In this document: piece after piece, positions 1 to 64,000 of the stretch
How positions within the stretch are numbered: the stretch's first letter is position 1
Layout: each line of letters begins with the position of its first letter
Assembly: GCA_019695115.1 (NCBI GenBank)
Contig: JAIBAP010000030.1
Location: forward strand, 1-64,000
Origin: Caldilineales bacterium
Lineage (GTDB): Bacteria > Chloroflexota > Anaerolineae > J102
Reading direction: 5' to 3'
DNA: 64,000 bases
Program-made: the position numbers and the translations under genes
The notes under the pieces: generated by a model
Told to the model about the DNA's origin: nothing
The model's database searches: none
Seen by the model: only the letters and a program-made list of their open reading frames with translations

Positions 1-245
1 CACGCCGACGCCGACGCCCACCCCCACCCCCACCCCCACCCCCACCCCCACCCCCACCCGCACGCCCACCCCGACCCCCACCACCACCCCCACGCCGACC
101 CCAACCCCCACCAACACCCCCACGCCAACACCGACAAACACCCCGACCCCTACCCCCACCACCACGCCCACGCCAACACCAACCCGCACCCCCACCCCCA
201 CCCCCACCAACACGCCCACCCCCACCCCCACGCCAACCCCCATCC
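1..245 (+). repeat. Thr-Pro linker-coding low-complexity tract
   Basis: This tract alternates ACN and CCN codons almost without interruption and encodes a (TP)n linker with occasional Arg and Asn. Thymine is nearly absent. It forms the visible N-terminal part of the giant surface protein. A shorter tract of the same type (8161-8330) links the two halves of the next gene. Confidence 0.9.
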
Positions 246-3200
246 ATGACACCTGGACGGTGCTGGATCCGGGCCGCAGCGGCCAACTGACCGGCGTCGA
301 TGGCGATGTGCACTTGGCCTTCCCGCCCGGCTCGGTCAGCAGCCTGACGACGATCACCTACACCAAACGCTTCGATGCGCCGCCGCACGACCTGGGCGAC
401 CTGGCCTACGTGCGCCCCGGCTTTCTACTCCATGCCACCGACGCCGCCGGCGCCCCGGTCGAGCAGATGCTGATGCCCTTCAGCCTCACCATCGACTACG
501 ATGACGACCGCTGGCAGCAGGCCGGGGTGTTCGACGAACGCAGCCTCAACCTGGTTGCCTGGGACGGCAGCCAATGGCTGGGCCTGCTGCCCTGCGTGGG
601 CTGCGTGCGCGATGTCATCGGCAACCAGATCACGCTCGTCCTCAATCGGCTCTATGAATTCGCCCTGGCCGGGTCGCGGGCCTTGACGCTGCAACCAGGG
701 CCGGTCTTTACCGTCAACACGACTGACGACGAGGACGACGACCGCTGCACCACCTTGCACTGTTCCTTGCGCGAGGCCATCGTCGCTGCCAACGGCCATG
801 CCAACACCTCCGAGGCCGACGCCATCCACTTCTTCATCCCCGGCGACGGACTGCACACCATCCGCCTGACCTCGCCCCTGCCTGCCCTCACCGCGGCGGT
901 CGTCATCGACGGCAGCACCGAGCCGGATGGACAGATCGAGTTGGACGGTTCGCTGGCGGGCGCTGCCTCGGGTCTGACGATCACAGGCGGGGGCAGCACC
1001 GTGCGCGGGCTGGTGATCGGCGGCTTTGCAGAGTCGGCCATCGTCCTGCAGGGCGCCGGCGGGAACCGGGTCGAGGGCAATGTCCTGGGGGCTGCGCCCG
1101 ACGGCCTCAGCGCCCACCCGAACGGGCAGGCAGGCGTGCTGATCCAGGACTCGCCCGCCAACGTCATCGGCGGCGGCGCCGCCGGCACCAGCAACCTCAT
1201 CGCCGGCAACGCCGCCGGGGTTCGGATCGTCGGTTCGGCTGCGGTCGGGAACAGGATCGTGGGCAATTTCATCGGCGTCGATGCTTTCGGCCAGCATGCT
1301 CTGCCCAACGGCGCCGGCGTCGTCATCGTTGCTGCCCCCGACACCGTCATCGGCAGCCCCACCAGCGGCGAACGCAACCTCATCTCTGGCAACACCGGCC
1401 CCGGCATCGAGATCCGCGGCCCGGAGGCCGCCGGCACGACCGTACAAAGCAATTTCATCGGCGTCGATGCCAGCACGATTCAGCCGCTGGGCAACGGCGT
1501 CGGCCTTCTCGTCGATGGCGGCCGTGGGTCGCTGATCGGCGGCGACACGCTGGCCGAGGCGAATCTGATTGCGGCCAACGGGCAGACGGGTGTGCACGTC
1601 ACCGGCCAGGCGACCGGCAATCGTCTCCTCGGCAATTTCATCGGCGCCAACCTCTATGGCCTGGCGCTCGGCCACCCCCAGGACGGGGTGCTGGTCGATG
1701 GCGGGGCGAACGACAACATCATCGGCGGGTTGGCGTCGGGGCAGGGCAACGTCATCGCCCACAACGGGCGCGACGGGGTGCGCGTGGCCGGGGCCACCGG
1801 CGTGCTGGTGGCGGGCAACGCCATCTACAAAAACGCCGGCCTGGCCATCGCCAACCTCGACGGCGGCAACCTCAACCTGACGCCGCCCGAACTGGCCGGG
1901 GCCAGCGGCCACGAGGTCTCGGGCAAGGCCGCGCCCGGCGCCACCATCCAGCTCTTCGGCGATGACGACGGCCAGGCGCGCTTCTTCCTGGGCAGCGCCA
2001 CAGCCGACGCCGCCGGCCATTTCGTCTTTTTTGGCTCGCTCTTGGGGCGCAATGTCACCGCCGCCACGGTCGATGCCGCCGGCAATACTTCCGTCCTCAG
2101 CCCGCCCACCGTGCGCGATGTGCAGTTCACCGACACCTTCGAGACCAATGACACCTGGACCGAGGCGCAGCTGGTGGGCGAAGGTCAGGTGCAATCCTAT
2201 ATCAGCAGCCCCGACGACATCGATTTCTTCAAACTCCCCGTCCCTACGCAGCGCGGCTCGACCGTCGTCTTCCGGCTGACCGGCCTGCCCGCCGACTACG
2301 ATATCCTCCTCTTCCGCCCCACCGACGCGCCCAACGACACGCCGCCCAACGACCTGCCGCTGCAAAACGTCCCCATCCAGGACCTGCCGTTGCAGAACGT
2401 GCCCCTGCAAAACGTGCCGCTGCAAAACGTGCCGTTGCAAAACGTCCCCCTGCAAAACGTCCCCCTCCAGAATGTGCCGCTGCAAAACGTGCCGCTGCAA
2501 AACGTGCCCCTACAAAATGTGGGCTTGCAGAACATCTTGCTGAACAGCGTCCCGCTGCAAAACGTGCCCATCGTCTCGCACTCGTTCCACCTCGGCCTGG
2601 AAGACGAACAGGTGTCGGACACGGCCCTCTATGCCGCCGACCACTACTATCTGCTGGTGGTGGGCAACAACGGCGCCTACAGCGCCGACCCCTACACCCT
2701 AGAGATCGAGATCAGGCCGCCCGCCCCCATCCCCGGCTGCGTCCGCCCCCTGCCGTTCGCCGGGCTGCCGGGCATCGTCCGCCAGCCCTGGCCCGACGCC
2801 GCCGTGGAGACGCTGATCCTGGTCAACAAACAGCGTTTCGAGCAGCTTTACGGCCCCGCCCCCACCGCCCGCCTGATCGACGGCCTGTGGGATCTGGCCG
2901 GGCAGGAGACGGTGCACGGCAAAGTGCTGCCGGTCGAGCTGGACGAGGCCGTGGCCGCGGCCTACACCGCCTGGGATGTCGATGTCTGCAACCCCGAAGC
3001 CGCCAATGTCGTCTCGGGCGCGATCAAAGACCTGCTGGCGCGCCAGGCCGCCGGCCTGCCGGGGTTGAAGTATCTCGTCCTGGTCGGTAACGACGAGACG
3101 CTGCCCTTCCGCCGCGTCCAGGACATCGTCCAAACGGCCAACGAGTTCGACTACGCTGCTCAATCACTGTTGCGGGATGACGCCGCCGTGGCCGCCAGCC

Positions 3201-6200
3201 TGCGCCTGGGCTACCTCTTGACCGATGATTTCTACAGCGACCTTCAGCCGTCGCAGTTCATCGGCCGGCCGCTCTACATCCCCGCCTTTGCCGTCGGCCG
3301 TCTGGTCGAGACGCCGGACGAGATCGCCGGGCAGATAGAGACCTTTCGGCAACGCCACGGGCGCTTGAACGCTCAGAGCGGCGTGGTCTTTGGCTACGAT
3401 TTCCTGCAAGACAGCTCGCAGGCCATCGCCGACGAGATGGCGGCGGCCGGCCTCGGCGTCACCAGCGTCATCGACGACCAGTGGACCGCCGATGACCTCC
3501 GCCAGACTTGGCTGAACCCGGCTTCTCGCTTCGACCTGATCTCGCTCAACGCCCATTTCTCGCACTTCCAGTTGCAGCCGGCCCGCGTCGGCCCCCTCGA
3601 TGCCAGCGGCCTCTTTAGCGCCACCGAACTCGTGCAGTCAGCCGCCGACCTTGCCGGCAGCCTCAATTTCTCGGTGGGCTGCCATTCGGGTCTGAACCAA
3701 TGCGATGTCTGCTCGCTGCAGCCCTTCGCCGGGCTGGACTGGGCGCAGGCCTTTGCCCAGAAGCGGGCGCTGTGGATCGGCAACACCGGCTTCGGCTATG
3801 GCGATGACGCCGCCATCGCCCTCAACGAGGAGATCATGCTGTCCTTCACGCGGCTTCTGCGCTCGGGTGCGACCTCAGCCGTGGGCGAGGCGCTGCGCCA
3901 GGCCAAGCAGGACTACGCCCTCACCAGCATCGGCACCTATGGCCCCTACAACGAGAAGGCGCTGTATGTGACGACGTTGTATGGGCTGCCGATGTACCGC
4001 CTCGATGTCCCCAACCCGGCCTCTGCCCAACAAAGCGATCCGGCGCCGGGCGTCGTGCCTGGCCCCCTGGCCGCTCTTTCGCCTGGCTTGTTCGGGCAAA
4101 CGTTCACCGTCGCCCCCACCCTGCGCGAGGTGACCACCGCCAACGGCCGCTTCTTCACCGCCAACGGCGCCGCCCAGACGCTGCTCTACAACCCCATCCA
4201 GCCGCGCGTCGATCTCGATGTGACCTCGCCCGCGGCCCTCCCCACCCCGCTCGTCGCCCACGGCGCCCTCTTCCTCGAAGGCAGCTACCACACCCTGACC
4301 GGCTTCGACCCTGTGATCACCATGCCGGTGACCGACACCGAACGCTACGAGCCGCAATTCATCTACGAAGGCTGGCAGCCGGCCACCCTCTCGCTGCTCA
4401 ACCGCTTCCAGACGGCCTCCGGCGCCCGCGAACGGCTGGTGCTCACCCTCGGCCAGTTCCAACACACCGATGTCATGACCGATACAACGACCGGCAAGGT
4501 CTGGGTGGTGGGCAACGAGCGCCTCTACGATCGGGTCGTCTATCAAGTCTTCTACTCGGACGACGCCGACTACATCCCGCCCACCATCGCCTATGTCAGC
4601 GCCATCCCCGGCCAGGCGGCCGGCGTCGTCCATGTGGAGGCCAGGGTCTTCGACGCCGATGCCACCGGGGCCGGGGTCGAGCGAGTCGTGGTCAGTTTCA
4701 CCGCCGGCCAGGGGGAGTGGCGCTCGGTCGAGTTGGAACGGACGCCCGGATCGGCTTTCTGGAGCGGGGAGGTGGCCGGCATCGGCGACCGGGCCTTGTT
4801 CATGGTGCAGGCGGTGGATGCGGCCGGCAATGTCAGCCAGACGCGGGCCAAAGGTCTGTTCTTCGCGGTCATCCCCGTGCAGTTGGCGGCCAGCCCGATG
4901 GTGGTGAACGAAGGCGATGAGGTCGTTTTCGCGGGCAACGCGGCCGGGTCGGGCCTGGGGCCGGTGGCCGTCACCCGCTGGAATTTCGGCGATGGCCTCA
5001 ACGCCATCGGTGAGATGACGACCGGGCATCGCTACCGCGACAGCGGCGCTTTCGCTGCCAGCCTGAGTGTGATCGATATCGAGGGTCGCATCGGCGCCGG
5101 CGGTGTGGAGATCACCGTGAAAAACGTCGCTCCGGCCGTCGAAGCCGGCGTCGGCTTCTCGATCCGCCCCGGCGACACCGTGACGCTTCCCCCCGGCCAC
5201 TTCCACGACCCCGGCACCCTCGATACGCACACCGCCTTCATCGATTGGGGCGACGGTTCGCCACCCGCGCCGGCGCCGCTGACGGAGGGCGTCGTAGGTG
5301 GCGACCCTGGGCTGGCGGCCGGGTCAGAAGGCGCCGTCCAGTTCGGCAGCCACACCTATGCCGGGCGCGGCAACTACATCATCCGCGCCTGTGTGCGCGA
5401 CGACGAAGGCGCGGTCGGCTGCGACCAGATCCCTGTGATCATGCCCGCGGCCGATAGCACCACCGAGGGCGAGCTTTACCAACTCAGTGTCCCGTTCACC
5501 GACCCGAACGACTCGCGTCGCTATCAGGCCCAGGTCGATTGGGGCGATGGGCTGTCGCCTGAGCCGGTCGGCATTCGCGATGGCTCGGTCATTGCCGACC
5601 ATGTCTACGCCCTGCGCGGCGTCTACCGCATCAGCCTGCAGGTGTCCGACAGCAATGGCATCCTGGCCTATAGCAGCGTCTACATCGTCACGGCCCACAA
5701 CGCCCCGCCCACCCTCGATCTGCGCCCGCAGGACACCTTGCAGGGCAATGGCTATGTGCAATTGGGGCCGGCCCGTTTCAATGACAAAGGCACGCTGGAT
5801 ACACACACCGCCGTCATCGACTGGGGCGATGGCGTGGTCGAGGCCGGGCTGATCGAAGAATCACCCTTCGGGCCGCCGGGCAGCACGGCCGGGGCCGATG
5901 GCAAGATCCACGGCAGCCACTTCTACACCAGGCTAGGGGCCTACACGCTCACGGTCTGCGTGCGCGACAGCGCCCAGGCCGAAGATTGCGAGTCGCAGAC
6001 CGTCTACGCCCAAGAAATCTGGCGCTTCCGCGGCTATGTCTACCAGGGCGCCTTTGGCGAGAAAACGAAGGGACTGGGCGGCGTCAGGCTGCGGCTGTAT
6101 GGGCGCAACAGCGGCCAGACGGCGCCGGGGGCCGTGATCTCGCAGCTGACCAGCGACGCCGGCGGCTTCTTCAACTTCTTCATCATCGAGCCGCAGATCT

Positions 6201-6409
6201 ACGATTACTACCGCCTGGTGGTGGAGACGCCGCCCGGGCTGACTCCGGCCGGCATCCTCAGCCAGACCGGCGTCGTCCTCGACCCGAACACGGTGGAGTG
6301 GTTCGAGCCGGCCCCGCAGGTGCACTTCAACGAGATCTTCTTCCAACCGCCGCCCGCAGCCGCCGGCAGCGGGGGCCAGGGCAAGGTGTGGCTGCCGCTG
6401 CTGCGGTAG
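2..6409 (+). CDS. Giant exported beta-helix / C25-peptidase-like / PKD surface protein (5' partial)
   Basis: The reading frame is open from base 2, so the N-terminus lies left of the window; 2135 residues are visible. It begins with a Thr-Pro linker (residues 1-80). A CSLREA motif follows near residue 254, then parallel beta-helix repeats, a pre-peptidase C-terminal (PPC) domain (about 715-900) split by a P-L-Q-N-V repeat array, and a caspase-fold region resembling peptidase C25 (gingipain) at about 1005-1305, with candidate catalytic His1185 (NAHFSH) and Cys1227 (GCHSG). Four PKD-like domains with WGDG/NFGDG cores and a C-terminal SdrD-like domain follow. It ends in KVWLPLLR, the terminal motif of many exported Chloroflexota proteins. 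Surface location is inferred from the domains; proteolytic activity is a family-based guess. A GTG at 260 is in frame but internal, because it would cut the linker. Confidence 0.85.
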   Translation, partial: TPTPTPTPTPTPTPTPTPTRTPTPTPTTTPTPTPTPTNTPTPTPTNTPTPTPTTTPTPTPTRTPTPTPTNTPTPTPTPTPIHDTWTVLDPGRSGQLTGVDGDVHLAFPPGSVSSLTTITYTKRFDAPPHDLGDLAYVRPGFLLHATDAAGAPVEQMLMPFSLTIDYDDDRWQQAGVFDERSLNLVAWDGSQWLGLLPCVGCVRDVIGNQITLVLNRLYEFALAGSRALTLQPGPVFTVNTTDDEDDDRCTTLHCSLREAIVAANGHANTSEADAIHFFIPGDGLHTIRLTSPLPALTAAVVIDGSTEPDGQIELDGSLAGAASGLTITGGGSTVRGLVIGGFAESAIVLQGAGGNRVEGNVLGAAPDGLSAHPNGQAGVLIQDSPANVIGGGAAGTSNLIAGNAAGVRIVGSAAVGNRIVGNFIGVDAFGQHALPNGAGVVIVAAPDTVIGSPTSGERNLISGNTGPGIEIRGPEAAGTTVQSNFIGVDASTIQPLGNGVGLLVDGGRGSLIGGDTLAEANLIAANGQTGVHVTGQATGNRLLGNFIGANLYGLALGHPQDGVLVDGGANDNIIGGLASGQGNVIAHNGRDGVRVAGATGVLVAGNAIYKNAGLAIANLDGGNLNLTPPELAGASGHEVSGKAAPGATIQLFGDDDGQARFFLGSATADAAGHFVFFGSLLGRNVTAATVDAAGNTSVLSPPTVRDVQFTDTFETNDTWTEAQLVGEGQVQSYISSPDDIDFFKLPVPTQRGSTVVFRLTGLPADYDILLFRPTDAPNDTPPNDLPLQNVPIQDLPLQNVPLQNVPLQNVPLQNVPLQNVPLQNVPLQNVPLQNVPLQNVGLQNILLNSVPLQNVPIVSHSFHLGLEDEQVSDTALYAADHYYLLVVGNNGAYSADPYTLEIEIRPPAPIPGCVRPLPFAGLPGIVRQPWPDAAVETLILVNKQRFEQLYGPAPTARLIDGLWDLAGQETVHGKVLPVELDEAVAAAYTAWDVDVCNPEAANVVSGAIKDLLARQAAGLPGLKYLVLVGNDETLPFRRVQDIVQTANEFDYAAQSLLRDDAAVAASLRLGYLLTDDFYSDLQPSQFIGRPLYIPAFAVGRLVETPDEIAGQIETFRQRHGRLNAQSGVVFGYDFLQDSSQAIADEMAAAGLGVTSVIDDQWTADDLRQTWLNPASRFDLISLNAHFSHFQLQPARVGPLDASGLFSATELVQSAADLAGSLNFSVGCHSGLNQCDVCSLQPFAGLDWAQAFAQKRALWIGNTGFGYGDDAAIALNEEIMLSFTRLLRSGATSAVGEALRQAKQDYALTSIGTYGPYNEKALYVTTLYGLPMYRLDVPNPASAQQSDPAPGVVPGPLAALSPGLFGQTFTVAPTLREVTTANGRFFTANGAAQTLLYNPIQPRVDLDVTSPAALPTPLVAHGALFLEGSYHTLTGFDPVITMPVTDTERYEPQFIYEGWQPATLSLLNRFQTASGARERLVLTLGQFQHTDVMTDTTTGKVWVVGNERLYDRVVYQVFYSDDADYIPPTIAYVSAIPGQAAGVVHVEARVFDADATGAGVERVVVSFTAGQGEWRSVELERTPGSAFWSGEVAGIGDRALFMVQAVDAAGNVSQTRAKGLFFAVIPVQLAASPMVVNEGDEVVFAGNAAGSGLGPVAVTRWNFGDGLNAIGEMTTGHRYRDSGAFAASLSVIDIEGRIGAGGVEITVKNVAPAVEAGVGFSIRPGDTVTLPPGHFHDPGTLDTHTAFIDWGDGSPPAPAPLTEGVVGGDPGLAAGSEGAVQFGSHTYAGRGNYIIRACVRDDEGAVGCDQIPVIMPAADSTTEGELYQLSVPFTDPNDSRRYQAQVDWGDGLSPEPVGIRDGSVIADHVYALRGVYRISLQVSDSNGILAYSSVYIVTAHNAPPTLDLRPQDTLQGNGYVQLGPARFNDKGTLDTHTAVIDWGDGVVEAGLIEESPFGPPGSTAGADGKIHGSHFYTRLGAYTLTVCVRDSAQAEDCESQTVYAQEIWRFRGYVYQGAFGEKTKGLGGVRLRLYGRNSGQTAPGAVISQLTSDAGGFFNFFIIEPQIYDYYRLVVETPPGLTPAGILSQTGVVLDPNTVEWFEPAPQVHFNEIFFQPPPAAAGSGGQGKVWLPLLR
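2341..2580 (+). repeat. 15-bp tandem array encoding P-L-Q-N-V pentapeptides
   Basis: About fifteen copies of a 15-bp unit (CTGCAAAACGTGCCG-like) encode (L/V)-P-L-Q-N. The units differ mostly at silent third positions. The array sits inside the PPC domain, between the strand ending DYDILLF and the strand starting HSFHLGL, so it looks like a surface-loop expansion. The residue pattern does not fit the A(D/N)LXX consensus of classical pentapeptide-repeat proteins. Confidence 0.85.
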
Positions 6410-6474
6410 CCACACCCTGCGCCGGTCGCCAAGACCGTGAACATCGCCCTGTCGTAACTTCTTGGCCGCCGTGC

Positions 6475-6516
6475 CGTCTCTCCTTTCAGGAAGTTCTTGC
6501 TCCCGAAGGAGAGACG
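6475..6516 (+). promoter_or_regulatory. Inverted repeat that pairs with the ribosome binding site of the next gene
   Basis: Bases 6475-6485 (CGTCTCTCCTT) are perfectly complementary to 6506-6516 (AAGGAGAGACG), leaving a 20-nt loop. The second arm is the Shine-Dalgarno sequence of the gene starting at 6521, so in the folded leader the ribosome site would be masked. Regulation of translation is an inference from the pairing. Confidence 0.6.
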
Positions 6517-6520
6517 CAAC

Positions 6521-9283
6521 ATGCACGTGTTACAACCGGCCCGCCGACGCGGGCCAGCACTTCGCTTCACCCTGGCAGCCGTGGTTGCTCTGATGCTGGT
6601 GGGGGTGTTTGCCTGGGTGGTCGGCGCTGATACGCGCGCCAGCATCACCCTCGAGCTGAACCCCGGCGCGGCCACGGCCATCCGCCCGACCGAGGTCGAA
6701 ACGATCGACTGGCTGATCGCGCCCAGCGCCGGCAAGCCGCCGATCAACGTCGTTTTCTCGATCCGCGACCAGGACGGCGACCTCATTGCCACGCAGAGCT
6801 ATGCCGGCGCGACTGGGCTGAACATCACCTATCTCTACACCCTGCCCGCCACCTACACCGTGCCCATCGGCATGCCCTTCGAGCGCTACAAGGCCGAGGT
6901 CATCTACTATTCCTCGGTGGGCGAAGAAGCCAGGGCCTCGGCCGTCTTCTTCGTCTCGCAGGATACCGGCGGGCTGCGCATCTTCAAATTCAACGACAAG
7001 AATCTCGATGGCGTCTACAACGGCGTCGATACGCCGGTGGAAAACGTCCTCTTCCAGACGCAGTTCCCGGTCCCGTTCCAGGATACGGTCTTCTTCGGTC
7101 TCACCGACGCCAGCGGGGTCATCGCCTATGCGCAGTTGGGCACAGGCGTCTTTACCGTCACCGAGACGACGCCCGCCGGGACAGTCCCCACCACTCCGGC
7201 GCAGCGGGTCGCCGTCGTCAGTAAGGATGCGGTCACCACCGTCTCATTCGGCAACGCCACCCCGCCCGGCGGGCTGGAAGTGTTCAAGTTCGAGGATCGC
7301 GACGGCGATGGCGTGCGGGATGCCGGCGAACCGCCGCTGGCCGGGGTCAGTATCCATGCCGAATCGGCCGGCTGCGGCCAGGCGGCGGATGGCGTCACCG
7401 GCGGCGATGGCTACCTGCGCTGGCCGGGCCGCTGTGCCGGCAGTTGGGTCGTCGCCGAGACCCCGCCGCCCGGTCTGACCCCCACCACCCCCATCTCGCA
7501 GACCGTTTCCGTCAGCACCGGGATGACCACCACCGTGCGCTTCGGCAATCGTGGCCTGGGCGGGCTTGTGCTGCGCAAATACGAAGACCGCGATGGCGAC
7601 GGCGTCCGCGATGCCTCCGACCCGGCCTGGGCCGGCATCCCCATGACCTGGAGCAATCAGTTCGGCGATGCCGACGCCTGCGCCACCTCGGCCCTCGGCG
7701 AATGCATCATTCCCAACCTGCCTGCTGGCGCCTACACCGTCACCGAGACGCTGCCGCCCTTCAGCCAGGCAATTGGCGGCATCCAGCGCTTCCCCACCGT
7801 CAGCGCCGGGATGACGACCACGGTCGAATTTGGCAACCGGCGTCTGGGCAACTTGCGCGTGCACATTTTCTACGATATCGATGGCGACGGCCTCCAGGAT
7901 GTTGGTGAGCCAAACGAGCCGGGCCGGGGGGCGGGCTTCTCCAATCAGTACGGCGAGAGTGGGCTGGGATTGACCGGCGGGGATGGCAACGTGGTCTGGG
8001 CCAACCGCGGCGTGGGCAGCTACACGGTGTGGATGTCGTCGCTGCCGAACGGATGTTGGGCGACGCTGCCGGCCTTCGAGATCACGAACGTCAGCCAGGG
8101 CGCGACGACGACCGTCCTCTTTGGCCTGCGTTGTTTGTTCTACATGCCGCTCACGCTGCGCACCTACCCACCTCCCACCCCCACCCCTACCTCAACCCCC
8201 ACGCCGACGCGCACCCCAACCCCCACGCCGACGCGCACTCCGACCCCTACCCCTACCGTCACCCTCACCCCCACCCCCACTCCCACGGCGACGGCGACGC
8301 CCGTCCCACCCCCGACCACGATCCCGATCCCGCATCCCAAGGGCATCGTCGTCGATGAGCTGGCCAACCGCGTCTTCGTCAGCAGCCGCACGGCCAACGC
8401 TGTCTATGTCATCAACGGCGTCACCAATGCCATCATGGGCAAGATCAGCGTCGGCGCCCAGCCGTGGGGCATCGACTTGAACCCCCTGACGCGCAAAGCC
8501 TATGTCGCCAACTTCGCCAGCGGCACGGTCTCGGTCATCAACATCGACACCTTTCTGGTGAGTAGCACCATCAACCTGGGCGCCGGCAGCGAGCCGGCGC
8601 AGGTGGCGGTCAACCGCGCCACCAATCGCATCTATGTCACTCTGCACGGGCGCGGGCAGATGGCCGTGATCGATGGCGCCACCGATGGCGCGCCGGCGAT
8701 GGTGGATGTGGGCGCGGGGGCCTTCGATGTCGTGGTCGAGCCGGTCTTCAACCAGATTTTCGTCAGCGCCCGCGACGCCGGCTACATTGCCGTGCTCGAT
8801 GGCGCCACCAACACCGAGTTGCCGGGACGGCGCGTCTTCGTGGGCGGGCAGCCGTTCATGCTGGCAATCGACCCCACCCTCAGCCGCTTCTACGCCGCCT
8901 ACGCTGCTAATACCGCCGCCCTTCCCCAACGCCGGCCCAGCTATCTCCCGCCCACGGCCCGGCCCGCCAGCAATGATCCCAACCTGGTGGCCGTCTTCGA
9001 ACTCAAGCCTGGCGACCTGGGCCGCATCAACACCCTGACCATGCCCACGGCAGGGGCGGATGGAGGCATTGGCCTGGCCGTTAATCCGACCACCACCCAC
9101 CTCTTCGTCAGCAACAGCGCCGCCAACTCATTCAGCGTCGTGGCCGGTCTGACACAGCTGACCCTGGCCACCCTGCCCATGCCCGGCAACCCCGGCGATA
9201 TTGGCGTCAACGCCGTCCTCAACCGTGTCTACATCAGCAACCGCAGCGCCAATGTCGTCTACATGATCAACGATTGGTATTGA
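6521..9283 (+). CDS. Exported SdrD-type repeat protein with C-terminal YVTN beta-propeller
   Basis: The 920-residue protein has a basic N-terminus and a hydrophobic signal segment (about residues 14-37). Four SdrD B-like prealbumin-fold repeats follow; at least three start with a DxDGDGxxD-type calcium-binding loop (for example EDRDGDGVRD). Mid-protein there is a YMPLTLR motif and a Thr-Pro linker, then a beta-propeller of about 40-residue YVTN-type repeats (residues 590-920), with strands such as VFVSSRTANAVYVING. I infer a surface adhesin or scaffold; no catalytic motif is visible. The start is set at the ATG at 6521, which has AAGGAGAG 6 nt upstream. A TTG 24 bases earlier is in frame but has no ribosome site. 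It may be co-expressed with the upstream surface gene. Confidence 0.85.
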   Translation: MHVLQPARRRGPALRFTLAAVVALMLVGVFAWVVGADTRASITLELNPGAATAIRPTEVETIDWLIAPSAGKPPINVVFSIRDQDGDLIATQSYAGATGLNITYLYTLPATYTVPIGMPFERYKAEVIYYSSVGEEARASAVFFVSQDTGGLRIFKFNDKNLDGVYNGVDTPVENVLFQTQFPVPFQDTVFFGLTDASGVIAYAQLGTGVFTVTETTPAGTVPTTPAQRVAVVSKDAVTTVSFGNATPPGGLEVFKFEDRDGDGVRDAGEPPLAGVSIHAESAGCGQAADGVTGGDGYLRWPGRCAGSWVVAETPPPGLTPTTPISQTVSVSTGMTTTVRFGNRGLGGLVLRKYEDRDGDGVRDASDPAWAGIPMTWSNQFGDADACATSALGECIIPNLPAGAYTVTETLPPFSQAIGGIQRFPTVSAGMTTTVEFGNRRLGNLRVHIFYDIDGDGLQDVGEPNEPGRGAGFSNQYGESGLGLTGGDGNVVWANRGVGSYTVWMSSLPNGCWATLPAFEITNVSQGATTTVLFGLRCLFYMPLTLRTYPPPTPTPTSTPTPTRTPTPTPTRTPTPTPTVTLTPTPTPTATATPVPPPTTIPIPHPKGIVVDELANRVFVSSRTANAVYVINGVTNAIMGKISVGAQPWGIDLNPLTRKAYVANFASGTVSVINIDTFLVSSTINLGAGSEPAQVAVNRATNRIYVTLHGRGQMAVIDGATDGAPAMVDVGAGAFDVVVEPVFNQIFVSARDAGYIAVLDGATNTELPGRRVFVGGQPFMLAIDPTLSRFYAAYAANTAALPQRRPSYLPPTARPASNDPNLVAVFELKPGDLGRINTLTMPTAGADGGIGLAVNPTTTHLFVSNSAANSFSVVAGLTQLTLATLPMPGNPGDIGVNAVLNRVYISNRSANVVYMINDWY

Positions 9284-9320
9284 TTCTCCACCCATCGTCG
9301 CCGTCGTCGTCGCCGTCGTC

Positions 9321-9347
9321 GTAGGGGCGAGGTCACCTCGCCCCTAC
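9321..9347. terminator. Perfect 12-bp palindromic hairpin in the convergent spacer
   Basis: GTAGGGGCGAGG and CCTCGCCCCTAC flank a TCA loop. It lies 37 bases after the YVTN gene and just before the 3' end of the convergent minus-strand gene. There is no T-tract, so it may be a REP-like element rather than an intrinsic terminator. GTAGGGGCG palindromes recur in some Chloroflexota and cyanobacterial genomes, to my knowledge. Confidence 0.6.
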
Positions 9348-9386
9348 CCGCCCCTACCCGCCCCTACCCGCCCCTACCCGCCTCTA
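9337..9386. repeat. Five tandem copies of a 10-bp unit (CGCCCCTACC)
   Basis: The unit CGCCCCTACC is repeated four times, with a fifth variant copy CGCCTCTACC. The array overlaps the right arm of the preceding hairpin and reaches the stop codon of the minus-strand gene at 9384. It probably grew by slippage from the hairpin arm. A GTCGTC-rich run (9297-9320) precedes it. Confidence 0.8.
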
Positions 9387-9839
9387 CCTCAGAACCCGCA
9401 GGCTATCGGGCGTGGCGATGGGCGACTTGTGGCAATGCACCAGCTTCCAGTCAGGCGCCTGCTCATTGCCGAAATTGTGAAAAACGCGCGTCTCGTGGTG
9501 TGATTTGTGGCTCAGCCCGTCCGGGCCGAGGGCGCGAATGAACAGGGTGTAGGTGAGGATGGCCGTATCGCCGTAAATTTGCACGCGCGGCTGCAGCACC
9601 TCGTGCTGGATGCGCCGCTCGCCCGGCCTTTCGCCCGGCCTCCCGCTGCTTCCGATCACGGCGCTGTGGACGGCGATCTCGCGCCGATGGAAATCGAGAC
9701 CGTCGATCCGCTGCGGCGAGATGTACCATTCGTAGAACGACACATCTTCGGCGGTGGTGGCGCGATAAGTCTCCACATCCCCATCCCAAATGCTCTGGAG
9801 ATGGCGGTCAAGCAGGGCGAGGAGGGCGTCGGGGGACAT
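9384..9839 (-). CDS. SnoaL/CaMKII-association-domain (NTF2-fold) protein
   Basis: The 151-residue protein matches the NTF2-like fold of the DUF4440/CaMKII_AD group: an N-terminal helix (LLALLDRHLQSIWDGD), the TTAEDVSFYEW segment, the DFHRRE motif and a C-terminal WKLVHCHKS strand. Members are small ligand-binding or scaffold domains and some are enzymes; the ligand is unknown here. Its ATG overlaps the stop of the upstream TrkA gene (ATGA), so it is translationally coupled as the last gene of the potassium-uptake operon. A role tied to that system is inferred from context only. Confidence 0.75.
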   Translation of the reverse strand: MSPDALLALLDRHLQSIWDGDVETYRATTAEDVSFYEWYISPQRIDGLDFHRREIAVHSAVIGSSGRPGERPGERRIQHEVLQPRVQIYGDTAILTYTLFIRALGPDGLSHKSHHETRVFHNFGNEQAPDWKLVHCHKSPIATPDSLRVLR

Positions 9840-10528
9840 CAGCCGTTCGTCCGGGTCTGGCCGTTGGGCGGGCCAAAGAGGGCTGCCAGTTGGACGGCGC
9901 CGCTCTGGTCGGTCACGGCCAGCATCTCGTCTCCGGCCTCCAGGGTCGTGACGCCACGGGGGACGATCACCTCGTCGTGGCGGATGATGGCGGCGATGAC
10001 GCAGTGTTCGGGCAGGGCCAGGTCTTTGATGGCGACGCCGATGCCTTTGGCGTCGGGGGCGATCTTCTCCTCCACCAACACATATTGGCCGCGGCGCAGT
10101 TTGAGCAGTGTCACCATATCGCCCAGCGAAATTTCTTCCATGATCATGCCGCCGATCATCTCGGCCGCATTGAGTGCGACATCGACATGGAACGTGCGGT
10201 TGAAGATCCAGCCGTTACGCGGGTCGTTGATGCGCGCCACCGTGCGCGGGGTGCTGTATTTGCTGCGGGCCAGATAGCAGAGGGCGAGGTTGTCGGCGTC
10301 GTTCGAGGTTACGGCCGCCACTACATCCGCCTCGCCAATGCCGGCCTGTGCCAGCACACTCACCTCCGTGGCGTGGCCCTCATAGATGATTTCGCTGGGC
10401 AGATCGCGATGGAGCCGATGCAATACATCGCGACGATGCTCGATGACATGGACATGGTGGTCCTGCGCCATCAGAAGCAGGGCCAATTGCGTGCCGGTGC
10501 GGCCGCCGCCGCCAATCAAGACGAACAT
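9839..10528 (-). CDS. TrkA/RCK potassium-transport regulatory protein (second copy)
   Basis: This 229-residue protein has an N-terminal Rossmann TrkA-N domain with GGGGRTG and an acidic residue (E29, IEHRRD) for NAD(H) binding, the VVAAVTSNDADNL signature, and a C-terminal TrkA-C domain (about 145-225) of the kind that binds nucleotides such as c-di-AMP. It would act as a cytosolic gating ring or regulatory subunit of a potassium transporter. It lies 6 bp after the other TrkA gene and is coupled to the downstream NTF2-fold gene by an ATGA overlap. Confidence 0.88.
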   Translation of the reverse strand: MFVLIGGGGRTGTQLALLLMAQDHHVHVIEHRRDVLHRLHRDLPSEIIYEGHATEVSVLAQAGIGEADVVAAVTSNDADNLALCYLARSKYSTPRTVARINDPRNGWIFNRTFHVDVALNAAEMIGGMIMEEISLGDMVTLLKLRRGQYVLVEEKIAPDAKGIGVAIKDLALPEHCVIAAIIRHDEVIVPRGVTTLEAGDEMLAVTDQSGAVQLAALFGPPNGQTRTNG

Positions 10529-10534
10529 CGTCGC

Positions 10535-11188
10535 TTATTCCTCCTGACCTGGCATCAGGCGCGACCGCAAGGCTGTGATTCCTTCGAGGGTGGCGCTGAC
10601 GTGGATGACGTCGTGTTCTTCGAGCAGTGTGCCGTCGGTGGGCAGGGCGGCCTTGCCGGCGCGGGTGAGCGCCACTGGCGTCGAACCTGCCGGCAGCACT
10701 TGCCCGACCGTCTTCCCGGCCCAGGCGTCGGGGATGGTGACTTCGTAGACCTCCACCTCACCGTGTCCGGCCGAGAGCACCGGCGTGAGCGTGGATTCCA
10801 TCATCTCTTCGATGTGTTGTGTCGCCCACAGCGCCGAACTGACGCTCTGAAGGTTGAATGCCTCCAACAGCGGCAGCCAGCGCGGGTCATAGTTGCGGGC
10901 AATGACGGTCGGCACGTTGTAGATCGAGCGTGCGACATGGCAGGCGACGGCGTTGAGCGAGTCGGAACTGGTGACGGCCACAAAGGCGTCGGCCTGTTCG
11001 ATGCCGGCCCGGTGCAACATGTCCTGGTTCAGCACCTCGCCTTCCATCGTGCGTCCGTGGAAATCGGGCGGCAGGTTGCCAAAGGCGCTGGCGGCCAGGT
11101 CGATGACCGTCACGCGGTGTTTCTTGCGATAGAGTTGATAGGCGAGGGTGGCGCCCAGCCGGCCGCAGCCGACAACGATGACATTCAT
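10535..11188 (-). CDS. TrkA/RCK potassium-transport regulatory protein (first copy)
   Basis: This 217-residue protein starts MNVIVVGCGRLG, a GxGxxG Rossmann NAD-binding motif. It carries the FVAVTSSDSLN signature and a C-terminal TrkA-C domain (about 135-217). The start was placed at the ATG at 11188 because it begins the Rossmann strand exactly; the frame stays open further upstream, but that stretch is antisense-like extension inside the permease gene. The ATG overlaps the permease stop (ATGA). Two adjacent RCK proteins after a KimA-type permease suggest a heteromeric regulator. Confidence 0.9.
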   Translation of the reverse strand: MNVIVVGCGRLGATLAYQLYRKKHRVTVIDLAASAFGNLPPDFHGRTMEGEVLNQDMLHRAGIEQADAFVAVTSSDSLNAVACHVARSIYNVPTVIARNYDPRWLPLLEAFNLQSVSSALWATQHIEEMMESTLTPVLSAGHGEVEVYEVTIPDAWAGKTVGQVLPAGSTPVALTRAGKAALPTDGTLLEEHDVIHVSATLEGITALRSRLMPGQEE

Positions 11189-13185
11189 GCTGACTTCAAG
11201 GATTTGTGGTTGCCGTTGCCGTTGGCCCCGTTGCCCGGTTCGTCCACCAGGTAGGGAACTTCGGTCACAACGATGTTGGGTTCGCGGATCAATGCCTCGC
11301 GCAGGGCCGTGGCGGCTTGCGTGTGCAACAGGTTGTGCCAGCGCTTGCCCGGTACGAAGCGAGGGACGACGATGGTTACGGTCTCGTTGGGCTGCAGGCG
11401 CGCTGTCATCTCCTGGATGTAGTCGAGCAGCGGTTCCAGCAGGGTGCGATAGGGAGAATCGAGGATGACCAGGCGCACGCCATCGCCCCAGAGCTCCCAC
11501 TTCGCCCGCACTTTGGCGGTGGCGTCGGGATCGACCGAGATGTGTACGGCCGTGATGTCATCCGAGAGGGTGTGGGCATAGCGCAGGGCGGCCAGCGTGC
11601 CGCGATGGACGCCGCTGATCGGCAAGACCACCCGATGACGGCGCGTGGGCGGGGGTTCGCCAAAGCGATCGAGCGAGAGCCTGTCGGCCAGACTCGTATA
11701 GTGCCGTCGGATTTGGATCAGAACCAGCACCAGGGTGGGGATGAGAATGAGGACGAACCACGCCCCGTCGCGGAACTTGGTCGCGGCAAAGACCACCATC
11801 ACCACCGCCGTGCAGACGGCGCCGAAGGCATTGATGACCATTTTCAGCCGCCAGCGGGGGTCGAAGCGCACCACCGACCCGCGCTCCTGCCGCATTTCGT
11901 CCGGCCCTAGGCGCCCGCTCTTCAGCCACCGCCGCGCCATGCCGCTCTGCGACAGCGTGAAGGAGAGGAATACGCCGATAGCATAGAGGGGGATCAAGCC
12001 GGTCACGCTGGCCCGAAAGACGATGATCAACAGCGAAGCAAAGACGGCCAGGGCGACGATGCCCGACGAGAACACCAGGCGGCTGCCTCGGAACGCCATC
12101 TGTCGGGGAAGGAAGCTATCACCGGCGAGGATGGCGCTGAGGCGGGGGAAGTCGGCAAACGAGGTGTTGGCCGCCATGACCAGGATGACGCTGGTGGCCG
12201 CCATCGTCAGCAGATACAGCAGGTTGCGGCCGTTGTAGATCGTGCGGGTGATCTGCGAGACCACGGTTTCGGCTTCAGAGGGAACGGCGCCAATGGGGTT
12301 GACCAGGAAGCTGATGCCCAGGAACAGGGTGCTGAGGATCAGCGCCATCACGATCAGGGTGATGCCGGCATTGCGACTGCGCGGCTGGCGGAAGGCTGTG
12401 ATGCCATCGGAAATGGCCTCGATGCCGGTCAGGGCGGCCGTGCCGCTGGAAAAAGCATGGAGAATGAGAAACGGTGCGATCGTGGTCGCAAGACCGTGGA
12501 ATTCCATCTCGGGCGGTCCCACCACCCTGCCCAGGGAACCGAGAAAGTACTGGATCAATCCCCAGCCCACGGTGATGTACATCATCAGGACAAAGAAATA
12601 GGTGGGGATGGCGAAGATCGTTCCCGATTCCTTGACCCCGCGCAGATTGATCAGCATGATCAGCGCCACCAGACCGACGGCAAGAACGACGCGATACGAT
12701 TCGAGGAATGGCGCCGCCGAAACGATCTGGGCCACACCGGAGGAAATCGACACCGCCACCGTCAGGATGTAATCGGTCAGCAGCGCCGCCCCCGCCACCA
12801 ACGCCGGCATCTGTCCCAGGTTGTCGCGGGCCACGATGTAGGAGCCGCCGCCGTTTGGATACGATTGCACCGTCTGCAAATAGGAGACGGCGACGATGGC
12901 CAACAGAATGACGATGGCAAGGGCGATGGGGAAGACCAGGCCGAGGGCGATGGCGCCCGCCGCCGCCAGGATGGCCATGATCTCCTGGGTGGCGTAAGCG
13001 GTGGACGACAGCGCGTCCGAGGCAAACACTGCCAAACCGATGCGTTTGCCGATGGTCTGGTGCGGGGCGTCGGCGGTTGGCAAGGGCCGGCCCATGAGCA
13101 GGGTGCGCCAGGTGATCGGCGGCCCCGATTTGGCCTGGCGATGCAAAACGGTCGTGCCGTGTTGGTGCTCGTGTGATTGCGTCAT
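11185..13185 (-). CDS. KimA-like APC-superfamily potassium/proton symporter with C-terminal Usp-like domain
   Basis: The 666-residue protein begins with a short cytosolic segment (WRTLLMGRPL), then about 12 membrane segments, then a cytosolic C-terminus (about 500-666) resembling a UspA fold. Segments such as SDALSSTAYATQEI, YPNGGGSYIVARDNLG and LLTDYILTVAVSISSG closely follow Bacillus subtilis KimA (YdaO), a high-affinity potassium importer. The TrkA genes downstream support potassium rather than amino acids. The start is the ATG at 13185. An in-frame ATG at 13245 is excluded because it lies within the -10 box of the likely promoter. An uptake role is inferred; specificity within APC permeases is hard to call from sequence. 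Confidence 0.82.
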   Translation of the reverse strand: MTQSHEHQHGTTVLHRQAKSGPPITWRTLLMGRPLPTADAPHQTIGKRIGLAVFASDALSSTAYATQEIMAILAAAGAIALGLVFPIALAIVILLAIVAVSYLQTVQSYPNGGGSYIVARDNLGQMPALVAGAALLTDYILTVAVSISSGVAQIVSAAPFLESYRVVLAVGLVALIMLINLRGVKESGTIFAIPTYFFVLMMYITVGWGLIQYFLGSLGRVVGPPEMEFHGLATTIAPFLILHAFSSGTAALTGIEAISDGITAFRQPRSRNAGITLIVMALILSTLFLGISFLVNPIGAVPSEAETVVSQITRTIYNGRNLLYLLTMAATSVILVMAANTSFADFPRLSAILAGDSFLPRQMAFRGSRLVFSSGIVALAVFASLLIIVFRASVTGLIPLYAIGVFLSFTLSQSGMARRWLKSGRLGPDEMRQERGSVVRFDPRWRLKMVINAFGAVCTAVVMVVFAATKFRDGAWFVLILIPTLVLVLIQIRRHYTSLADRLSLDRFGEPPPTRRHRVVLPISGVHRGTLAALRYAHTLSDDITAVHISVDPDATAKVRAKWELWGDGVRLVILDSPYRTLLEPLLDYIQEMTARLQPNETVTIVVPRFVPGKRWHNLLHTQAATALREALIREPNIVVTEVPYLVDEPGNGANGNGNHKSLKSA

Positions 13186-13212
13186 GCGGGAGAGGGGTGT
13201 GGTCAGGTCTTG

Positions 13213-13232
13213 GCGACGCCTTTGCGCGTCGC
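13213..13232 (-). other. Short hairpin at the start of the KimA-like mRNA leader
   Basis: On the minus strand GCGACGC pairs with GCGTCGC across a GCAAAG loop. It begins about 5 nt after the predicted transcription start. The leader (about 50 nt) is far too short for a ydaO-type c-di-AMP riboswitch. Confidence 0.45.
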
Positions 13233-13243
13233 ACAAATTGAAC

Positions 13244-13271
13244 ATTGTACGCCTTTGCCCGTGGCGGTCAA
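13244..13271 (-). promoter_or_regulatory. Sigma70-type promoter for the KimA-like operon
   Basis: Minus-strand TTGACC (13271-13266) and TACAAT (13249-13244) are 16 bp apart. Transcription would start near 13237, about 50 nt before the ATG at 13185. This decides the start codon of the permease. Confidence 0.7.
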
Positions 13272-13326
13272 AATCCACCGCCGGGTCTGAAATCAGGGCT
13301 GGCAAGATGCGAGGTTGGCGACGGAT

Positions 13327-13356
13327 TTGGTTCGCGATGCCAGACTCCGCTAGAAT
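13327..13356 (+). promoter_or_regulatory. Sigma70-type promoter for the Na/Pi-Usp-DUF6062 genes
   Basis: TTGGTT (13327-13332) and TAGAAT (13351-13356) are separated by 18 bp. The predicted start of transcription is near 13363, about 38 nt before the ATG at 13401. Confidence 0.6.
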
Positions 13357-13400
13357 GCCCCGGTTTGCGCCTCTGCCAATCGATTCGATGGTTCCCCTCC

Positions 13401-14540
13401 ATGCCCAATTCCACCGCCGATCAGCTCACCACCTCCGAAATCCAGCCGCCGCCCCTCATGGCCGCCGAAGCCAGGCCGGTCGCGTCCCCCCAACGGGCGC
13501 ACTGGGTGCAGGGCGGCAAAGTGCTGCTGTTCTTCGTCAGTCTGTTCCTGTTCATCCTCGCCATCATGCTGATGAAAGAGGGCGCCAAGAGCCTGGCCCC
13601 GTTGGTGCGGGATGTCTTCCATGTCACCAACCCACTCAACAGCCTCGGCTTTGGCTGGTTGTTCGCCTATGTGGTGATGAGCGGCTCGCCGGTGGCGGCC
13701 TCGGCCCTGACTTTCTTCGATGCCGGGGTGATCAATCAGCTCGAGGCGTTTACGATGATCACAGGCAGCCGCCTCGGCGCCAGTTTCATCGTGCTTTTTA
13801 TTGGCTTCATCTATGTCCTACGGGGGCGCAACCGATCTACCAGCCTGAGCATGGGTCTCCTATCGCTTTCGGTGACAGGATCGACCTATGTGGTGGCGCT
13901 GTTTATCGGCATCTTGTTTCTTGGCACGGGCGTTTTCAACCACATTCAGTTGGAAACCGGCGCTGCCCTGGAATCGATCTTCAGCTTCGTCTTTGATCCG
14001 GTTATCCATTTCTTTCTGAGCTTTCTACCGCGTTGGGGGCTGTTTCCAATCGGTTTGATCGTCATCCTCATCAGTTTCAACTTGTTCGACCGTTGTCTGC
14101 CGCAATTGGCAATCAAAGAGAGCCAGGTGGGGCGAGTATCCCGATTGGTCTATCGCCCATCGGTCATGTTTCTCTTGGGCGCCGGCGTGACCATGATCTC
14201 GATGTCGGTCAGTGTCTCACTCAGCATCCTGGTGCCACTCAGCAATCGTGGCTTTGTACGGCGCGAGAACGTGATTCCCTACATCATGGGCGCCAATATC
14301 ACGACCTTCATCGACACACTATTGGCTGCGGTGTTGCTCAACAACCCTCCGGCATTTACCATTGTCTTGACCGAAATGCTCAGTATCGCCATTGTTTCTA
14401 TCATCGTACTTCTGACGATGTATAAGCCGTATGTGCGCAATATGCTGTCATTTGTGGGCTGGGTCACGGAACGTAATCGTAACCTGGCAATTTTCATGAT
14501 CGCGATCTTCATCATCCCATTGATACTGCTCTTGATTTAG
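13401..14540 (+). CDS. Na+/phosphate cotransporter (NptA/PF02690 family)
   Basis: The 379-residue membrane protein carries two inverted repeats typical of the SLC34-like Na/Pi family. The first has GSRLGASFIVLFIGF, and the second has YIMGANITTFIDTLLAAVLL, equivalent to the conserved substrate-site loop. About eight hydrophobic segments are visible. It lacks the C-terminal PhoU-like domain found in many bacterial relatives, so it is the short form. The start ATG at 13401 follows a promoter 45 bp upstream; no strong ribosome site is visible. A tandem Usp gene follows after 12 bp, probably in the same transcript. Its base composition is slightly less GC-rich than its neighbours. Confidence 0.85.
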   Translation: MPNSTADQLTTSEIQPPPLMAAEARPVASPQRAHWVQGGKVLLFFVSLFLFILAIMLMKEGAKSLAPLVRDVFHVTNPLNSLGFGWLFAYVVMSGSPVAASALTFFDAGVINQLEAFTMITGSRLGASFIVLFIGFIYVLRGRNRSTSLSMGLLSLSVTGSTYVVALFIGILFLGTGVFNHIQLETGAALESIFSFVFDPVIHFFLSFLPRWGLFPIGLIVILISFNLFDRCLPQLAIKESQVGRVSRLVYRPSVMFLLGAGVTMISMSVSVSLSILVPLSNRGFVRRENVIPYIMGANITTFIDTLLAAVLLNNPPAFTIVLTEMLSIAIVSIIVLLTMYKPYVRNMLSFVGWVTERNRNLAIFMIAIFIIPLILLLI

Positions 14541-14552
14541 GATATCGAGACT

Positions 14553-15377
14553 ATGCGATTGCTCGTTGCCACCGGCGGTTCCGCCCACTCCGACCTGGCG
14601 CTGCAGATGAGCGTCCAGCTGGCTTATCTGAGCCGAAAAACCTCCACCATCCTCACCGTGATTCGCGGCCCCGAAGACCGCCAACGGGCCGAGGAAGTGC
14701 AGCGACGGGCGCGCGCCCAGTTCGAGGCCGAAGGCATCGAGGTCAACACCCTCATCCGCGTCGGCCCGCCCGAACTCTCCATCCTCCACGAAGTCATCGA
14801 TGGCGGCTATGACCTCCTGGTGCTCGGCGACCGGCAGATGCACCGGCTCTCGACCCGGCTGCGCGGATCGGTCAGCGAACGGCTGGCGCGGCAGGCGCCG
14901 TGTGCAGTGCTGATCGTCAAAGGCACGGTGCGCCCCATCCGCCGCGTCCTCCTGTGCGATAGCGGCGTGGTCGAGCCGCCCCTGCGCCAGCGATTCCTGG
15001 CCGAGGGGCTGGGCCGGCTGCTCGAACACGAGGTGGATGTGACCGTCTTGCATGTGATGTCGCAGATCAGCGCCGGGCCGGGGATCAACGGCGCCCAACT
15101 GCGGGCCGACGCCGAAGAGCTGATCCGCAGCCACTCGCCCGAAGGCGAATGGTTGAAAGAAGACGTCCGTTCGCTGGAGCACATCGCCGGCCGCACCCGC
15201 CCCAAGGTCCGTCATGGCTTCGTGGTCGATGAAATTCTGGCCGAGGCGCGCGAGGGCGACTACGATCTGGTGGTGATCGGCGCTCATCGTGAGCATGGCT
15301 GGCAGCGATTCCTGCTCGACGACATCGCCCACGAGATCATCACCCAAATCGATCGCCACCTTCTCGTCATCCCCTGA
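14553..15377 (+). CDS. Tandem universal stress protein (UspA x2)
   Basis: The 274-residue cytosolic protein consists of two Usp domains (about 1-125 and 128-274). The first starts MRLLVATGGSAHSDLAL and carries YDLLVLGDRQ...RLRGSVSERLARQAPCAVLIVK, and the second ends YDLVVIGAHREHGWQRFLLDDIAHEIITQ. The G-2X-G-9X-G(S/T) ATP-binding loop is recognisable in domain one (GDRQ-RGSVS) but poor in domain two. It sits between the Na/Pi transporter (12-bp gap) and the DUF6062 gene (4-bp gap), suggesting co-transcription. Confidence 0.88.
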   Translation: MRLLVATGGSAHSDLALQMSVQLAYLSRKTSTILTVIRGPEDRQRAEEVQRRARAQFEAEGIEVNTLIRVGPPELSILHEVIDGGYDLLVLGDRQMHRLSTRLRGSVSERLARQAPCAVLIVKGTVRPIRRVLLCDSGVVEPPLRQRFLAEGLGRLLEHEVDVTVLHVMSQISAGPGINGAQLRADAEELIRSHSPEGEWLKEDVRSLEHIAGRTRPKVRHGFVVDEILAEAREGDYDLVVIGAHREHGWQRFLLDDIAHEIITQIDRHLLVIP

Positions 15378-15381
15378 CCCC

Positions 15382-16071
15382 ATGACGACGTCCCCCGGCA
15401 GCGCCTACCACGAACTGAAGGCGATGTTGGCGTTGGGTGGCTGCCCGATGTGCCGGGCCGCCGCCCAAAGCGGCCGGCGCTACCTTGACTCGCTGTTGTT
15501 CGAGAGCGTCACCGACCCGGACATTCGCGCCAGGCTGGAAGCATCGCTCGGCTTCTGCGCCTTTCATCATCGCCTGATGCTCACTTTTCCTGGCGAGCGT
15601 TTGGGCGTCGCCATTATCGAGCAGGCATTGCTGAAAGAGGCGTTGCAACGGTTGCGCCGCGGATCGGGCGCAGCCGCTCGTTCGGGCTGGCGTCGCTGGC
15701 TGGGTTCAGGATCGCCGTCATCTCCCCCCGATCCTTGTCCGGTCTGCCGCGCCGAGGCCGAAGCCGCCGATCGCGTCCTCAGTGTACTCCTGCAACATCT
15801 TGCCGGTGATCTCGATCAGGCATTGCGCCAGGCCGGTGGCTTGTGCTGGCCCCACCTTTCTCAGGCCCTCGCCCTTGAACCCGACGCCGCCACGCAGTCT
15901 GCTCTGGTTGCCGCCCACGAAGCTGCCTGGGCCGAGATCGTGGCCGACCTGGGCGAGTTCATCCGCAAGCGCGACCACCGCTTCCGCCACGAGACCATCA
16001 GCGATGCCGAAGCCGCCGCCATCGAAAAGGCGATGGCGGCGCTGAGCGGGAACGTGAGGGGGGATGGGTGA
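15382..16071 (+). CDS. DUF6062 family Cys-rich protein
   Basis: The 229-residue protein has two similar halves, each with a CPxC pair (GGCPMCRAA; DPCPVCRAEA) and a later Cys-x-x-His or Cys-x-x-x-Leu element (GFCAFHHRLML; GGLCWPHLSQAL). This is the layout of DUF6062, a family whose function is not known to me; paired zinc-binding treble-clef-like sites are plausible. The start at 15382 was chosen because it begins just before the conserved AYHELKAMLALGGCPMC segment. The reading frame extends upstream inside the Usp gene. Confidence 0.75.
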   Translation: MTTSPGSAYHELKAMLALGGCPMCRAAAQSGRRYLDSLLFESVTDPDIRARLEASLGFCAFHHRLMLTFPGERLGVAIIEQALLKEALQRLRRGSGAAARSGWRRWLGSGSPSSPPDPCPVCRAEAEAADRVLSVLLQHLAGDLDQALRQAGGLCWPHLSQALALEPDAATQSALVAAHEAAWAEIVADLGEFIRKRDHRFRHETISDAEAAAIEKAMAALSGNVRGDG

Positions 16072-16079
16072 GGGGGGTA

Positions 16080-16142
16080 GGTGGCAGGTCGCAAGTGGCA
16101 GGTCGCAGGTCGCAAGTGGCGGGTCGCAGGTGGCAGGTGGCG
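16080..16142. repeat. Nine tandem heptamers (RGTSGCR)
   Basis: Nine consecutive 7-bp units such as GGTGGCA, GGTCGCA and AGTGGCG fill the space after the DUF6062 gene. It belongs to the period-7 repeats seen in many spacers of this window. Confidence 0.9.
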
Positions 16143-16220
16143 GAGTTTGTCCCTTTACTCCGTTCAGGGCAGGCTCTGAGTAAAACGAAGGATCGCAGCT
16201 GGAAAGCGGTAAATTCAGTA

Positions 16221-16265
16221 ACCAATAACCAATTACCAATAACCAATAACCAATAACCAATTACC
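16221..16265. repeat. Tandem heptamers ACCAATA/ACCAATT before trmFO
   Basis: Six heptamers (ACCAATA or ACCAATT) plus ACC run up to 38 bp before trmFO. A degenerate continuation (AATCCGCAATCCG) extends to about 16300. No promoter is evident in the 16072-16303 spacer. Confidence 0.9.
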
Positions 16266-16303
16266 GACGCCAAATCCGCAATCCGAATTTCGCAATCCCC
16301 CCC

Positions 16304-17649
<1,346 letters not shown>

Positions 17650-17653
<4 letters not shown>

Positions 17654-17985
17654 ACGCCGCCTGGCGCGACCTCCAGCACGACATCATCGCCTGCCAGCTC
17701 TGCCCGCGGCTGCTCGCCTGGCAGCGGCAGGTCGGCGAGGAAAAGCGCCGCGCCTATCGCCACGAGGACTACTGGGCCAGACCGCTGCCCGGCTTCGGCG
17801 ACCCGGCCGCCCGGCTGCTGGTGTTGGGGCTGGCGCCGGCCGCGCACGGCGGCAACCGCACCGGGCGCATGTTCACCGGCGACAGCTCGGCCGACTTCCT
17901 GATCTCGGCCTTGCACCGCGCCGGTTTCGCCAACCAGCCCACTTCCCGCCACCAGCACGACGGCCTCAGGGTAGGAATTAAGTGA
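17650..17985 (+). pseudogene. Truncated family-5 (UDGb) uracil-DNA glycosylase
   Basis: The first 107 or so residues match the start of UDGb-type glycosylases: [15 protein letters not shown] holds the first two cluster Cys, and [31 protein letters not shown] is the active-site region. Similarity ends abruptly after [10 protein letters not shown], followed by four unrelated residues and TGA. Family members are about twice as long and need two further C-terminal Cys for the 4Fe-4S cluster, which are lost. The break coincides with low-complexity spacer sequence (ATCCGCCCAT-like repeats). It is probably a pseudogene, coupled to trmFO by an ATGA overlap. An assembly artefact cannot be excluded. 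Confidence 0.75.
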
Positions 17986-18130
17986 TCCGTCCATCCCAGT
18001 AATCCGCCCATTTCCCCCCAATCCGCCCATCCTCTTGCCTACGACCTTCCGACCTTTGAGATTCCTTACTGGCGGATCGAATCGACAGGGCGCCAGATCG
18101 ACCCATTCGGAAAGACAGGGTGCGAGTTCA

Positions 18131-18199
18131 TTTCACGCCTCACGTTTCACGCCTCCCGCCTCCCGCCTCACGCCTCACGTTTCACGTTTCTCGCCTCGC
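18131..18199. repeat. Tandem heptamers (YYTCACG) upstream of the DUF1385 gene
   Basis: Units such as TTTCACG, CCTCACG and CCTCCCG repeat about ten times. The rest of the 17986-18244 spacer holds ATCCGCCCAT-like degenerate repeats (17990-18035) and no recognisable gene. Confidence 0.85.
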
Positions 18200-18244
18200 C
18201 ATGATACCATCGCCAATCATGACCATCACCGAGGATAATCAACC

Positions 18245-19192
18245 TTGAGCAATTTCTACTACGGCGGCCAGGCCGTCATCGAAGGCGTGATGATGCGCGG
18301 GCGGCAGCAAGTGGCCGTGGCTGTGCGCAACCCGCAGGGGCAGATCGTCGTCCACCAAGAGCCATTGCCCGCCCGCATCTATCGCGGCAGCATCAGCCGC
18401 ATCCCTTTCCTGCGCGGGCTGGTGCTGCTGTGGGATGCACTGGGGCTGGGGACGAAGGCGTTGATGTGGTCGGCGGATGTGGCCATCGCCGAAGAAGAGA
18501 AAGAAGGCGGGGCGCCCAGCCCGAGTTTTTCCGGCCCGATGGCATGGGGGACGGTGCTGCTGTCGCTGGCCTTCGGCATCGGCCTCTTCTTCCTGCTTCC
18601 CACCGCCATTAGCCATTTGCTGGAGAACTGGTTGGGGCTGGCCAAGACCACCAGCGCCCTCATCGAGGGCCTGATCCGCATGGCCTTGTTCATCGGCTAC
18701 ATCGTCGCCATTGGCCGCCTGCCCGACATCCGGCGCGTCTTCGCCTATCACGGGGCCGAACACAAAACCATCAACGCCTACGAAGCCGGAGCCGACCTCA
18801 AGCCAGAAAGCGTCGCCCGCTTCTCCACCCTGCACACACGCTGCGGCACCAGCTTCCTGCTGTTCGTGCTGGTGATCAGCATCCTGCTCTTCGTGCCCCT
18901 GCAATTCGATGCCTGGTATCTGCGCATCCTCTCGCGGCTGGCGCTGATCCCGGTCGTCGCCGGCATCGCCTACGAATTCCTGCGCTTCAGCACCCGCCAC
19001 CAGAAGAACCTCCTCATGCGGGCGCTGATCGCCCCCGGCCTGGCCATGCAGAAACTGACCACGCGTGAACCCGACCTGGCCATGCTCGAAGTCGCCATCG
19101 CCGCCCTCCACCCGGTTCTGGCCGCCGATGGCCTGGAGCTCGCGCCCCAACCTGCTGGCGACCTCCTTGCCGTTCCCGTTGCCTCTCAATAG
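18245..19192 (+). CDS. DUF1385 family membrane protein (YqhQ-like)
   Basis: The 315-residue protein starts [18 protein letters not shown], the diagnostic N-terminus of DUF1385, and contains the conserved [15 protein letters not shown] and [10 protein letters not shown]-like ([13 protein letters not shown]) segments. Four to five membrane helices are visible (about residues 97-120, 138-158, 205-230 and 235-255). The start codon is TTG at 18245, with GAGG about 12 nt upstream. The molecular function of the family is not established. It precedes mdh, but a long inverted repeat between them argues against simple co-transcription. Confidence 0.85.
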
Positions 19193-19198
19193 TAATTG

Positions 19199-19241
19199 GT
19201 TATTGGTAATTGGTTATTGTCAATAACCAATTACCAATAAC
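19199..19241. terminator. Perfect 21-bp heptamer hairpin between the DUF1385 gene and mdh
   Basis: Bases 19199-19219 are perfectly complementary to 19221-19241 around a single central T. Both arms are built of TTATTGG/TAATTGG heptamers and their complements, continuing degenerately to 19270. It could end DUF1385 transcription or protect mRNA ends. It lacks a T-tract, so the function is inferred. Confidence 0.6.
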
Positions 19242-19290
19242 TAATAACCAATAACAAATTACCAATTACCACAAAAACGGAGTCTTCCCA

Positions 19291-20271
19291 ATGAAATCAC
19301 CCCTTAAAATCACGATCACCGGCGCTGCCGGGCAGATTGGCTATTCCCTGCTCTTTCGCATCGCCCACGGCGACGTCTTCGGCCCCGACCAGCCCGTGAT
19401 CCTGCAGATGCTGGAGATCACCCCCGCCTTGGGCGCACTCGAAGGCGTGGCGATGGAACTGACCGACTGCGCCTTCCCGCTGTTGCACGGCATGGTGCTG
19501 ACCGATAGCGCCCGCACCGGCTTCGATGGCGCCAACTGGGCCTTCCTGGTCGGCGCTTTCCCGCGCAAGGCCGGGATGGACCGCAGCGATTTGATCAGCA
19601 AGAACGGCCCCATCTTCGTCGAGCAGGGCCGGGCCATCAACGCCGTCGCCGCTCCCGATTTCCGGGCCTTGGTGGTGGGCAACCCGGCCAACACCAACGC
19701 TTTGATCTGCATGAGCAACGCCCCCGATGTGCCGCAGGAACGCTTCCATGCCATGACCCGGCTCGATCACAACCGGGCGCTGAGCCAATTGGCCGTCAAA
19801 GCTGGCGTGGGCGTCAGCGACATCCGCCGCATGATCATCTGGGGCAATCATTCCAACACCATGGTGCCCGACATCAGCCATTGCCGCATCGGCCGCCAGA
19901 AGGCCATCAATGCCGTGGGCCGGCGCTGGTACAAGAAAGAATTCATCCCCACCGTGGCCGGGCGCGGCGCGGCGGTGATCAAAGCGCGCGGGGCTTCCTC
20001 GGCCGCCTCGGCTGCCAATGCTGCCATCGACCACGTGCACGATTGGGCCTTGGGCACGCGCAAGGGCGATTGGGTGTCGATGTCCGTGACCAGCGACGGC
20101 TCCTATGGCGCGCCCAAAGGCGTCATCTTCAGCTTCCCCTGTGTGACCGCCGGTGATGGCAGCTACGAAATCGTCCAGGGTCTATCGGTCGATGAAGAGA
20201 TCGCCGCCGGGATCAAGGCCACGGGCGACGAGCTGCTGGCCGAGCGCGCGGTCGTGGCCGATCTGCTCTGA
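19291..20271 (+). CDS. mdh: Malate dehydrogenase (NAD-dependent)
   Basis: The 326-residue enzyme interconverts malate and oxaloacetate in the TCA cycle. The N-terminus has the Rossmann motif [37 protein letters not shown] (substrate-binding Arg) and the catalytic His in [13 protein letters not shown] are all present. The length and the WGNHS motif place it in the cytosolic-type MDH group rather than the lactate-dehydrogenase-like group usual in Chloroflexus. The start ATG has GGAG 12 nt upstream. Confidence 0.95.
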
Positions 20272-20348
20272 ATCCAAGTTGCGTTGGCAGGATCACGTTC
20301 GTTCCTGCCACCGTAACTCCTGCCTCCCCTCTCCCGCCTCCCGCACCA

Positions 20349-20371
20349 CGGAACACGGAACACGGAACACG
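20349..20371. repeat. GGAACAC heptamers before era
   Basis: Three GGAACAC heptamers form the last part of the 108-bp mdh-era spacer, ending 9 bp before the era ATG. No ribosome site is visible between them and the start codon. Confidence 0.8.
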
Positions 20372-20379
20372 TTTCCCCC

Positions 20380-21324
20380 ATGTCGCCACCCGCCACCCTG
20401 CCCGATTCCCTGGAAGAGGCGCCACCCGGCCATCGCTCCGGCTTCGTGGCCGTGGTGGGGCGACCAAATGTGGGCAAATCCACGCTGATGAACGCGCTGC
20501 TGGGGCAGAAGATCGCCATCGTCTCCCCGCGGCCTCAGACCACGCGCAACCGCATCAACGGCATCCTCACCGCACCCGATCTCCAGGTCATCTTTGTCGA
20601 TACACCTGGCATTCACGGCCCCCAGCACAAACTGGGCGAGTTCATGGTCGAGGAGGCCCTGGCGGCCCTGCCCGACGCCGACCTCATCTTGTGGATCACA
20701 GATGTCAGCAAGCCGCCGCACCAGGATGACGAGCGCGTGGCCTCGGTTCTGCGCGCCCAGCCCATCCCCGTCATCCTGGTGATGAACAAGATCGACATCA
20801 CCCCGCCCGCAGCGTTGGTGGCCAATAGCGCTTTTTTCCGCGCCCTCATCCCCGCCGCTGTCACCGATATTGCCCTCAGCGCCCACAAGGAATGGGGGAC
20901 CGAGGCCCTGGTGGACCTGCTGCGCCAGCACCTGCCGCCCGGCCCCCGCTACTTCCCACCCGACCAGGTGACAGATGTCCAGATTCGCTTCCTGGCTGCG
21001 GAGCTGGTGCGTGAGAAGGCCCTGCTGCATCTGCGCCAGGAAGTGCCGCACGCGGTGGCGGTGGAGATCGAGGAGTTCAGCGAGCGGGCCAATGGCGCCG
21101 CCTATGTCGCCGCCCGCATCCTGGTCGAGCGCGACTCGCAGAAGGGCATCCTGGTGGGCAAGGGCGGCGGCATGCTCAAGCGCATCGGCAGCGAGGCCCG
21201 GCAGGAGATCGAGCAACTGACCGAGGGGCCGGTCTTCCTCGACCTGTTGGTGGCCGTGCGCCCGCAGTGGCGGCGAAACCCGGATGAGTTGCGGCGCCTG
21301 GGATATGTGAAGCGGGAGGCGTGA
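20380..21324 (+). CDS. era: GTPase Era
   Basis: The 314-residue GTPase assists 30S subunit assembly by binding the 3' end of 16S rRNA. G1 GRPNVGKSTL, the G2 region RPQTTRNRINGI, G3 DTPGIHG and G4 NKID are intact. The C-terminal KH domain (about 205-300) contains the variant ILVGKGGGMLKRIG of the GxxG loop. It has a 25-residue N-terminal extension relative to the E. coli protein. The rnhB start follows after 6 bp, so the two are probably co-transcribed. Confidence 0.96.
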   Translation: MSPPATLPDSLEEAPPGHRSGFVAVVGRPNVGKSTLMNALLGQKIAIVSPRPQTTRNRINGILTAPDLQVIFVDTPGIHGPQHKLGEFMVEEALAALPDADLILWITDVSKPPHQDDERVASVLRAQPIPVILVMNKIDITPPAALVANSAFFRALIPAAVTDIALSAHKEWGTEALVDLLRQHLPPGPRYFPPDQVTDVQIRFLAAELVREKALLHLRQEVPHAVAVEIEEFSERANGAAYVAARILVERDSQKGILVGKGGGMLKRIGSEARQEIEQLTEGPVFLDLLVAVRPQWRRNPDELRRLGYVKREA

Positions 21325-21330
21325 GGGTGT

Positions 21331-21957
21331 ATGATGATCGAGCAGGAGTTGTGGGCGCAGGGCCGGCGCGTGGTCGGGCTGGACGAGGCCGGGCGGGGGG
21401 CGTGGGCCGGGCCGGTGGTGGCGGCGGCCGTCGTCCTGCCGCCTGAACCCGACCGGCTGGCCGTCGAACTGGCCGGCGTGGCCGATTCCAAGCTAGTGCG
21501 CCCGGCCGTGCGCGAGAAGCTGGACGCGGCCATCCGGGCGATAGCCGAAGTGGGGGTGGGCGCCGTCAGCGCCGCCGAGATCGACGACATCGGCATCGTC
21601 CCCGCCACTCTGCGGGCGATGGAGCTGGCCCTGGCCGATCTCCCGCACCCGCCCGACTACCTGCTCATCGACTACATCCCGCGCCCGCTGGGAAACTGGC
21701 CGCAGCAGCGACTGGTGCGTGGCGAGAGCCAATCGCTGTCCATCGCCGCTGCCTCCATCGTGGCCAAAGTGCACCGAGACCGCCTCATGCTCGCCTTTCA
21801 CCGCACCTATCCCGGCTATCGTTTCGACCAGCACAAGGGCTACGGCGTCCCCCTCCATCGCGCTGCCATCGAGCTGTGGGGGCCGACCCCCATCCATCGC
21901 CGCACCTGGGCGCCGTTTGTCCAATTGCGGCTTGCGTTGCCGTTGGTGGTAGACTAG
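21331..21957 (+). CDS. rnhB: Ribonuclease HII
   Basis: The 208-residue enzyme removes RNA from RNA-DNA hybrids. The active-site motif GLDEAGRGAWAGPVVAAAV gives Asp19 and Glu20, and IDYIPRPLGNW with ESQSLSIAAASIVAKVHRD carries further catalytic and substrate-binding positions; the C-terminal Y-x-FDxHKGYG motif is also present. Length is normal. ATG at 21331 and 21334 are alternative starts. Confidence 0.95.
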   Translation: MMIEQELWAQGRRVVGLDEAGRGAWAGPVVAAAVVLPPEPDRLAVELAGVADSKLVRPAVREKLDAAIRAIAEVGVGAVSAAEIDDIGIVPATLRAMELALADLPHPPDYLLIDYIPRPLGNWPQQRLVRGESQSLSIAAASIVAKVHRDRLMLAFHRTYPGYRFDQHKGYGVPLHRAAIELWGPTPIHRRTWAPFVQLRLALPLVVD

Positions 21958-21979
21958 GGGCAAGTGGAGGTTAGCGAAC

Positions 21980-22195
21980 ATGCATAATGAGTTCACAGCT
22001 TTTGTCGAACAGGACGGCGAATGGTTCATCGCCTACTCGCCAGAAGTGCCCGAAGCAAATGGTCAGGGCCTCACAAGAGAGGAATGCTTGCGTGATTTGG
22101 CGGCCGCCATCGATCTTGTGCTGCTCGATCGCCGCGAAGATGCTTTACGCAATAAGCCGGCCGGCGTCATGCGCGATTTGGTAGTAGTCGGATGA
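21980..22195 (+). CDS. hicB: HicB-like antitoxin
   Basis: The 71-residue protein has the partial RNase-H-like fold of HicB antitoxins: the strand FTAFVEQDGEWFIAYSPEVPEANGQG, then TREECLRDLAAAIDLVL. It has no separate DNA-binding domain, unlike longer HicB proteins. GTGGAGG lies 9 nt before the ATG. Its stop overlaps the hicA start by 4 bp. The antitoxin-first order is the reverse of E. coli hicAB but common elsewhere. Confidence 0.85.
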   Translation: MHNEFTAFVEQDGEWFIAYSPEVPEANGQGLTREECLRDLAAAIDLVLLDRREDALRNKPAGVMRDLVVVG

Positions 22196-22389
22196 AGAGA
22201 TCTGAGATGTTGAAGCATTTGTCGACGCATGGGTGTAAGTTGAAACGCGAGGGTAGCGCCCATTCACTCTGGATCAACCCTGAGACAGGAGCAATTCAGG
22301 CCATTCCACGGCATATTGAGATTTCTGATCAGCTTGCCAGACGCATTTGTCGCCGTTTGTCAATTCCGGACTTCAAATATCGGAACTGA
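22192..22389 (+). CDS. hicA: HicA mRNA-interferase toxin
   Basis: The 65-residue protein has the dsRBD-like HicA fold: MLKHLSTHGCKLKREGSAHSLW with the catalytic His in GSAHSLW, then the conserved PRHIEISDQLARRICRRLSI. HicA toxins cut mRNA and are neutralised by the HicB partner immediately upstream. The length is normal for the family. Confidence 0.88.
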   Translation: MKRSEMLKHLSTHGCKLKREGSAHSLWINPETGAIQAIPRHIEISDQLARRICRRLSIPDFKYRN

Positions 22390-22392
22390 GAA

Positions 22393-22761
22393 GTGACCGA
22401 TCCGCGCAAGGGTTTGGGGCGTTTGGGCGAGCGGCTGGCCGCCGAGGCCCTGCAAAAGGCCGGGTTGCGCATCCTGGCCCAAAACTGGCGTTGTAGCCAG
22501 GGCGAAATCGACATCCTGGCCCGCGAGGGCGATGTGGTGGCGGTGGTGGAGGTGAAGACGCGGCGAGGTCGTCAGGCCGGGACGCCGGAGCAGGGTGTGG
22601 ATGAACCCAAGCGACGCAAGTTGTGCGCGCTGGCGCAAGCCTACATCGACGCCACCGGCTGGGAGGGGACGGTGCGCATCGATGTGGTGGCGGTCGAACT
22701 TGACAGCGCCGGCCATCTCTTGCGCCTTTCGCACTGGCGGGAGGCAATCGATTGCTGGTGA
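22393..22761 (+). CDS. UPF0102/YraN family nuclease-like protein
   Basis: The 122-residue protein has the YraN layout: RLGERLAAEALQKAGLRILAQNWR, then GEIDILAREGDVVAVVEVKTRRG, which carries the D and ExK residues of the restriction-endonuclease fold, and QAYIDATGW. The family is predicted to be Holliday-junction-resolvase-like, but its in vivo substrate is uncertain. It starts with GTG at 22393, 3 bp after hicA. In many bacteria yraN follows rnhB, so the hicBA pair appears to have inserted between them. Confidence 0.9.
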   Translation: MTDPRKGLGRLGERLAAEALQKAGLRILAQNWRCSQGEIDILAREGDVVAVVEVKTRRGRQAGTPEQGVDEPKRRKLCALAQAYIDATGWEGTVRIDVVAVELDSAGHLLRLSHWREAIDCW

Positions 22762-22770
22762 TAGGCCGGC

Positions 22771-22799
22771 TTGCCCGCTTCTTCACTCTGCCGTAGAAT
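22771..22799 (+). promoter_or_regulatory. Sigma70-type promoter for the BrnT-like/CopG pair
   Basis: TTGCCC (22771-22776) and TAGAAT (22794-22799) are separated by 17 bp. Transcription would start near 22806, 26 nt before the toxin gene ATG. Confidence 0.6.
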
Positions 22800-22831
22800 G
22801 ACAGCCAACAAAGCTGCGTATCGATGTCTTT

Positions 22832-23122
22832 ATGATCGAAATCCTTCGCATCGTCTGCCCAGACTACATTGAAGATAAGCTCGAGACGAAACACAACGTA
22901 TCCGTGCTTGAAGCGAGGCAGGTTTTGCTCAATAAGCCCCGCATTCGTTTTGGCGAGCGGGGCAATGTCGAGGGTGATGATGTTTATGCAGCCTTTGGTC
23001 AGACCTATGGTGGGCGATACCTGGCAGTCTTCTTCGTTTACAAACCTGACCAGGCAATGGCCATCATTATTAGCGCCCGAGATATGTCTTCCCAGGAACG
23101 GCGGAGATATGCCAAAAAATAA
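22832..23122 (+). CDS. BrnT-like (DUF497) ribonuclease toxin
   Basis: The 96-residue protein resembles BrnT toxins of the RelE-like fold: KHNVSVLEARQVLLN, a central GRYLAVFFVYKP strand, and the C-terminal IISARDMSSQERRRYAKK motif containing catalytic-type Arg residues. The 14-bp overlap with the next gene, a CopG-type antitoxin, supports a toxin-antitoxin pair. Family-level call; activity is not evident from sequence. Confidence 0.8.
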   Translation: MIEILRIVCPDYIEDKLETKHNVSVLEARQVLLNKPRIRFGERGNVEGDDVYAAFGQTYGGRYLAVFFVYKPDQAMAIIISARDMSSQERRRYAKK

Positions 23123-23372
23123 CCTTTCCACTATTTCCAAAGCGAGAACCCTGAAAGAAATCGGTGCCTTCTGGGATGAGCATGATTTCACCGATTTCGA
23201 TACGGATGCTCCAGATGTTGAATATCACATTGCTTCGGCAGTTGCGATAGATCCCGATCTACTTTTCGCCATCACCGACCAGGCCAGCATGCGCGGGGTG
23301 GGGGTTGAAACGCTTGTAAATCTGTGGCTGCAAGAGAAACTGGCCGAACAACGATCGTTGGCGCCTGCGTAG
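23109..23372 (+). CDS. CopG/BrnA-type antitoxin
   Basis: The 87-residue protein has the characteristic FWDEHDFTDFDTDAPDVEY toxin-contact segment of CopG_antitoxin proteins and a C-terminal helix pair (MRGVGVETLVNLWLQEKL) like a ribbon-helix-helix region. It overlaps the preceding toxin gene by 14 bp and ends 6 bp before miaA. The start ATG at 23109 was chosen because it starts right before the conserved core; the open frame upstream lies inside the toxin gene. Confidence 0.8.
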   Translation: MPKNNLSTISKARTLKEIGAFWDEHDFTDFDTDAPDVEYHIASAVAIDPDLLFAITDQASMRGVGVETLVNLWLQEKLAEQRSLAPA

Positions 23373-23378
23373 ACCCAT

Positions 23379-24296
23379 TTGTTCTCACCACTCCTTGTCA
23401 TCATCGGCCCCACCGCCGTCGGCAAGACCGAGCTTTCTCTGCGTCTGGCCGCGGCGCTGGGCGGCGAGATCGTCTCTGCCGACTCGCGACAGGTCTATCG
23501 CGGGATGGATATCGGCACGGCCAAGCCCACCCTGGCCGAGCGCCAACTTGTCCCCCATCATCTGATTGACATAAGAGAACCGAACGAGACCATTTCGCTG
23601 GGCGAATATCAGCAATTGGCCGCGCAAGCGATGGCGCAGATACACGGGCGGGGCCGTCTGCCGATGCTGGTGGGGGGCACGGGGCAGTATGTGCGGGCGG
23701 TGGTGGAAGGCTGGCAGACGCCAGAGCTGCCGCCGCAGCCGGGGTTGCGGGCCGAACTGGAGGCGCAGGCCGAAAGGGAGGGGAAGGAGGCCGTCTTCGC
23801 CCGGCTGGCCGCGCTCGACCCGGCCAGCGCCGCCCGCATCGACCCCCGCAACCTGCGCCGGGTGATCCGGGCGCTGGAGGTGACCCTGACTCTGGGCCGG
23901 CCCTTCAGCCAGGCGCAATCGAAAGCGCCGCCGCCCTACCGCATCCTGCAAATCGGCCTCACCCGACCCCGGCCGGCGCTGTATGCCCGCGCCGACGCCC
24001 GTATCGAAGCCATGATCGCCGCCGGCTTTGTCGAAGAGGTGGGGCGCTTGCTGGCGGCCGGGTTCGGCCCCGACCTCCCCAGTTTTTCCAGCCTGGGCTA
24101 CCGCGAGCTGGCGGCCCATCTTGCCGGCGAAATGAGCCTGGATGAAGCCATAATCTTGTTGCGACGCCATACGCGCGAGTTCATCCGCCGGCAGTACAAC
24201 TGGTTTTCGCTCAGCGACCCTGCCATCGCCTGGTTCGATCTGGAGACAAGGACGCCGGACGAGGTGCTGAACGCCGTTCGGGCGAGGGTGCTTTGA
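23379..24296 (+). CDS. miaA: tRNA dimethylallyltransferase MiaA
   Basis: The 305-residue enzyme adds a dimethylallyl group to A37 of tRNAs reading UNN codons. The P-loop GPTAVGKTELS, SADSRQVYRGMDIGTAKP, HHLIDIREPNE, LVGGTGQYVRAVVEGW and RRVIRALEV are all diagnostic. The C-terminal RRQYNWF segment is present. It starts with TTG at 23379, which begins directly before the P-loop strand; no upstream ATG fits. Its stop codon overlaps the -35 box of the next promoter. Confidence 0.96.
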   Translation: MFSPLLVIIGPTAVGKTELSLRLAAALGGEIVSADSRQVYRGMDIGTAKPTLAERQLVPHHLIDIREPNETISLGEYQQLAAQAMAQIHGRGRLPMLVGGTGQYVRAVVEGWQTPELPPQPGLRAELEAQAEREGKEAVFARLAALDPASAARIDPRNLRRVIRALEVTLTLGRPFSQAQSKAPPPYRILQIGLTRPRPALYARADARIEAMIAAGFVEEVGRLLAAGFGPDLPSFSSLGYRELAAHLAGEMSLDEAIILLRRHTREFIRRQYNWFSLSDPAIAWFDLETRTPDEVLNAVRARVL

Positions 24297-24321
24297 CATC
24301 ATTTGGTCTCTGCCCTATCAT
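24293..24321 (+). promoter_or_regulatory. Near-consensus sigma70 promoter for the cyclase/ATPase regulator
   Basis: TTGACA (24293-24298) and TATCAT (24316-24321) are exactly 17 bp apart. Transcription would begin near 24328, 15 nt before the ATG at 24343. The -35 box overlaps the miaA stop codon. Confidence 0.75.
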
Positions 24322-24342
24322 GGCCTCTATGGATGGCAGACG

Positions 24343-27300
24343 ATGACAGAGATCGAGCAACTGGAGCGGGGCATTGCCGCCCTCGAAGCACAGCGCGCCG
24401 CCCTGGGCGATGTGGTGGTGGACACCGCCCTGGCGCCCTTGCGCGAACGTTTGCACGCCCTGCAAGCGCGCTCCAACGGCGAGGGGCGCCGTCGGCATGT
24501 GACCGTCCTCTTCGCCGACGTTTCGGGCTACACTGCCCTGGCCTCGTCGATGGATGTCGAGGATGTGGCGGTGATGATGAACCGGCTGTGGTCGTCACTC
24601 GATGAGGTCATCCGCCGCTTTGGTGGTCGCATCGACAAACACATCGGCGACGCCGTGATGGCGGTGTGGGGCATCGAAAGCGCGCGCGAGGACAACGTGG
24701 CCCAGGCCATTCGCGCCGGCCTGGCCATGCAGGAACACTTGCAGCAGCAAACGATCCTCCCCGGCCTGGCCCCGCTGGCCATGCGCATCGGTATCCACAC
24801 CGGCCCGGCGCTGTTGGGGCTGATCGATTCGACCGGCGAGTTCACCGCCACCGGCGACACGGTCAACGTGACCGAGCGTGTACAAAGCGTGGCGCCGGTG
24901 GGCGGCGTCCTCATTTCGCATGACGCCTATCGTCAGGTGCGGGGATTGTTTTCGGTGCAGGCGATGGAGCCGGTGCTGCTCAAGGGCAAGACCGAACCGC
25001 AACGCACCTACCGGATTCTGGCTGTCAAACCGCGCTCCTTTCATCTCTCCGCCCGTGGGATCGAAGGCGTCGAGACGCGCATGATCGGCCGCGACGCCGA
25101 GTTTGCCCGCTTGCAGGCGGTCGGCGACTCCGTCCTCGCCGCTGGCAGGATGCAGGTCGTCGCCATCGTGGGCGAGGCCGGCGCCGGCAAGAGCCGCTTG
25201 TTGCACGAATTCCTCAGCTGGCTGGACCTGCACCCCCAGAGCTTCTGGGCTTTCAAGGCCAGGGCCGATGAATCCGGTCGGAGCCAGCCGCACGGGTTGT
25301 GGCGACAGTTGCTGTCGCATCGCTTTGGCATCGCCGACGATGATCCGTTGGCCGTGGCGCAGCAGAAATTGGTGGAGGGCGTGATCGCCTTCCTGCCCGA
25401 CGAGGCCGAGGCGATGGCGCACCATATCGGGCATTTGATCGGTTTAGATTTCGGCGACAGCCCCTGGCTGCGGGCTGCCGTGGGCAATGTCGGCCAGTTC
25501 TACGAGCAGGCTGTGGCCTATTTGGGCCAGGTGCTGGCGGCCGCAGCCGTCGATGCGCCGCTCCTGATTGCGCTCGAAGACCTGCATTGGGCGGACGAGG
25601 CTTCGTTCCACACCCTCGCCCGCATCTTGCACGATGGCCGGGACCTGCGCGCCATCGTCATTGCCACGGCGCGACCCACTGTAGCCGAGCGTTGGCCCGG
25701 CTGGGAGGCCATGCTGGGCCTCGATCAGCGCCTCGACCTGGCGCCGCTCTCGCCCGCCGACTGCGGTCTTCTGATCGACGACATCTTCCAGAAAGCCCGG
25801 CACATCCCCCCCGACCTGCGTGAGTTGATCGTCACCCGCAGCGAAGGCAATCCTTTCTTTCTGGAGGAGATGGTGAAGATGCTGATCGACCGGCGCATCA
25901 TCCTACCGGGCGAGGAAGAGTGGCGCGTATCGTCGGCGGCGCTGGTCGAGGCGCAGGTGCCCGATACCCTGGCGGGGGTGCTGGAGGCCCGGTTGGACGG
26001 CCTGGACGAGGACGAACGCCAGGTGTTGCAGTCGGCTTCTGTGCTTGGCCGTGTGTTCTGGGACGACGCCCTGGCACAGTTGGACCGGGCCGCCGCCGAA
26101 ACCCGCCGCTCTGACCAGGCGTTGGCGGAGGTCCTGGCCCGGCTGTGCCGCCGCGAGATGGTCTTTCACCGCCCAGAATCCACTTTCCCCCAGGTGCAGG
26201 AATTCACCTTCAAACACGCTATCCTGCATGATGTGACCTATGCCACGGTGCTGAAACCACAGCGGCGGCGCTATCACGGTCTGGCGGCGGCATGGCTGAT
26301 CGAGCGCAGCGGCGAGCGCGCGGCCGAGTTCGCGGGTGTGATCGCCGGGCACCTGCAAGCGGCGGGGCAGCCGGGCGAGGCCGCGGTCTGGTTCGGCACG
26401 GCCGGCGACCGGGCGCTGGCCACCTTTGCGCCGGCCGTCGCCATCCATGCCTACGAGCAGGCCCTGGCGCTGGCGCCGGGCAGGATGGAATGGCTGGCCG
26501 GGTTGGGCGAGGCGCTATGGCAGCGGGCCGAGTACCAGCGCTCGGTCGAGGTCTATCAGCAGATGCTGGCGGCGGCGCAGGCGGCCAACGACTATCTGAT
26601 GCAGGCGCGGGCCTTGAACGGGCTGAGCCTGGTCTACGAGCGCCAGCACGAGTTGCAGATTGCCTTCGATCACGCCGTTCGGGCGGCCGAGACGGCCCGC
26701 CACGCTGGCGAGCCGGCGCAGATCTTTCTGGCCGAGGCGCTGTTCTTGCAGGGCTGGAGCCTGTACCGGCAGAACCGTGCTGCCGAGGCCATCGACCTGG
26801 CCGAGCAATCTCTGGCGCTCTGCACTGGCGAGGCGACGCCGGCCGAGGCGGGCGCGCAGCCGCTGAAGCTGGCCCGCGTGCGGGCGCTCAACCTCAACTT
26901 GTTGGGGAGTGTGCATTCACGGCTGGGTAATTTCGACCAGGCGAATGCCTTCAGTGAGCGGGCCTATGAGATGTATCTGGCGTTGGGCGACCGGCGCGGG
27001 GCGACGACGTTGCTGAACAACCTGGCCGTGGCCGCCCATCTCAGCGGGCACTATGCCGATGCGGCTGCCGGTTATCGCCGCGTGTTGGATCTGTGTCGCG
27101 AGACGGGCAACCGGGATCTGGGCTTTGGCGTCACGGGCAACCTGGCCGAGGCGCTGGTGGACATGGAGCACTATGCCGAGGCCGAGGCTGTGCTGGTGGA
27201 CTTGCTGCAGAATGAGCAGGCCGAGGCCCGCGCGGGGAGGGTCAAGGTCTATCGCTATCTGGCCGAGGCGCAGTGGGGCCAGGGGCGCTACGATGCCGCC

Positions 27301-27651
27301 TGGGCCTCGGCGCTGGCCGGGCTGGAGCACGCCGGGCGGACGCCTTCCGACTATCTGGCCGGGCTGTGGCGGGTGCTGGGGCTTCTGGCCGTGGATGGGC
27401 CGCCGCCGGCCGTCCTCGCTCGCCCCGCCGATCTCGATCTCTCGCCCGATGCCTGTTTTGACCGCGCCCTGGCCCTGGCAGTCGCAGCCGGGAACGAGGC
27501 CGAGCGGGCGGCCATCCTGCGCGATTGGGGCGCTTATCGGCTGAACCAGGGCGACGAGGCAAGGGGCCGGGCGCTGTGGCAGGAGGCCAGGGCGCGCTTC
27601 GAGGCCGCCGGTCTGGGCGTGCAGGTCGAGCGGATGGACAGGGGCAGGTAA
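24343..27651 (+). CDS. Class III adenylate/guanylate cyclase fused to AAA ATPase and TPR domains
   Basis: The 1102-residue cytosolic protein has a short coiled N-terminus, then a class III cyclase domain (about 45-225) with ADVSGYTALA (first metal Asp), DKHIGDAVMAVWG (second metal Asp) and GIHTGPALLG. An ATPase/NTPase domain follows, with Walker A GEAGAGKSRLL near residue 280 and a Walker-B-like IALEDLHWADEAS near 410. The rest (about 650-1100) is TPR repeats. This cyclase-STAND-TPR architecture is common in Chloroflexota and Actinobacteria; the ligand is unknown. The GTDXVNVTERVQ-like segment (TGDTVNVTERVQ) fits a functional nucleotide site. It has its own near-consensus promoter. Confidence 0.92.
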   Translation: MTEIEQLERGIAALEAQRAALGDVVVDTALAPLRERLHALQARSNGEGRRRHVTVLFADVSGYTALASSMDVEDVAVMMNRLWSSLDEVIRRFGGRIDKHIGDAVMAVWGIESAREDNVAQAIRAGLAMQEHLQQQTILPGLAPLAMRIGIHTGPALLGLIDSTGEFTATGDTVNVTERVQSVAPVGGVLISHDAYRQVRGLFSVQAMEPVLLKGKTEPQRTYRILAVKPRSFHLSARGIEGVETRMIGRDAEFARLQAVGDSVLAAGRMQVVAIVGEAGAGKSRLLHEFLSWLDLHPQSFWAFKARADESGRSQPHGLWRQLLSHRFGIADDDPLAVAQQKLVEGVIAFLPDEAEAMAHHIGHLIGLDFGDSPWLRAAVGNVGQFYEQAVAYLGQVLAAAAVDAPLLIALEDLHWADEASFHTLARILHDGRDLRAIVIATARPTVAERWPGWEAMLGLDQRLDLAPLSPADCGLLIDDIFQKARHIPPDLRELIVTRSEGNPFFLEEMVKMLIDRRIILPGEEEWRVSSAALVEAQVPDTLAGVLEARLDGLDEDERQVLQSASVLGRVFWDDALAQLDRAAAETRRSDQALAEVLARLCRREMVFHRPESTFPQVQEFTFKHAILHDVTYATVLKPQRRRYHGLAAAWLIERSGERAAEFAGVIAGHLQAAGQPGEAAVWFGTAGDRALATFAPAVAIHAYEQALALAPGRMEWLAGLGEALWQRAEYQRSVEVYQQMLAAAQAANDYLMQARALNGLSLVYERQHELQIAFDHAVRAAETARHAGEPAQIFLAEALFLQGWSLYRQNRAAEAIDLAEQSLALCTGEATPAEAGAQPLKLARVRALNLNLLGSVHSRLGNFDQANAFSERAYEMYLALGDRRGATTLLNNLAVAAHLSGHYADAAAGYRRVLDLCRETGNRDLGFGVTGNLAEALVDMEHYAEAEAVLVDLLQNEQAEARAGRVKVYRYLAEAQWGQGRYDAAWASALAGLEHAGRTPSDYLAGLWRVLGLLAVDGPPPAVLARPADLDLSPDACFDRALALAVAAGNEAERAAILRDWGAYRLNQGDEARGRALWQEARARFEAAGLGVQVERMDRGR

Positions 27652-27683
27652 GATGACACAAATGCCGCAGCGGCCCCACCGAC

Positions 27684-28061
27684 TCAGCGAATTGGAAGGT
27701 TGCGAATGCGGACCGTATTATCCTCTACGGTTACCGCACTACCACTCTGCAAGGCTGATTCAAGACCGGCGAGAACTTGCCTGAGTCTGCGCGTCACGAC
27801 TGCGGGGTCGGTGTTCGACAGCCTTAGAGTGACGATGCTTGGGTCAGAATAGCCACCCAGCGCCAACAAAGTCGAGAAATCCAGGTCTTGAGTGATGACG
27901 ATCCGACCGAGCCTTCGTGCCAACCCCAAAATCTCGACATCAGAAGCGTTTGCCGGCAACAGGGCTGAGACGCGCACAATGTCCCATCCCTCTCTATGCA
28001 ATGCAGCCACGGTTTGTGGCGAGATGTTCATGTCTGCAAGTAGAGAAAGGGGCGCGGCCAT
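27684..28061 (-). CDS. DUF5615 PIN-like toxin candidate
   Basis: The 125-residue protein starts LSLLADMNISPQTVAALHREGWDIV and contains VITQDLDFSTLLALGG, matching the Mut7-C/DUF5615 PIN-like group with Asp residues at the metal-site positions (D10, D58, D60). Members are paired with DUF433 proteins as probable toxin-antitoxin modules. It lies 6 bp after the DUF433 gene. Confidence 0.8.
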   Translation of the reverse strand: MAAPLSLLADMNISPQTVAALHREGWDIVRVSALLPANASDVEILGLARRLGRIVITQDLDFSTLLALGGYSDPSIVTLRLSNTDPAVVTRRLRQVLAGLESALQSGSAVTVEDNTVRIRNLPIR

Positions 28062-28067
28062 CCTTTT

Positions 28068-28310
28068 TCACGCCGGAACCATCTGAATTTGATCTGAAAC
28101 GACCCAAGCGGCATACTTCATGGCCTGCCGAACGTCTTCAGGCTCCAGTTCTGGGTAGGCAGCAAGCACCTGATCGGCCGTCTTCCCGTTCGCCAGCATC
28201 TTCAGAATGACGCTCACAGTGATGCGCATTCCCCTGATAGTCGGCTGACCAAGACAGACGGCCGGATTTGTGGTAATACGTTCCAGTCTTTCCATGTTTT
28301 GTCGTGCCAT
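28068..28310 (-). CDS. DUF433 antitoxin-like protein
   Basis: This short protein (80 residues from the ATG at 28310) has the DUF433 core MERLERITTNPAVCLGQPTI, RGMRITV, and VILKMLANGKTADQVLAAYPELEPEDVRQAMKYAA, a winged-helix-like domain. The family accompanies DUF5615 PIN-like proteins and is regarded as the antitoxin. An ATG at 28295 is an equally good start; neither has a clear ribosome site. It is divergent from the TIGR03032 fusion gene. Confidence 0.8.
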   Translation of the reverse strand: MARQNMERLERITTNPAVCLGQPTIRGMRITVSVILKMLANGKTADQVLAAYPELEPEDVRQAMKYAAWVVSDQIQMVPA

Positions 28311-28405
28311 CGAGAACGAACGAGTTTGGGGCATTGCTGCCGTCACAATCAGATTATACGGCTTCCAGCCCTCCGCCTGCAACATCCCCGCCACCCACAC
28401 CAACC

Positions 28406-30865
28406 ATGACCAAGAACATCCCCGCCCAAGTTCAGAAGCCGCCCGTCAGAATTCAGCCACAGCCTGCGAGGGCCGGTGCGCCAGGCTCCGCCCCGGCTGC
28501 AAAACCGGGCGCAGGCCAGCAGGCAGCCGGAAAGGTTGCCGAAGGCCAGCCGGCCGCCCCGCTCACCCAACTCCGCAGCGTCTACACCAACAACCTGCCC
28601 GCCATCCTCGACCATTTCGGCATCAGCCTGGTGGTCAGCACCTACCAGGCGGGCAAGGTCATCCTGGTGCGGCAAGATGGCGGTGGGATCAACACCCATT
28701 TCCGGGATTTCCACAAGCCGATGGGGCTGGCGGTGGATGGGCAACGGTTGACGGTGGGAGGACAGAATACGGTCTGGTACTATCGCAACATGCCGGCCGT
28801 CGCGCCCAAGCTAGAGCCAAAGGGCAAGCACGACGCCGCCTATCTCCCGCGGCGGATCCATGTCACCGGCGACATCGACATCCACGAGCTGGCCTGGGGC
28901 CGGCAGGACGACCTCTGGATCGTCAACACCCGCTTCTGCTGTCTTTGCACGCTCGACCCCGACCATAGTTTCACCCCGCACTGGCGGCCGCATTTCGTCA
29001 GCGGGCTGGCCCCCGAAGACCGTTGTCATCTGAACGGGCTGGCGATGGTCAACGGCAAGCCGAAGTATGTGACGGCGCTGGGCGAAACCGATACGGTCGG
29101 CGGCTGGCGCGAGAACAAGCGCAGCGGCGGCATCCTGATGGATGTAGACAAGAACGAGATTCTGTTGCGCGGGCTGTCGATGCCGCACTCGCCGCGGTTG
29201 TGGGCCGGACGGCTTTGGTTCCTGGAGTCGGGGCAGGGGGCGCTCTCGTATGCCGACCTGCCCAACCAGACCTGGCACACGGTGGCGCAGCTGCCGGGCT
29301 TTACGCGCGGAATCGATTTCGCCGGGCCGCTGGCCTTCATTGGCCTCTCGCAGGTGCGCGAGACGGCCGTGTTCAGCGGCATCCCCCTGGTCGAGCGCTT
29401 GCAGGAGCGGACGTGCGGGGTGTGGGTAGTGAATGTGCAGTCGGGTGAGACTGTCGCCTTTCTGCGCTTCGAAGAGGGGGTGCAGGAGATTTTCGCCGTC
29501 CAGATCGTGCCCTCGCGCTTTCCCGAGATGCTGGAGTTCGGCAATCCACTGATCAACACCTCGTATGTCCTGCCCGACGAGGCGATGAAGGATGTACCGG
29601 TCGTGCTCAAGCAGCCGCTGCCGGTTCAGGCCGGCGAAACGGCGCCGCCGCCGGAGGGTTTTGCCGAGTTGATCAACAAGGGCGCCGAACTCCTCGGTCT
29701 GGATCAACTAGTCGAAGCGCAGGCGTTGTTCGAGAAGGCCGGTGAGATCGCCCCCAACCGGGCCGAGGTCTACAACAACATGGGCAATGTGGCCACGATG
29801 GAAAACCGCATGCAGGATGCCGTGGCGCATTACGAGCACGCCCTGCGCCTCAACCCTGACCTGGCCGACGCGCATATGAACCTGGGCATGGCCTGGCTCA
29901 AGCTGGGGGACTTGCCGATCGGTTTTCGCGAGTTCGAGTGGCGCTGGCAGACGCGGCAGTTCACGCCCTTCATGCCGCCGCACCCGCGCTGGGATGGCTC
30001 GGACCTGCCCGGAAAGACCTTGCTGGTGCACACCGAGCAGGGCGCCGGCGATGCCATCCAGTTCATCCGCTTCCTGAAGCAGGCGCGGCGGCGGGTGGGA
30101 AAAGTGCTGCTGTTGGCGCCGGAGCCGCTTCAGGCCCTGTTTCGCACCGCCGAAGGCGTGGATGAGATCCGCGGCGCCGGCAGCATCGCCGAGCAGTCGT
30201 TCGATGTCCATATCCCCTTGCTCAGTCTGCCCACCGTCCTGGGCGTCACCCTGGGCACGATCCCGAACGAGACGCCGTATCTCGCGGTCCCAGATGATAG
30301 AAAAGCGAGGGCTGGCGATGGACGATGGACGATGGACGAGAGGCTCTCGGAACCCGGAACCCGGAACCCGGAACGCCCGTTTCGGGTAGGGATTGCCTGG
30401 GCCGGCAGCAGCACGCAGGGCAATGACCGCAATCGCTCGGCGACGCTGGCGGCCTTCGCCCCCTTGTTGGCGGTTCCCGGTATCGAGTGGCACAGCCTGC
30501 AGGTGGGCGAGAAGGCAGGGGAGATCGAGACCTGGCGATCGGAGAGTGGGGATTTGAGATTGGAGGGCGGAGGGCAGGTGGAGATTCGGGATTGGAGCAA
30601 GGAGATTCGGGATTGGGCTGACACGGCGGCCATTATCAGCCAGTTGGATTTGGTGATCAGCGTCGATACGGGCGTGGTGCACCTGGCGGGGGCGTTGGGC
30701 AAGCCGGTGTGGGTGCTGTTGTGCTACGCGGCCGATTATCGCTGGTTGATGAATTGTGATGACAGCCCCTGGTATCCCACGGCGCGGCTCTTCCGCCAGC
30801 AGCAGCCCAAGGACTGGGCGCCGGTGATGGCAGCGGCGGCGGCGGCCTTGCGGGCGCTTGTGTAA
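28406..30865 (+). CDS. TIGR03032 (DUF4915)-TPR-GT9-like fusion protein
   Basis: The 819-residue protein has a Pro/Ala-rich N-terminus (1-55). A TIGR03032 domain follows (about 60-405) with FGISLVVSTYQAGKVILV, HELAWG, NTRFCCLCTLD and CHLNGLAMVNGKPKYVTALGETD. TPR repeats (about 425-500) come next, then a C-terminal domain resembling glycosyltransferase family 9 (DLVISVDTGVVHLAGALGKPVWVLL). TIGR03032 proteins are linked to polysaccharide and surface-protein assembly, though the reaction is not established. Two stretches inside the last domain (around 632-656 and 709-736) are encoded by period-7 repeats. The ATG at 28406 was chosen over an upstream in-frame ATG at 28304, which overlaps the divergent DUF433 gene. 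Confidence 0.85.
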   Translation: MTKNIPAQVQKPPVRIQPQPARAGAPGSAPAAKPGAGQQAAGKVAEGQPAAPLTQLRSVYTNNLPAILDHFGISLVVSTYQAGKVILVRQDGGGINTHFRDFHKPMGLAVDGQRLTVGGQNTVWYYRNMPAVAPKLEPKGKHDAAYLPRRIHVTGDIDIHELAWGRQDDLWIVNTRFCCLCTLDPDHSFTPHWRPHFVSGLAPEDRCHLNGLAMVNGKPKYVTALGETDTVGGWRENKRSGGILMDVDKNEILLRGLSMPHSPRLWAGRLWFLESGQGALSYADLPNQTWHTVAQLPGFTRGIDFAGPLAFIGLSQVRETAVFSGIPLVERLQERTCGVWVVNVQSGETVAFLRFEEGVQEIFAVQIVPSRFPEMLEFGNPLINTSYVLPDEAMKDVPVVLKQPLPVQAGETAPPPEGFAELINKGAELLGLDQLVEAQALFEKAGEIAPNRAEVYNNMGNVATMENRMQDAVAHYEHALRLNPDLADAHMNLGMAWLKLGDLPIGFREFEWRWQTRQFTPFMPPHPRWDGSDLPGKTLLVHTEQGAGDAIQFIRFLKQARRRVGKVLLLAPEPLQALFRTAEGVDEIRGAGSIAEQSFDVHIPLLSLPTVLGVTLGTIPNETPYLAVPDDRKARAGDGRWTMDERLSEPGTRNPERPFRVGIAWAGSSTQGNDRNRSATLAAFAPLLAVPGIEWHSLQVGEKAGEIETWRSESGDLRLEGGGQVEIRDWSKEIRDWADTAAIISQLDLVISVDTGVVHLAGALGKPVWVLLCYAADYRWLMNCDDSPWYPTARLFRQQQPKDWAPVMAAAAAALRALV
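30318..30376 (+). repeat. In-frame heptamer insertions within the TIGR03032-TPR-GT9 gene
   Basis: Three ATGGACG heptamers (30318-30338) and four GGAACSC heptamers (30349-30376) lie inside the coding sequence and keep the frame. They encode a hydrophilic loop (DGRWTMDERLSEPGTRNPER) that has no counterpart in GT9-like domains as I know them. Confidence 0.8.
30540..30618 (+). repeat. Second in-frame low-complexity insertion in the same gene
   Basis: GAGATTSGGGATTGG-type units repeat with near 7-bp spacing and encode the segment EIRDWSKEIRDWADT. The flanking protein resembles GT9-like domains, so the repeats seem inserted into an existing domain. This run is more degenerate than the one at 30318-30376. 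Confidence 0.6.
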
Positions 30866-30884
30866 GGGAAATTTCTTTCGTAGT

Positions 30885-30900
30885 AACGACTTTAGTCGTT
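30885..30900. other. AACGACT-TT-AGTCGTT palindrome
   Basis: A perfect 7-bp inverted repeat with a TT centre lies 20 bp after the stop codon of the preceding gene. AACGACTNNAGTCGTT palindromes recur in intergenic regions of some Chloroflexota and cyanobacteria, to my knowledge. The rest of the 30866-31097 spacer holds the promoter for the next gene. Confidence 0.6.
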
Positions 30901-30976
30901 TCTCTACAGACGATTCATTGCGCCGGCTGCGGCCGCACGCGCGCTCTTGCGGACCGCATCGTTTTTCGTCCTCGAT

Positions 30977-31005
30977 TTGCGTAGCGGCGACGCCTCCGGT
31001 ATCAT
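30977..31005 (+). promoter_or_regulatory. Promoter of the first twin surface gene
   Basis: TTGCGT (30977-30982) and TATCAT (31000-31005) are separated by 17 bp. The same two hexamers, in the same GATTTGCGT context, precede the paralogous gene at 34004. The predicted leader is about 85 nt. Confidence 0.65.
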
Positions 31006-31097
31006 GCTGCCCATCACCATACCTCAAATGGCAGGCATGCCGGCGAGCTCGCAGAGCCGCGGCATCCTGCAAGCATACCGGAAAAAGGAGAGTGACC

Positions 31098-33623
31098 ATG
31101 GATCTTTGGCGAGAGAGCATGCCCGAGAATGATCTGCAGGCAGCCTGGCAGGAACTGGCCGAGCAGGCGGCGCAGCAAGCAGCGCAGAACAAACCCTGGC
31201 TGCTGAAGCTGCTGAGTGAACAGGGGGCCGCGCTGGCGACGCGCTATGCCCTGTGGAAAGACCGGCTGCGGCGGCTGCGACAGGGCGAACGCAGACGCTT
31301 GCAGCGCCGCCTCGGCGTTAGCCTGGCCGGGGCGGCCCTGCTGCTGGCGCTCAGCGGCGCGCCCACGGCCCGCGCCGGCGCGCCGATTGTGGCCGATGGC
31401 GCCACCTGCACCCTGGCCGAGGCCATCGTCTCCGCCAACACGGACACCCCCTATGGCGGCTGCACCACCGGCTATGCCGGGGCCGACACCATCGACCTGC
31501 AGGCGGATGTCTACTTGACTGAGTACGATAACAGCACCTATGGCTTCACCGGGTTGCCGGTGGTGACCAGCGAGATCACGATCGAGGGCAACGGCCACAC
31601 CATCAGCCGGGATGACAGCGCCACGACCCAGGTCTTCCGCATCCTGGCGGTGTTCGGCGGCGACTTGACTCTAAACAGCGCCACGGTCAGCGGCGGACTG
31701 GGCGTGTTCGGTTCCGGCATCTATGTCTCCTCGGCCTCCCTGGTCGTATCGAACAGCACGCTCAGCGGCAACTCGGCGCTTGGCGCCGGCGCCGGCATCT
31801 ATGTCGGTTCTGCCGCCGCGGTGGAGGTGTCGAACAGCACCCTCTCCGGCAACACCGCCGACACCGAAGGCGGCGCCATTTATCTCTATTCAGCTTCCCT
31901 GGCCCTGGCGAACAGCGTCCTCTACAACAACGGAGCGGCTGGTTACGGCGGCGGCATCAAGGCCGGCGGCTATGCGACGGTGACGGTCTCGAACAGCGCG
32001 ATCGCGTACAATGCGGCTAACTACGGAGGCGGCCTCTTTGCCTACAATGCTGTGGTGGACGTTCTGAACAGCACGTTGGTTGGTAACTCTGCCGGCGCTA
32101 CCGGCGGCGGCATCGATGCCCGCAGCGCTACGGTGACAGTCGCAAACAGTACCCTCTCCGGCAACTCAGCCGACGCCAGAGGCGGCGGCATCTATGCCAG
32201 CGCCGCCACGGTGGCGGTCTCGAACAGCACCCTCTCCGGCAACTCGGCCAGCGACGGCGGCGGCATCTATGCCTACACCGCCACGGTGACGGTATCACGC
32301 AGCCTGATTAGCGGCAACACGGCCGCTTCGTCAGGCAATGAAGTATACGCAACTAGCGTCGCGCTCGCCTCCAACTACAATCTCTTCGGCCACGACGGCG
32401 AGGGCAATGCCCAGGCCTTTACCAATTTTACCCCCTCCGGCACGGACATCACCGCCACCTCGGATGGAACCACCCCCACCGCCCTGGCCGCCATCCTGAC
32501 CACGACGCTAGCCGACAACGACAGCACGGTTACCGCCGGCGCCCCGCCCGGTGCGGTCGTCCAGACGCTCGCCCTCCCCGCCGGCAGCCCCGCCATCGAC
32601 GCCGCGCCCTCCGCCGACTGTGTCGCTCCCATCTTCGATTTCGACCAGCGCGCCAAAGCCCGCAACGTCGATGGAAACGCCAGCGCTTCGTCCAACGAGT
32701 GCGATATCGGCGCCTTTGAGCTGCAGGCGGCGACGGGGCCTGTCCCCCGCATCATCATCCAGAAACAGACACGGCCCGACGGCGACGCTACGCCCTTCCA
32801 GTTCAAGCTGCGTGGACCGACCAACCGCTCGTTTACCCTGACCGACAACGGCATCAAGAGCACCGGCCAGATCCCGGCCGGCATCTACACCCTGGAGGAA
32901 ATCCTGCCCCCTGGCTGGGACCCCGCCATTCCCCTCGCCCAGATGACCTGCGACGACGGCAGCCCGCTCAGCGCCATCGACCTGGGGGCGGGCGAGGTGC
33001 TGGTCTGCCGCTTCCTCAACTACAAGCGGGGGAACATCGTCGTCAAGAAAGTCACGCTCCCGCCCGTGGCCGCCCCCAGCTTCGCCATGCGGCTGATCGA
33101 CAACACCAGCCTGGCCAAGACCCAGTTCTCGCTGGCGAACGGGGGGCAGTTCGACACTGGCGCCATCAGTTCTGTGCCCACCTACAAGCTGTCGGAGACG
33201 GCGCCGGGCGGGTGGAAGAAGAAGTCCATCGCCTGCAACAACGGTTCGCCGGGGACGGCCATCGTCGCACCGCCGGGCGGAACGGTGACCTGCACGGTGA
33301 CGAACGAGAACAGCGCCCCGACGAACATCCTGCTTTCGAGCGCCTCGGTGGCGGAGAACAAGCCTGTGGGGACGGTGGTGGGGGCGCTGACTGCCAGCGA
33401 TGCGATTGCCGGCGACACGCACACCTACGCTTTCGTCGATGATGGCACGGCTGGGGCGAGCGGGAATGGCAGCTTCCAGATCGTGGGCAACCAGTTGCAG
33501 ACGAAGGCGGTCTTCGACTACGAGACGAAGACGAGCTACAACATCAAGCTGAAGGCGACAGACACGGCGGGGCAGAGCAAGGTGAAGAATTTCGTGATCC
33601 AGATCGTGAACAAGCCGGGGTGA
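31098..33623 (+). CDS. Beta-helix surface protein with CSLREA-like, prealbumin-fold and cadherin-like domains (twin A)
   Basis: The 841-residue protein starts with an unusual 75-residue charged region (AAWQELAEQ, KPWLLKLLSEQGAALATRYALWKDRLRRLR) before the hydrophobic export segment (LGVSLAGAALLLALSG). A CSLREA-like motif (CTLAEAIVSANTDT) is followed by Pmp-like beta-helix repeats of the form VSNSTLSGNSA-GGGIYA (about residues 190-420). A choice-of-anchor-Q-like end (SPAIDAAP...SNECDIGAFELQ) comes next, then two prealbumin-fold segments (TGQIPAGIYTLEEILPPGW) and a cadherin-like domain. The ATG at 31098 has GGAG 8 nt upstream. No peptidase or anchor signal is visible, so how it is retained on the surface is unclear. 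Confidence 0.88.
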   Translation: MDLWRESMPENDLQAAWQELAEQAAQQAAQNKPWLLKLLSEQGAALATRYALWKDRLRRLRQGERRRLQRRLGVSLAGAALLLALSGAPTARAGAPIVADGATCTLAEAIVSANTDTPYGGCTTGYAGADTIDLQADVYLTEYDNSTYGFTGLPVVTSEITIEGNGHTISRDDSATTQVFRILAVFGGDLTLNSATVSGGLGVFGSGIYVSSASLVVSNSTLSGNSALGAGAGIYVGSAAAVEVSNSTLSGNTADTEGGAIYLYSASLALANSVLYNNGAAGYGGGIKAGGYATVTVSNSAIAYNAANYGGGLFAYNAVVDVLNSTLVGNSAGATGGGIDARSATVTVANSTLSGNSADARGGGIYASAATVAVSNSTLSGNSASDGGGIYAYTATVTVSRSLISGNTAASSGNEVYATSVALASNYNLFGHDGEGNAQAFTNFTPSGTDITATSDGTTPTALAAILTTTLADNDSTVTAGAPPGAVVQTLALPAGSPAIDAAPSADCVAPIFDFDQRAKARNVDGNASASSNECDIGAFELQAATGPVPRIIIQKQTRPDGDATPFQFKLRGPTNRSFTLTDNGIKSTGQIPAGIYTLEEILPPGWDPAIPLAQMTCDDGSPLSAIDLGAGEVLVCRFLNYKRGNIVVKKVTLPPVAAPSFAMRLIDNTSLAKTQFSLANGGQFDTGAISSVPTYKLSETAPGGWKKKSIACNNGSPGTAIVAPPGGTVTCTVTNENSAPTNILLSSASVAENKPVGTVVGALTASDAIAGDTHTYAFVDDGTAGASGNGSFQIVGNQLQTKAVFDYETKTSYNIKLKATDTAGQSKVKNFVIQIVNKPG

Positions 33624-33633
33624 GGGGGGGATT

Positions 33634-33687
33634 GGAGATTGGTTATTGGTTATTGGATGGACGTCCAATCTCCAATAACCAATCTCC
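33634..33687. terminator. Heptamer hairpin with ATGGACGT loop after twin A
   Basis: A 23-nt arm of GGAGATT/GGTTATT heptamers (33634-33656) pairs with 33665-33687 with two mismatches around the loop ATGGACGT. The same loop and arm type occur after twin B. It sits 10 bp past the stop codon and may act as a terminator or mRNA 3' end. Confidence 0.6.
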
Positions 33688-33793
33688 ATGCGGGGGGAAC
33701 CGGGCCGCTGTGAGCTGCGGGTGCAGCCAGGCGGCGGCTCTGGCATTCTGACAGCCTCCCTCCCCCCTTTTTCCCGCCCCCCTTCCGCCCGAT

Positions 33794-33823
33794 TTGCGTC
33801 TTGGCGATGGCTGGGTGTATCAT
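33794..33823 (+). promoter_or_regulatory. Promoter of the second twin surface gene
   Basis: TTGCGT (33794-33799) and TATCAT (33818-33823) are separated by 18 bp, mirroring the promoter at 30977. The predicted leader is about 170 nt, rich in G and C, with no riboswitch class that I recognise. Confidence 0.6.
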
Positions 33824-34003
33824 CCCTGCACCACACAATCACACAGCAGGTGCAACGGCTGAAGCGCAGGACGGTGGTGCGCAGATCGGCGGCAGCAAGC
33901 CGAGGCGGTGGGGTTTCGATGATGACGAAGTGGCTGGGTGCGTATCGCGGCCTGGCCTGAAGCCGGAGCAACCTGCCCATGCAGGACGATCAGGAGGTCT
34001 ACG

Positions 34004-37000
34004 ATGAGCTTTTGGAAAGGCAGTATCGACGACGACAGCTTGGGCGCGGCCTGGCAGGAACTGGCCGCCCAGGCGAAGGAAAGGCCCTGGCTGCTGAAGC
34101 TGCTGGCCGAACGCGGGGCGGCGCTGGCAACGCGCTATGCCCTGTGGAAAGCCCGGTTGCAGCGGCTGCGCCTGGGCGAGCGGCGGCGGTTGCAGCGGCG
34201 GTTGGGCGTGGGCCTGGCGGGAGCGGCGCTGTTGCTGGCGTTGACGGGCGGGCCGGCGGGCGCCAATCCGACGAACACGATCACGGTGGACGGCAGCTGC
34301 ACGCTGGTGGACGCCATCAACGCCGCCAACACGGACACGGCCACCGGCAGTTGCGGGGCCGGCAGCGGGGCGGACACGATCGACCTGCAGGTGGACGTGA
34401 GCCTGACGGCGGTGGACAACACCACCTACGGCAACTCCGGGCTGCCGGTGATCAACACGCCGATCACGATCGAGGGCAACGGCCATACCATCAGCCGCAG
34501 CGGCAGCGCCAGTGTGGACTTCCGGGTGATGGCGGTAGGGTCGGGAGGCAACCTGAGCCTGAACAGCGCCACGATCAGCGGCGGCGTGGCGACGCCCAGG
34601 TCGTCCGGCACGTGCGGGAATGGCTTCGGCTATTGTGGCTACGGCGGCGGCATCTATGCGGGCAGGTACTCGACCACGGCCTTGGGGGTGAGCGCGCAGT
34701 CTGGGGCGGTCGACACGATGCCGAGCGCCACGATTACCAACAGCATGATCAGCGGCAATCAGGCTGACTACGGCGGCGGCGTCTACGCGGGCGGCGCTTG
34801 GCTCGTGATAGATCACAGCACGGTCAGCGGCAATTCGGCGGCCATCGCCGGCGGCGGGCTGTATGCCTGGAAAGGGGCGACGACAAGCATGTTCTACAGC
34901 ACCTTCTCGGGCAACACGGCCGTGTACACCGGTGGCGGCGTCCAAAACGGTTACTACTCCTTCATGTACATGGTGCGCGGCGTCGTCAGCGGCAACTCGG
35001 CTGCCACCGGGGCTGGCATCTTCAATGCCTCTAGCTCCCTGGCCGTCGGCTTCAGCACGATTGCGGACAACAGCTTCAACGGCACGACCACGGTGCAGGC
35101 AAGTTCGACCTTCGGCCACGGCGCTGCGCTGCGGGTCAGCCGGGCGTCGGGCGATGCCGAAGCGCGGCGGGTGCGGCGGGGGCAAGGGGCGGGTCAGGCG
35201 GCGCAAGGCGCGGTCTCGCCTGCCTATTACTACAACTTCCTTGGGGTAGGAGGAGGCCTCCTCAATTACCGTGGCTTCACCATCCTCTACGCCAATGAGG
35301 TGACGGGCAACTCGATGCCCAACGGCGCCGGTATTGCCAACTTAGAGTCCGGGTATTCCGCAGGGATGATAGTAGCCTTCAGCACGATCAGCGGCAACAG
35401 CGCTCAGGTTGCGGCTCCGCCCCTGCAGAGCAGCGGTAGTTCTCCGGCAGCGCCGGCAGCCGCTGGCGGCGTTGGCGGGGGGATGGTGCAGTACGCGGCT
35501 GCGGCCTTGGTGGTTCAAAGCACGCTGACGGGCAATTCCGCTGCTTACGGCGGCGGCATGGCCAACTTCAATGCCTACGCTTATCTGATCAACAGCACGT
35601 TTTCCGGTAACTCGGCCGCCTTCGCTGGCGGCGGCATGGCGAATCGATATGCGTACGCGCACCTGGACTACAATACCTTCGTAGGCAATACGGCTGCGAA
35701 CGGCGGCGGCATCTATAGCTATGGCGGCACCACCAACATAGTGGCCAGCACCATCGCCTCGCCGCTGCACGAGGGCGCCCCCCGCTTCACGCTGGGGGAT
35801 AGTGCGAAAGCCTTGTTCGAGGGTAAAGACTCCGGCAGATTGGCAGAGGCGCTGGAGCGCATCACCACCGACCTTGCGGCGCACCTGGCCGAAAGCCGGG
35901 TCTCGGGCCAGTCGGCGCCGGGGCGGGCTACGGAAATAACAACCATCCTGCATGGCAATCTGATCAGCGGTAACACAGCCACTGGCGGGCACATGTCGGC
36001 GGCCGGCGGGCTGATCCGGCCGCAACCGCTGGCAGGCAGGGGCAACGAGCTGGATTTCGAGAATAATGCGTACTATGGCGGTGGCTACAACGTCCTCGGT
36101 CACGACGGCGAGGACCGTGACGCCGCCTTCTACGGTTTCAGCCTTGACGCCAGCGACTTCGACGCCACCATCGATGGCAACAGCGTCGCCCTGTCGGTCA
36201 TCGTCAGCACCACCCTGGCCGACAACGACAGCCCCGTGCTGGTCGGCGCCCCGCCGGGCACGGTGGTGCAGACGCTGGCCCTGCCCACCGGCAGCCCTGC
36301 CGTCGACTTCGTGCCCACTGACTGGTGCGACGGCAGCGGCCCCTTCTTCTCAGAGGATCAGGACGAGCGCACCAAGCCGCGCAATGTGAACGGCGATGGC
36401 GCACCCAGCGACAACGAGTGCGACGCTGGCGCCTTCGAATTGCAGGTGGCGACAGTTGCGCCGCGCATCATCGTCCACAAGCAAACGCTGCCCAACTACG
36501 ACCCCACCGAGTTCCAGTTCAAGCTGCGGGGGCCGGTGGGCCGCGACTTCAGCCTGGCCGACGACGAACCCCACAGCACCGGCCAGATTCCCGCCGGCAT
36601 CTACACCCTGGAAGAGATCATGCCGTCTGGTTGGGACCCGGCCATCCCATTCGACCAGATTACCTGCGACGATGGCAGTCCGCTTTCGGCCATCGACCTG
36701 GGGTCAGATGAGGTGTTGGTGTGCCGCTTCCTCAACTACAAGCGGGGGAACATCATCGTCAAGAAGGCGACGATCCCGCCCGTCGCCGCCCCCAGCTTCG
36801 CCATGCGGCTGATCGACAACACCAGCCTGGCCAAGACCCAGTTCTCGCTGGCCAACGGCGGGCAGTTCGACACCGGCGCCATCACTTCTGTCCCCACCTA
36901 CAAGCTGTTGGAGCCGGCGGCGACGCTGCCGGGCGGGTGGAAGAAGAAGATCATCGCCTGCGACAACGGCTCGCCGGCCACGGCCATCGTCGTGCCGCCG

Positions 37001-37348
37001 GGCGGGAGCGTGACCTGCACGGTGACGAACGAGAACAGTGCGCCAACCAACATCCTGCTGTCGAACGTCTGGGTGGCGGAGAACAAGCCTGTGGGGACGG
37101 TGGTGGGGACGCTGACTGCCAGCGATGCGATTGCCGGCGACACGCACACCTTCGCTTTCGTCAACGATGGCACGTCAGGGGCGAGCGGGAATGGGAGCTT
37201 CAAGATCGTGGGCAATCAGTTACAGACGAATGCGGTCTTCGACTACGAGACGAAGACGAGCTACAACATCAAGCTGAAGGTGACGGACACAGCGGGGCAG
37301 ACGAAAGTGAAAAACTTCGTGATCCAGATCCTGGACAAGCCGGGGTGA
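34004..37348 (+). CDS. Beta-helix surface protein with CSLREA-like, prealbumin-fold and cadherin-like domains (twin B)
   Basis: This 1114-residue paralogue of the preceding gene shares the charged N-terminal region (AAWQELAAQ, RPWLLKLLAERGAALATRYALWKARLQRL), the export segment, the CTLVDAINAANTDTATG motif and nearly the whole C-terminal third (VKKATIPPVAAPSFAMRLID through QILDKPG). The middle, a beta-helix of NSTFSGNSAAFAGGGMANR-type repeats, is longer and largely different in sequence. AGGAGG lies 6 nt before the ATG at 34004, a strong ribosome site. Conserved ends and a diverged middle suggest tandem duplication followed by variation of the exposed helix. Confidence 0.88.
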   Translation: MSFWKGSIDDDSLGAAWQELAAQAKERPWLLKLLAERGAALATRYALWKARLQRLRLGERRRLQRRLGVGLAGAALLLALTGGPAGANPTNTITVDGSCTLVDAINAANTDTATGSCGAGSGADTIDLQVDVSLTAVDNTTYGNSGLPVINTPITIEGNGHTISRSGSASVDFRVMAVGSGGNLSLNSATISGGVATPRSSGTCGNGFGYCGYGGGIYAGRYSTTALGVSAQSGAVDTMPSATITNSMISGNQADYGGGVYAGGAWLVIDHSTVSGNSAAIAGGGLYAWKGATTSMFYSTFSGNTAVYTGGGVQNGYYSFMYMVRGVVSGNSAATGAGIFNASSSLAVGFSTIADNSFNGTTTVQASSTFGHGAALRVSRASGDAEARRVRRGQGAGQAAQGAVSPAYYYNFLGVGGGLLNYRGFTILYANEVTGNSMPNGAGIANLESGYSAGMIVAFSTISGNSAQVAAPPLQSSGSSPAAPAAAGGVGGGMVQYAAAALVVQSTLTGNSAAYGGGMANFNAYAYLINSTFSGNSAAFAGGGMANRYAYAHLDYNTFVGNTAANGGGIYSYGGTTNIVASTIASPLHEGAPRFTLGDSAKALFEGKDSGRLAEALERITTDLAAHLAESRVSGQSAPGRATEITTILHGNLISGNTATGGHMSAAGGLIRPQPLAGRGNELDFENNAYYGGGYNVLGHDGEDRDAAFYGFSLDASDFDATIDGNSVALSVIVSTTLADNDSPVLVGAPPGTVVQTLALPTGSPAVDFVPTDWCDGSGPFFSEDQDERTKPRNVNGDGAPSDNECDAGAFELQVATVAPRIIVHKQTLPNYDPTEFQFKLRGPVGRDFSLADDEPHSTGQIPAGIYTLEEIMPSGWDPAIPFDQITCDDGSPLSAIDLGSDEVLVCRFLNYKRGNIIVKKATIPPVAAPSFAMRLIDNTSLAKTQFSLANGGQFDTGAITSVPTYKLLEPAATLPGGWKKKIIACDNGSPATAIVVPPGGSVTCTVTNENSAPTNILLSNVWVAENKPVGTVVGTLTASDAIAGDTHTFAFVNDGTSGASGNGSFKIVGNQLQTNAVFDYETKTSYNIKLKVTDTAGQTKVKNFVIQILDKPG

Positions 37349-37352
37349 GGGG

Positions 37353-37424
37353 GATTGGTGATTGGTGATTGGTGATTGGTGATTGGTTATTGGTTATTGG
37401 ATGGACGTCCAATAACCAATAACC
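37353..37424. terminator. Heptamer array ending in a perfect 16-bp hairpin after twin B
   Basis: GGTGATT/GGTTATT heptamers run from 37353. Bases 37385-37400 pair perfectly with 37409-37424 around the loop ATGGACGT. The hairpin lies in the spacer between convergent genes, so it could terminate from both sides. The loop is identical to that after twin A. Confidence 0.65.
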
Positions 37425-37431
37425 GATCACC

Positions 37432-37749
37432 TCATTTCGGCGGCAATGTGGTCGCGAAGGCGATAGACTTCTCCACCCAATAGACCAATTCGTCGTCGGG
37501 GACAGCGGCATCGACCAGCACCCAGCCCTTCATCGGCCGGCCGGTCATATCGAAGACGCGGGCAAAGGGCATCTGTAGCAACTTCGCGGCATCCTCGGCC
37601 CCCAACCGCAGGATGACATCGTTGCCGTGCACCCCACAGACCATGTTGCCGTCTAGCAAATAGCCGACGCCGCCGAACATCTTTTTGGCTTCCAGGTCGG
37701 CGCCCAACAGCGGTTGCAGCCGCGCGGCCACGGCTTGATTATAGGCCAT
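37432..37749 (-). CDS. TfoX N-terminal domain protein
   Basis: The 105-residue protein matches the TfoX-N domain alone: KKMFGGVGYLLDGNMVCGV, ILRLGAEDAAKLL, and MTGRPMKGWVLVDAA near the end. In Gammaproteobacteria TfoX regulates competence, but single-domain homologues are widespread and their role is unknown. It begins 1 bp after the stop of the DinB-like gene, so the two are co-transcribed. Confidence 0.85.
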   Translation of the reverse strand: MAYNQAVAARLQPLLGADLEAKKMFGGVGYLLDGNMVCGVHGNDVILRLGAEDAAKLLQMPFARVFDMTGRPMKGWVLVDAAVPDDELVYWVEKSIAFATTLPPK

Positions 37750-37750
37750 T

Positions 37751-38230
37751 TTATCTCACACCTCCATCGGGTTTGCCTGCCAGCCGGCGCAGATAGTCAG
37801 TCTGTCCGGCGTGGTAGGCCTCATGCCAGGCCAGCCCCATCAAGCGCTGGCCGATAGTCTGGCGTTGGCTGTAGGGCGCGTCCAACAGGTCGGGCGTGGC
37901 TTGGGCCAGGGCTGCGGCCAGTGCCTTTTGGGTGCGCCCCAGGTCGTGCAGAAGCTCGGCAAACTCGACTGCGCCTTCATCGTCGGGGCCAACCGGCAAC
38001 GAGCCAGTCTGATAGCGGGCGATCAACTCGTCGGGCCAGACCAGGGGCCAGTTCAGCAGCCCGAGGGCTGTGTTGCGGTTGGCGATCACATGCCCAACCA
38101 CCCAATTCAGGCAGTTGGCCTCGGCCCCGGTGGGCTGCAGCAGGCTGTCGGCGTGGCTCAGCCCGGCCGCATTCAGTTCGATCACAACCTTGTTGCTGTC
38201 GTACCAGTCGAGGATGATTTCGGTAATCAT
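37751..38230 (-). CDS. DinB-like four-helix metal-binding protein
   Basis: The 159-residue protein has DinB/DUF664 hallmarks: the first metal-ligand His in NWVVGHVIANRNTAL, and the pair in LAWHEAYHAGQTDYLRRLAG near the C-terminus. Such proteins bind Zn or Ni and include thiol S-transferases; the substrate is unknown. The ATG at 38230 was chosen because the TEIILDWYDSN helix starts there. An in-frame start 24 bases upstream is possible. Confidence 0.85.
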   Translation of the reverse strand: MITEIILDWYDSNKVVIELNAAGLSHADSLLQPTGAEANCLNWVVGHVIANRNTALGLLNWPLVWPDELIARYQTGSLPVGPDDEGAVEFAELLHDLGRTQKALAAALAQATPDLLDAPYSQRQTIGQRLMGLAWHEAYHAGQTDYLRRLAGKPDGGVR

Positions 38231-38365
38231 TTGCGGTTCGCAGAAAGAGAGCAACTGACAGGCCGGGAAGAGCTGTCAGCTGTGTGGGCTTGAAACTGCA
38301 TGATGGACGACGCGAGACATGATGTTCCTCCTGAAGACGGGTGGGGCGGACGGCGCCAGGGCGAT

Positions 38366-38395
38366 GCCCGCCGGCGCACCCGTGCGCCGGCGGGC
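38366..38395. other. 13-bp GC-only hairpin in the divergent spacer
   Basis: GCCCGCCGGCGCA and TGCGCCGGCGGGC flank a CCCG loop. It is positioned between the divergent DinB-like gene and the cytochrome gene. No T-tract follows. Regulatory or REP-type function cannot be told apart. Confidence 0.5.
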
Positions 38396-38546
38396 GGGCG
38401 CCCCTTTTCCCGGCGCCGAAAAGAAAAACGAACGCATGTTCTATCCTACTCATTCTCACCGCCACTGTCGGTAATAACCCTCTCTTTGCCACCAGCCCAA
38501 ACCCGAAAATGCTCAACCCTCCCCCCTCTCCCCCCACCCCTGCACC

Positions 38547-38645
38547 ACGGAACACGGACCACGCAGCCCGCATCACGCCCCCCGCACCACGCAACACGGA
38601 ACACGCACCACGCACCACGCAACACGGAACACGGAACACACATCC
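38547..38645. repeat. Degenerate SAACACG/CACCACG heptamer array
   Basis: Units such as CGGAACA, CGCACCA and CGCAACA repeat with 7-bp spacing through most of the 38231-38744 spacer, ending just before the cytochrome promoter. The remaining spacer holds the hairpin at 38366-38395 and a non-repetitive stretch with no gene that I can support. Confidence 0.8.
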
Positions 38646-38654
38646 GTCTGACCT

Positions 38655-38684
38655 TTGCGACAAGCCGGGCCGCTGGCCTACAAT
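38655..38684 (+). promoter_or_regulatory. Promoter of the cytochrome/redox operon
   Basis: TTGCGA (38655-38660) and TACAAT (38679-38684) are separated by 18 bp. The predicted start is near 38691, about 54 nt before the ATG. Confidence 0.65.
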
Positions 38685-38744
38685 GGCCGGCAGGCGATCG
38701 GATGTCTTGCCGTCGCCAAACCGCTCGAAAAAAGGATGGACGCC

Positions 38745-40490
38745 ATGTTCCGCTCTCGCTTCCTTCTGGGAGCTGCTGCCCTCATCGTCGCCCTGCTTAC
38801 CCTCACTGCCGCCATCATGGCGGCCCCCGCCGATCCACCCGCCCCCCGCTTCTACCTCCCCCTCATCGGCCGGGGGATGGCCTTCCCCCTCCTGCCGCCT
38901 ACCCCCCTGCCACCTGCCTCCCATCCTGGCCTGCCACTGTCCCGCTTTGCCACCGACGACTTCAGCGGCCCCTTTGTCTGCGCCAACTGCCACGCCAACT
39001 TGACCGACGCCGGCGGCCACGACGTGACCATGAGCACGCAGTGGCGGGCATCGACGATGGCCAACGCCGCCAGAGACCCGCTCTGGCAGGCCAAAGTCAG
39101 CGCCGAAATTGCACGCCATCCCGAACTCCAGGCCGAGATCGAAGCCACCTGCTCGCGCTGTCACATGCCCATGGCCTACACCCAGGCCCTGGTCAAGGGC
39201 CAGACCCCGGCCATCTTTGGCGAAAACGGCTTCCTCAACCCGGCCCACCCCCTCCACCAGGCGGCGATGGACGGCGTCTCGTGCACCCTCTGCCACCAGA
39301 TCCAGCCTGACGGCCTGGGGACCCCGGCCAGCTTCTCTGGCCATTTCGCCATCGAAACCAGCACCACACCCCCGCAGCGCACCCTCTTTGGTCCCTACCC
39401 CGACCCCGACGGCATGGGCGCTATGATCATGCGTCAAGGCTCGGCCTACAACCCCAGGCAGGGGCAGCACCTCACCGGCTCAGCCCTCTGCGCCACCTGC
39501 CACACCCTCTTCACCAACCACGCCCTCGCCGCCAATGGGGACAACGGCTTTCCCGAACAGGTCCCCTATCTGGAATGGCTGCACAGCAGCTATGGCGACG
39601 GCCAGGGCCAGGACAGGCAATGCCAGGACTGCCACATGCCCGTGGCCCAGGGCGCCGTCGCCATCTACCCCGGCTGGCCCCAACACGAACCGTTCTACCA
39701 GCACCACTTCGTCGGCGGCAACCTCTTCATGCTCAAGATCCTGCAAGCGCACGTGGGCGAACTGGGCCTGACCGCCTCGACCGCCGACTTCGAGGCTGCC
39801 ATCGAGCGCACCCGCGCCCAGTTGCAAGAACAGACGGCCGAGATCACCATCCCTGCCTTCGTTCAGGATCAGAACCTTCTGCGGGCCACCGTCCGCGTCG
39901 CCAACCAGAGCGGCCACAAATTCCCCACCAGCTACCCGGCCCGTCGCGCCTGGCTGCACCTGACCGCCAGCGATGCCGAAGGCCGGGTGTTCTTCGAGTC
40001 CGGCCGGCCTCTGAGCGACGGCGGCATCGTCGCCAACGACGCCGACCTCGACCCGACCAGTTTCGAACCGCACTACACCCGCATCTTGGCCCCCACCCAG
40101 GTGCAAATCTACGAAGCCATCATGGCCGATGCCGCCGGCAACCCCACCTTCACCCTGCTCGACGCCGCCGCTTATGCCAAAGACAACCGCCTGCTTCCCG
40201 CTGGCTTCGACAAAACCACGGCCTTGCCGGCGATTGCCGTCATCGGTGGGGCGGCGACCGATGCCGATTTCACCGGCGGCGCGGACGAGGTGATCTACGA
40301 GATCGACGCCGCCGGCCGGCCAGGCCCGTACCAGCTCAAGGTCGAGCTGCTGTATCAGTCGCTCATGGCCGGGTTCGTCCAGGACTTGCGGCTCAGCAAC
40401 ACGCCGCAAGTCGAACGCTTTGGCCGCTATTTCGACCAGGCCGACAAAACGCCGATCCGGATCGATGCGGTCGAGGTGGTGGGGCCGTGA
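38745..40490 (+). CDS. Exported pentaheme c-type cytochrome
   Basis: The 581-residue protein has a signal segment (FLLGAAALIVALLTLTAAIMAA) followed by the RFYLPLIGRG motif. Five CxxCH heme-binding motifs are seen: CANCH (79), CSRCH (136), CTLCH (180), CATCH (249) and CQDCH (293). The N-terminal half resembles cytochrome c554-type multiheme proteins; the C-terminal half (about 340-580) is beta-rich and heme-free. The electron partner is unknown. Start: the ATG at 38745 has AAGGA 8 nt upstream; the ATG at 38736 is too close to that site. Its stop overlaps the GTG start of the TlpA-like lipoprotein. Confidence 0.88.
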   Translation: MFRSRFLLGAAALIVALLTLTAAIMAAPADPPAPRFYLPLIGRGMAFPLLPPTPLPPASHPGLPLSRFATDDFSGPFVCANCHANLTDAGGHDVTMSTQWRASTMANAARDPLWQAKVSAEIARHPELQAEIEATCSRCHMPMAYTQALVKGQTPAIFGENGFLNPAHPLHQAAMDGVSCTLCHQIQPDGLGTPASFSGHFAIETSTTPPQRTLFGPYPDPDGMGAMIMRQGSAYNPRQGQHLTGSALCATCHTLFTNHALAANGDNGFPEQVPYLEWLHSSYGDGQGQDRQCQDCHMPVAQGAVAIYPGWPQHEPFYQHHFVGGNLFMLKILQAHVGELGLTASTADFEAAIERTRAQLQEQTAEITIPAFVQDQNLLRATVRVANQSGHKFPTSYPARRAWLHLTASDAEGRVFFESGRPLSDGGIVANDADLDPTSFEPHYTRILAPTQVQIYEAIMADAAGNPTFTLLDAAAYAKDNRLLPAGFDKTTALPAIAVIGGAATDADFTGGADEVIYEIDAAGRPGPYQLKVELLYQSLMAGFVQDLRLSNTPQVERFGRYFDQADKTPIRIDAVEVVGP

Positions 40491-41512
40491 GGCGTGTTCC
40501 GGGTTCCGTGTTGCGTGTTCCGTATCTGGTGGCGGGGTGCGCACTCGGGCTTTGTCTGCTCCTGCTGGCCGGATGTGGGCGCTCGCAATCCACCAACGAG
40601 GCGGCGCCCGACCAGCCTGCGCCCGGCGTGGTGGCCTATGTGGATGGCAGGCCGCTGAGCGAGGCCGAATGGCGGCAGGCGCGGGCCTATGCCCAGGCCA
40701 CGCTCCTGCTCTTGGGCCAGCCCGGCGACCGTTTCGATGAGGCGGCCGTCTTCGACGGCTTCCTGGAGGATCGCCTGTTGGCGCGAGCCGCCGATGCAGC
40801 CGGCTTCGACCTGGCTGCCACCGCCGCCGCGAGCGAGGAACAGCGGCTGTTGCAGGTGGCCGGGGCGGATGCGAACAGGCTGGCCGAGGTCTTGGCCCAG
40901 GCCGGGCTGAGCCAGGCCGCCTGGGAAAGCGAGCTGGCCCGCAGCCTGCGCGCCGCCAGCTTTCTCGAAGATGTGGTTCTGGCGGATGTCGCCCCGCGCC
41001 AGCGCGACGACGAGCGCCGTCGCTATCTCCAGGGCTTGCGAGATGAGGCCAACCTGGTGGTTCTGGTCACGCCGCCGCTGTCCGAGGGTCTGGAACCCGG
41101 CCAGTTGGCGCCAGATTTCGAGCTGGTCGGGCTGGATGGCACGCCGGTGCGGCTGAGCGAGTGGCGCGGGCGGCCGCTGCTGGTCAATTTTTGGGCCACC
41201 TGGTGCGGGCCGTGCCGCCAGGAAATGCCGCTGCTGCAAGCGGCGGCAGAACGCTACGCCGATCAGGGTCTGGTGGTGGTGGGCGTGGATGTGGGCGAGC
41301 CGGCCGAGGCGGTGGCGGACTATGCCCGCGGCCTCGGCATCCAGTTCCCCATCCTGCTCGATTCCACCCAAGATGTCTCCGATCTCTATCGCGTCTATGG
41401 CCTGCCAACGTCATTCTTCCTCGACCGCCAGGGTGTGGTAGACTTCCACCTCATCGGCCCGCTGGACGCTCGCACACTCGAACGCCAGTTGGATTCGATC
41501 CTCACCCGTTGA
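40487..41512 (+). CDS. SurA/TlpA-like thioredoxin-fold lipoprotein
   Basis: The 341-residue protein has a hydrophobic N-terminus ending in the lipobox LLAGC (lipidated Cys31). A SurA/parvulin N-like helical region follows (about 45-195; AYVDGRPLSEAEWRQ). The C-terminal TlpA/ResA-type thioredoxin domain (about 205-340) has FWATWCGPCRQEMP, with redox Cys240 and Cys243, and YGLPTSFFLDRQG with the cis-Pro. It would act outside the membrane as a reductase; ResA/TlpA proteins keep apocytochrome CxxCH thiols reduced, which fits the preceding multiheme gene. Start GTG at 40487 overlaps the cytochrome stop (GTGA). GTG at 40508 is an alternative. Confidence 0.85.
   Translation: MRRVPGSVLRVPYLVAGCALGLCLLLLAGCGRSQSTNEAAPDQPAPGVVAYVDGRPLSEAEWRQARAYAQATLLLLGQPGDRFDEAAVFDGFLEDRLLARAADAAGFDLAATAAASEEQRLLQVAGADANRLAEVLAQAGLSQAAWESELARSLRAASFLEDVVLADVAPRQRDDERRRYLQGLRDEANLVVLVTPPLSEGLEPGQLAPDFELVGLDGTPVRLSEWRGRPLLVNFWATWCGPCRQEMPLLQAAAERYADQGLVVVGVDVGEPAEAVADYARGLGIQFPILLDSTQDVSDLYRVYGLPTSFFLDRQGVVDFHLIGPLDARTLERQLDSILTR
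40494..40521. repeat. Four GTGTTCC-type heptamers at the cytochrome-lipoprotein junction
   Basis: GTGTTCC, GGGTTCC, GTGTTGC and GTGTTCC follow each other directly. They encode the first residues after the lipoprotein start (RVPGSVLRVP), so a spacer-type repeat has become coding sequence. Confidence 0.8.
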
Positions 41513-41539
41513 TCGACCTTTCACCCCCTTTCTATCATC

Positions 41540-43243
41540 ATGCCAAAAGACCTTTACAAGCTGTTGCAGGTTCACCCTGAAGCAGACCAGGAAGGCATCG
41601 AAGCTGCTTACCAGCGGCTGGCGGCCAAGTTCGACCCTGCGACCGCCCCTGATGACCCCGTCATCGCCGCCGCCCGCCAGGAGATCGAGGGGGCCTACGC
41701 CGTTCTCGGCAGCCCCGCCGAGCGCGCCGCCTACGATGCCAGCCTGATCGCCGCCCCCGCCGCCGAAACCAGCGTCGAAGCTGACGCCCTGGCGAGCATC
41801 GAGACGCCAGCGGAAGCGGCCCCTGAAACTGCGACCGCGGCGCCGCCCCCGCCCGCCCGTCGCGGCGTGCCCTCCTATGCCTGGGTTGCCGCCGTGGCCG
41901 TGGCTGCCATCGCCATCATCGCCCTGGTTTTCGTCCTGCGCAACCGCAAACCGGGCGAGGAGCAGGCCGCCGCCAGCTCGACCGTGGTTGCTCAAGCGGC
42001 CACCGCTGCCCCCAGCCCTGCTTCTGTCGCCACGCCGGCTGCCACGCGTGCGCCTTTCCCCACCACCGATGCCAGCGGCCCCTACATCCTTCCGCCCAGC
42101 ATCCCCAATTTCGCCGTCTCCGACCGCCCCACCCGCAGCCAGGGCGCAGCCACGGCGCCGGTGGTGATGTACGAGTGGTCGGACTATACCTGACCCTACT
42201 GCAAGCGCTTCCACACGGAAGTGCTGCCGCTTCTGGAAGAAGCGTACATCAAGACTGGAAAGCTACGGTTCGTCTACAAAGAATATCCTGTCGTCAACGG
42301 CGACCTCTCGGTGATCGCCAGCCTGGCCGCCCAATGCGCCGCCGATCAGAACCAGTTCGCGGCCATGCAAGATTGGCTGTTCAGCAGCGAGGACTGGAAA
42401 AACGAGCAGGCTGTGGCCAAAGTCAGCGAGGCGGCGAAGACACTCGGCCTCGACGGCGCCGCCTTCGATACCTGCTTCAACACGCAGGAGTCGTTACAGC
42501 CAGTGATCGAAGATTATCAGGAGGGCCAGAACTTCGGCATCCGTGGCACCCCCAACTTCGTCATCGACGGCCATTGGGTGCAGGGTCTGCTCTCGGCTGC
42601 GGAATTCAGCCGCATCATCGACGCCTTGCTGCTGGAAGCCGACACCGGCAAGCTCCCGGCGGATGTGGTGACGGTGACGCCGTCGCCCACTCCCGACACC
42701 AACTTCAATACCGACAGCGACCACACTCTTGGCGATCCCAAGGCGCCGATCACGATTGTGGAGTTCTCCGACTACCAATGTCCCTTCTGCCTGCGCCACT
42801 ACCAGCAGACGCTGCCCCAATTGAAGGAGAAGTACATCGATACGGGCAAAGCCAAATACGTTTTCATGGATTTCCCCATCGATAGCCTGCACCCCCAGGC
42901 TCGCAAGGCGGCCGAGGCGGCGGAATGCGCCGGGGCGCAGGGCAAGTATTGGGAGATGCATGAGAAGCTGTTTGGCGATCAAGCAAGCTGGAATGGCAAC
43001 GACAAGGCCGCCGATGTGTTCAAGCAATACGCTGCCGGTCTTGAGCTGGATGCCACTGCGTTCGCCGCCTGTCTCGATGGCGACCAGTTTGCAAACGAAA
43101 TCGCTGCCGATCAGCAGGATGGGGCTGATGCAGGCGTGGAGGGCACGCCCGCTTTCTTCATCAACGGCCGCTTTGTCAGCGGCGCCCAACCCATCGAGGT
43201 CTTCCAGCAACTGCTCGACCAGTTGCTGGCCGAAAAGTCATGA
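41540..43243 (+). CDS. Probable selenoprotein: membrane-anchored tandem DsbA-like protein (in-frame UGA at 42191)
   Basis: Two open stretches, 41540-42190 and 42194-43243, share one frame separated only by TGA. Read through, they give one 567-residue protein. Residues 1-70 resemble a J-domain with DPA in place of HPD. A membrane helix spans about 112-133. Residues 160-380 form a DsbA-like thioredoxin domain (YEWSDYT-U-PYCKRFH), and 385-567 form a second one (EFSDYQCPFCLRHY, C414/C417). UGA (codon 218) sits exactly at the first redox Cys of C-P-Y-C. The cis-Pro loop is intact in both (GIRGTPNFVIDG, GVEGTPAFFING). It follows the TlpA-like gene by 27 bp. Alternatives are a Cys-to-stop mutation, or a sequence error. 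Confidence 0.75.
42205..42224 (+). promoter_or_regulatory. Candidate bacterial SECIS hairpin
   Basis: GCGCTTCC (42205-42212) pairs with GGAAGTGC (42217-42224) in an 8-bp stem including one G-U pair, with loop ACAC. The spacer from the UGA is 11 nt, the spacing of the SelB-binding minihelix in E. coli fdhF mRNA. The loop lacks the G usually found in its first two positions, which weakens the case. Confidence 0.5.
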
Positions 43244-43250
43244 CACAACA

Positions 43251-43278
43251 GAGCGGCGGGCCAATCGGCCCGCCGCTC
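43251..43278 (+). terminator. 12-bp GC-rich terminator-like hairpin after the DsbA-like gene
   Basis: GAGCGGCGGGCC and GGCCCGCCGCTC flank an AATC loop, 7 bp after the stop codon. A T-tract is lacking. It lies between convergent genes and probably ends the redox operon. Confidence 0.75.
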
Positions 43279-43299
43279 TCGCGTTAGAGCACTAACTTC

Positions 43300-43524
43300 T
43301 TAGGCTGCCAGGCGATTCTCGACCCGCTGACGTAGCAGCACCAGTTCGTCGCGATCGAAGCCCTCGATGGCCATCAAAAACGCTGAGAATGGGATTTGTA
43401 GACGAACCTTGGGCTCAGCTTTAAGCAGGTTGTAACGCAACACATCAGCTAATTGCCGTGCGTCGTCGCTGACGTCGGCAGCGCTCATCACCGGTGCTTT
43501 GGGTTCGTGGGCTGATTTTTTCAT
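43300..43524 (-). CDS. Small uncharacterised protein (74 aa)
   Basis: I do not recognise this protein. It has a polar N-terminus (MKKSAHEPKAP), then a helical pair (DDARQLADVLRYNLLK and FDRDELVLLRQRVENRL), and reads as a soluble helical protein. The size would fit an antitoxin or adaptor, but no partner gene is adjacent. It is convergent with the DsbA-like gene. Codon usage looks genuine; a TTTTTAGCATAA stretch lies upstream of the start but no good promoter was found. Confidence 0.55.
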   Translation of the reverse strand: MKKSAHEPKAPVMSAADVSDDARQLADVLRYNLLKAEPKVRLQIPFSAFLMAIEGFDRDELVLLRQRVENRLAA

Positions 43525-43599
43525 TTTGCCTTTTTAGCATAACGCTATGACATGCTGCAAGAAGTCATCTTCGCGTCCCTTCGCGCCCTTCGCGGATCA

Positions 43600-44070
43600 C
43601 TACGCCGGCACAAGCTCCATCTCCCGCGCGGCCGGCATCTCTGCCTCCGGCGGCGCCCACATCTGCGCGATCATGCGGAAGATGTCGGACTCGGTGAGGA
43701 TGCCGATGACATTGCCGGCCATATCCAGCACCGGCAGCCCGCTGATCTTCTTGTCCAGCATCAGTTTGGCCGCCTCGCGCACCGTGGCGGATTGTTGGAT
43801 GGCAAGCGGGCGCGGGGTCATGATGTCGCGCACGGTCGTCTTGGCCAGCAGGTAGTTGATCTCCCAGATGCTAAGGGAGGTAGCCTGCGAGGGTTCGGCC
43901 CCGCGGATGTCGCCGCGGGTGACGATGCCGATCAGTTCGCCGTGCTCCACCACCGGCAGGCGGCGAATCCCGTAGCTTTTCATCAGGTGGTGCGCCTCGG
44001 CCAGCGAGGTATCGGGCGAGATGGTGATGACGTCGCGGGTCATCAGGTCTTTGACGAGGATGTTTTTCAT
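43600..44070 (-). CDS. Tandem CBS-domain protein (paralogue 1)
   Basis: The 156-residue cytosolic protein is a CBS pair: VKDLMTRDVITISPDTSLAEAHHLM...GIVTRGDIRGAE and VRDIMTPRPLAIQQSATVREAAKLML...ILTESDIFRMI. Between them lies an insertion, ATSLSIWEINYLLAK, shared with the paralogue at 50346. CBS pairs bind adenine nucleotides and act as energy sensors; stand-alone forms are often stress-induced (for example mycobacterial Hrp1). The ATG at 44070 has AAAGGAG 10 nt upstream. The promoter has a palindromic operator. Confidence 0.88.
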   Translation of the reverse strand: MKNILVKDLMTRDVITISPDTSLAEAHHLMKSYGIRRLPVVEHGELIGIVTRGDIRGAEPSQATSLSIWEINYLLAKTTVRDIMTPRPLAIQQSATVREAAKLMLDKKISGLPVLDMAGNVIGILTESDIFRMIAQMWAPPEAEMPAAREMELVPA

Positions 44071-44129
44071 GGTGGGGGTGCTCCTTTGCACTAGAGTCTC
44101 GGCCGGCGTCAGCGCCGCCGATCAGCTTC

Positions 44130-44173
44130 ATTCTAGCCGCTCGGCCGGGTCGGGCGCTATGACGCGCGTCATA
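44130..44173 (-). promoter_or_regulatory. Promoter with TATGA-N6-TCATA operator for the CBS gene
   Basis: A perfect 16-bp palindrome, TATGACGCGCGTCATA (44158-44173), is centred about 42 bp upstream of the predicted start that follows a TAGAAT -10 box (minus strand, 44135-44130). The TGA-N6-TCA core matches the CRP/FNR superfamily. The same operator is found before the PocR gene. Confidence 0.6.
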
Positions 44174-44255
44174 AGGCCCAAGCCAGCCGGCCAGCCAGCC
44201 AGCCAGACGAACCAGCGCCGGCGGCCCCAGCAGTCATCCCAACCCGGACGAACAC

Positions 44256-45026
44256 CTACTCAACAGGCCCACATAACCCCAAGATAGCCTCTTTCATCGC
44301 CTGATGGATGGCGAAATTCCTGTCCAAATAGGACAAAGCTGCCAGCGCCGATGCGCGATTTCGGTCGTAGCCCTGCAAAAGTTCGGGCAATAGGGTGCTC
44401 ATGGCCGGGAACCGCTGCTCGTACCGGCGCTCGATATTGAATTCATCTCCCCCCACCGCTGCCGCCGCCTCGATCCTCGCCGCCAGTTCCAGGATTCGGT
44501 CGACGGCGTAGCTTTGGATGAAGCGCATGGCCGATAGCTTTTCGCCGCGCCGATCCCGCGCCAGACCCACATACAGATTGGTGAGGGCCTCGCCAAGCAG
44601 CCATTCGCTGGAGGATTCTCGCTTCCGCTCGTTGGCGCGTTTCGGGAAGCCGATCGTCTCGGAGACGCCTTGTGCTTTCCAGACCACCCTTCCCGGCGAA
44701 AAGACCGCCTCCGCCAACTCATCTTCGTCGAATACAGCAAATTCGCAGAACACACCATCTTCATACAGGAACTTATAGCCATCGACCGTGTTTGCAAAGT
44801 AATACGCCGCCGGTGCACTTTCGGTCAGCCAACTCAAGTCTTCCAGATAGTGGGCTTTGCTTCCCTTCTTGACGATAACAAAGAAATCAAGATCGGAGAA
44901 TTCATCCAGCCGCTTGAGTTCGATACCCACCGAACCAAGTCCAATCAGGGCCAGGGCGTCGGGCCGTTTTGACAAGGCTGCGCCAATTTGATCCAATCGG
45001 TTTAGCAGGTGTTCGGGTTGGTTCAT
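44256..45026 (-). CDS. Nucleotidyltransferase-fold protein
   Basis: The 256-residue protein has a nucleotidyltransferase core: LALIGLGSVGIELKRLDEFSDLDFFVIV, where the GS and DxD positions form the metal site, followed by helical sequence like that of aminoglycoside or lincosamide adenylyltransferases (LIGEALTNLYVGLARD-like segment LLGEALTNLYVGLARDRRGEK). Its substrate is unknown; antibiotic modification is possible but unproven. The start ATG at 45026 is preferred to a TTG three codons earlier. Confidence 0.75.
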   Translation of the reverse strand: MNQPEHLLNRLDQIGAALSKRPDALALIGLGSVGIELKRLDEFSDLDFFVIVKKGSKAHYLEDLSWLTESAPAAYYFANTVDGYKFLYEDGVFCEFAVFDEDELAEAVFSPGRVVWKAQGVSETIGFPKRANERKRESSSEWLLGEALTNLYVGLARDRRGEKLSAMRFIQSYAVDRILELAARIEAAAAVGGDEFNIERRYEQRFPAMSTLLPELLQGYDRNRASALAALSYLDRNFAIHQAMKEAILGLCGPVE

Positions 45027-45044
45027 CGGTGTCAATCGAGGGAG

Positions 45045-45635
45045 CTATCGAGCGCGCACATATCGGCAAACCTGGGCGCCGGTGCTGGCTCTGGCCGTCG
45101 ACGCCAGGGTGAATGGGATCGCTTTTCCGTCTGCGGCGAAGATCGTTTTCCCCCCGCCGAGGATGATCGGCTCGATCGTGAGCAACAATTCATCGACAAG
45201 GTCGGCGGCGAGCAGCGACCGCACCATCGTGGCGCTGCCGTAGACGTAGATATAGCCGCCCGGCTGGCCGCGCAGAGCGGACACGGTCTTCACAAAATCG
45301 TCGCCGCGAATGATCGTGGTGGGGTTCCAGATGATGTCCTTCTCGGTCAGGGTGTTCGATACCACGTACTTCTGCACGCGGTTGATCCAGTCGGTGAAGG
45401 GGTCTCCCGACCGGCTGGGCCAAGCCGCGGCTGACACCTGGTAGGTGCGGCGTCCCTGCAAGAGGGCGTCGCTTTGGCGGGCGAGTTCACCATAGATGCC
45501 GCCCATCACGTCCGGGTCGAAATACTTCATCGACCAGCCGCCGTGCGCGAAGCCGCCATCCGTGTCCTCGCTCGCTCCCCCTGGCGCCTGTACGACGCCG
45601 TCGAGGCTGATGAATTCGGTGATGAGTGTTTTCAT
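45045..45635 (-). CDS. RibD C-terminal/dihydrofolate-reductase-like protein
   Basis: The 196-residue protein belongs to the RibD_C family of small NADPH-dependent reductases: MKTLITEFISLDGVVQAPGG at the start, ALLQGRRTYQV, IYVYGSATMVRSLLAADLVDELLLTIEPIILGGGK near the end. Stand-alone members (YwjB type) have unknown substrates. AGGAGA lies 6 nt before the ATG. It is followed after 18 bp by the nucleotidyltransferase gene on the same strand. Confidence 0.88.
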   Translation of the reverse strand: MKTLITEFISLDGVVQAPGGASEDTDGGFAHGGWSMKYFDPDVMGGIYGELARQSDALLQGRRTYQVSAAAWPSRSGDPFTDWINRVQKYVVSNTLTEKDIIWNPTTIIRGDDFVKTVSALRGQPGGYIYVYGSATMVRSLLAADLVDELLLTIEPIILGGGKTIFAADGKAIPFTLASTARASTGAQVCRYVRAR

Positions 45636-45674
45636 GGGGTCTCCTGAGTTGTTGAGAGTTTGTCCGCGTGCGCG

Positions 45675-45989
45675 TTAAGCCGCGGCCAAGACGAGGGGCG
45701 TTGACGCAAACAGGGGCACGACGCGCACGTTGTCAGGGTGTTGTTCGAGCTCCCAGAGATCATAGGTGGCTTGATGCCCCAGCCAGCTTTCGGCACTGCT
45801 GCCTAGCGCAATGGATAAACGCATCGCAATTTCCGGCGTCACGCGTCCGCGACCGTTTACGATCTTGGACAAGGTCTTACGGCTGATCGCCATCGCCTGC
45901 GCCGCCTCCGTGATGCTCACGCCCATCGGATCAAGCCACAAGCCCTTGATAATCTCGCCCGGATGCGGGGGATTGTGCATCTTCATCAT
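45675..45989 (-). CDS. HigA-family XRE antitoxin (orphan)
   Basis: The protein (up to 104 residues) starts near [58 protein letters not shown], the standard HigA helix-turn-helix domain, and ends with a variable tail. ATGs at 45989, 45986 and 45980 are alternatives. HigB toxin genes normally lie directly upstream; here there is a zinc-finger gene instead, so this antitoxin has no visible partner. Confidence 0.85.
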
Positions 45990-46039
45990 CGTAGGGTTGG
46001 GATGCGCAGGTCGTCGACGTGAGGCAGCCTGCGACAGCT

Positions 46040-46315
46040 TCAGGCCGCTGGCCTGCTACCGTCAGCTATGGCAGACGCTCGCGCCGTTGTGGTTGGACGC
46101 GCCTTCAGCGGACGCTTGCCAAAGGCAGGCGAGACAGCCTGGATCTTAGCCAATGCCTCGCGCTCGAAAACGCGTTCACCACACACAGGACACTCGTAGA
46201 ATGTCAGCGCGGGGACAATGTAGGTCTGGCCGCGATAGGCGCCTGTCCAATCACGGCAGACTGGTTTGATTTGTTCACTGCCACAGGTCGGGCAATGCGT
46301 GATCTGTAGTTTCAT
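46040..46315 (-). CDS. YgiT/MqsA-type zinc-finger protein
   Basis: The 91-residue protein has two CPxCG-type knuckles ([13 protein letters not shown] and [14 protein letters not shown]) forming the zinc site of YgiT-type antitoxin N-termini, then a Pro/Ala/Thr tail without the usual HTH domain. Its ATG at 46315 was chosen because it begins 8 residues before the first Cys. In YgiT systems a toxin gene precedes it. Here the upstream 46316-46427 holds only a short open remnant (AFYEKARLEARCYFLVSS) ending in TAA, which may be a decayed partner. Confidence 0.75.
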
Positions 46316-46427
46316 GAGCTTTATAAGGCTTTCTTGGATGAGACCAGAAAATAGCACCGCGCCTCCAAACGCGCCTTTTCATAGAAGGCGTATGTGCCAG
46401 CCAACACTCGTTGCCCGCGCCTAGCTT

Positions 46428-46664
46428 TCAATGAGTGTTTTGGGATACTGCTACAATCGTGCTGTTTCCAGCTACTTTCTGAACAACATATATTTTTTCG
46501 CCTGCAACATCAACATATAAGACTACACCAGAACCACTGAATTCTCCAGTCCCACTGCTATTTACCCAGACGCCATCCTGTCCACCACCCTCCCAAAAAA
46601 TACGGGCATTAACATTTCCCCAGAGATCATTTCTTCTATCTCGAAGTAATAGACGATTAGTCAT
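46428..46664 (-). CDS. Small uncharacterised protein in an AT-rich islet (78 aa)
   Basis: I do not recognise this protein. It contains two beta-strand-rich segments (NVNARIFWEGGGQDGVWVNSSG and GVVLYVDVAGEKIYVVQKV) and has no membrane helix or signal. It lies 12 bp after the next upstream gene (46677-47246), so the two form a unit. Both are clearly AT-richer than everything around them, which suggests a recent arrival. Confidence 0.6.
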   Translation of the reverse strand: MTNRLLLRDRRNDLWGNVNARIFWEGGGQDGVWVNSSGTGEFSGSGVVLYVDVAGEKIYVVQKVAGNSTIVAVSQNTH

Positions 46665-46676
46665 TTCTTGATCCTT

Positions 46677-47246
46677 TTATGTCTTTGAATTTAAACGAAA
46701 AAACCTTCCTATTCCAGAAGATGTTTTAGCTTCTAACTCGTCTCTTTCTCTTCTTGCCGAAAAATATACATCTTCGTCATATGAATAGATTTGCAGAATA
46801 TTGTCAATTTCCTGCAATGCTCTTGCTTTATTTCCTAATTGACGAAAACAAAAAACAAGCATATTTCTAGTTTTTGATGATTCTTTGATCTCAAGTGACT
46901 TCTCAAACTGTCCAATGGCTTCTATTAGTTTTTCATGGTTGGTAGGCGAAAATATACTTGGATATTGGTCATAATGAATTCCAGACACAATACTCAAGGC
47001 TCCACGAAAAAAATATAACCTGGATTCGTGAATTTGAATATCTTGACTTGAAGGAAACAAAGTTTTGTAATTAAGAATTTGCTTCTCGAAAAGTTCTATC
47101 TTACGCTGTACCTCCTGCAGAAAGTGTTTTGACGGATTTTTTCCAGCTCTTCGCGCACTGTTCATATTTTCTGCGCTAAGGAAATTTACCAGTTCTTCGT
47201 CGTATATCTCCAGTAGTCTTAATTCAGTTTGTTGATTGGCACTCAT
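46677..47246 (-). CDS. Uncharacterised helical protein in an AT-rich islet
   Basis: The 189-residue protein is helical and polar. A C-terminal stretch (AIGQFEKSLEIKESSKTRNMLVFCFRQLGNKARALQEIDNILQIY) looks like two TPR-like repeats. I cannot assign a family. AAGGAA lies 5 nt before the ATG at 47246. Codons such as AAA, ATT and TTA dominate, unlike the GC-rich neighbours. Confidence 0.65.
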   Translation of the reverse strand: MSANQQTELRLLEIYDEELVNFLSAENMNSARRAGKNPSKHFLQEVQRKIELFEKQILNYKTLFPSSQDIQIHESRLYFFRGALSIVSGIHYDQYPSIFSPTNHEKLIEAIGQFEKSLEIKESSKTRNMLVFCFRQLGNKARALQEIDNILQIYSYDEDVYFSARRERDELEAKTSSGIGRFFRLNSKT

Positions 47247-47322
47247 AAAAATTCCTTGTTGTGCAAGATGCGAGCTAACGCCGGTCCCTGTCAACCGTAC
47301 ATTCTAAAGCCCCACCCTCCAC

Positions 47323-47395
47323 GGCGCAAATCGCACGTGGGCGGTTGGGCGGAAGCCACCCCTCTGCCCAAGTGCGATCTGCGCCACCCAACCGC
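47323..47395. other. Interleaved inverted repeats (A-B-A'-B') with pseudoknot topology
   Basis: GGCGCAAATCGCAC (47323-47336) pairs with GTGCGATCTGCGCC (47372-47385) with one mismatch. GCGGTTGGG (47341-47349) pairs perfectly with CCCAACCGC (47387-47395). The pairings cross. The spacer 47247-47452 otherwise shows nothing recognisable. Confidence 0.5.
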
Positions 47396-47452
47396 TTAAA
47401 AATCCGTATTTCCCCGTCCGCGCCCACAAGCCACGCCCACAACCGCCAGCCT

Positions 47453-50221
47453 TCAACGCAACCGCTTCTCCGCCTGCACAAACCCGCGCTCAGGCATGTC
47501 GGTCAGCGTAAAGCCCAGCTTGCGGCAAATCCGCTGCATGGCGGCGTTGTCGGGCTGGAAGGTGGCCATCAACCGCTCCACGCCCTCCTGCCGGGCATAG
47601 CCGATGGCCCGATCGAGCAGGGCGGTGCCCAGGCCGGTGCCCTGGAACTCATCGCCCACCAGCAGGCCAAAAGTCGCATCCTGGCTCCCGCTCAGCTTGT
47701 GCACACGGGCGACGCCAACGATGGCCTTCTTGCCCGAGGCCGGGTCGCTGCGTTCGGCTACGAGCGCCATCTGCCGGTCATAGTCGATGAAACACACCTT
47801 CACCAGCCGCTCGTGCGCCACGCGCTGCTCGAAACCCATCTGTTGCTCGAAGCGGCTGTACACCGTCTCTTCCGAGAGGCCGCGGTGGAACTCGACCATC
47901 AGCGGCTCGTCCTCGGCCCGGATCGGGCGGAAGAGGAAGGTCTCGTCCAGGGCGGGGACAGTGTGGGGCGCGACGTATTGGGTGGGGTAGGGGCGGACGG
48001 CCGGGCGCGGGAAACCCTCCTCGGCCAGATCGAGCGGGTGGACGAGCACGCGGGCATCCAGCGCCAGCAACCGCTCGGGCGAGGCCAGCAGCGGGTTGAT
48101 GTCGATCTCGGCGATCAGCGGCTGCTCGACCACCAGCTGGCTGAAGCGCACCAGCAGCTTCTCCAACTCGACCTCATCCACCGGCGCTCGCCCGCGCACG
48201 CCCTTCAGCGCCGCGGCGATGCGCGTCTGCTCGACCATCCGCCGCGCCAGGGTGGTGGTCAGCGGCGGCAGGGCCAGGGCGCTATCCTTGAACACCTCGA
48301 CCAACTGCCCGCCCGACCCGAACAGCAGCACCGGCCCGAACTGAGCATCGACGCTGCTGCCCACGATCAATTCGTAGCCATCCAGCTTCGCCATCGGCTG
48401 CACGGTCACACCCTGGAAGGCGGCGGCCCCGTAGCGCTCGCTCACCCCGGCCTGCATCTGCGCAAACGCCTCGCGCACCGCCGCTTCCTCGCCCAGGTTG
48501 AGCCGCACCCCGCCGACATCGGTCTTGTGGGTGATGGTCTCGGAGTGCAGCTTGACGACGACCGGGTAGCCGATGGCCTGGGCGGCGGCGGCGGCTTCGT
48601 CGGCGCTGGCGGCGATGCGCGTCTCGACGGTGGGGATGCCGTAGAGGGCCAGGACCTGCTTGGATTCGTACTCGGTCAGGATGGTGCGGCCCTGGTTGCG
48701 CACGCCGCGCAGGATGGCCTCGGTTTGCAGCTGGTTATCGACATAACGCGAGGGATCGGTCGAGGCAAGGGGTGTTTCGTATAGTGACCCCAGGTTGTCG
48801 GCGAACTGCCACATATAGTTGAAGACCTGGGCGGCGGTGTCGGGGAAGTCATAGGTGGGGATGCCGGCTCGGTTCAGGATCAACTCGCCCTCGGCCACCT
48901 TGTCGCCGCCCATCCAGCTGGCCAGCAGGGGCTTGTCAGAGGCATGGGCGTAGTTCACCAGTTGGCGGGCCGTCTCGGTGGGGTCGGTCATGGCTTGCGG
49001 CGTGAGGATGACCAGCAGGCCGTCGGCGGCGGGGTCATCGGCCACGATCTCCAGGCTTTTCGCATAGCGTTCGGGGTCGGCGTCGCCCAAAACATCGACC
49101 GGGTTGTTGTGGCTCCAGGCCGGGGGCAGAAAGGCGTTGAGGGCAGCCATGGTGGCGTCGCTCAGCACGGTCAGTTCGCCGCCGCCGGTGATGAGGGCGT
49201 CGGTCGAGAGCACGCCCGGCCCGCCGGCGTTGGTCAGCATCGTCAGCCGCCCGCCTTTGGGACGCGGCTGCTTGGCCAGCACCTCGGCCATGTGGAAGAG
49301 GTCGGCGATGCGATTCACGCGCAACACGCCCGCCCGCCGGAACGCCGCTTCCAGCACCTCGTCGCTCCCGGCCAACGAGCCGGTGTGCGAGGCGGCGGCT
49401 TTGGCGGCGGCGGCCGTGCGCCCGGCCTTGATCACGATGATCGGCTTGGTTAGCGCCACCTCGCGCGCCGCCGACAAGAAGCTGCGGGCGTCGCCCACCG
49501 TCTCCATGTAGATGACGATGGCGTGGGTGCTGGGGTCGTCGCCCAGATAGTCGATGAGGTCGCCCCAGCCCACATCCAGCATCGAGCCAATGGAGACGAA
49601 ATGGCTGAAGCCGACGTGCTCGCGGTAGCTCCAATCGAGCACGGCCGTACAGAGGGCGCCGCTCTGGCTGATGAAGCCGATGTTGCCGCGGTTGGCCATG
49701 CTGGCGGCAAAGGTGGCGTTCATCCCCGACACGGGACTCATCACGCCCAGGCAGTTGGGGCCGATGATGCGCATGCGGCCGCCGCCAGCCCGGCCGCCGG
49801 CGATGTCCATGATCTCGGCCTCCAGCTTCGCCCCGGCCGGCCCCGTTTCCTTGAACCCGGCCGAGATGATGATCGCCCCCGGCACGCCCGCCTCGACGCA
49901 TTCGGCGATGATGCCGGGCGCGGTGGTGGCGGGGGTGACGACGATGGCCAGATCGACCGGGTCAGGCACGGCGGCGACGCTGGGGTAGGTCTTGATGCCC
50001 AGGATGTTGGGCCGTTTGGGGTTGATGGGGAAGATGGTGCCGCCGAAGGGATGGCTGAGCAGGTTCCAGAGGATGGTGCGGCCCACGCTGCCCTCGCGCT
50101 CGGTGGCGCCGATCAGGGCCACGGTCTGCGGCGAAAAGATGGGATCGAGCGGGTGCCGGTCGCGGCGCAGAAAGTCGGCCGTAGGTGCGCCGGCCGCTGG
50201 GGAAAATGTGTTTTCAGGCAT
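47453..50221 (-). CDS. PatZ-like acyl-CoA synthetase (NDP-forming) / GNAT acetyltransferase
   Basis: The 922-residue protein joins an NDP-forming acyl-CoA synthetase (about 25-720: CoA-binding [19 protein letters not shown], succinyl-CoA-ligase-like [16 protein letters not shown]-grasp [13 protein letters not shown] and [20 protein letters not shown]) to a C-terminal GNAT domain (about 765-915) with [19 protein letters not shown], the acetyl-CoA loop. This is the layout of protein lysine acetyltransferase PatZ/Pat. Unlike PatZ, where as I recall the phospho-His is lost, this protein keeps a candidate His ([14 protein letters not shown]), so it might also make acyl-CoA with NTP. No strong promoter was found. 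Confidence 0.9.
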
Positions 50222-50345
50222 AGTTTTGATGGATGAACAGAGTAGATGACCTATTTCGTATAGTCATTGGCTACAAATACGCCACGAACCGTGACCCGTG
50301 AAAACCCCCTCCGCAATCTCCACGGAACACGCAACACGGAACACC

Positions 50346-50771
50346 TCACCCCTCATCCCACCCCCTCACCACCACCCGAAAAATATCGGACTCGGTGATG
50401 ATCCCGGCCAGGCGGCCATCGGCGCCCAGCACGGGCAGGCTGCTGATCTTGTGTTGCAGCATGGTAGCGGCGGCTTCGCTGATGGTGGTAGTGGGGGAGA
50501 CGGTGATCGGATCGGGGGTCATGATCTCGCCCACCTTCAGCCGGGCCAGCAGATAGTTCATCTCCCAGATACTGAGCGAGGTGGCGTCCGAGGCTTCGGC
50601 CCCGCGGATGTCGCCGCGGGTGACGATCCCCACCAGCCGGTCGTCTTCCATCACCGGCAGGCGGCGGATCTTGTTGGCGGTCATCAAGCGATGGGCTTCG
50701 GGTAGGGTGGTTTGCGGGCTGATGGTGATGACCGGGGTGGTCATCCAGTCGCGGACGAGGGTATGGCGCAT
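50346..50771 (-). CDS. Tandem CBS-domain protein (paralogue 2)
   Basis: This 141-residue CBS pair resembles the one at 43600-44070 throughout: VRDWMTTPVITISPQTTLPEAHRLM, GIVTRGDIRGAEASDATSLSIWEMNYLLA and VGEIMTPDPITVSPTTTISEAAATML. The shared linker insertion makes the pair a distinctive subfamily. CAGGAG lies before the ATG and a TAGAAT -10 (minus strand, 50810-50805) is upstream, but the palindromic operator of the other copy is not found. GGAACAC heptamers (50325-50345) follow its stop. Confidence 0.88.
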   Translation of the reverse strand: MRHTLVRDWMTTPVITISPQTTLPEAHRLMTANKIRRLPVMEDDRLVGIVTRGDIRGAEASDATSLSIWEMNYLLARLKVGEIMTPDPITVSPTTTISEAAATMLQHKISSLPVLGADGRLAGIITESDIFRVVVRGWDEG

Positions 50772-50899
50772 GGCGCGGCGCTCCTGAGAAAAGGATATGC
50801 CCCTATTCTATGTCATCCCGACGCTAACGACCATTTCTGGCTTGCCCGTAGCGGCGAACTTTTGTCTTGTGCGGGGGTGCTCCTGGTGGCCGTCCGCGT

Positions 50900-50929
50900 T
50901 TGTCTGGGCGGGCGGCTTGAGGCTATACT
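50900..50929 (+). promoter_or_regulatory. Promoter of the BTAD regulator gene
   Basis: TTGTCT (50900-50905) and TATACT (50924-50929) are separated by 18 bp. The predicted leader is about 160 nt and contains a hairpin, CAGCCG-TATTCGT-CGGCTG (50945-50963). The rest of the 50772-51095 spacer shows no further feature. Confidence 0.55.
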
Positions 50930-51095
50930 CATTTTGCATGTGCGCAGCCGTATTCGTCGGCTGAAGCGCCTGCGGTTGAAGGATAGGTCGGATCTCGCCC
51001 ATAGCGACCTGTCCTGTTTGTATACCCCATTTCTTGCGGAATAGCCATTCGGTGCTGCACCTCTTGGTGGCGTTGTTCGAGGAGTTGATTTGGTT

Positions 51096-51890
51096 ATGAC
51101 AGACCAACTGCCGCTCTCTAAAAGGCCTGCGAGCGATGAGCCAGGGCTGAAGATCTATTTGTTGGGACCTCTGCGCGTCCTGATTGACGGCGAGCCTCTG
51201 CCGCAGACCGATGCAGCCAGGCGCATGCGCAAAGTATTGCAGCTACTGGCCTACGTAGCGCTTATGGGTAGGAAAGGGGTGAGGCGCGAGAAATTGGCTG
51301 AGGACTTGTGGCCGCACGAACCCAATCGCACCCGCATTCTTAGCAGCTATGTGTCCACATTGCGCCGCGTCCTGGAGCCGCACCATCAGCGTGGTCACAG
51401 CCGCTACGTGGTGCAGAAGGGTGAGCGACTGTACTTGGAGGGCGGAGCGAGCCTGTGGGTGGATATGTGGACATTCATCGAACTGGCGCAAAAGGCCCGC
51501 CGTCTTGCAGCTAGATGCGATTTGGCCAGTGCCGCAGGCTACTGGGAAAGGGCGATCTCACTTTACGATGTCGAGGGCTTGCTGCCTGACGGCGATTTTT
51601 TGCCGGACGTAGTGGAGGTGATGCGCGAAGACCTGCGGCAACAATGGTTGGCTGGACTGCGCTCTCTGGCGCGCTATTATGCTGACCAGTCGAGTGAAGA
51701 GGAGCGACTGCGAGCGATCGATTTCTGGCAGAGGCTGTACGCAGGCGAGCCGCAAGACGATGAGGCTTATGAATGGCTGGCGGATCACTATCTCCAAACC
51801 GGTCAGATGAGGCGACTGCGGAGCCTGGAGCAGATGTGGGCCAGAATGCAGATCACTGATTACCAGGAAGGAAGATTCCCGTCTGCGTAG
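51096..51890 (+). CDS. BTAD (SARP-type) winged-helix transcriptional regulator
   Basis: The 264-residue protein has an OmpR-like winged helix at about 17-110 (LKIYLLGPLRVLIDGEPLP, RKVLQLLAYVALMGRKGVRREKLAEDLWP, SSYVSTLRRVLEP) and a BTAD helical domain at about 120-255 (ALYEGEFL-like YDVEGLLPDGDFLPDVVEVMREDLRQQWLAGL, then TPR-type repeats). Such proteins activate transcription near the -35 region. It has no ATPase domain, unlike the larger SARP proteins. GAGGAG at 51079-51084 would serve either the ATG at 51096 or a TTG at 51090. It precedes the BNR/cohesin gene by 100 bp, a plausible target. Confidence 0.85.
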   Translation: MTDQLPLSKRPASDEPGLKIYLLGPLRVLIDGEPLPQTDAARRMRKVLQLLAYVALMGRKGVRREKLAEDLWPHEPNRTRILSSYVSTLRRVLEPHHQRGHSRYVVQKGERLYLEGGASLWVDMWTFIELAQKARRLAARCDLASAAGYWERAISLYDVEGLLPDGDFLPDVVEVMREDLRQQWLAGLRSLARYYADQSSEEERLRAIDFWQRLYAGEPQDDEAYEWLADHYLQTGQMRRLRSLEQMWARMQITDYQEGRFPSA

Positions 51891-51990
51891 CATTTGCGTA
51901 ACATCAGGTCGCTAAAATGGAACAACAGTTACCTATCTTACCCTTCCCATCACCACTCGTCCCCACCGTTTGGAACACGGAGAACTCACC

Positions 51991-54900
51991 ATGAAAAATC
52001 AGCTATCGACATCAGGCCAACGTTCGGGCCTGGCCCTCTTGTCCTTGTTCGTCCTTTTTGCCGGCGCCCTCTGGCTCAGTGGTTCGTTTTCCGCTCTTCT
52101 CTCGCCGCCATCGGGCGTGAGCACGAGTTATGCGTGTGATGGCGCCCTGGCAACAGAAGCCGAGATTGCGGCCTCTCACGGTCTCTCGGTCGAAACCATC
52201 CAACTGTTGCATACACAGCGCGGGCTGAGCAACGAAGCCATTTGCGCGATGCCCGCTGACAAACTGGCCCGTGCGGTTGAAAAAGCCAGCCATCCCAAGC
52301 CCGATCATCCTGACGAAGCAGTAGCCTTCCGGCTCCTGCAACTGCGGGATGAGAACGGCGTCATCCCGGAAGATGGTCTGACCAAAGCCGTCGAGCATAT
52401 GGAGGCGATGCGCGGGGTCTCGGCGCAACAGGCGGGTTCGGCGGGCATCGAACCGGGGGATTGGACGTGGTTGGGGCCGGGGAACATCGGCGGGCGGGTG
52501 CGATCGATCGTCATTCATCCCACCAATCCGAGTCTCATGTGGGCCGGTAGTGTATCGGGCGGCATCTGGAAGACAACCGATGCCGGGGCCTCGTGGCTCC
52601 CGGTGGATGACTTTATGGCGAACCTGGCCGTTGCCACTCTGGTCATGCAGCCTGGCAACCCGAGTATCATGTATGCCGGGACGGGCGAGGGTTTCTACAA
52701 TGGCGACGGCATCCGCGGGGCTGGCGTCTTCAAGAGCACCAATGGCGGTTCGACCTGGGCGCGGCTCGCCTCGACGGCCACTTCAGATTGGTTTTACGTC
52801 AACCGTCTGGCGATTTCAGCCAACGGAGCGGTCATTCTGGCCGCAAATGATACCGGCATCTGGCGGAGCACGAATGGCGGCACGAGTTGGGCGCTGCGTC
52901 TGGCTGACTGGCGAGTCAAGGACATCGACTTCCACCCCACTAGCAACACCAAGGCCATCGCCAGCGGATCAGAAGGCATGGCCTGGTACTCCACCGATGG
53001 CGGGCTGACCTGGAACATGGCCAGCGGCTTGCCGTCGCTGGACTGGCTGGGGCGGGTGGAAGTGGCCTATGCCCCCAGCAGTCCCTCCACAGTGTATGCT
53101 TCGGTAAGCCAGAATTCGGGTGAAATCTGGCGGAGTACAGACGGAGGGCAATCCTATTCGCTCCGCAGTACCGGTTACAACTATCTAGGTGGCCAAGGCT
53201 GGTACGATAACATCGTCTGGGTGGATCCCAGCAACGCCAGCAAGCTGGTTGTGGGAGGGATCGATCTGTGGCGGAGCACCGATGGCGGCGCCACCCTCAC
53301 GCAAATCAGTCAGTGGTGGTCTGCTCCTGCTTCTGCTCACGCCGATCATCATGCGATTGTGGCCAAACCTGGTTTCAACGGCACCACCAACGCAACCGTC
53401 TACTTTGGCAATGATGGCGGGGTCTACCGCGCCAACAATGTCTACACTGTCAGCGGCACAACCGGCTGGCAGGAATTGAATAACAACCTGGGGATCACCC
53501 AGTTCTACGGCGCCGCCGGCAACCCCACCAGCGGCGTGATCGTGGGCGGCACCCAGGATAACGGCACCCTCCGCTATACGGGCAATACCGAATCCTGGAC
53601 GACGATGTTCGGGGGAGACGGAGGCTTCGACGCCGCCGATCCCACCGACCCGAACTACTTCTACGGTGAATACGTCTATCTCTCGCTGCACCGTAGCACC
53701 AACGGGGGGGCAACGTCCGACTGGATCTATTCTGGTCTGGGCGATGCTTTCTCGTGCGCCAACTTCATCGCTCCCTTCATTCTCGACCCCAACAATGCGA
53801 ATACGATGTTGGCGGGCGGGTGCAGCTTGTGGCGAAGCACAAACATCAAGGCCGCTGTGCCATCGTGGTCGTCGATCAAGCCATCCCTCGGCAGCGCCAT
53901 CAGCGCCATCGCCGTCGCTCAAGGCAATTCCAGTATCATCTGGGTCGGTTACAACGACGGCAGCGTCTACAAGACCACCAACGGAACCGCGGCCTCGCCC
54001 ACCTGGGTGCGGGTTGACACAGGCAGCCCTGGGCTTCCCTATCGCTATGTGACCCGATTGACCATCGATCGGACCAATCACAACCTGGTTTATGCCACTT
54101 TCGGCGGCTTCAGCGCCGATAATGTCTGGCGCACCACGGACGGAGGCGCCACTTGGAGCGACATCACCGGCTCTGGGGCGACCGGCCTGCCCGATGCACC
54201 CGTCCGCAGCCTGGTGATCCATCCCACCAATGCCAACTGGCTGTATGTCGGCACCGAAGTTGGAGTCTTTGCCAGCGAAAACGGCGGGGCTGCCTGGTCG
54301 CTGCCGCAGGACGGCCCAGCCAATGTTTCGGTCGACGAGCTGTTCTGGATGAACAACACTCTGGTGGCGGCCACACACGGACGTGGCCTCTTCAAGGTTG
54401 GGGTAGGCGGTCCCCCGGCGCGGGTGACGGTGGTTGGCGCCTTCACCGCCGATGGCAATTGGAATCAGAAATCGGTCTTTGCACCAGGCGACCCCATCCA
54501 ATGGGTGCTGGAGGTGCAGAACGATACCGGCCAGGACGCACCGGTTGAACTGACTTACGATGCGCGCGGCCCACACAACGAGGCGGTTGCCTACTGGCAC
54601 GGCACTGTCACCACCGGGCCGGGGGTGTGGTGGTGGGGGCTGCCGGGCACGGCTCCAAGCGGGCTTGACGGTACGCACACGTTTGCTGGCGCCGGTCTTT
54701 ACCAGGGCTTCCCATCTCAAGCCTCCACAACCTATGTAGTCGGCTCGAACGACGTCATCTTTGCTGATAGTTTCGAGGCCAGCGACTGTCAATCATCCCC
54801 ATGGTCAGCCTGTGTCACCGACGGTGGCAACCTGAGCTTTGGCAGCCCTGCGCTCAAATCGCCTGGGAATCGCAGCTTGCGCGCTCTGATCAACGACAAC

Positions 54901-55998
54901 CAGTCTCTTTATGTGGTCGATACACGACCGAATGCTGAAAGCCGCTACCGAGCGCGTTTCTACTTCGATCCGAACTCGATCCTGATGGCCAGCGGAGACA
55001 ATCACTACATCTTCTATGGCTATAGCGGGACTTCTAAGATCATCCTGCGTCTACAGTTCCGCTACTACAACGCCAAGTACCAGATCAAGGCAGGGCTTCT
55101 GTCCGATGGTTCAACCTGGACGAGCAGCAGTTGGCTCGCCATCAATGACGCGCCGCACGCAATCGAGTTCGACTGGCGAGCGGCCACAAGTGCAGGCGCC
55201 AACAACGGCGGGCTAACTCTCTGGATCGATGGCGTGCAAAAGGCCAATCTCACCGGCATCGACAACGACACGCTCCGATTCGACCAGCTTCGCCTCGGTG
55301 CGGTTGTTGGCGTCGATACCGGGACGCGTGGCACCTATTACTTCGATGCTTTCGATTCCCGTCGCCAAAGCTATATTGGCCCGATCCCCAGTGATGGAGG
55401 TTCCACGTACGAAAACGGGCCTATAGGTGTGCCGGCCAGAGTCGCAGCGCCGCCGGAAGAAAGCGCGCCCGACGTCGGAGTTGAGGCAGATGAGGAAGCG
55501 GTGCTGGTCGCTCCGCCTTCCGGTTTCGCCCTGGCTATCCCGCCTGCTCTTGAATCGCGGGCAGGTGCAGTCGTCGATGTTCCGATCTCCCTCTCGTTTG
55601 GCAGCGGCGAGGTAGCCGGCCTGGGCTTCTCACTGACCTACGATCCGTCCTGGCTCAGCTTCGACCCGACCGACGCCGACAGCGATGGCTTGCCCGACGC
55701 CATCAGCTTCAAACTGCCCGGCGCCTTCGACGCCACCGTGACATGGGACGGGAGCAGCCCCAATGGTGAGCTGCTCATCAGTCTGGAGAACATCACTTCG
55801 GACAAGCTCATGGGTGTAGAGGGCGCTCTGCTCACGGTTAGCTTTGCTACTGCTGCGCCTGAGGCGATGGTCGAGACGGTCGTTGACATTGGCGCTAGCG
55901 GCGCTTGGGTCGCCGATGCTGAAGGAATCGCGTACCCCATGCCAGCGACTCGTGGCTCGGTGCGTATTTCCCCCTTGCTTCGCCCCGACGTCCCCTAA
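51991..55998 (+). CDS. Exported BNR/Vps10-type repeat protein with C-terminal cohesin-like domain
   Basis: The 1335-residue protein has a signal segment (LALLSLFVLFAGALWLSGSF), a helical region (50-150), then a long beta-propeller region (about 155-810). Asp-box repeats of the form STNGGSTW, STDGGLTW and TTDGGATWSD occur throughout, as in sortilin/Vps10 and BNR sialidase folds. A beta-sandwich region follows (about 930-1130, with GGLTLWIDGVQKANLTG). The last 160 residues resemble a cohesin domain (GAVVDVPISLSFGSGEVAGLGFSLTYDPSWLSFD). No sialidase active-site set is evident. GGAG lies 8 nt before the ATG at 51991. Function is unknown; an adhesive or glycan-related role is likely. Confidence 0.87.
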   Translation: MKNQLSTSGQRSGLALLSLFVLFAGALWLSGSFSALLSPPSGVSTSYACDGALATEAEIAASHGLSVETIQLLHTQRGLSNEAICAMPADKLARAVEKASHPKPDHPDEAVAFRLLQLRDENGVIPEDGLTKAVEHMEAMRGVSAQQAGSAGIEPGDWTWLGPGNIGGRVRSIVIHPTNPSLMWAGSVSGGIWKTTDAGASWLPVDDFMANLAVATLVMQPGNPSIMYAGTGEGFYNGDGIRGAGVFKSTNGGSTWARLASTATSDWFYVNRLAISANGAVILAANDTGIWRSTNGGTSWALRLADWRVKDIDFHPTSNTKAIASGSEGMAWYSTDGGLTWNMASGLPSLDWLGRVEVAYAPSSPSTVYASVSQNSGEIWRSTDGGQSYSLRSTGYNYLGGQGWYDNIVWVDPSNASKLVVGGIDLWRSTDGGATLTQISQWWSAPASAHADHHAIVAKPGFNGTTNATVYFGNDGGVYRANNVYTVSGTTGWQELNNNLGITQFYGAAGNPTSGVIVGGTQDNGTLRYTGNTESWTTMFGGDGGFDAADPTDPNYFYGEYVYLSLHRSTNGGATSDWIYSGLGDAFSCANFIAPFILDPNNANTMLAGGCSLWRSTNIKAAVPSWSSIKPSLGSAISAIAVAQGNSSIIWVGYNDGSVYKTTNGTAASPTWVRVDTGSPGLPYRYVTRLTIDRTNHNLVYATFGGFSADNVWRTTDGGATWSDITGSGATGLPDAPVRSLVIHPTNANWLYVGTEVGVFASENGGAAWSLPQDGPANVSVDELFWMNNTLVAATHGRGLFKVGVGGPPARVTVVGAFTADGNWNQKSVFAPGDPIQWVLEVQNDTGQDAPVELTYDARGPHNEAVAYWHGTVTTGPGVWWWGLPGTAPSGLDGTHTFAGAGLYQGFPSQASTTYVVGSNDVIFADSFEASDCQSSPWSACVTDGGNLSFGSPALKSPGNRSLRALINDNQSLYVVDTRPNAESRYRARFYFDPNSILMASGDNHYIFYGYSGTSKIILRLQFRYYNAKYQIKAGLLSDGSTWTSSSWLAINDAPHAIEFDWRAATSAGANNGGLTLWIDGVQKANLTGIDNDTLRFDQLRLGAVVGVDTGTRGTYYFDAFDSRRQSYIGPIPSDGGSTYENGPIGVPARVAAPPEESAPDVGVEADEEAVLVAPPSGFALAIPPALESRAGAVVDVPISLSFGSGEVAGLGFSLTYDPSWLSFDPTDADSDGLPDAISFKLPGAFDATVTWDGSSPNGELLISLENITSDKLMGVEGALLTVSFATAAPEAMVETVVDIGASGAWVADAEGIAYPMPATRGSVRISPLLRPDVP

Positions 55999-56048
55999 CC
56001 CACGAATAGCGAGGGCGGGCCACAAGTCCCTGCCATCGCAGAGATAGA

Positions 56049-56092
56049 AGAAGCTCCTGCAATCAGGCTTCGACCTGGTCGCAGGAGCTTCT
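56049..56092. terminator. Intrinsic terminator between the BNR/cohesin gene and the DsrE gene
   Basis: AGAAGCTCCTGC (56049-56060) pairs with GCAGGAGCTTCT (56081-56092), with a smaller CAGG/CCTG pairing inside the loop. A T-rich stretch (CTTTCGTTT) follows on the plus strand. It separates convergent genes. Confidence 0.8.
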
Positions 56093-56126
56093 CTTTCGTT
56101 TGCGTCTGACGCTTCGGTTGGGCGCT

Positions 56127-56639
56127 TCAGATAAACACGATCTGCGCCCCCTCGGTCATGTCCATGAAATCCCCGGCGGTGACGATGTCGAGCACGCCCT
56201 CGATGAAATCCTCCTGCTTCAACTCGAACATATCCACCGACATCTTGCAGGCATAGAGCCTGGCCCCGGCGTCCACCAGCATCTGCAGATACTCGCGCAC
56301 GGTGGGGACTTCCAACGCCGCCATCTTGTCCTTCATCAGCTTGGTGGCGAAGGCCGTCATGCCGGGCAGCACGCCCATAATGTTGGGGATGCCCAGGTTC
56401 TCGTTCTTGACGCCCATCATGCTCATCTTCATGCTGGTGTTGGCCACGGGCGCGATTTCCAGGTGATCGACCCGGGCCTCGCGGATCATGTCCATGCCCC
56501 AGAAGGTGAAGAAGATGGTGACATCGATGCCGTTGCCCAGGGCGGCCCAGCCCATCACCAGGGCCGGGTAGACCATATCCAGGGTGCCCTTCGAGCAGAT
56601 AAAAGCGACATGGCGGGTGTCGCCATTTGGTGTAGACAT
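56127..56639 (-). CDS. DsrE2-like sulfurtransferase-family protein
   Basis: The 170-residue protein matches the DsrE/DsrE2 family: HVAFICSKGTLDMVYPALVMGWAALGNGIDVTIFFTFWGMDMI, and GARLYACKMSVDMFELKQEDFIEGV near the C-terminus. Cys15 and the Cys of YACKMS are the conserved positions carrying persulfide in related proteins. GGAGAA lies 7 nt before the ATG at 56639. It is the last gene of the sulfur cluster and would pass sulfane sulfur with TusE. Confidence 0.88.
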   Translation of the reverse strand: MSTPNGDTRHVAFICSKGTLDMVYPALVMGWAALGNGIDVTIFFTFWGMDMIREARVDHLEIAPVANTSMKMSMMGVKNENLGIPNIMGVLPGMTAFATKLMKDKMAALEVPTVREYLQMLVDAGARLYACKMSVDMFELKQEDFIEGVLDIVTAGDFMDMTEGAQIVFI

Positions 56640-56713
56640 TTGATTTTCTCCGTAAGGAATGTTTGTATGTTTGGATTGCCTGTAAGCGTTCACCTTAGAG
56701 GTGTGAAGTAGAG

Positions 56714-56762
56714 GTGCGACGCACTTCACCATTCACATGAAGTCGCTCAAAGTGCGGCGCAC
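56714..56762. repeat. Inverted pair of GTGCG-N-CGCAC palindromes
   Basis: GTGCGACGCAC (56714-56724) and GTGCGGCGCAC (56752-56762) are each palindromic. With their flanks (AGGTGCG..., ...CGCACCT) they form a larger inverted repeat in the DsrE-TusE spacer. Confidence 0.6.
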
Positions 56763-56814
56763 CTGACACGCATCACGTTTCACGCTTCACGGAACACGGA
56801 ACACGGAACACGCA

Positions 56815-56850
56815 TCACACGCATCACACGCATCACACGCATCACACGCA
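56815..56850 (-). repeat. Four in-frame copies of a 9-bp unit covering the tusE C-terminal codons
   Basis: On the minus strand TGC-GTG-TGA, encoding the last two residues (Cys-Val) and the stop of TusE, is repeated four times in frame. GGAACAC heptamers (about 56790-56812) follow further downstream. Confidence 0.85.
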
Positions 56851-57159
56851 CCCCTCCGGCTTGCCCAGCCCGGAGATGCGGGCGACCTTCTTGGCCGGGC
56901 CTTTGGGGAAGAGGGCGAACAACTGCTTGGTGTCCACGCCCGCCGCGGTTGTGATCCGGCGCAGGGTGGGCGATTTACCGGTGGCGCCGGCGTCTTTCCG
57001 GCAGAAATCGATCACCTTCCAGTGGTCGGGCGTCAGGGCCGGGATGCCTTCCTCCGCGGCCAGCGCCGACGCGATCTCGGGCGTCCATTCGGCGGAGTTG
57101 GTCAGAAAACCTTCGTCATTGACCTGCACGGTCTTTCCGGCAATATCACGGGTTGCCAT
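56842..57159 (-). CDS. tusE: TusE/DsrC family sulfur-relay protein
   Basis: The 105-residue protein has the TusE/DsrC fold: [54 protein letters not shown], and the C-terminal GLGKPEGCV with the persulfide-carrying penultimate Cys. The second conserved Cys of true DsrC, ten residues before, is absent, so it is TusE-like. It would accept sulfane sulfur from the DsrE-like protein. The start ATG has AAGGAT about 8 nt upstream. It could serve tRNA thiolation or sulfide oxidation; the SQR neighbour favours the latter. Confidence 0.88.
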
Positions 57160-57186
57160 AGTTTTATCATCCTTTTTTGATGAGGG

Positions 57187-57346
57187 GGATTGGTTATTGG
57201 GGATTGGTTATTGGAGATTGGTTATTGGAGATTGGTTATTGGGGATTGGTTATTGGGGATTGGTTATTGGAGATTGGTTGGATGCGAACGATCAAATAAC
57301 CACTAACCAATAACCACTAACCAATAACCACTAACCAATAACCGCC
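57187..57346. repeat. GGTTATTGG/GGAGATTGG heptamer arrays in opposing orientation
   Basis: About twelve heptamers (GGTTATT, GGGGATT, GGAGATT) run to 57278 and are followed, after GATGCGAACGATC, by reversed units (CCAATAA, CCACTAA). The two halves can form a long imperfect hairpin. It fills the tusE-DUF1641 spacer. Confidence 0.85.
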
Positions 57347-57352
57347 AACCGA

Positions 57353-58048
57353 TCAATTTCTACCTGTTGTACTCGGCGCATTCTCCGCCCCTACGGCCTT
57401 CAACATGCCCAGGGTCACGGCCAGGCCGCGGCGCACTTGCGGGTCGCGGAACTGCTTGAGCAGGCCCCACACCGAGGTGTTGACCTCCTGCGGCTGGGCC
57501 TCGGCCTGGCGCACGCCGTGGGCCAGGTTCTGCACCGTCGCCATCACCTCCGGTTGGGTCATCTCCTTGACGGTGGTGAGGATGGTGACGACGTTCTCGC
57601 CCAGTTGGCGGATGTCCTGCGGGCCGAATGCGGCGACGATATTGTCCGAGATTGTGCGCGCCTCTTTCAGGGCCACGAAATAGCCGCGGCGGTCGAGGTC
57701 ATCGAGCGTCGTCACGGCGCTGGCCACGGCCTCGTTGGCGATGGGCGTCAGGTCGCTCAGTAGGTCGCGGGCGCTTTCCAACTGGTCCAGCAGATATTCC
57801 AGGTTGCGCGTGTTGCGCGCCAGCCGCTTGAGCAGATACAGCAAGTCCTCGAGCTGAAAATCGCTCTCGATTTCTGCCAACTGCTCGACCGAGGCCAGAT
57901 AGACATCATTGACGATCGGCGTCAGATCGGCCTTCAGCTCGTCCCATTCGCGCTGCCGCCGTCGCTGCTCCTCGACATACTCCGCCAAAACCTGCATCTG
58001 CGCCGTCAGCGCATCCAGCTTACCTTCAAGCGTAACTTCTTGTTTCAT
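57353..58048 (-). CDS. DUF1641 family protein
   Basis: The 231-residue protein has a coiled-coil N-terminus (LEGKLDALTAQMQVLAEYVEEQRRRQREW) and the DUF1641 core near the C-terminus (VKEMTQPEVMATVQNLAHGVR, then GLLKQFRDPQVRRGLAVTLGMLKAVG). DUF1641 genes are often next to sulfide:quinone oxidoreductase genes and to formate dehydrogenase genes; its function is unknown. GGAGG lies 8 nt before the ATG at 58048. Confidence 0.88.
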   Translation of the reverse strand: MKQEVTLEGKLDALTAQMQVLAEYVEEQRRRQREWDELKADLTPIVNDVYLASVEQLAEIESDFQLEDLLYLLKRLARNTRNLEYLLDQLESARDLLSDLTPIANEAVASAVTTLDDLDRRGYFVALKEARTISDNIVAAFGPQDIRQLGENVVTILTTVKEMTQPEVMATVQNLAHGVRQAEAQPQEVNTSVWGLLKQFRDPQVRRGLAVTLGMLKAVGAENAPSTTGRN

Positions 58049-58067
58049 CTTCAAACCTCCGCTTCTG

Positions 58068-58127
58068 ATTACCGATCACTGCTCACTGACCACTGACCAC
58101 TGCCCACTGACCACTGACCACTGACCA
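58068..58127. repeat. CTGACCA/CTGCCCA heptamer array
   Basis: About seven heptamers fill the spacer between the SQR-like and DUF1641 genes and end exactly at the SQR stop codon. Confidence 0.85.
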
Positions 58128-59354
58128 CTAATTCCACTTTCCCGCCATCTGCATCTGGGCCGTGATCGGCATCGGCTTGCCTTTCAACAAAATGTTCCAA
58201 TACATCCAGCGGAACAGCACCTTGCCCCAATGGTTGATACGCGACTCTTGTAGCAGCGAGAACGGCCCGGCGCCAGGGAGCGGGAACTTGCCGGGCAGCG
58301 GCTCGACATCGTAGTTGAAGTCGATCAGAAAACCCTTGCCGAAGCCAGATTCGATATAGCAGTTGGCGTGGCCATCGAAAGTGGGGCGCAGGTCCAGGCC
58401 ATCGATGTAGCGCAGGAAATTCTCGATGAAGACATCGCCCTGGAAGTGGGCTACCGAACCGGCCTTCGAGCTGGGCAGGTCGGTGGCATCGCCCAAAACG
58501 AAGACATTGTCGTAGTTCTGCGCCTTGAGCGTGTGCCTTTCGGTGGGGACGAAGTTCAACTCGTTGCCCATGCCCGAACGGGCGATGACCGGGTCGCCCA
58601 TATTCACCGGGATACTCACCAGCAGATCGTACTCGACCTCAGTGCCATCATAGGACGTGATCTTCTTGCCGTCGGGGTCCACCTCCATGATGTTGAACTC
58701 TGGCACGACCCTGATATTCTTCTCTTCCAACAGCCCACCCAGCCGTTCCGAAGCGCGTGGCTTGGTGAAAGCGCCCGGCAGCGGCGTCACCAGCGTCAGA
58801 TCCACGCGGTCGCGCAGACCTTGCTCATGGAAAAACCAGTCGGCCAGGAACATGAATTCCAGGGGCGCCACCGGGCATTTGATCGGCATCTCGGCTATGC
58901 TGAGCACCAGGCGACCGCCGTCCCATTTGCGCAGCGCTTTTTGCAGCGCCACGGCGCCATCGACGGTGTAGAAGTCGAAGATGCTCTGGCGCCAGCCGTG
59001 CTCCATCAGCCCCGGCGTCTCCTCGGGCACGACGCGCGAACCGGTGGTGATGATCAGGTAGTCATAGCTCAGCGTCCGCCCGTTCTGCAGTTGCACCCGG
59101 TTCTTGTCCGGCTCGATGACCTCGATCTCGGCGATGATCGTCTCCACCTGGCGTGGCAGATAGTCGCGGCGCGGGCGCTGCACATCCTCCCGGCTGTAGA
59201 TGCCGAAGGGGATGAACAGAAAGCCGGGCTGGTAGAAGTGGGTTTCGGACTTGTCGACGATCGTGATCTTCCAGCCGTTGTTCAATTCGTGCGCCAGTTT
59301 GTTGGCGACAATGGTGCCGGCGGTCCCGGCGCCGAGGATGACGATGTGTTTCAT
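58128..59354 (-). CDS. Sulfide:quinone oxidoreductase-like flavoprotein
   Basis: The 408-residue protein has an N-terminal FAD-binding motif (HIVILGAGTAGTIVANKLA), DYLIITTGSRVVPEETPG, and a second dinucleotide region. Cys160 (IKCPVAPLEF) and Cys332 (HANCYIESGFG) correspond to the redox Cys pair of SQR; the third Cys of bacterial type I enzymes is absent. The C-terminal FRWMYWNILLKGKPMP amphipathic helix would bind the membrane and quinone. It oxidises sulfide and passes electrons to quinone if the assignment is right. The cluster with TusE, DsrE and DUF1641 supports this. Confidence 0.88.
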   Translation of the reverse strand: MKHIVILGAGTAGTIVANKLAHELNNGWKITIVDKSETHFYQPGFLFIPFGIYSREDVQRPRRDYLPRQVETIIAEIEVIEPDKNRVQLQNGRTLSYDYLIITTGSRVVPEETPGLMEHGWRQSIFDFYTVDGAVALQKALRKWDGGRLVLSIAEMPIKCPVAPLEFMFLADWFFHEQGLRDRVDLTLVTPLPGAFTKPRASERLGGLLEEKNIRVVPEFNIMEVDPDGKKITSYDGTEVEYDLLVSIPVNMGDPVIARSGMGNELNFVPTERHTLKAQNYDNVFVLGDATDLPSSKAGSVAHFQGDVFIENFLRYIDGLDLRPTFDGHANCYIESGFGKGFLIDFNYDVEPLPGKFPLPGAGPFSLLQESRINHWGKVLFRWMYWNILLKGKPMPITAQMQMAGKWN

Positions 59355-59355
59355 G

Positions 59356-59419
59356 GGGAGTAGGGAGTGGGGAGTAGGGAGTAGGGAGTAAGGAGTAGGG
59401 AGTAGGGAGTAGGGAGTAG
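59356..59419. repeat. GGGAGTA heptamer array upstream of the SQR-like gene
   Basis: About nine GGGAGTA-type heptamers lie immediately upstream of the SQR start codon on the minus strand side. The SQR gene therefore has no obvious promoter of its own, and none is seen in the remainder (59420-59466). Confidence 0.9.
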
Positions 59420-59466
59420 GGCGCTCTCCGTGTACTTCATCACTTCATTACTTCATCACTTCGTCG

Positions 59467-60240
59467 CTACCGCGTCTGCGAGATTTCGGCGATGCGGTGG
59501 AGTTTGCTCAGAAGCTGGCTGCGCTCGTTGGCGATGTGAGCAAAGATGTCGGCGAGGCGTTGGACATACTGCAAGGCCCGCGCCTGCTCCTCGCGGCTCA
59601 GGTGGTGGACGTCGTGCAGATGGCGATGGATGAGATCGGGCGGGAGAGCCAGGTCGGCGGCGATAGCGGCGATGCCGGCGTCGGTGGGCGGCCAGTCATC
59701 GGGCGCAACACCCCCCACCACCAGCATGGCCCGGATTTCGTTGCCCACACGGATCATGCCCCGCGCGCACAGCAAACCCAGGTGGCTGCGTTGGAAGCGC
59801 GGGGCCAGACCGGGTTCCTGCCCCAACCTCACCCACAATTCCAGACAGCGATGCCGCCCCACCTCGGTGCTCTCGGCCGCCTGGAACAGACCGCAGGCAT
59901 TGCTGGGCTGCGTGATCGGCCGGCCCTCCAAATCGGTCAGGACGATCATCACCCCCAACAAAGCGGCAAAGCTATCCTGGAGCTGTTGCAGGCAATCGAC
60001 CGGGAACAGCTGCCGGGCTTCGGCCCAATCCGCCGGTGGCGCCAGCGGCGTTCGCTCCGCCCACACGGGTGCGGCCCCACTGTGGCTCTGCAACCAGCTT
60101 TCGATCTGCTCCCGCTCGAAGCGCCACTGGTTGCCCACCCGCGCCGCCGGCAGACTGCCGGCCTCGACCATGCGGTAGATGGTGGTGCGGTCTACCTTGA
60201 GGAGGTCTTGCAGCTGGCGGGTGGTGAGGAAATCGGGCAT
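59467..60240 (-). CDS. Excisionase-type HTH + PocR sensory-domain regulator
   Basis: The 257-residue protein has an N-terminal HTH_17 (excisionase-like) domain (FLTTRQLQDLLKVDRTTIYRMVEAGSLPAARVGNQWRFEREQIESWL). A PocR domain follows (about 90-255), with VLTDLEGRPITQPSNACGLFQ, RHRCLELWVRLGQ, LGLLCARGMIRVGNEIRAMLVVGG. PocR domains bind small ligands. It is probably the local regulator of the sulfur genes downstream. The ATG at 60240 begins the HTH domain. Its promoter carries a CRP/FNR-type operator. Confidence 0.85.
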   Translation of the reverse strand: MPDFLTTRQLQDLLKVDRTTIYRMVEAGSLPAARVGNQWRFEREQIESWLQSHSGAAPVWAERTPLAPPADWAEARQLFPVDCLQQLQDSFAALLGVMIVLTDLEGRPITQPSNACGLFQAAESTEVGRHRCLELWVRLGQEPGLAPRFQRSHLGLLCARGMIRVGNEIRAMLVVGGVAPDDWPPTDAGIAAIAADLALPPDLIHRHLHDVHHLSREEQARALQYVQRLADIFAHIANERSQLLSKLHRIAEISQTR

Positions 60241-60270
60241 TTTGTGCAGTCTTTCACAAACTGATGCCCA

Positions 60271-60313
60271 AGCATAGCACACCCTCTTGGCGCCGGATAT
60301 GATCTAAGTCATA
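60271..60313 (-). promoter_or_regulatory. Class-II-type promoter with TATGA-N6-TCATA operator for the PocR gene
   Basis: The operator TATGATCTAAGTCATA (60298-60313) is centred 41.5 bp upstream of the start predicted from an extended -10, TGCTATGCT (minus strand, hexamer 60276-60271). -41.5 is the classic class II position for CRP/FNR activators. A matching site precedes the CBS gene at 44070. The 60314-60426 spacer holds nothing else recognisable. Confidence 0.65.
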
Positions 60314-60426
60314 GTTGGCGCATCATTTCCCACTTGATGTAACCCCGTGCACACAATGCAGCAAATGTCGGTGACCCGCGCCGGCAGGGGTGGCTCGCGG
60401 ACAGGGCCGGAGTGATGTCGCTGCGC

Positions 60427-60636
60427 TCAGCCGGGTGCGGCCAGGGCGATGGCCGCGAATGGGCAGGCGTCCAGGCAGACAAAGCAACGCTGGCAACGCG
60501 CCGTATCGACGATGGGCGCCTCGTCGCGGTCGATCCGCAGGATGGCAAGGGAGCGGCAGGCGCGCAGGGCCGGGCAGGGGGCGCAGTTCTGGCAGCGGGC
60601 TTCGTCGATAGCGGGGTAGCACCGCAGGCTGAGCAT
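60427..60636 (-). CDS. Small 4Fe-4S ferredoxin-like protein
   Basis: The 69-residue protein has two cysteine clusters: RCQNCAPCPALRACRS and RCQRCFVCLDACPF. The second is a typical CxxCxxCxxxCP 4Fe-4S signature; the first is a variant with wider spacing to its fourth Cys. It ends 187 bp before the PocR start and follows the dynamin-like gene by 2 bp on the same strand. The electron partner is unknown. Confidence 0.75.
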   Translation of the reverse strand: MLSLRCYPAIDEARCQNCAPCPALRACRSLAILRIDRDEAPIVDTARCQRCFVCLDACPFAAIALAAPG

Positions 60637-60638
60637 GG

Positions 60639-62387
60639 CTAGCGGCCGTTTTGCAGGGCGTGCAATTGGCTGCGGAGTTGGCGCAGGGTCAGGGCCACGC
60701 CACCCAGCTCGGCATCGAGCGCGGTCACTTTCTCGTGCTCGCTGCGGATGAAGCGCGTGTAGGGGGCGATGGCCTCGCGGATCTCTTGCAACGAGCGGGC
60801 CAACTCGCGCTCGAACTGCTGCGTCATCGTCTCCAGGAGCCGCGTGCGCACCGCCTCGATCTTGGCGTCCAGGTCGTCTTTGGCGCGGCGACGGCGCGCG
60901 GGCAAAATGAACAGCCCGGCAATGGCCAGGCCGCCGGCGGCCAGGATGCCGAGCGGGTCGAGGGCGCGGGTGAGCAGGTGGAGGAGGAGGGCGCCGAGGC
61001 CGACGGCGCCGATCTCGACCGCGCCCATGGTCGTCAATGAGTTGCGCACCGACTCGCTAAGCGCCCGCGCCTCGGCCTGATGGTCGTAGGTGGCCACGAC
61101 CTCGCGGGCGGCGCGGCCCACCGACTGCAACAGTTGCTGGCGGTTGATGTCGAAGCTGCCGCCGACCTCGCCCAGCACCCGGTCGCCATACTGCGCCGCC
61201 CGGCGGTTCAGATAGCCGGTCACATCCTGCCACTGCCGGTAGTTGCGCTCGATCATCCAGTCGATGAGGTCGTTGACCTCGGTTTCGATGCGCTGATGGG
61301 TGTCGGCGACGACCTGCTGCTCGAACTCGGCCCGCAGCCGGGCGCTGTTGAGCAGGTCGAGGAAGCGGCCCATGCGGATGGTTTCCTCGAAAAAGCGGTC
61401 GCCGCGCAGCCGCAAATCCTGGAGGATGTTCTCGATGCGGCTGAGACGGAAACGAAAATCGTGCCGCATGTCGGCGGCATAGGCGTCCAACTGGCCGTCG
61501 ACGTGCTGCAAGGTGGCGAAGTCCTCGTCCAGCAACTCCAGGCGCTGCTTCAGCAGGTCGAGATAGGCGGATTGCAGCCGCTCGGCCACGCCCAGGGGGC
61601 TTTCCAGCTTCAGTTGCAGCCGTTGTTGCTGGTCGAGCGTGCGGAGGATGTAGGATTCCAACTCCTCGAAGCGCGAGGCGGCCAGCAGGCGGGGGCGGTC
61701 GGCGTCGTCGGCAGCGCGGGCGCGCTGCGCCAACCGCACCGAGACCGGGAAGATGCGCGGCACCGCGCCCAGCACGCCCGCCGCCTGGTCGCGCACGAAA
61801 TCCACCACCTGGTTGATACTGGCTTCGTCCTCGAGGATGTCGATTTTGTTGATGACGATGACGACCTTCTTGCCCCAGTCGCGCACCAGCTGCATGAACA
61901 CCCGCTCGCTTTCGCTGAAGGGGCGGTCGGTGGAGGTGACGAACAGGATCAGGTCGGCGCGGGGGACGAAGGCTTCGGTGATCTCCTGGTGGCGCTGGAT
62001 GATGGCGTTGGTGCCAGGGGTATCGACGATGTTGATCTCGCGCAGCCACTCCACCGGATAGCTGACCCGCAGCAGAAACGGCTCGATCTGCTCGGCGGTG
62101 GAGCGGGGGCCGTAGGTGAGGACGTGGATCTGGCTGGTGGTGGGGGTGACGCCTTCATCCAGGAATTTCTGCCCCAACATGGCGTTGATGAAGGCCGATT
62201 TGCCGCTATTGAATTCGCCCACGACGACGAGCAGGAAGAACTCGTCCAGTTGTAGCCGGGTGCGGGCCAGCAACTCGCGCTCGCTCGCCGGCGATTCGAT
62301 GCGCACGGCGATGCTTTCCAGCCGCGTGAACACCTCGCGCTCACGCTCCAGGATCTGGTGCTGTGGCGGCGTGAGGATGTTCTGCAT
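60639..62387 (-). CDS. Bacterial dynamin-like GTPase
   Basis: The 582-residue protein has a dynamin-type GTPase domain with G1 GEFNSGKSAFINAML, a G2 Thr in the GVTPTTS loop, G3 DTPGTN, and G4 NKID. Long helical regions follow, and a hydrophobic segment (about 470-510, IGAVGLGALLLHLLTRALDPLGILAAGGLAIAGLFILP) for membrane insertion, then a coiled C-terminus. Such proteins remodel or protect membranes. It is co-directional with the unknown 473-aa protein (14 bp upstream) and ctaB. Confidence 0.9.
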   Translation of the reverse strand: MQNILTPPQHQILEREREVFTRLESIAVRIESPASERELLARTRLQLDEFFLLVVVGEFNSGKSAFINAMLGQKFLDEGVTPTTSQIHVLTYGPRSTAEQIEPFLLRVSYPVEWLREINIVDTPGTNAIIQRHQEITEAFVPRADLILFVTSTDRPFSESERVFMQLVRDWGKKVVIVINKIDILEDEASINQVVDFVRDQAAGVLGAVPRIFPVSVRLAQRARAADDADRPRLLAASRFEELESYILRTLDQQQRLQLKLESPLGVAERLQSAYLDLLKQRLELLDEDFATLQHVDGQLDAYAADMRHDFRFRLSRIENILQDLRLRGDRFFEETIRMGRFLDLLNSARLRAEFEQQVVADTHQRIETEVNDLIDWMIERNYRQWQDVTGYLNRRAAQYGDRVLGEVGGSFDINRQQLLQSVGRAAREVVATYDHQAEARALSESVRNSLTTMGAVEIGAVGLGALLLHLLTRALDPLGILAAGGLAIAGLFILPARRRRAKDDLDAKIEAVRTRLLETMTQQFERELARSLQEIREAIAPYTRFIRSEHEKVTALDAELGGVALTLRQLRSQLHALQNGR

Positions 62388-62401
62388 GGTCGGGCGCCGT
62401 C

Positions 62402-63823
62402 TCAGGCTTTGACCAGGTCTTCCAAGAGGACGACGCCGTCGTGCCCCAAAATGGTCAGCATCTGGTCCAGCTCTTCGACGCTGAGCTGCGGGCGCGCCTC
62501 CATGCCCGGATGCCGGCGGGTCCAGGCCAGCAAGTCGGGGGCGTAGTCGAAGCGCGAGGCCAGGTCGATGGGGTAGCGGCCAGGGTTGGTGCCGATCCAG
62601 TGCACCGGGCCAACGCGAGCGGCGATCTGTTGCCAGGCCTGGGCGCCGGGCAGGTCGGGCGTGAGGGTGAAGTTGGCCAGCAATGAGAACACCACCGGCA
62701 GGCCCTGGGGGATGTAGGGGAGGAAGCCGGCCAGGAATTGCAGGCTGTCGTCACAGTTGAACGGCAGCCACAGCGGCAGCAGGTCGGACCTGAGGGCAGC
62801 GGTGGGGTTGATCTGGCTGAAGCATTCGAGCAAGAGGCCCTGCGGTTGGCGCTCGTGCAGCCGTGCTTCCCACAGATAGGCGGTGTGGGCCAGCAGGCTG
62901 AAGTCTTCGGGGTGGGCGCCGTGGATGTTGCGGCTTTGGTAGCCCTCTTCGGCGGCAAAACGCCGCACGGCGTCGCCGAGTTCGGTTGGCGCGCCCCATT
63001 CGCTTTCGCGTTGGCTGACCAGGTCGAAACTATCGTCCAGCCGCCAGCCGCCCTGGTGCTTGCTGCGCAGCCGCTGCAGCCAGGCGTCCAGTTCGTCGCT
63101 GCCTTCCAGGTAATCGTCGAAATCGTAGCCGCCCAGCCCACCCACCTGGAAGAAGTGGCGGTCGTCGATCTGGTATTGCATCCAACTGAAGCTGCAATCG
63201 ACGCTCAAGAGGACGCCGCCGGGCGCCAGATGGGCGCGGATGAAGCGGCGATAGGCTTCGGGCAGGTCGAGGAGCTTGAGGCGGACGTGGTTGACCTCGG
63301 CGACCAGGAAACGGTCGTGGATGGGGTCGAAGTGGTTGACGGCCAGCAGGGTGGGGTCGTTCTGCAGGATCGGTTCGATCAGCCGGGCGCCGTGGGCCTG
63401 GTAGCTGAGGACATCGTCGGGGTCGGTGCGGTCGGCAAAGCTGAGGACGAAGTGGGAGGGGAGGAAGGGGATGTGGAGGAGGCCGGCCAGGTAGGCTACG
63501 GCCCCGTTGGGCGCCCCGATCAGGATGGCAGGGTAGCCGACGCCGTTGGCGGCGCGGCTGTAAGCGCCCACGGCCTGCCGCGCCAACCCCTCGCCCGTGA
63601 CATAGGGCGCCAGTTCAGGGTCGAGGCCCGAATCGCGCACTGCCCGGCCCACCAGCCACTGCACAGCCGCGTCGGGCAGTTGGGCGGCCAGGCGGGCCAG
63701 CCGCGTCTGCAAGGGGTTGCTGCGTTGGGGCAGGCGCCAGCCATCGCCCAGGGCCGCAGCGGCGGCGTGCAGCACGGCTGCCGAGCTGGATTCGGTGGCT
63801 TCGCGGATGCGGGCGTAGGGCAT
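62402..63823 (-). CDS. Uncharacterised protein (473 aa)
   Basis: I cannot assign a family. Visible traits are SHFVLSFADRTDPDDVLSYQAHGARLIEPILQNDPTLLAVNHFDPIHDRFLVAEVNHVR, which resembles a Rossmann-like core, and GGVLLSVDCSFSWMQYQIDDRHFFQVGGLGGYD, reminiscent of SAM-dependent methyltransferase strand 4-5 regions without a clear GxGxG. No export signal is found. It lies between ctaB (16 bp upstream) and the dynamin-like gene (14 bp downstream), so it probably belongs to one operon. Confidence 0.65.
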   Translation of the reverse strand: MPYARIREATESSSAAVLHAAAAALGDGWRLPQRSNPLQTRLARLAAQLPDAAVQWLVGRAVRDSGLDPELAPYVTGEGLARQAVGAYSRAANGVGYPAILIGAPNGAVAYLAGLLHIPFLPSHFVLSFADRTDPDDVLSYQAHGARLIEPILQNDPTLLAVNHFDPIHDRFLVAEVNHVRLKLLDLPEAYRRFIRAHLAPGGVLLSVDCSFSWMQYQIDDRHFFQVGGLGGYDFDDYLEGSDELDAWLQRLRSKHQGGWRLDDSFDLVSQRESEWGAPTELGDAVRRFAAEEGYQSRNIHGAHPEDFSLLAHTAYLWEARLHERQPQGLLLECFSQINPTAALRSDLLPLWLPFNCDDSLQFLAGFLPYIPQGLPVVFSLLANFTLTPDLPGAQAWQQIAARVGPVHWIGTNPGRYPIDLASRFDYAPDLLAWTRRHPGMEARPQLSVEELDQMLTILGHDGVVLLEDLVKA

Positions 63824-63839
63824 GGCTGGAGGTGGCAGT

Positions 63840-64000
63840 CTATGGCAAGCGGATGTCGATCACCATGGCGATGAAAAGCAACGCCAGTTGCAGCAGCGAG
63901 AATTTGTAGAGGCCCCGGGCGGCGGCATTGGTGCGTTGGCGGCGGATGCGATAGGCGTCGCGCAGGTGGAGGAGGCTGAGCGCCAGCGCCGCCAGGAAGT
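63840..64000 (-). CDS. ctaB: Protoheme IX farnesyltransferase CtaB (C-terminus, partial)
   Basis: The right edge of the window cuts this gene; the last 53 codons are visible (frame from 64000 down to TAG at 63842-63840). The end reads LRDAYRIRRQRTNAAARGLYKFSLLQLALLFIAMVID, matching the C-terminal helix of CtaB/UbiA prenyltransferases (the NAAARxLYxFSxLxLxLLFxAM pattern). The enzyme makes heme O for terminal oxidases. Most of the protein is outside the window. Confidence 0.7.
   Translation of the reverse strand, partial: FLAALALSLLHLRDAYRIRRQRTNAAARGLYKFSLLQLALLFIAMVIDIRLP

Follow-up and report, generated by a model that had tools for sequence, protein, structure and literature searches.

The window analyzed here is a 64,000-nucleotide stretch of DNA from a Caldilineales bacterium. 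Its forward strand carries a frame that starts with ATG, ends with TGA at 43241-43243 and contains a single internal stop, a TGA at codon 218 (Table 1). This codon is the first position of a U-P-Y-C motif in the first of two DsbA-like domains, with Cys221 following, and standard annotation would cut the gene short at codon 217 and enter the remainder as a second fragment. The initial annotation had observed that the TGA breaks an open frame exactly where a DsbA C-P-Y-C motif would have its first Cys, and this placement was confirmed in frame. Selenocysteine (Sec) is a rare amino acid encoded by UGA.

A Pfam search of the window protein matched Thioredoxin_4/DsbA twice and, at the N-terminus, a DnaJ-like domain. 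In an AlphaFold2 model, most residues of both DsbA-like domains had a pLDDT >90, and the best solved-structure matches were DsbA proteins; the pTM of the model was 0.50, such that the mutual placement of the domains is unreliable. The protein shows the thioredoxin fold with a helical insertion, a CxxC or UxxC motif and a cis-Pro that characterize DsbA-like oxidoreductases. It had been proposed that the DsbA fold goes on downstream of the TGA, including the cis-Pro loop, and that the second domain keeps C-P-F-C as an internal control. The Pfam matches, P338, P537 and the model agree with the former, and residues 414-417 bear out the latter.

The N-terminal domain is 56% identical over 66 amino acids to a separate J protein encoded in the same genome. 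The HPD motif expected of a DnaJ co-chaperone is absent from the J domain in the window, and because FDP replaces it we refer to the domain as J-like only. In another genome of the class (L120, 986-2419, G030:C21), a J domain and TM segment are fused to what we judged from sequence to be FKBP-like and cyclophilin-like prolyl isomerase domains, and J-TM starts may therefore join different envelope folding factors in the class. Right behind the terminal TGA, at 43249-43278, is a strong inverted repeat, AGAGCGGCGGGCC AATC GGCCCGCCGCTCT, that has no T run and is perhaps a transcription end.

The gene encoding a SurA-like/TlpA-type protein (Table 1) is directly upstream of the orthologue in five of eight relatives examined, with 46-50% identity. 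Beyond it, at 38655-40490, the window holds a gene whose cytochrome c-like product has five CXXCH motifs; a gene of this kind takes the same position in G001 and G005. Elsewhere in the same genome, a separate all-Cys DsbA homologue (C48:22436-22927) adjoins VKOR (C48:22017-22394), and a DsbD-type membrane protein is encoded on contig C37. The DsbA homologue and VKOR are likely a housekeeping oxidative pair apart from the window protein, and the location of VKOR beside the all-Cys homologue suggests that the window protein is not the housekeeping oxidase.

Table 1. Features at the locus, in window coordinates.
Feature	Coordinates	Strand	Basis
Predicted selenoprotein gene for a 567-aa product (Sec218 included): J-like domain, TM helix and two DsbA-like domains	41540..43243	+	Open frame, Pfam, NF041057
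Codon 218 (TGA), almost certainly read as selenocysteine	42191..42193	+	TGA in 12 loci, Cys in 2 congeners
J-like domain, residues 3-67, degenerate HPD (KFDPAT)	41546..41740	+	PF00226, 47.8 bits
Predicted TM helix, residues 114-134	41879..41941	+	Hydrophobic stretch in translation; helix in AlphaFold2 model
DsbA-like domain 1, U-P-Y-C, cis-Pro338	42125..42649	+	Pfam, alignment, AlphaFold2 model (pLDDT mostly >90)
DsbA-like domain 2, C-P-F-C (42779-42790; residues 414-417), cis-Pro537	42713..43237	+	Pfam, alignment, AlphaFold2 model
Hairpin HP1 of recoding element	42203..42226	+	Compensatory changes, covariation
Hairpin HP2, CGCTTC-TGGAA-GAAGCG, proposed SelB-docking hairpin	42228..42244	+	Synonymous identity, motif restricted to DsbA genes
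Upstream neighbour: SurA-like N-terminal region and TlpA/ResA-type thioredoxin domain, C-G-P-C, lipobox-like start	40475..41512	+	PF00578, 101 bits; SurA_N_3 weak

Codon 218 in homologues and the selenocysteine machinery

The initial annotation had held that Cys at this codon in relatives, and UGA in close strains, would favor recoding and that other stops or frameshifts would speak against it. We found TGA at the homologous codon in 12 loci from 11 species of the same family group (G000, which is the window genome, G003, G005, G006, G007, G008, two in G009, G010, G012, G016 and G018); these loci are related to each other, and counts of their sequences are not counts of independent events. Two congeners of the window genome carry Cys at the site, as C-P-Y-C in G002 and C-S-H-C in G001. 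The remaining seven loci carry Tyr (Y-P-N-C or Y-P-G-C) and comprise one well-supported, separate paralogue clade, three members of which sit in genomes that also have the TGA form. None of the 21 homologues has TAA, TAG or a frameshift at the site, and domain 2 of the TGA loci is always C-P-F-C or C-P-Y-C. Protein conservation persists past the UGA, with dN/dS of about 0.06-0.13 in two close pairs.

In the tree, both Cys forms are placed next to the window gene and nested in the TGA forms. The ancestor of the TGA/Cys clade likely had Sec, which would have been replaced by Cys in the genus of the window genome, probably twice; we call this likely and not certain because the tree support is 90/91. 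In the Tyr clade (L035-L038 and L070-L072), Cys replaces Ser just ahead of a conserved Asp in an EWCDY motif, and the cis-Pro loop of domain 1 reads E/D-L-P, not G-T-P. Domain 1 of this clade looks catalytically altered.

Other DsbA-like genes with an in-frame TGA were also observed. A second such gene in the window genome (L076, G000:C12:57697-58260) has its TGA in SDFL-U-G-A-C, and homologues with the same in-frame TGA are present in G002, G003, G008 and G009 (U-G-x-C) and in G005 (U-S-S-C). The tandem DsbA-like gene L043 (G032:C24) has in-frame TGA codons at 1606 and 2158 (U-P-F-C and U-P-A-C). Behind each, at equal distance, is a short hairpin whose loop is CGUGA in both cases, and the gene could possibly encode a polypeptide with two Sec residues. 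The three-domain protein L040 (G049:C147) has Cys motifs in its first two domains, with U-P-F-C in the third, and the position of Sec thus appears to shift among tandem forms of the class.

The assembly of the window genome (5.99 Mb in 135 contigs, rated 100% complete and 2.3% contaminated) had been proposed as the place to look for selA, selB, selD and tRNA-Sec, and all four were found. It contains one tRNA-Sec above the Rfam cut-off (73.1 bits, anticodon tca, or UCA), and profile matches identified SelB (334.9 bits), SelA (552.8 bits) and SelD (353 bits), the last of which carries an in-frame TGA of its own. Matches to tRNA-Sec under the gathering score were disregarded because control genomes without Sec yield them too. 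The Sec machinery is present in nearly every genome of the family, also where the site holds Cys or Tyr, and a correlation between machinery and TGA is therefore unusable.

Two hairpins behind UGA-218

The 60 nt from the UGA fold with a z of -4.3 against shuffles. Two adjacent hairpins, HP1 and HP2, follow the UGA in 12/12 Sec loci, and the pair is not shown by the Cys and Tyr homologues; RNAalifold gives the same structure from the alignment alone. Five of the nine base pairs of HP1 have compensatory changes on both sides, and its covariation of 0.243, compared with 0.122 in shuffles, was reached in 0 of 500. Sliding the pairing partners by 1-3 columns destroyed the pairing. All six pairs of HP2 are invariant and give no covariation signal, and the evidence for HP2 is therefore synonymous constraint. 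Across codons +12 to +17, 361/361 synonymous codon pairs among the Sec loci are identical, compared with 51% over the gene as a whole and 33% for the same codons of the Tyr clade. In codons +4 to +17, four Sec-Sec pairs had a dS of 0-0.1, and two pairs of greater divergence had 0.2-0.35; outside these codons dS was about 0.8-1.6 or saturated. For the same codons, dS was 1.9 in the Sec-Cys pair G000/G002. This Cys congener, G002, keeps eight of nine HP1 pairs and two of six HP2 pairs, as if HP2 had lost its purpose first.

The exact HP2 sequence has 18 matches in 61 genomes, all of them within DsbA-like genes, and a reversed control pattern has three. For 17 of the matches the contig extends far enough to show the codon 37 nt upstream, and in each of them it is TGA. 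Six of the 18 occur in five other families of the same class, where the surrounding protein differs. A scan of 41500-43300 with Rfam returned nothing but a single match below threshold, located at the 3′ end of the gene, and therefore no Rfam model names the element.

The published model of the bacterial SECIS places a G in the first two apical-loop positions, 16-37 nt from the UGA (PMC13188914). The window element, like that consensus, is in the coding region just past the UGA, but it consists of two hairpins. HP2 has a UGG loop, with the expected GG, in all 12 loci, located 40 nt from the UGA and outside the range; HP1, at 18 nt, is inside the range, but only 1 of the 12 sequences has the required loop G. 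Neither hairpin alone fits the model, because HP2 is too distant and HP1 is without the loop G in 11/12. The recoding element is SECIS-like and is not assigned to the published SECIS model as it stands. Since the element falls outside the published search rules, genes of this kind in the lineage may escape rule-based searches.

The reading of the UGA and the choice of hairpin

We considered whether the internal TGA could have an explanation other than Sec. That the two nearest relatives, both of the same genus, carry Cys at the codon would be expected if a sequencing error or recent nonsense mutation had struck an ordinary Cys-DsbA gene. An identical TGA is nonetheless present in 12 loci from 11 genomes that were assembled separately, the frames on both sides are open and under purifying selection, and HP2 is found only in TGA genes, all of which makes this account exceedingly improbable. 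The initial annotation had likewise judged chance placement of a nonsense codon unlikely, in accord with the recurrence of TGA, the dN/dS values and the folding signal. Very nearly as improbable is that the UGA is a true stop; the gene would then yield a short protein made up of the J, TM and half-domain parts and, from a GTG within the frame (42221), a second protein, with the hairpins as regulatory structures. A mechanically called ORF does begin at that GTG, and strong hairpins do separate the stop from the downstream start; such a start, however, would cost domain 1 its active-site motif and first strand, the two sides form one uninterrupted domain in the Cys relatives, and the genome has the full Sec machinery. 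We found nothing in favor of the UGA being read as another residue such as Trp without Sec and see almost no chance of it, as the site holds Cys and never Trp in homologues, the window gene itself terminates in TGA and so also uses UGA as a stop, and the Sec machinery together with position-specific hairpins accounts for the reading. Pseudogene, sequencing error and internal restart were rejected on the conservation of the TGA.

The locus combines the features by which bacterial selenoproteins are recognized: SelA, SelB, SelD and tRNA-Sec in the genome, a conserved UGA aligned with Cys and a conserved RNA structure downstream. From these sequence data, the internal UGA is almost certainly read through as selenocysteine at a redox active site. 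With scarcely less than full confidence, we suggest that UGA-218 is decoded by SelB and Sec-tRNA(UCA), as directed by the coding-sequence element just downstream.

It is less clear-cut which of the two hairpins SelB would use. HP2 is most likely the docking hairpin with HP1 as a spacer, because G002 has lost HP2 pairs and SelD genes show a similar hairpin order. In the SelD genes of the class, a GGCC/GGCC hairpin is followed by a GRCGCAGGU..UGCGYC hairpin with a GGU loop about 33 nt from the UGA, an order that resembles HP1-HP2. We regard it as possible, though rather unlikely, that HP1 is instead the SelB-binding SECIS and that HP2 is accessory or otherwise conserved, in which case the gene would still be a selenoprotein. 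The spacing of HP1 is within the published range, and a CGUGA-loop hairpin occurs at about the same place in related DsbA genes of Thermodesulfovibrionales and G032. Against this, the HP1 loop is variable and the UGG loop of HP2 invariant, the Cys congener has lost HP2 and not HP1, and the GGU loop of the SelD genes stands in the second hairpin. A broader proposal, to which we give even chances, is that a covarying spacer hairpin and a docking hairpin beyond the accepted distance define a distinct two-hairpin class of bacterial SECIS, used by DsbA-like genes and similarly by SelD genes.

Proposed function and known relatives

We propose that the gene product, with its two DsbA-like domains, belongs to the Rcas_1661 (NF041057) family and would be an envelope-anchored thiol:disulfide oxidoreductase. 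SelB with Sec-tRNA(UCA) would insert Sec at UGA-218, guided by the downstream element; HP2, through its invariant UGG loop, may dock SelB, and HP1, between the UGA and HP2, may shorten the effective distance. In domain 1, Sec218 and Cys221 would form a reactive selenol/thiol pair. Domain 2 would provide a second, Cys-based site, and electrons could pass between it and domain 1 or a partner such as the neighboring TlpA-type protein. Taken as a whole, this proposal is reasonably likely to hold. By pairing a Sec active site with a Cys one, the protein contains a built-in control, and together with the Cys replacements in congeners and the Tyr paralogues this makes the contribution of selenium to an envelope disulfide enzyme directly testable.

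The NCBIfam model NF041057, "Rcas_1661 family thioredoxin-like (seleno)lipoprotein", scores the window protein at 275.6 bits against a curated cut-off of 190, is above cut-off in two stretches and matches 21/21 homologues. The group is listed as "DsbG-like protein, UxxC" in PMC13188914. The window protein shares the U-x-x-C active site of the family; unlike the model, which is 247 aa with one domain, it has tandem DsbA domains, of which only the first has Sec. Most orthologues have a lipobox-like sequence and resemble lipoproteins; no lipoprotein signal is present in the window protein, which starts with the J-like/TM region instead. By domain content, then, the window protein is a member of the NF041057 family and not a lipoprotein. 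The initial annotation had considered the J-like/TM/tandem form, with Sec confined to domain 1, new. The architecture is present in the window, and we found no prior description of a tandem form in which one of the active sites has Sec, of the J-like/TM N-terminus or of the two-hairpin element; the family, however, already had a name, and among the orthologues compared the J-like/TM N-terminus is particular to the window genome. A text search for a two-stem-loop bacterial SECIS, or for the Rcas_1661 family by name, returned no relevant paper within its incomplete coverage of the literature.

DsbA-like selenoproteins are an established family in Sargasso Sea and bacterial genomes (PMC1088965, PMC1794560), in agreement with the initial annotation that such proteins had been predicted in other bacteria. 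Those proteins resemble the window protein in having a DsbA-like domain, U-x-x-C and a SECIS-like structure downstream; the window protein differs in its tandem domains and two-hairpin element, and those papers do not describe such a protein from its lineage. The DsbA proteins of Wolbachia (3f4r/3f4s) and Corynebacterium diphtheriae (4pwo/4pwp) share the DsbA fold with CxxC and cis-Pro and, unlike the window protein, are all-Cys with a single DsbA domain per protein.

Follow-up and report, generated by a model that had tools for sequence, protein, structure and literature searches.

The stretch of DNA analysed here, called the window, comprises 64,000 nucleotides of a contig from a Caldilineales bacterium (Chloroflexota) and carries, on its minus strand, a promoter situated between an upstream gene for a small cysteine-rich ferredoxin-like protein and a gene for a PocR-like regulator, the latter followed by genes for a sulfide:quinone reductase (sqr), a DUF1641 protein, a TusE/DsrC sulfur relay protein and a DsrE2-like sulfur carrier (Table 1). 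The interval given for the DsrE2-like protein is that of the longest frame, and its real start may lie later. No minus-strand terminator-like site was found between these genes in the window, and the five genes presumably form one transcript. In a set of 80 PocR-like loci, taken from species genomes that have record titles, the PocR-like gene is followed on its own strand by sqr in 55 cases and by the complete series sqr-DUF1641-tusE-dsrE2, in this order, in 49, which agrees with the first-pass annotation in placing the SQR, TusE and DsrE genes under predicted control of this promoter, with the correction that its gene list lacked the DUF1641 gene inside the operon. We also observed imperfect GGGAGTA repeats (59356-59420) between the PocR-like gene and sqr. 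The reductase scores above the cut-off of the NCBIfam family "type III, selenoprotein subtype" with a frame free of internal stops, and is presumably a Cys form.

Table 1. Features of the promoter region, of the operon behind it and of related elements (positions refer to the window unless a contig is named).
Feature	Position	Strand	Basis and remarks
Ferredoxin-like protein, small, cysteine-rich; gene upstream of the promoter	60427-60636	minus	translation by eye
CRP/FNR-type operator TATGATCTAAGTCATA	60298-60313 (centre 60305.5)		pattern search; conservation in relatives
Extended -10, TG-C-TATGCT	60279-60271 (hexamer 60276-60271)	minus	
Predicted transcription start	~60264	minus	inferred from the -10, 7 nt past the hexamer
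Regulator, HTH_17 and PocR sensory domain	59467-60240	minus	PF12728 60.9 bits; PF10114 89.4 bits; TIGR01764
Sulfide:quinone reductase, type III	58128-59354	minus	NF049943 650.7 bits (cut-off 525)
DUF1641 protein	57353-58054	minus	PF07849 35.7 bits
TusE/DsrC sulfur relay protein	56842-57159	minus	PF04358; TIGR03342
DsrE2-like sulfur carrier	56127-56732	minus	PF13686 118.8 bits; NF047629 117.3 bits, below cut-off 210
Second operator TATGACGCGCGTCATA	44158-44173		same type as 60298-60313
-10 of second operator, TAGAAT	44130-44135	minus	spacing to the operator 22 bp, giving -42.5
CBS-domain protein gene behind second operator	43600-44070	minus	PF00571 131.7 bits (L033:5443-5913)
Small RNA, own copy	G000:C59:7650-7749 (L010:1550-1649)	plus	alignment A1; model R1

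The regulator shares with PocR its sensory domain (PF10114, well over the cut-off of 23.9 bits) and differs from it in the DNA-binding domain, which is of the AraC type in PocR and of the HTH_17/excisionase type (TIGR01764, excise) in the window protein. It is therefore not PocR proper, as the first-pass annotation had it, but a PocR-like gene that comparison places under the predicted control of the operator. Cys83 and Cys132 of this protein occur in every one of 12 aligned rows, with Cys158 present in 11 and Cys116 in 9, a set that could possibly serve as a thiol or metal sensor.

Read on the minus strand, the palindrome is TATGACTTAGATCATA, followed after 21 bases by the TATGCT hexamer, with a TG one base ahead of the latter. 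The coordinates confirm the earlier proposal that the centre of the operator lies 41.5 bp from a start predicted from the extended -10. A promoter scan of 55900-60700 gave no sigma-70-like promoter that includes a -35 box. In E. coli, class II CRP/FNR promoters have a palindrome of 16 bp, centred at -41.5, whose TGA cores flank a six-base spacer; they have an extended or plain -10 and no -35. The window promoter has the same palindrome layout, with two-fold symmetry, TGA cores and a six-base spacer, and likewise no -35 and a centre at about -41.5, as judged from the -10 spacing to a predicted start. The difference from E. coli is in the half-site, which is TGTGA for CRP and TTGAT for FNR, and TATGA here. 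A wider palindrome at the window site, GCGCC-N3-TATGA...TCATA-N3-GGCGC, is absent from homologous promoters and was set aside as local composition, and the idea that the palindrome is the PocR-like protein's own operator is not supported, since the same site also stands ahead of unrelated genes.

In the window alone, a scan allowing two mismatches gave 10 sites against a shuffle mean of 5.65, with 7 of 100 shuffles reaching 10, which is no clear enrichment; the case for an operator beyond chance draws its strength from the whole genome and its relatives. The own genome (5,986,056 bases) contains 14 exact TATGA-N6-TCATA sites, against none for the reversed control and 0.5-0.7 expected from window composition. 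Ten of these read TATGAYnnnnRTCATA, and four belong to a separate class with AAATTTTTATGA-like flanks; among the ten, a -10-like hexamer lies exactly 21 bp off in one direction in seven, and 22 bp off in one. The looser pattern TGAYNNNNRTCA-N23-TANNNT, with free outer bases and the -10 fixed at the distance of the window promoter, gave 33 matches in the own genome (control 1, expected 1.5-1.9) and 223 in the 11 family genomes, own included (control 17). The genome-wide enrichment at -41.5 that the first-pass annotation had proposed to look for is thus present.

The spacing was also examined on 91 exact sites from the family genomes plus G033, G039 and G049. Of the 181 directions in this set, 44 have TAnnnT at 21 bp, 16 have it at 16 bp and 11 at 23 bp, most other spacings giving 0-6, and a good -10 lies exactly 21 bp away in a single direction at 57 of the 91 sites and in both directions at none. 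The centre of those 57 class II-spaced sites reads TATGATCTAGATCATA, and this centre equals that of the E. coli CRP consensus, TGTGATCTAGATCACA. As a separate observation, a different palindrome class, AAATTTTTATGA-N6-TCATAAAAATTT, occurs at L002, L003, L004 and L013 (own contigs C3, C11 and C84) close to TTGAC and TATAAT-like boxes, with neighbours that by eye resemble B12-binding radical-SAM proteins, and is probably served by another regulator.

Conservation at homologous promoters points the same way. Within one mismatch, the operator is present 50-87 bp ahead of the gene at 13 of 24 PocR-like loci (a count that omits L152, where the protein is represented by its C-terminal half alone, and includes L139 and L140, each with fewer than 80 bases upstream), and each of the 13 has, at 21 bp, a hexamer that begins with TA and ends with T. 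Twelve of the 13 corresponding proteins, the window's own counted, share at least 51% identity with the window protein, and the remaining one, in G049, shares 48%. Nine more distant loci are without the operator, one of them (G048) having TGTGACGATTATCACA in its place, and the remaining two are truncated at contig ends. The operator also precedes a second PocR-like paralogue, with one mismatch on own contig C13 and exactly in G001:C8 and G005:C71. Some homologous PocR-like promoters (G014, G048) contain a TGTGA half-site or full TGTGA site. In more distant lineages we observed TGTGA-N6-TCACA at the PocR-like operon, within one mismatch at 19 of 80 loci and often near the start codon (L279, L282, L285, L291, L293-L296, L307, L318, L328 and others), possibly a rewiring to another CRP/FNR protein.

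The genes behind operator-promoters of the own genome outline a candidate regulon. They include an ArsR-DGC gene set and genes for HdrC, HdrB and HdrA-like proteins, a CCG/Fer4 protein (668 aa) of the DsrK/TmcB/Hdr type, a NuoE-like protein, PFOR, fumarase C, a Gate/FeoB_C protein, DUF2249, malic enzyme, an S30AE ribosome-hibernation protein, a multihaem cytochrome, a protein with a nos_propeller match, and the second PocR-like regulator, which is followed by an octaheme cytochrome of the tetrathionate-reductase family (TIGR04315, 574.5 bits, cut-off 375). The list holds false positives, since at 6 of the 30 loci inspected among the 33 own-genome matches the match lies inside a called gene. 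The 22-bp spacing of the second operator in the window recurs before the homologous CBS-domain gene in G002 (L174). PFOR, fumarase, the FeoB-like and nos_propeller proteins, DUF2249 and multihaem cytochromes are candidate targets in common with FNR-type anaerobic regulons, whereas sqr-DUF1641-tusE-dsrE2 and HdrCBA are included here, by comparison only, and not there.

Which protein reads this operator? Eight proteins of the own genome match HTH_Crp_2 over the cut-off, one being GntR-like by sequence, which leaves seven CRP/FNR proteins. Only one of them (G000:C79:9687-10427), which we name FnrX, has the helix TTVETAIRVMSRF (VETAIR); the other six have RETATQ, RESVNK, REVVGR, RETISA, PDVLSR and LFTVSR. 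In CRP/FNR helices a Glu and an Arg read the G:C of TGA, and another Arg reads G2 of TGTGA. FnrX retains the Glu and the Arg that would read TGA and has Val where the G2-reading Arg would stand, so its helix fits TATGA. Thus a CRP/FNR homologue with an apparently matching recognition helix, as the first-pass annotation had anticipated, does exist, and FnrX is the likeliest regulator reading TATGA-N6-TCATA.

FnrX belongs to the CRP/FNR superfamily, being over the cut-off for both cNMP_binding (PF00027, 83.4 bits) and HTH_Crp_2 (PF13545, 68.3 bits), and it is neither CRP nor FNR in the strict sense. CRP has an Arg that contacts the cAMP phosphate and an RE...R recognition helix, and FNR has four conserved cysteines for its [4Fe-4S] cluster; the E. 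coli helices are RETVGR or VETISR. FnrX has Tyr107 at the position of the cAMP-phosphate Arg, invariant in 26 aligned rows of relatives, together with VETAIR, and scores 88.4 bits for NF008732 (cut-off 266) and 55.6 bits for NF008365 (cut-off 228). No FNR-type cysteine set was found in these rows, where Cys48 alone is present in at least half (19 of 26), while the helix is nearly invariant and His78 invariant.

Operator numbers follow the distribution of FnrX, with exceptions. The 25 genomes that have FnrX at E<1e-60 show higher numbers of exact sites than the 36 that lack it (p=1.4e-5, or p=0.016 for genomes outside the family), these p-values ignoring shared ancestry. In 41 non-family genomes, TATGAYNNNNRTCA with a -10 gave 58 matches (control 3), of which 33 fall in the 7 genomes that have FnrX at the same cut and 25 in the 34 that lack it (p=2.8e-5); at E<1e-45, a cut picked after the counts were seen, there are 49 in 13 genomes with FnrX and 9 in 28 without (p=5e-6), shared ancestry again being ignored. 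G012 and G013 (85 and 87% complete) have operators and no strong FnrX match, and G029 and G032 have an FnrX relative and no operator-promoters. The operator is found upstream of only 1 of 28 fnrX genes, in G049, 64 bp before the homologue's matched start and without a -10 at 21 bp. A CRP gene beside a site in G033 was considered as a further FnrX case, which its helix, VREVVSR, rules out.

Many family operator sites have no gene after them, and there we found a conserved sequence of about 100 nt with GUCACCUCC, GGUGCACCUCCUUUC, a UGUGUG tract and a terminator whose stem shows compensatory changes in the alignment. By eye, the UG tract changes in length and there is no shared ATG, which speaks against a coding sequence; its motifs are anti-Shine-Dalgarno and its terminator is intrinsic. 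The motif CACCUCCUUUC in this small RNA (sRNA) we take to be the anti-Shine-Dalgarno sequence as at the 16S rRNA tail. A covariance model found the sRNA in 10 of 10 family genomes and in none of the 189 others among 199 genomes of the class, with a second, weak match in G007. The operator lies within one mismatch at all ten strong copies, including that of G011, which was outside the model; the other nine were first found via the operator, which makes the co-occurrence circular for those. The own-genome pattern search missed the own copy, in L010, because its TG repeat is longer, and its hexamer at 21 bp is ATTACT, a weak -10. Across 12 sources, 11 of them holding a copy, no Rfam family matched the sRNA over its cut-off, the best match, for one copy, being anti-hemB at 20.2 bits (cut-off 49.5), and a literature search on FNR-linked or Chloroflexi sRNAs found none like it. 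A possible second, diverged sRNA, with TATCTCCTTGTAGTGTGGGA and then a terminator, was observed in L226 (G017:C232) and L253 (G007:C37:10063-10146), the G017 copy having an exact operator 21 bp before TTGAAT.

The element at 60271-60313 and its class are thus as the first-pass annotation had proposed: the observation holds, and the interpretation as a CRP/FNR-type operator in the class II activator position is largely supported by the comparative evidence of spacing, conservation and enrichment. We consider it probable that this is a class II activator-dependent promoter, most likely bound by FnrX, heading an anaerobic, sulfur and multihaem-cytochrome regulon together with the sRNA. A CRP/FNR-family dimer would bind the palindrome at -41.5 and touch RNA polymerase at the extended -10, where there is no -35 hexamer, and this contact would switch on the PocR-like gene and sqr-DUF1641-tusE-dsrE2 behind it. 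The dimer would most likely be FnrX, reading TATGA-N6-TCATA through its V-E-T-A-I-R helix, and FnrX would head the regulon in this Chloroflexota family and drive the sRNA as well. Genome comparison shows the site with its spacing and conservation, its enrichment and the target genes behind it; FnrX as the bound protein, and activation by it, we infer, and its signal would be low oxygen or the redox state.

It is less probable, in our view rather unlikely, that a real class II operator is bound by one or more of the other CRP/FNR paralogues. The own genome offers seven such proteins, TGTGA half or full sites (G014, G048) could be used by TGTGA-reading paralogues, and most genomes show no visible fnrX autoregulation; however, none of the six other helices has the V-E-x-x-x-R pattern expected for TATGA, and operator-promoter counts track FnrX, the one paralogue compared in this way, outside the family. 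That the bound protein blocks or tunes the promoter, as a repressor or in a dual role, seems improbable: CRP/FNR proteins are able to repress, the fnrX site of G049 is without class II spacing, and more distant lineages have TGTGA sites close to the start codon of the PocR-like gene, but the -10 stands at a constant 21 bp and 55900-60700 yielded no -35-type promoter, both of which are marks of activation at -41.5. The window-only scan would by itself suit a chance match or an effect of base composition, an explanation that the genome-wide excess, the fixed spacing and the conservation at homologous promoters leave with next to no credit.

With FnrX-dependent activation as the favoured reading, the system appears to be a CRP/FNR class II regulon of known type, apparently with its own half-site code and an undescribed sRNA. 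The portions available of PMC8510549, PMC4409812, PMC3840689 and PMC9603854 mention neither a TATGA CRP/FNR motif nor this sRNA. According to PMC3840689, RegPrecise 3.0 offers 30 TF regulogs for the Chloroflexi, and this collection may hold a motif related to TATGA-N6-TCATA. The closest likeness for the sRNA is with RsaE/RoxS of the Firmicutes, C-rich redox sRNAs able to pair with Shine-Dalgarno sequences, as far as the available text of PMC4409812 goes: both have C-rich stretches that could pair with Shine-Dalgarno sequences, and transcription controlled by a respiration-tied regulator, which is ResD/SrrA there and a predicted CRP/FNR-type protein here, and the present sRNA differs in its GGUGCACCUCCUUUC and its terminator stem with compensatory changes.

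In summary, one promoter leads to a testable regulon in a largely uncultured Chloroflexota family, for which there is now a half-site code, one candidate regulator and, in the own genome, some 20 candidate targets, and an sRNA family without an Rfam model emerges from the operator analysis. One switch would join the oxidation of sulfide, electron transfer of the Hdr type and anaerobic carbon metabolism. As a tentative idea, which we hold with some doubt, this may be an undescribed Chloroflexota anaerobic regulon under a CRP/FNR protein that lacks a cluster and has a half-site code of its own, in which the family-specific anti-Shine-Dalgarno sRNA would slow translation broadly while the cell switches to anaerobic sulfur metabolism, beside a ribosome-hibernation factor gene with an operator-like site.
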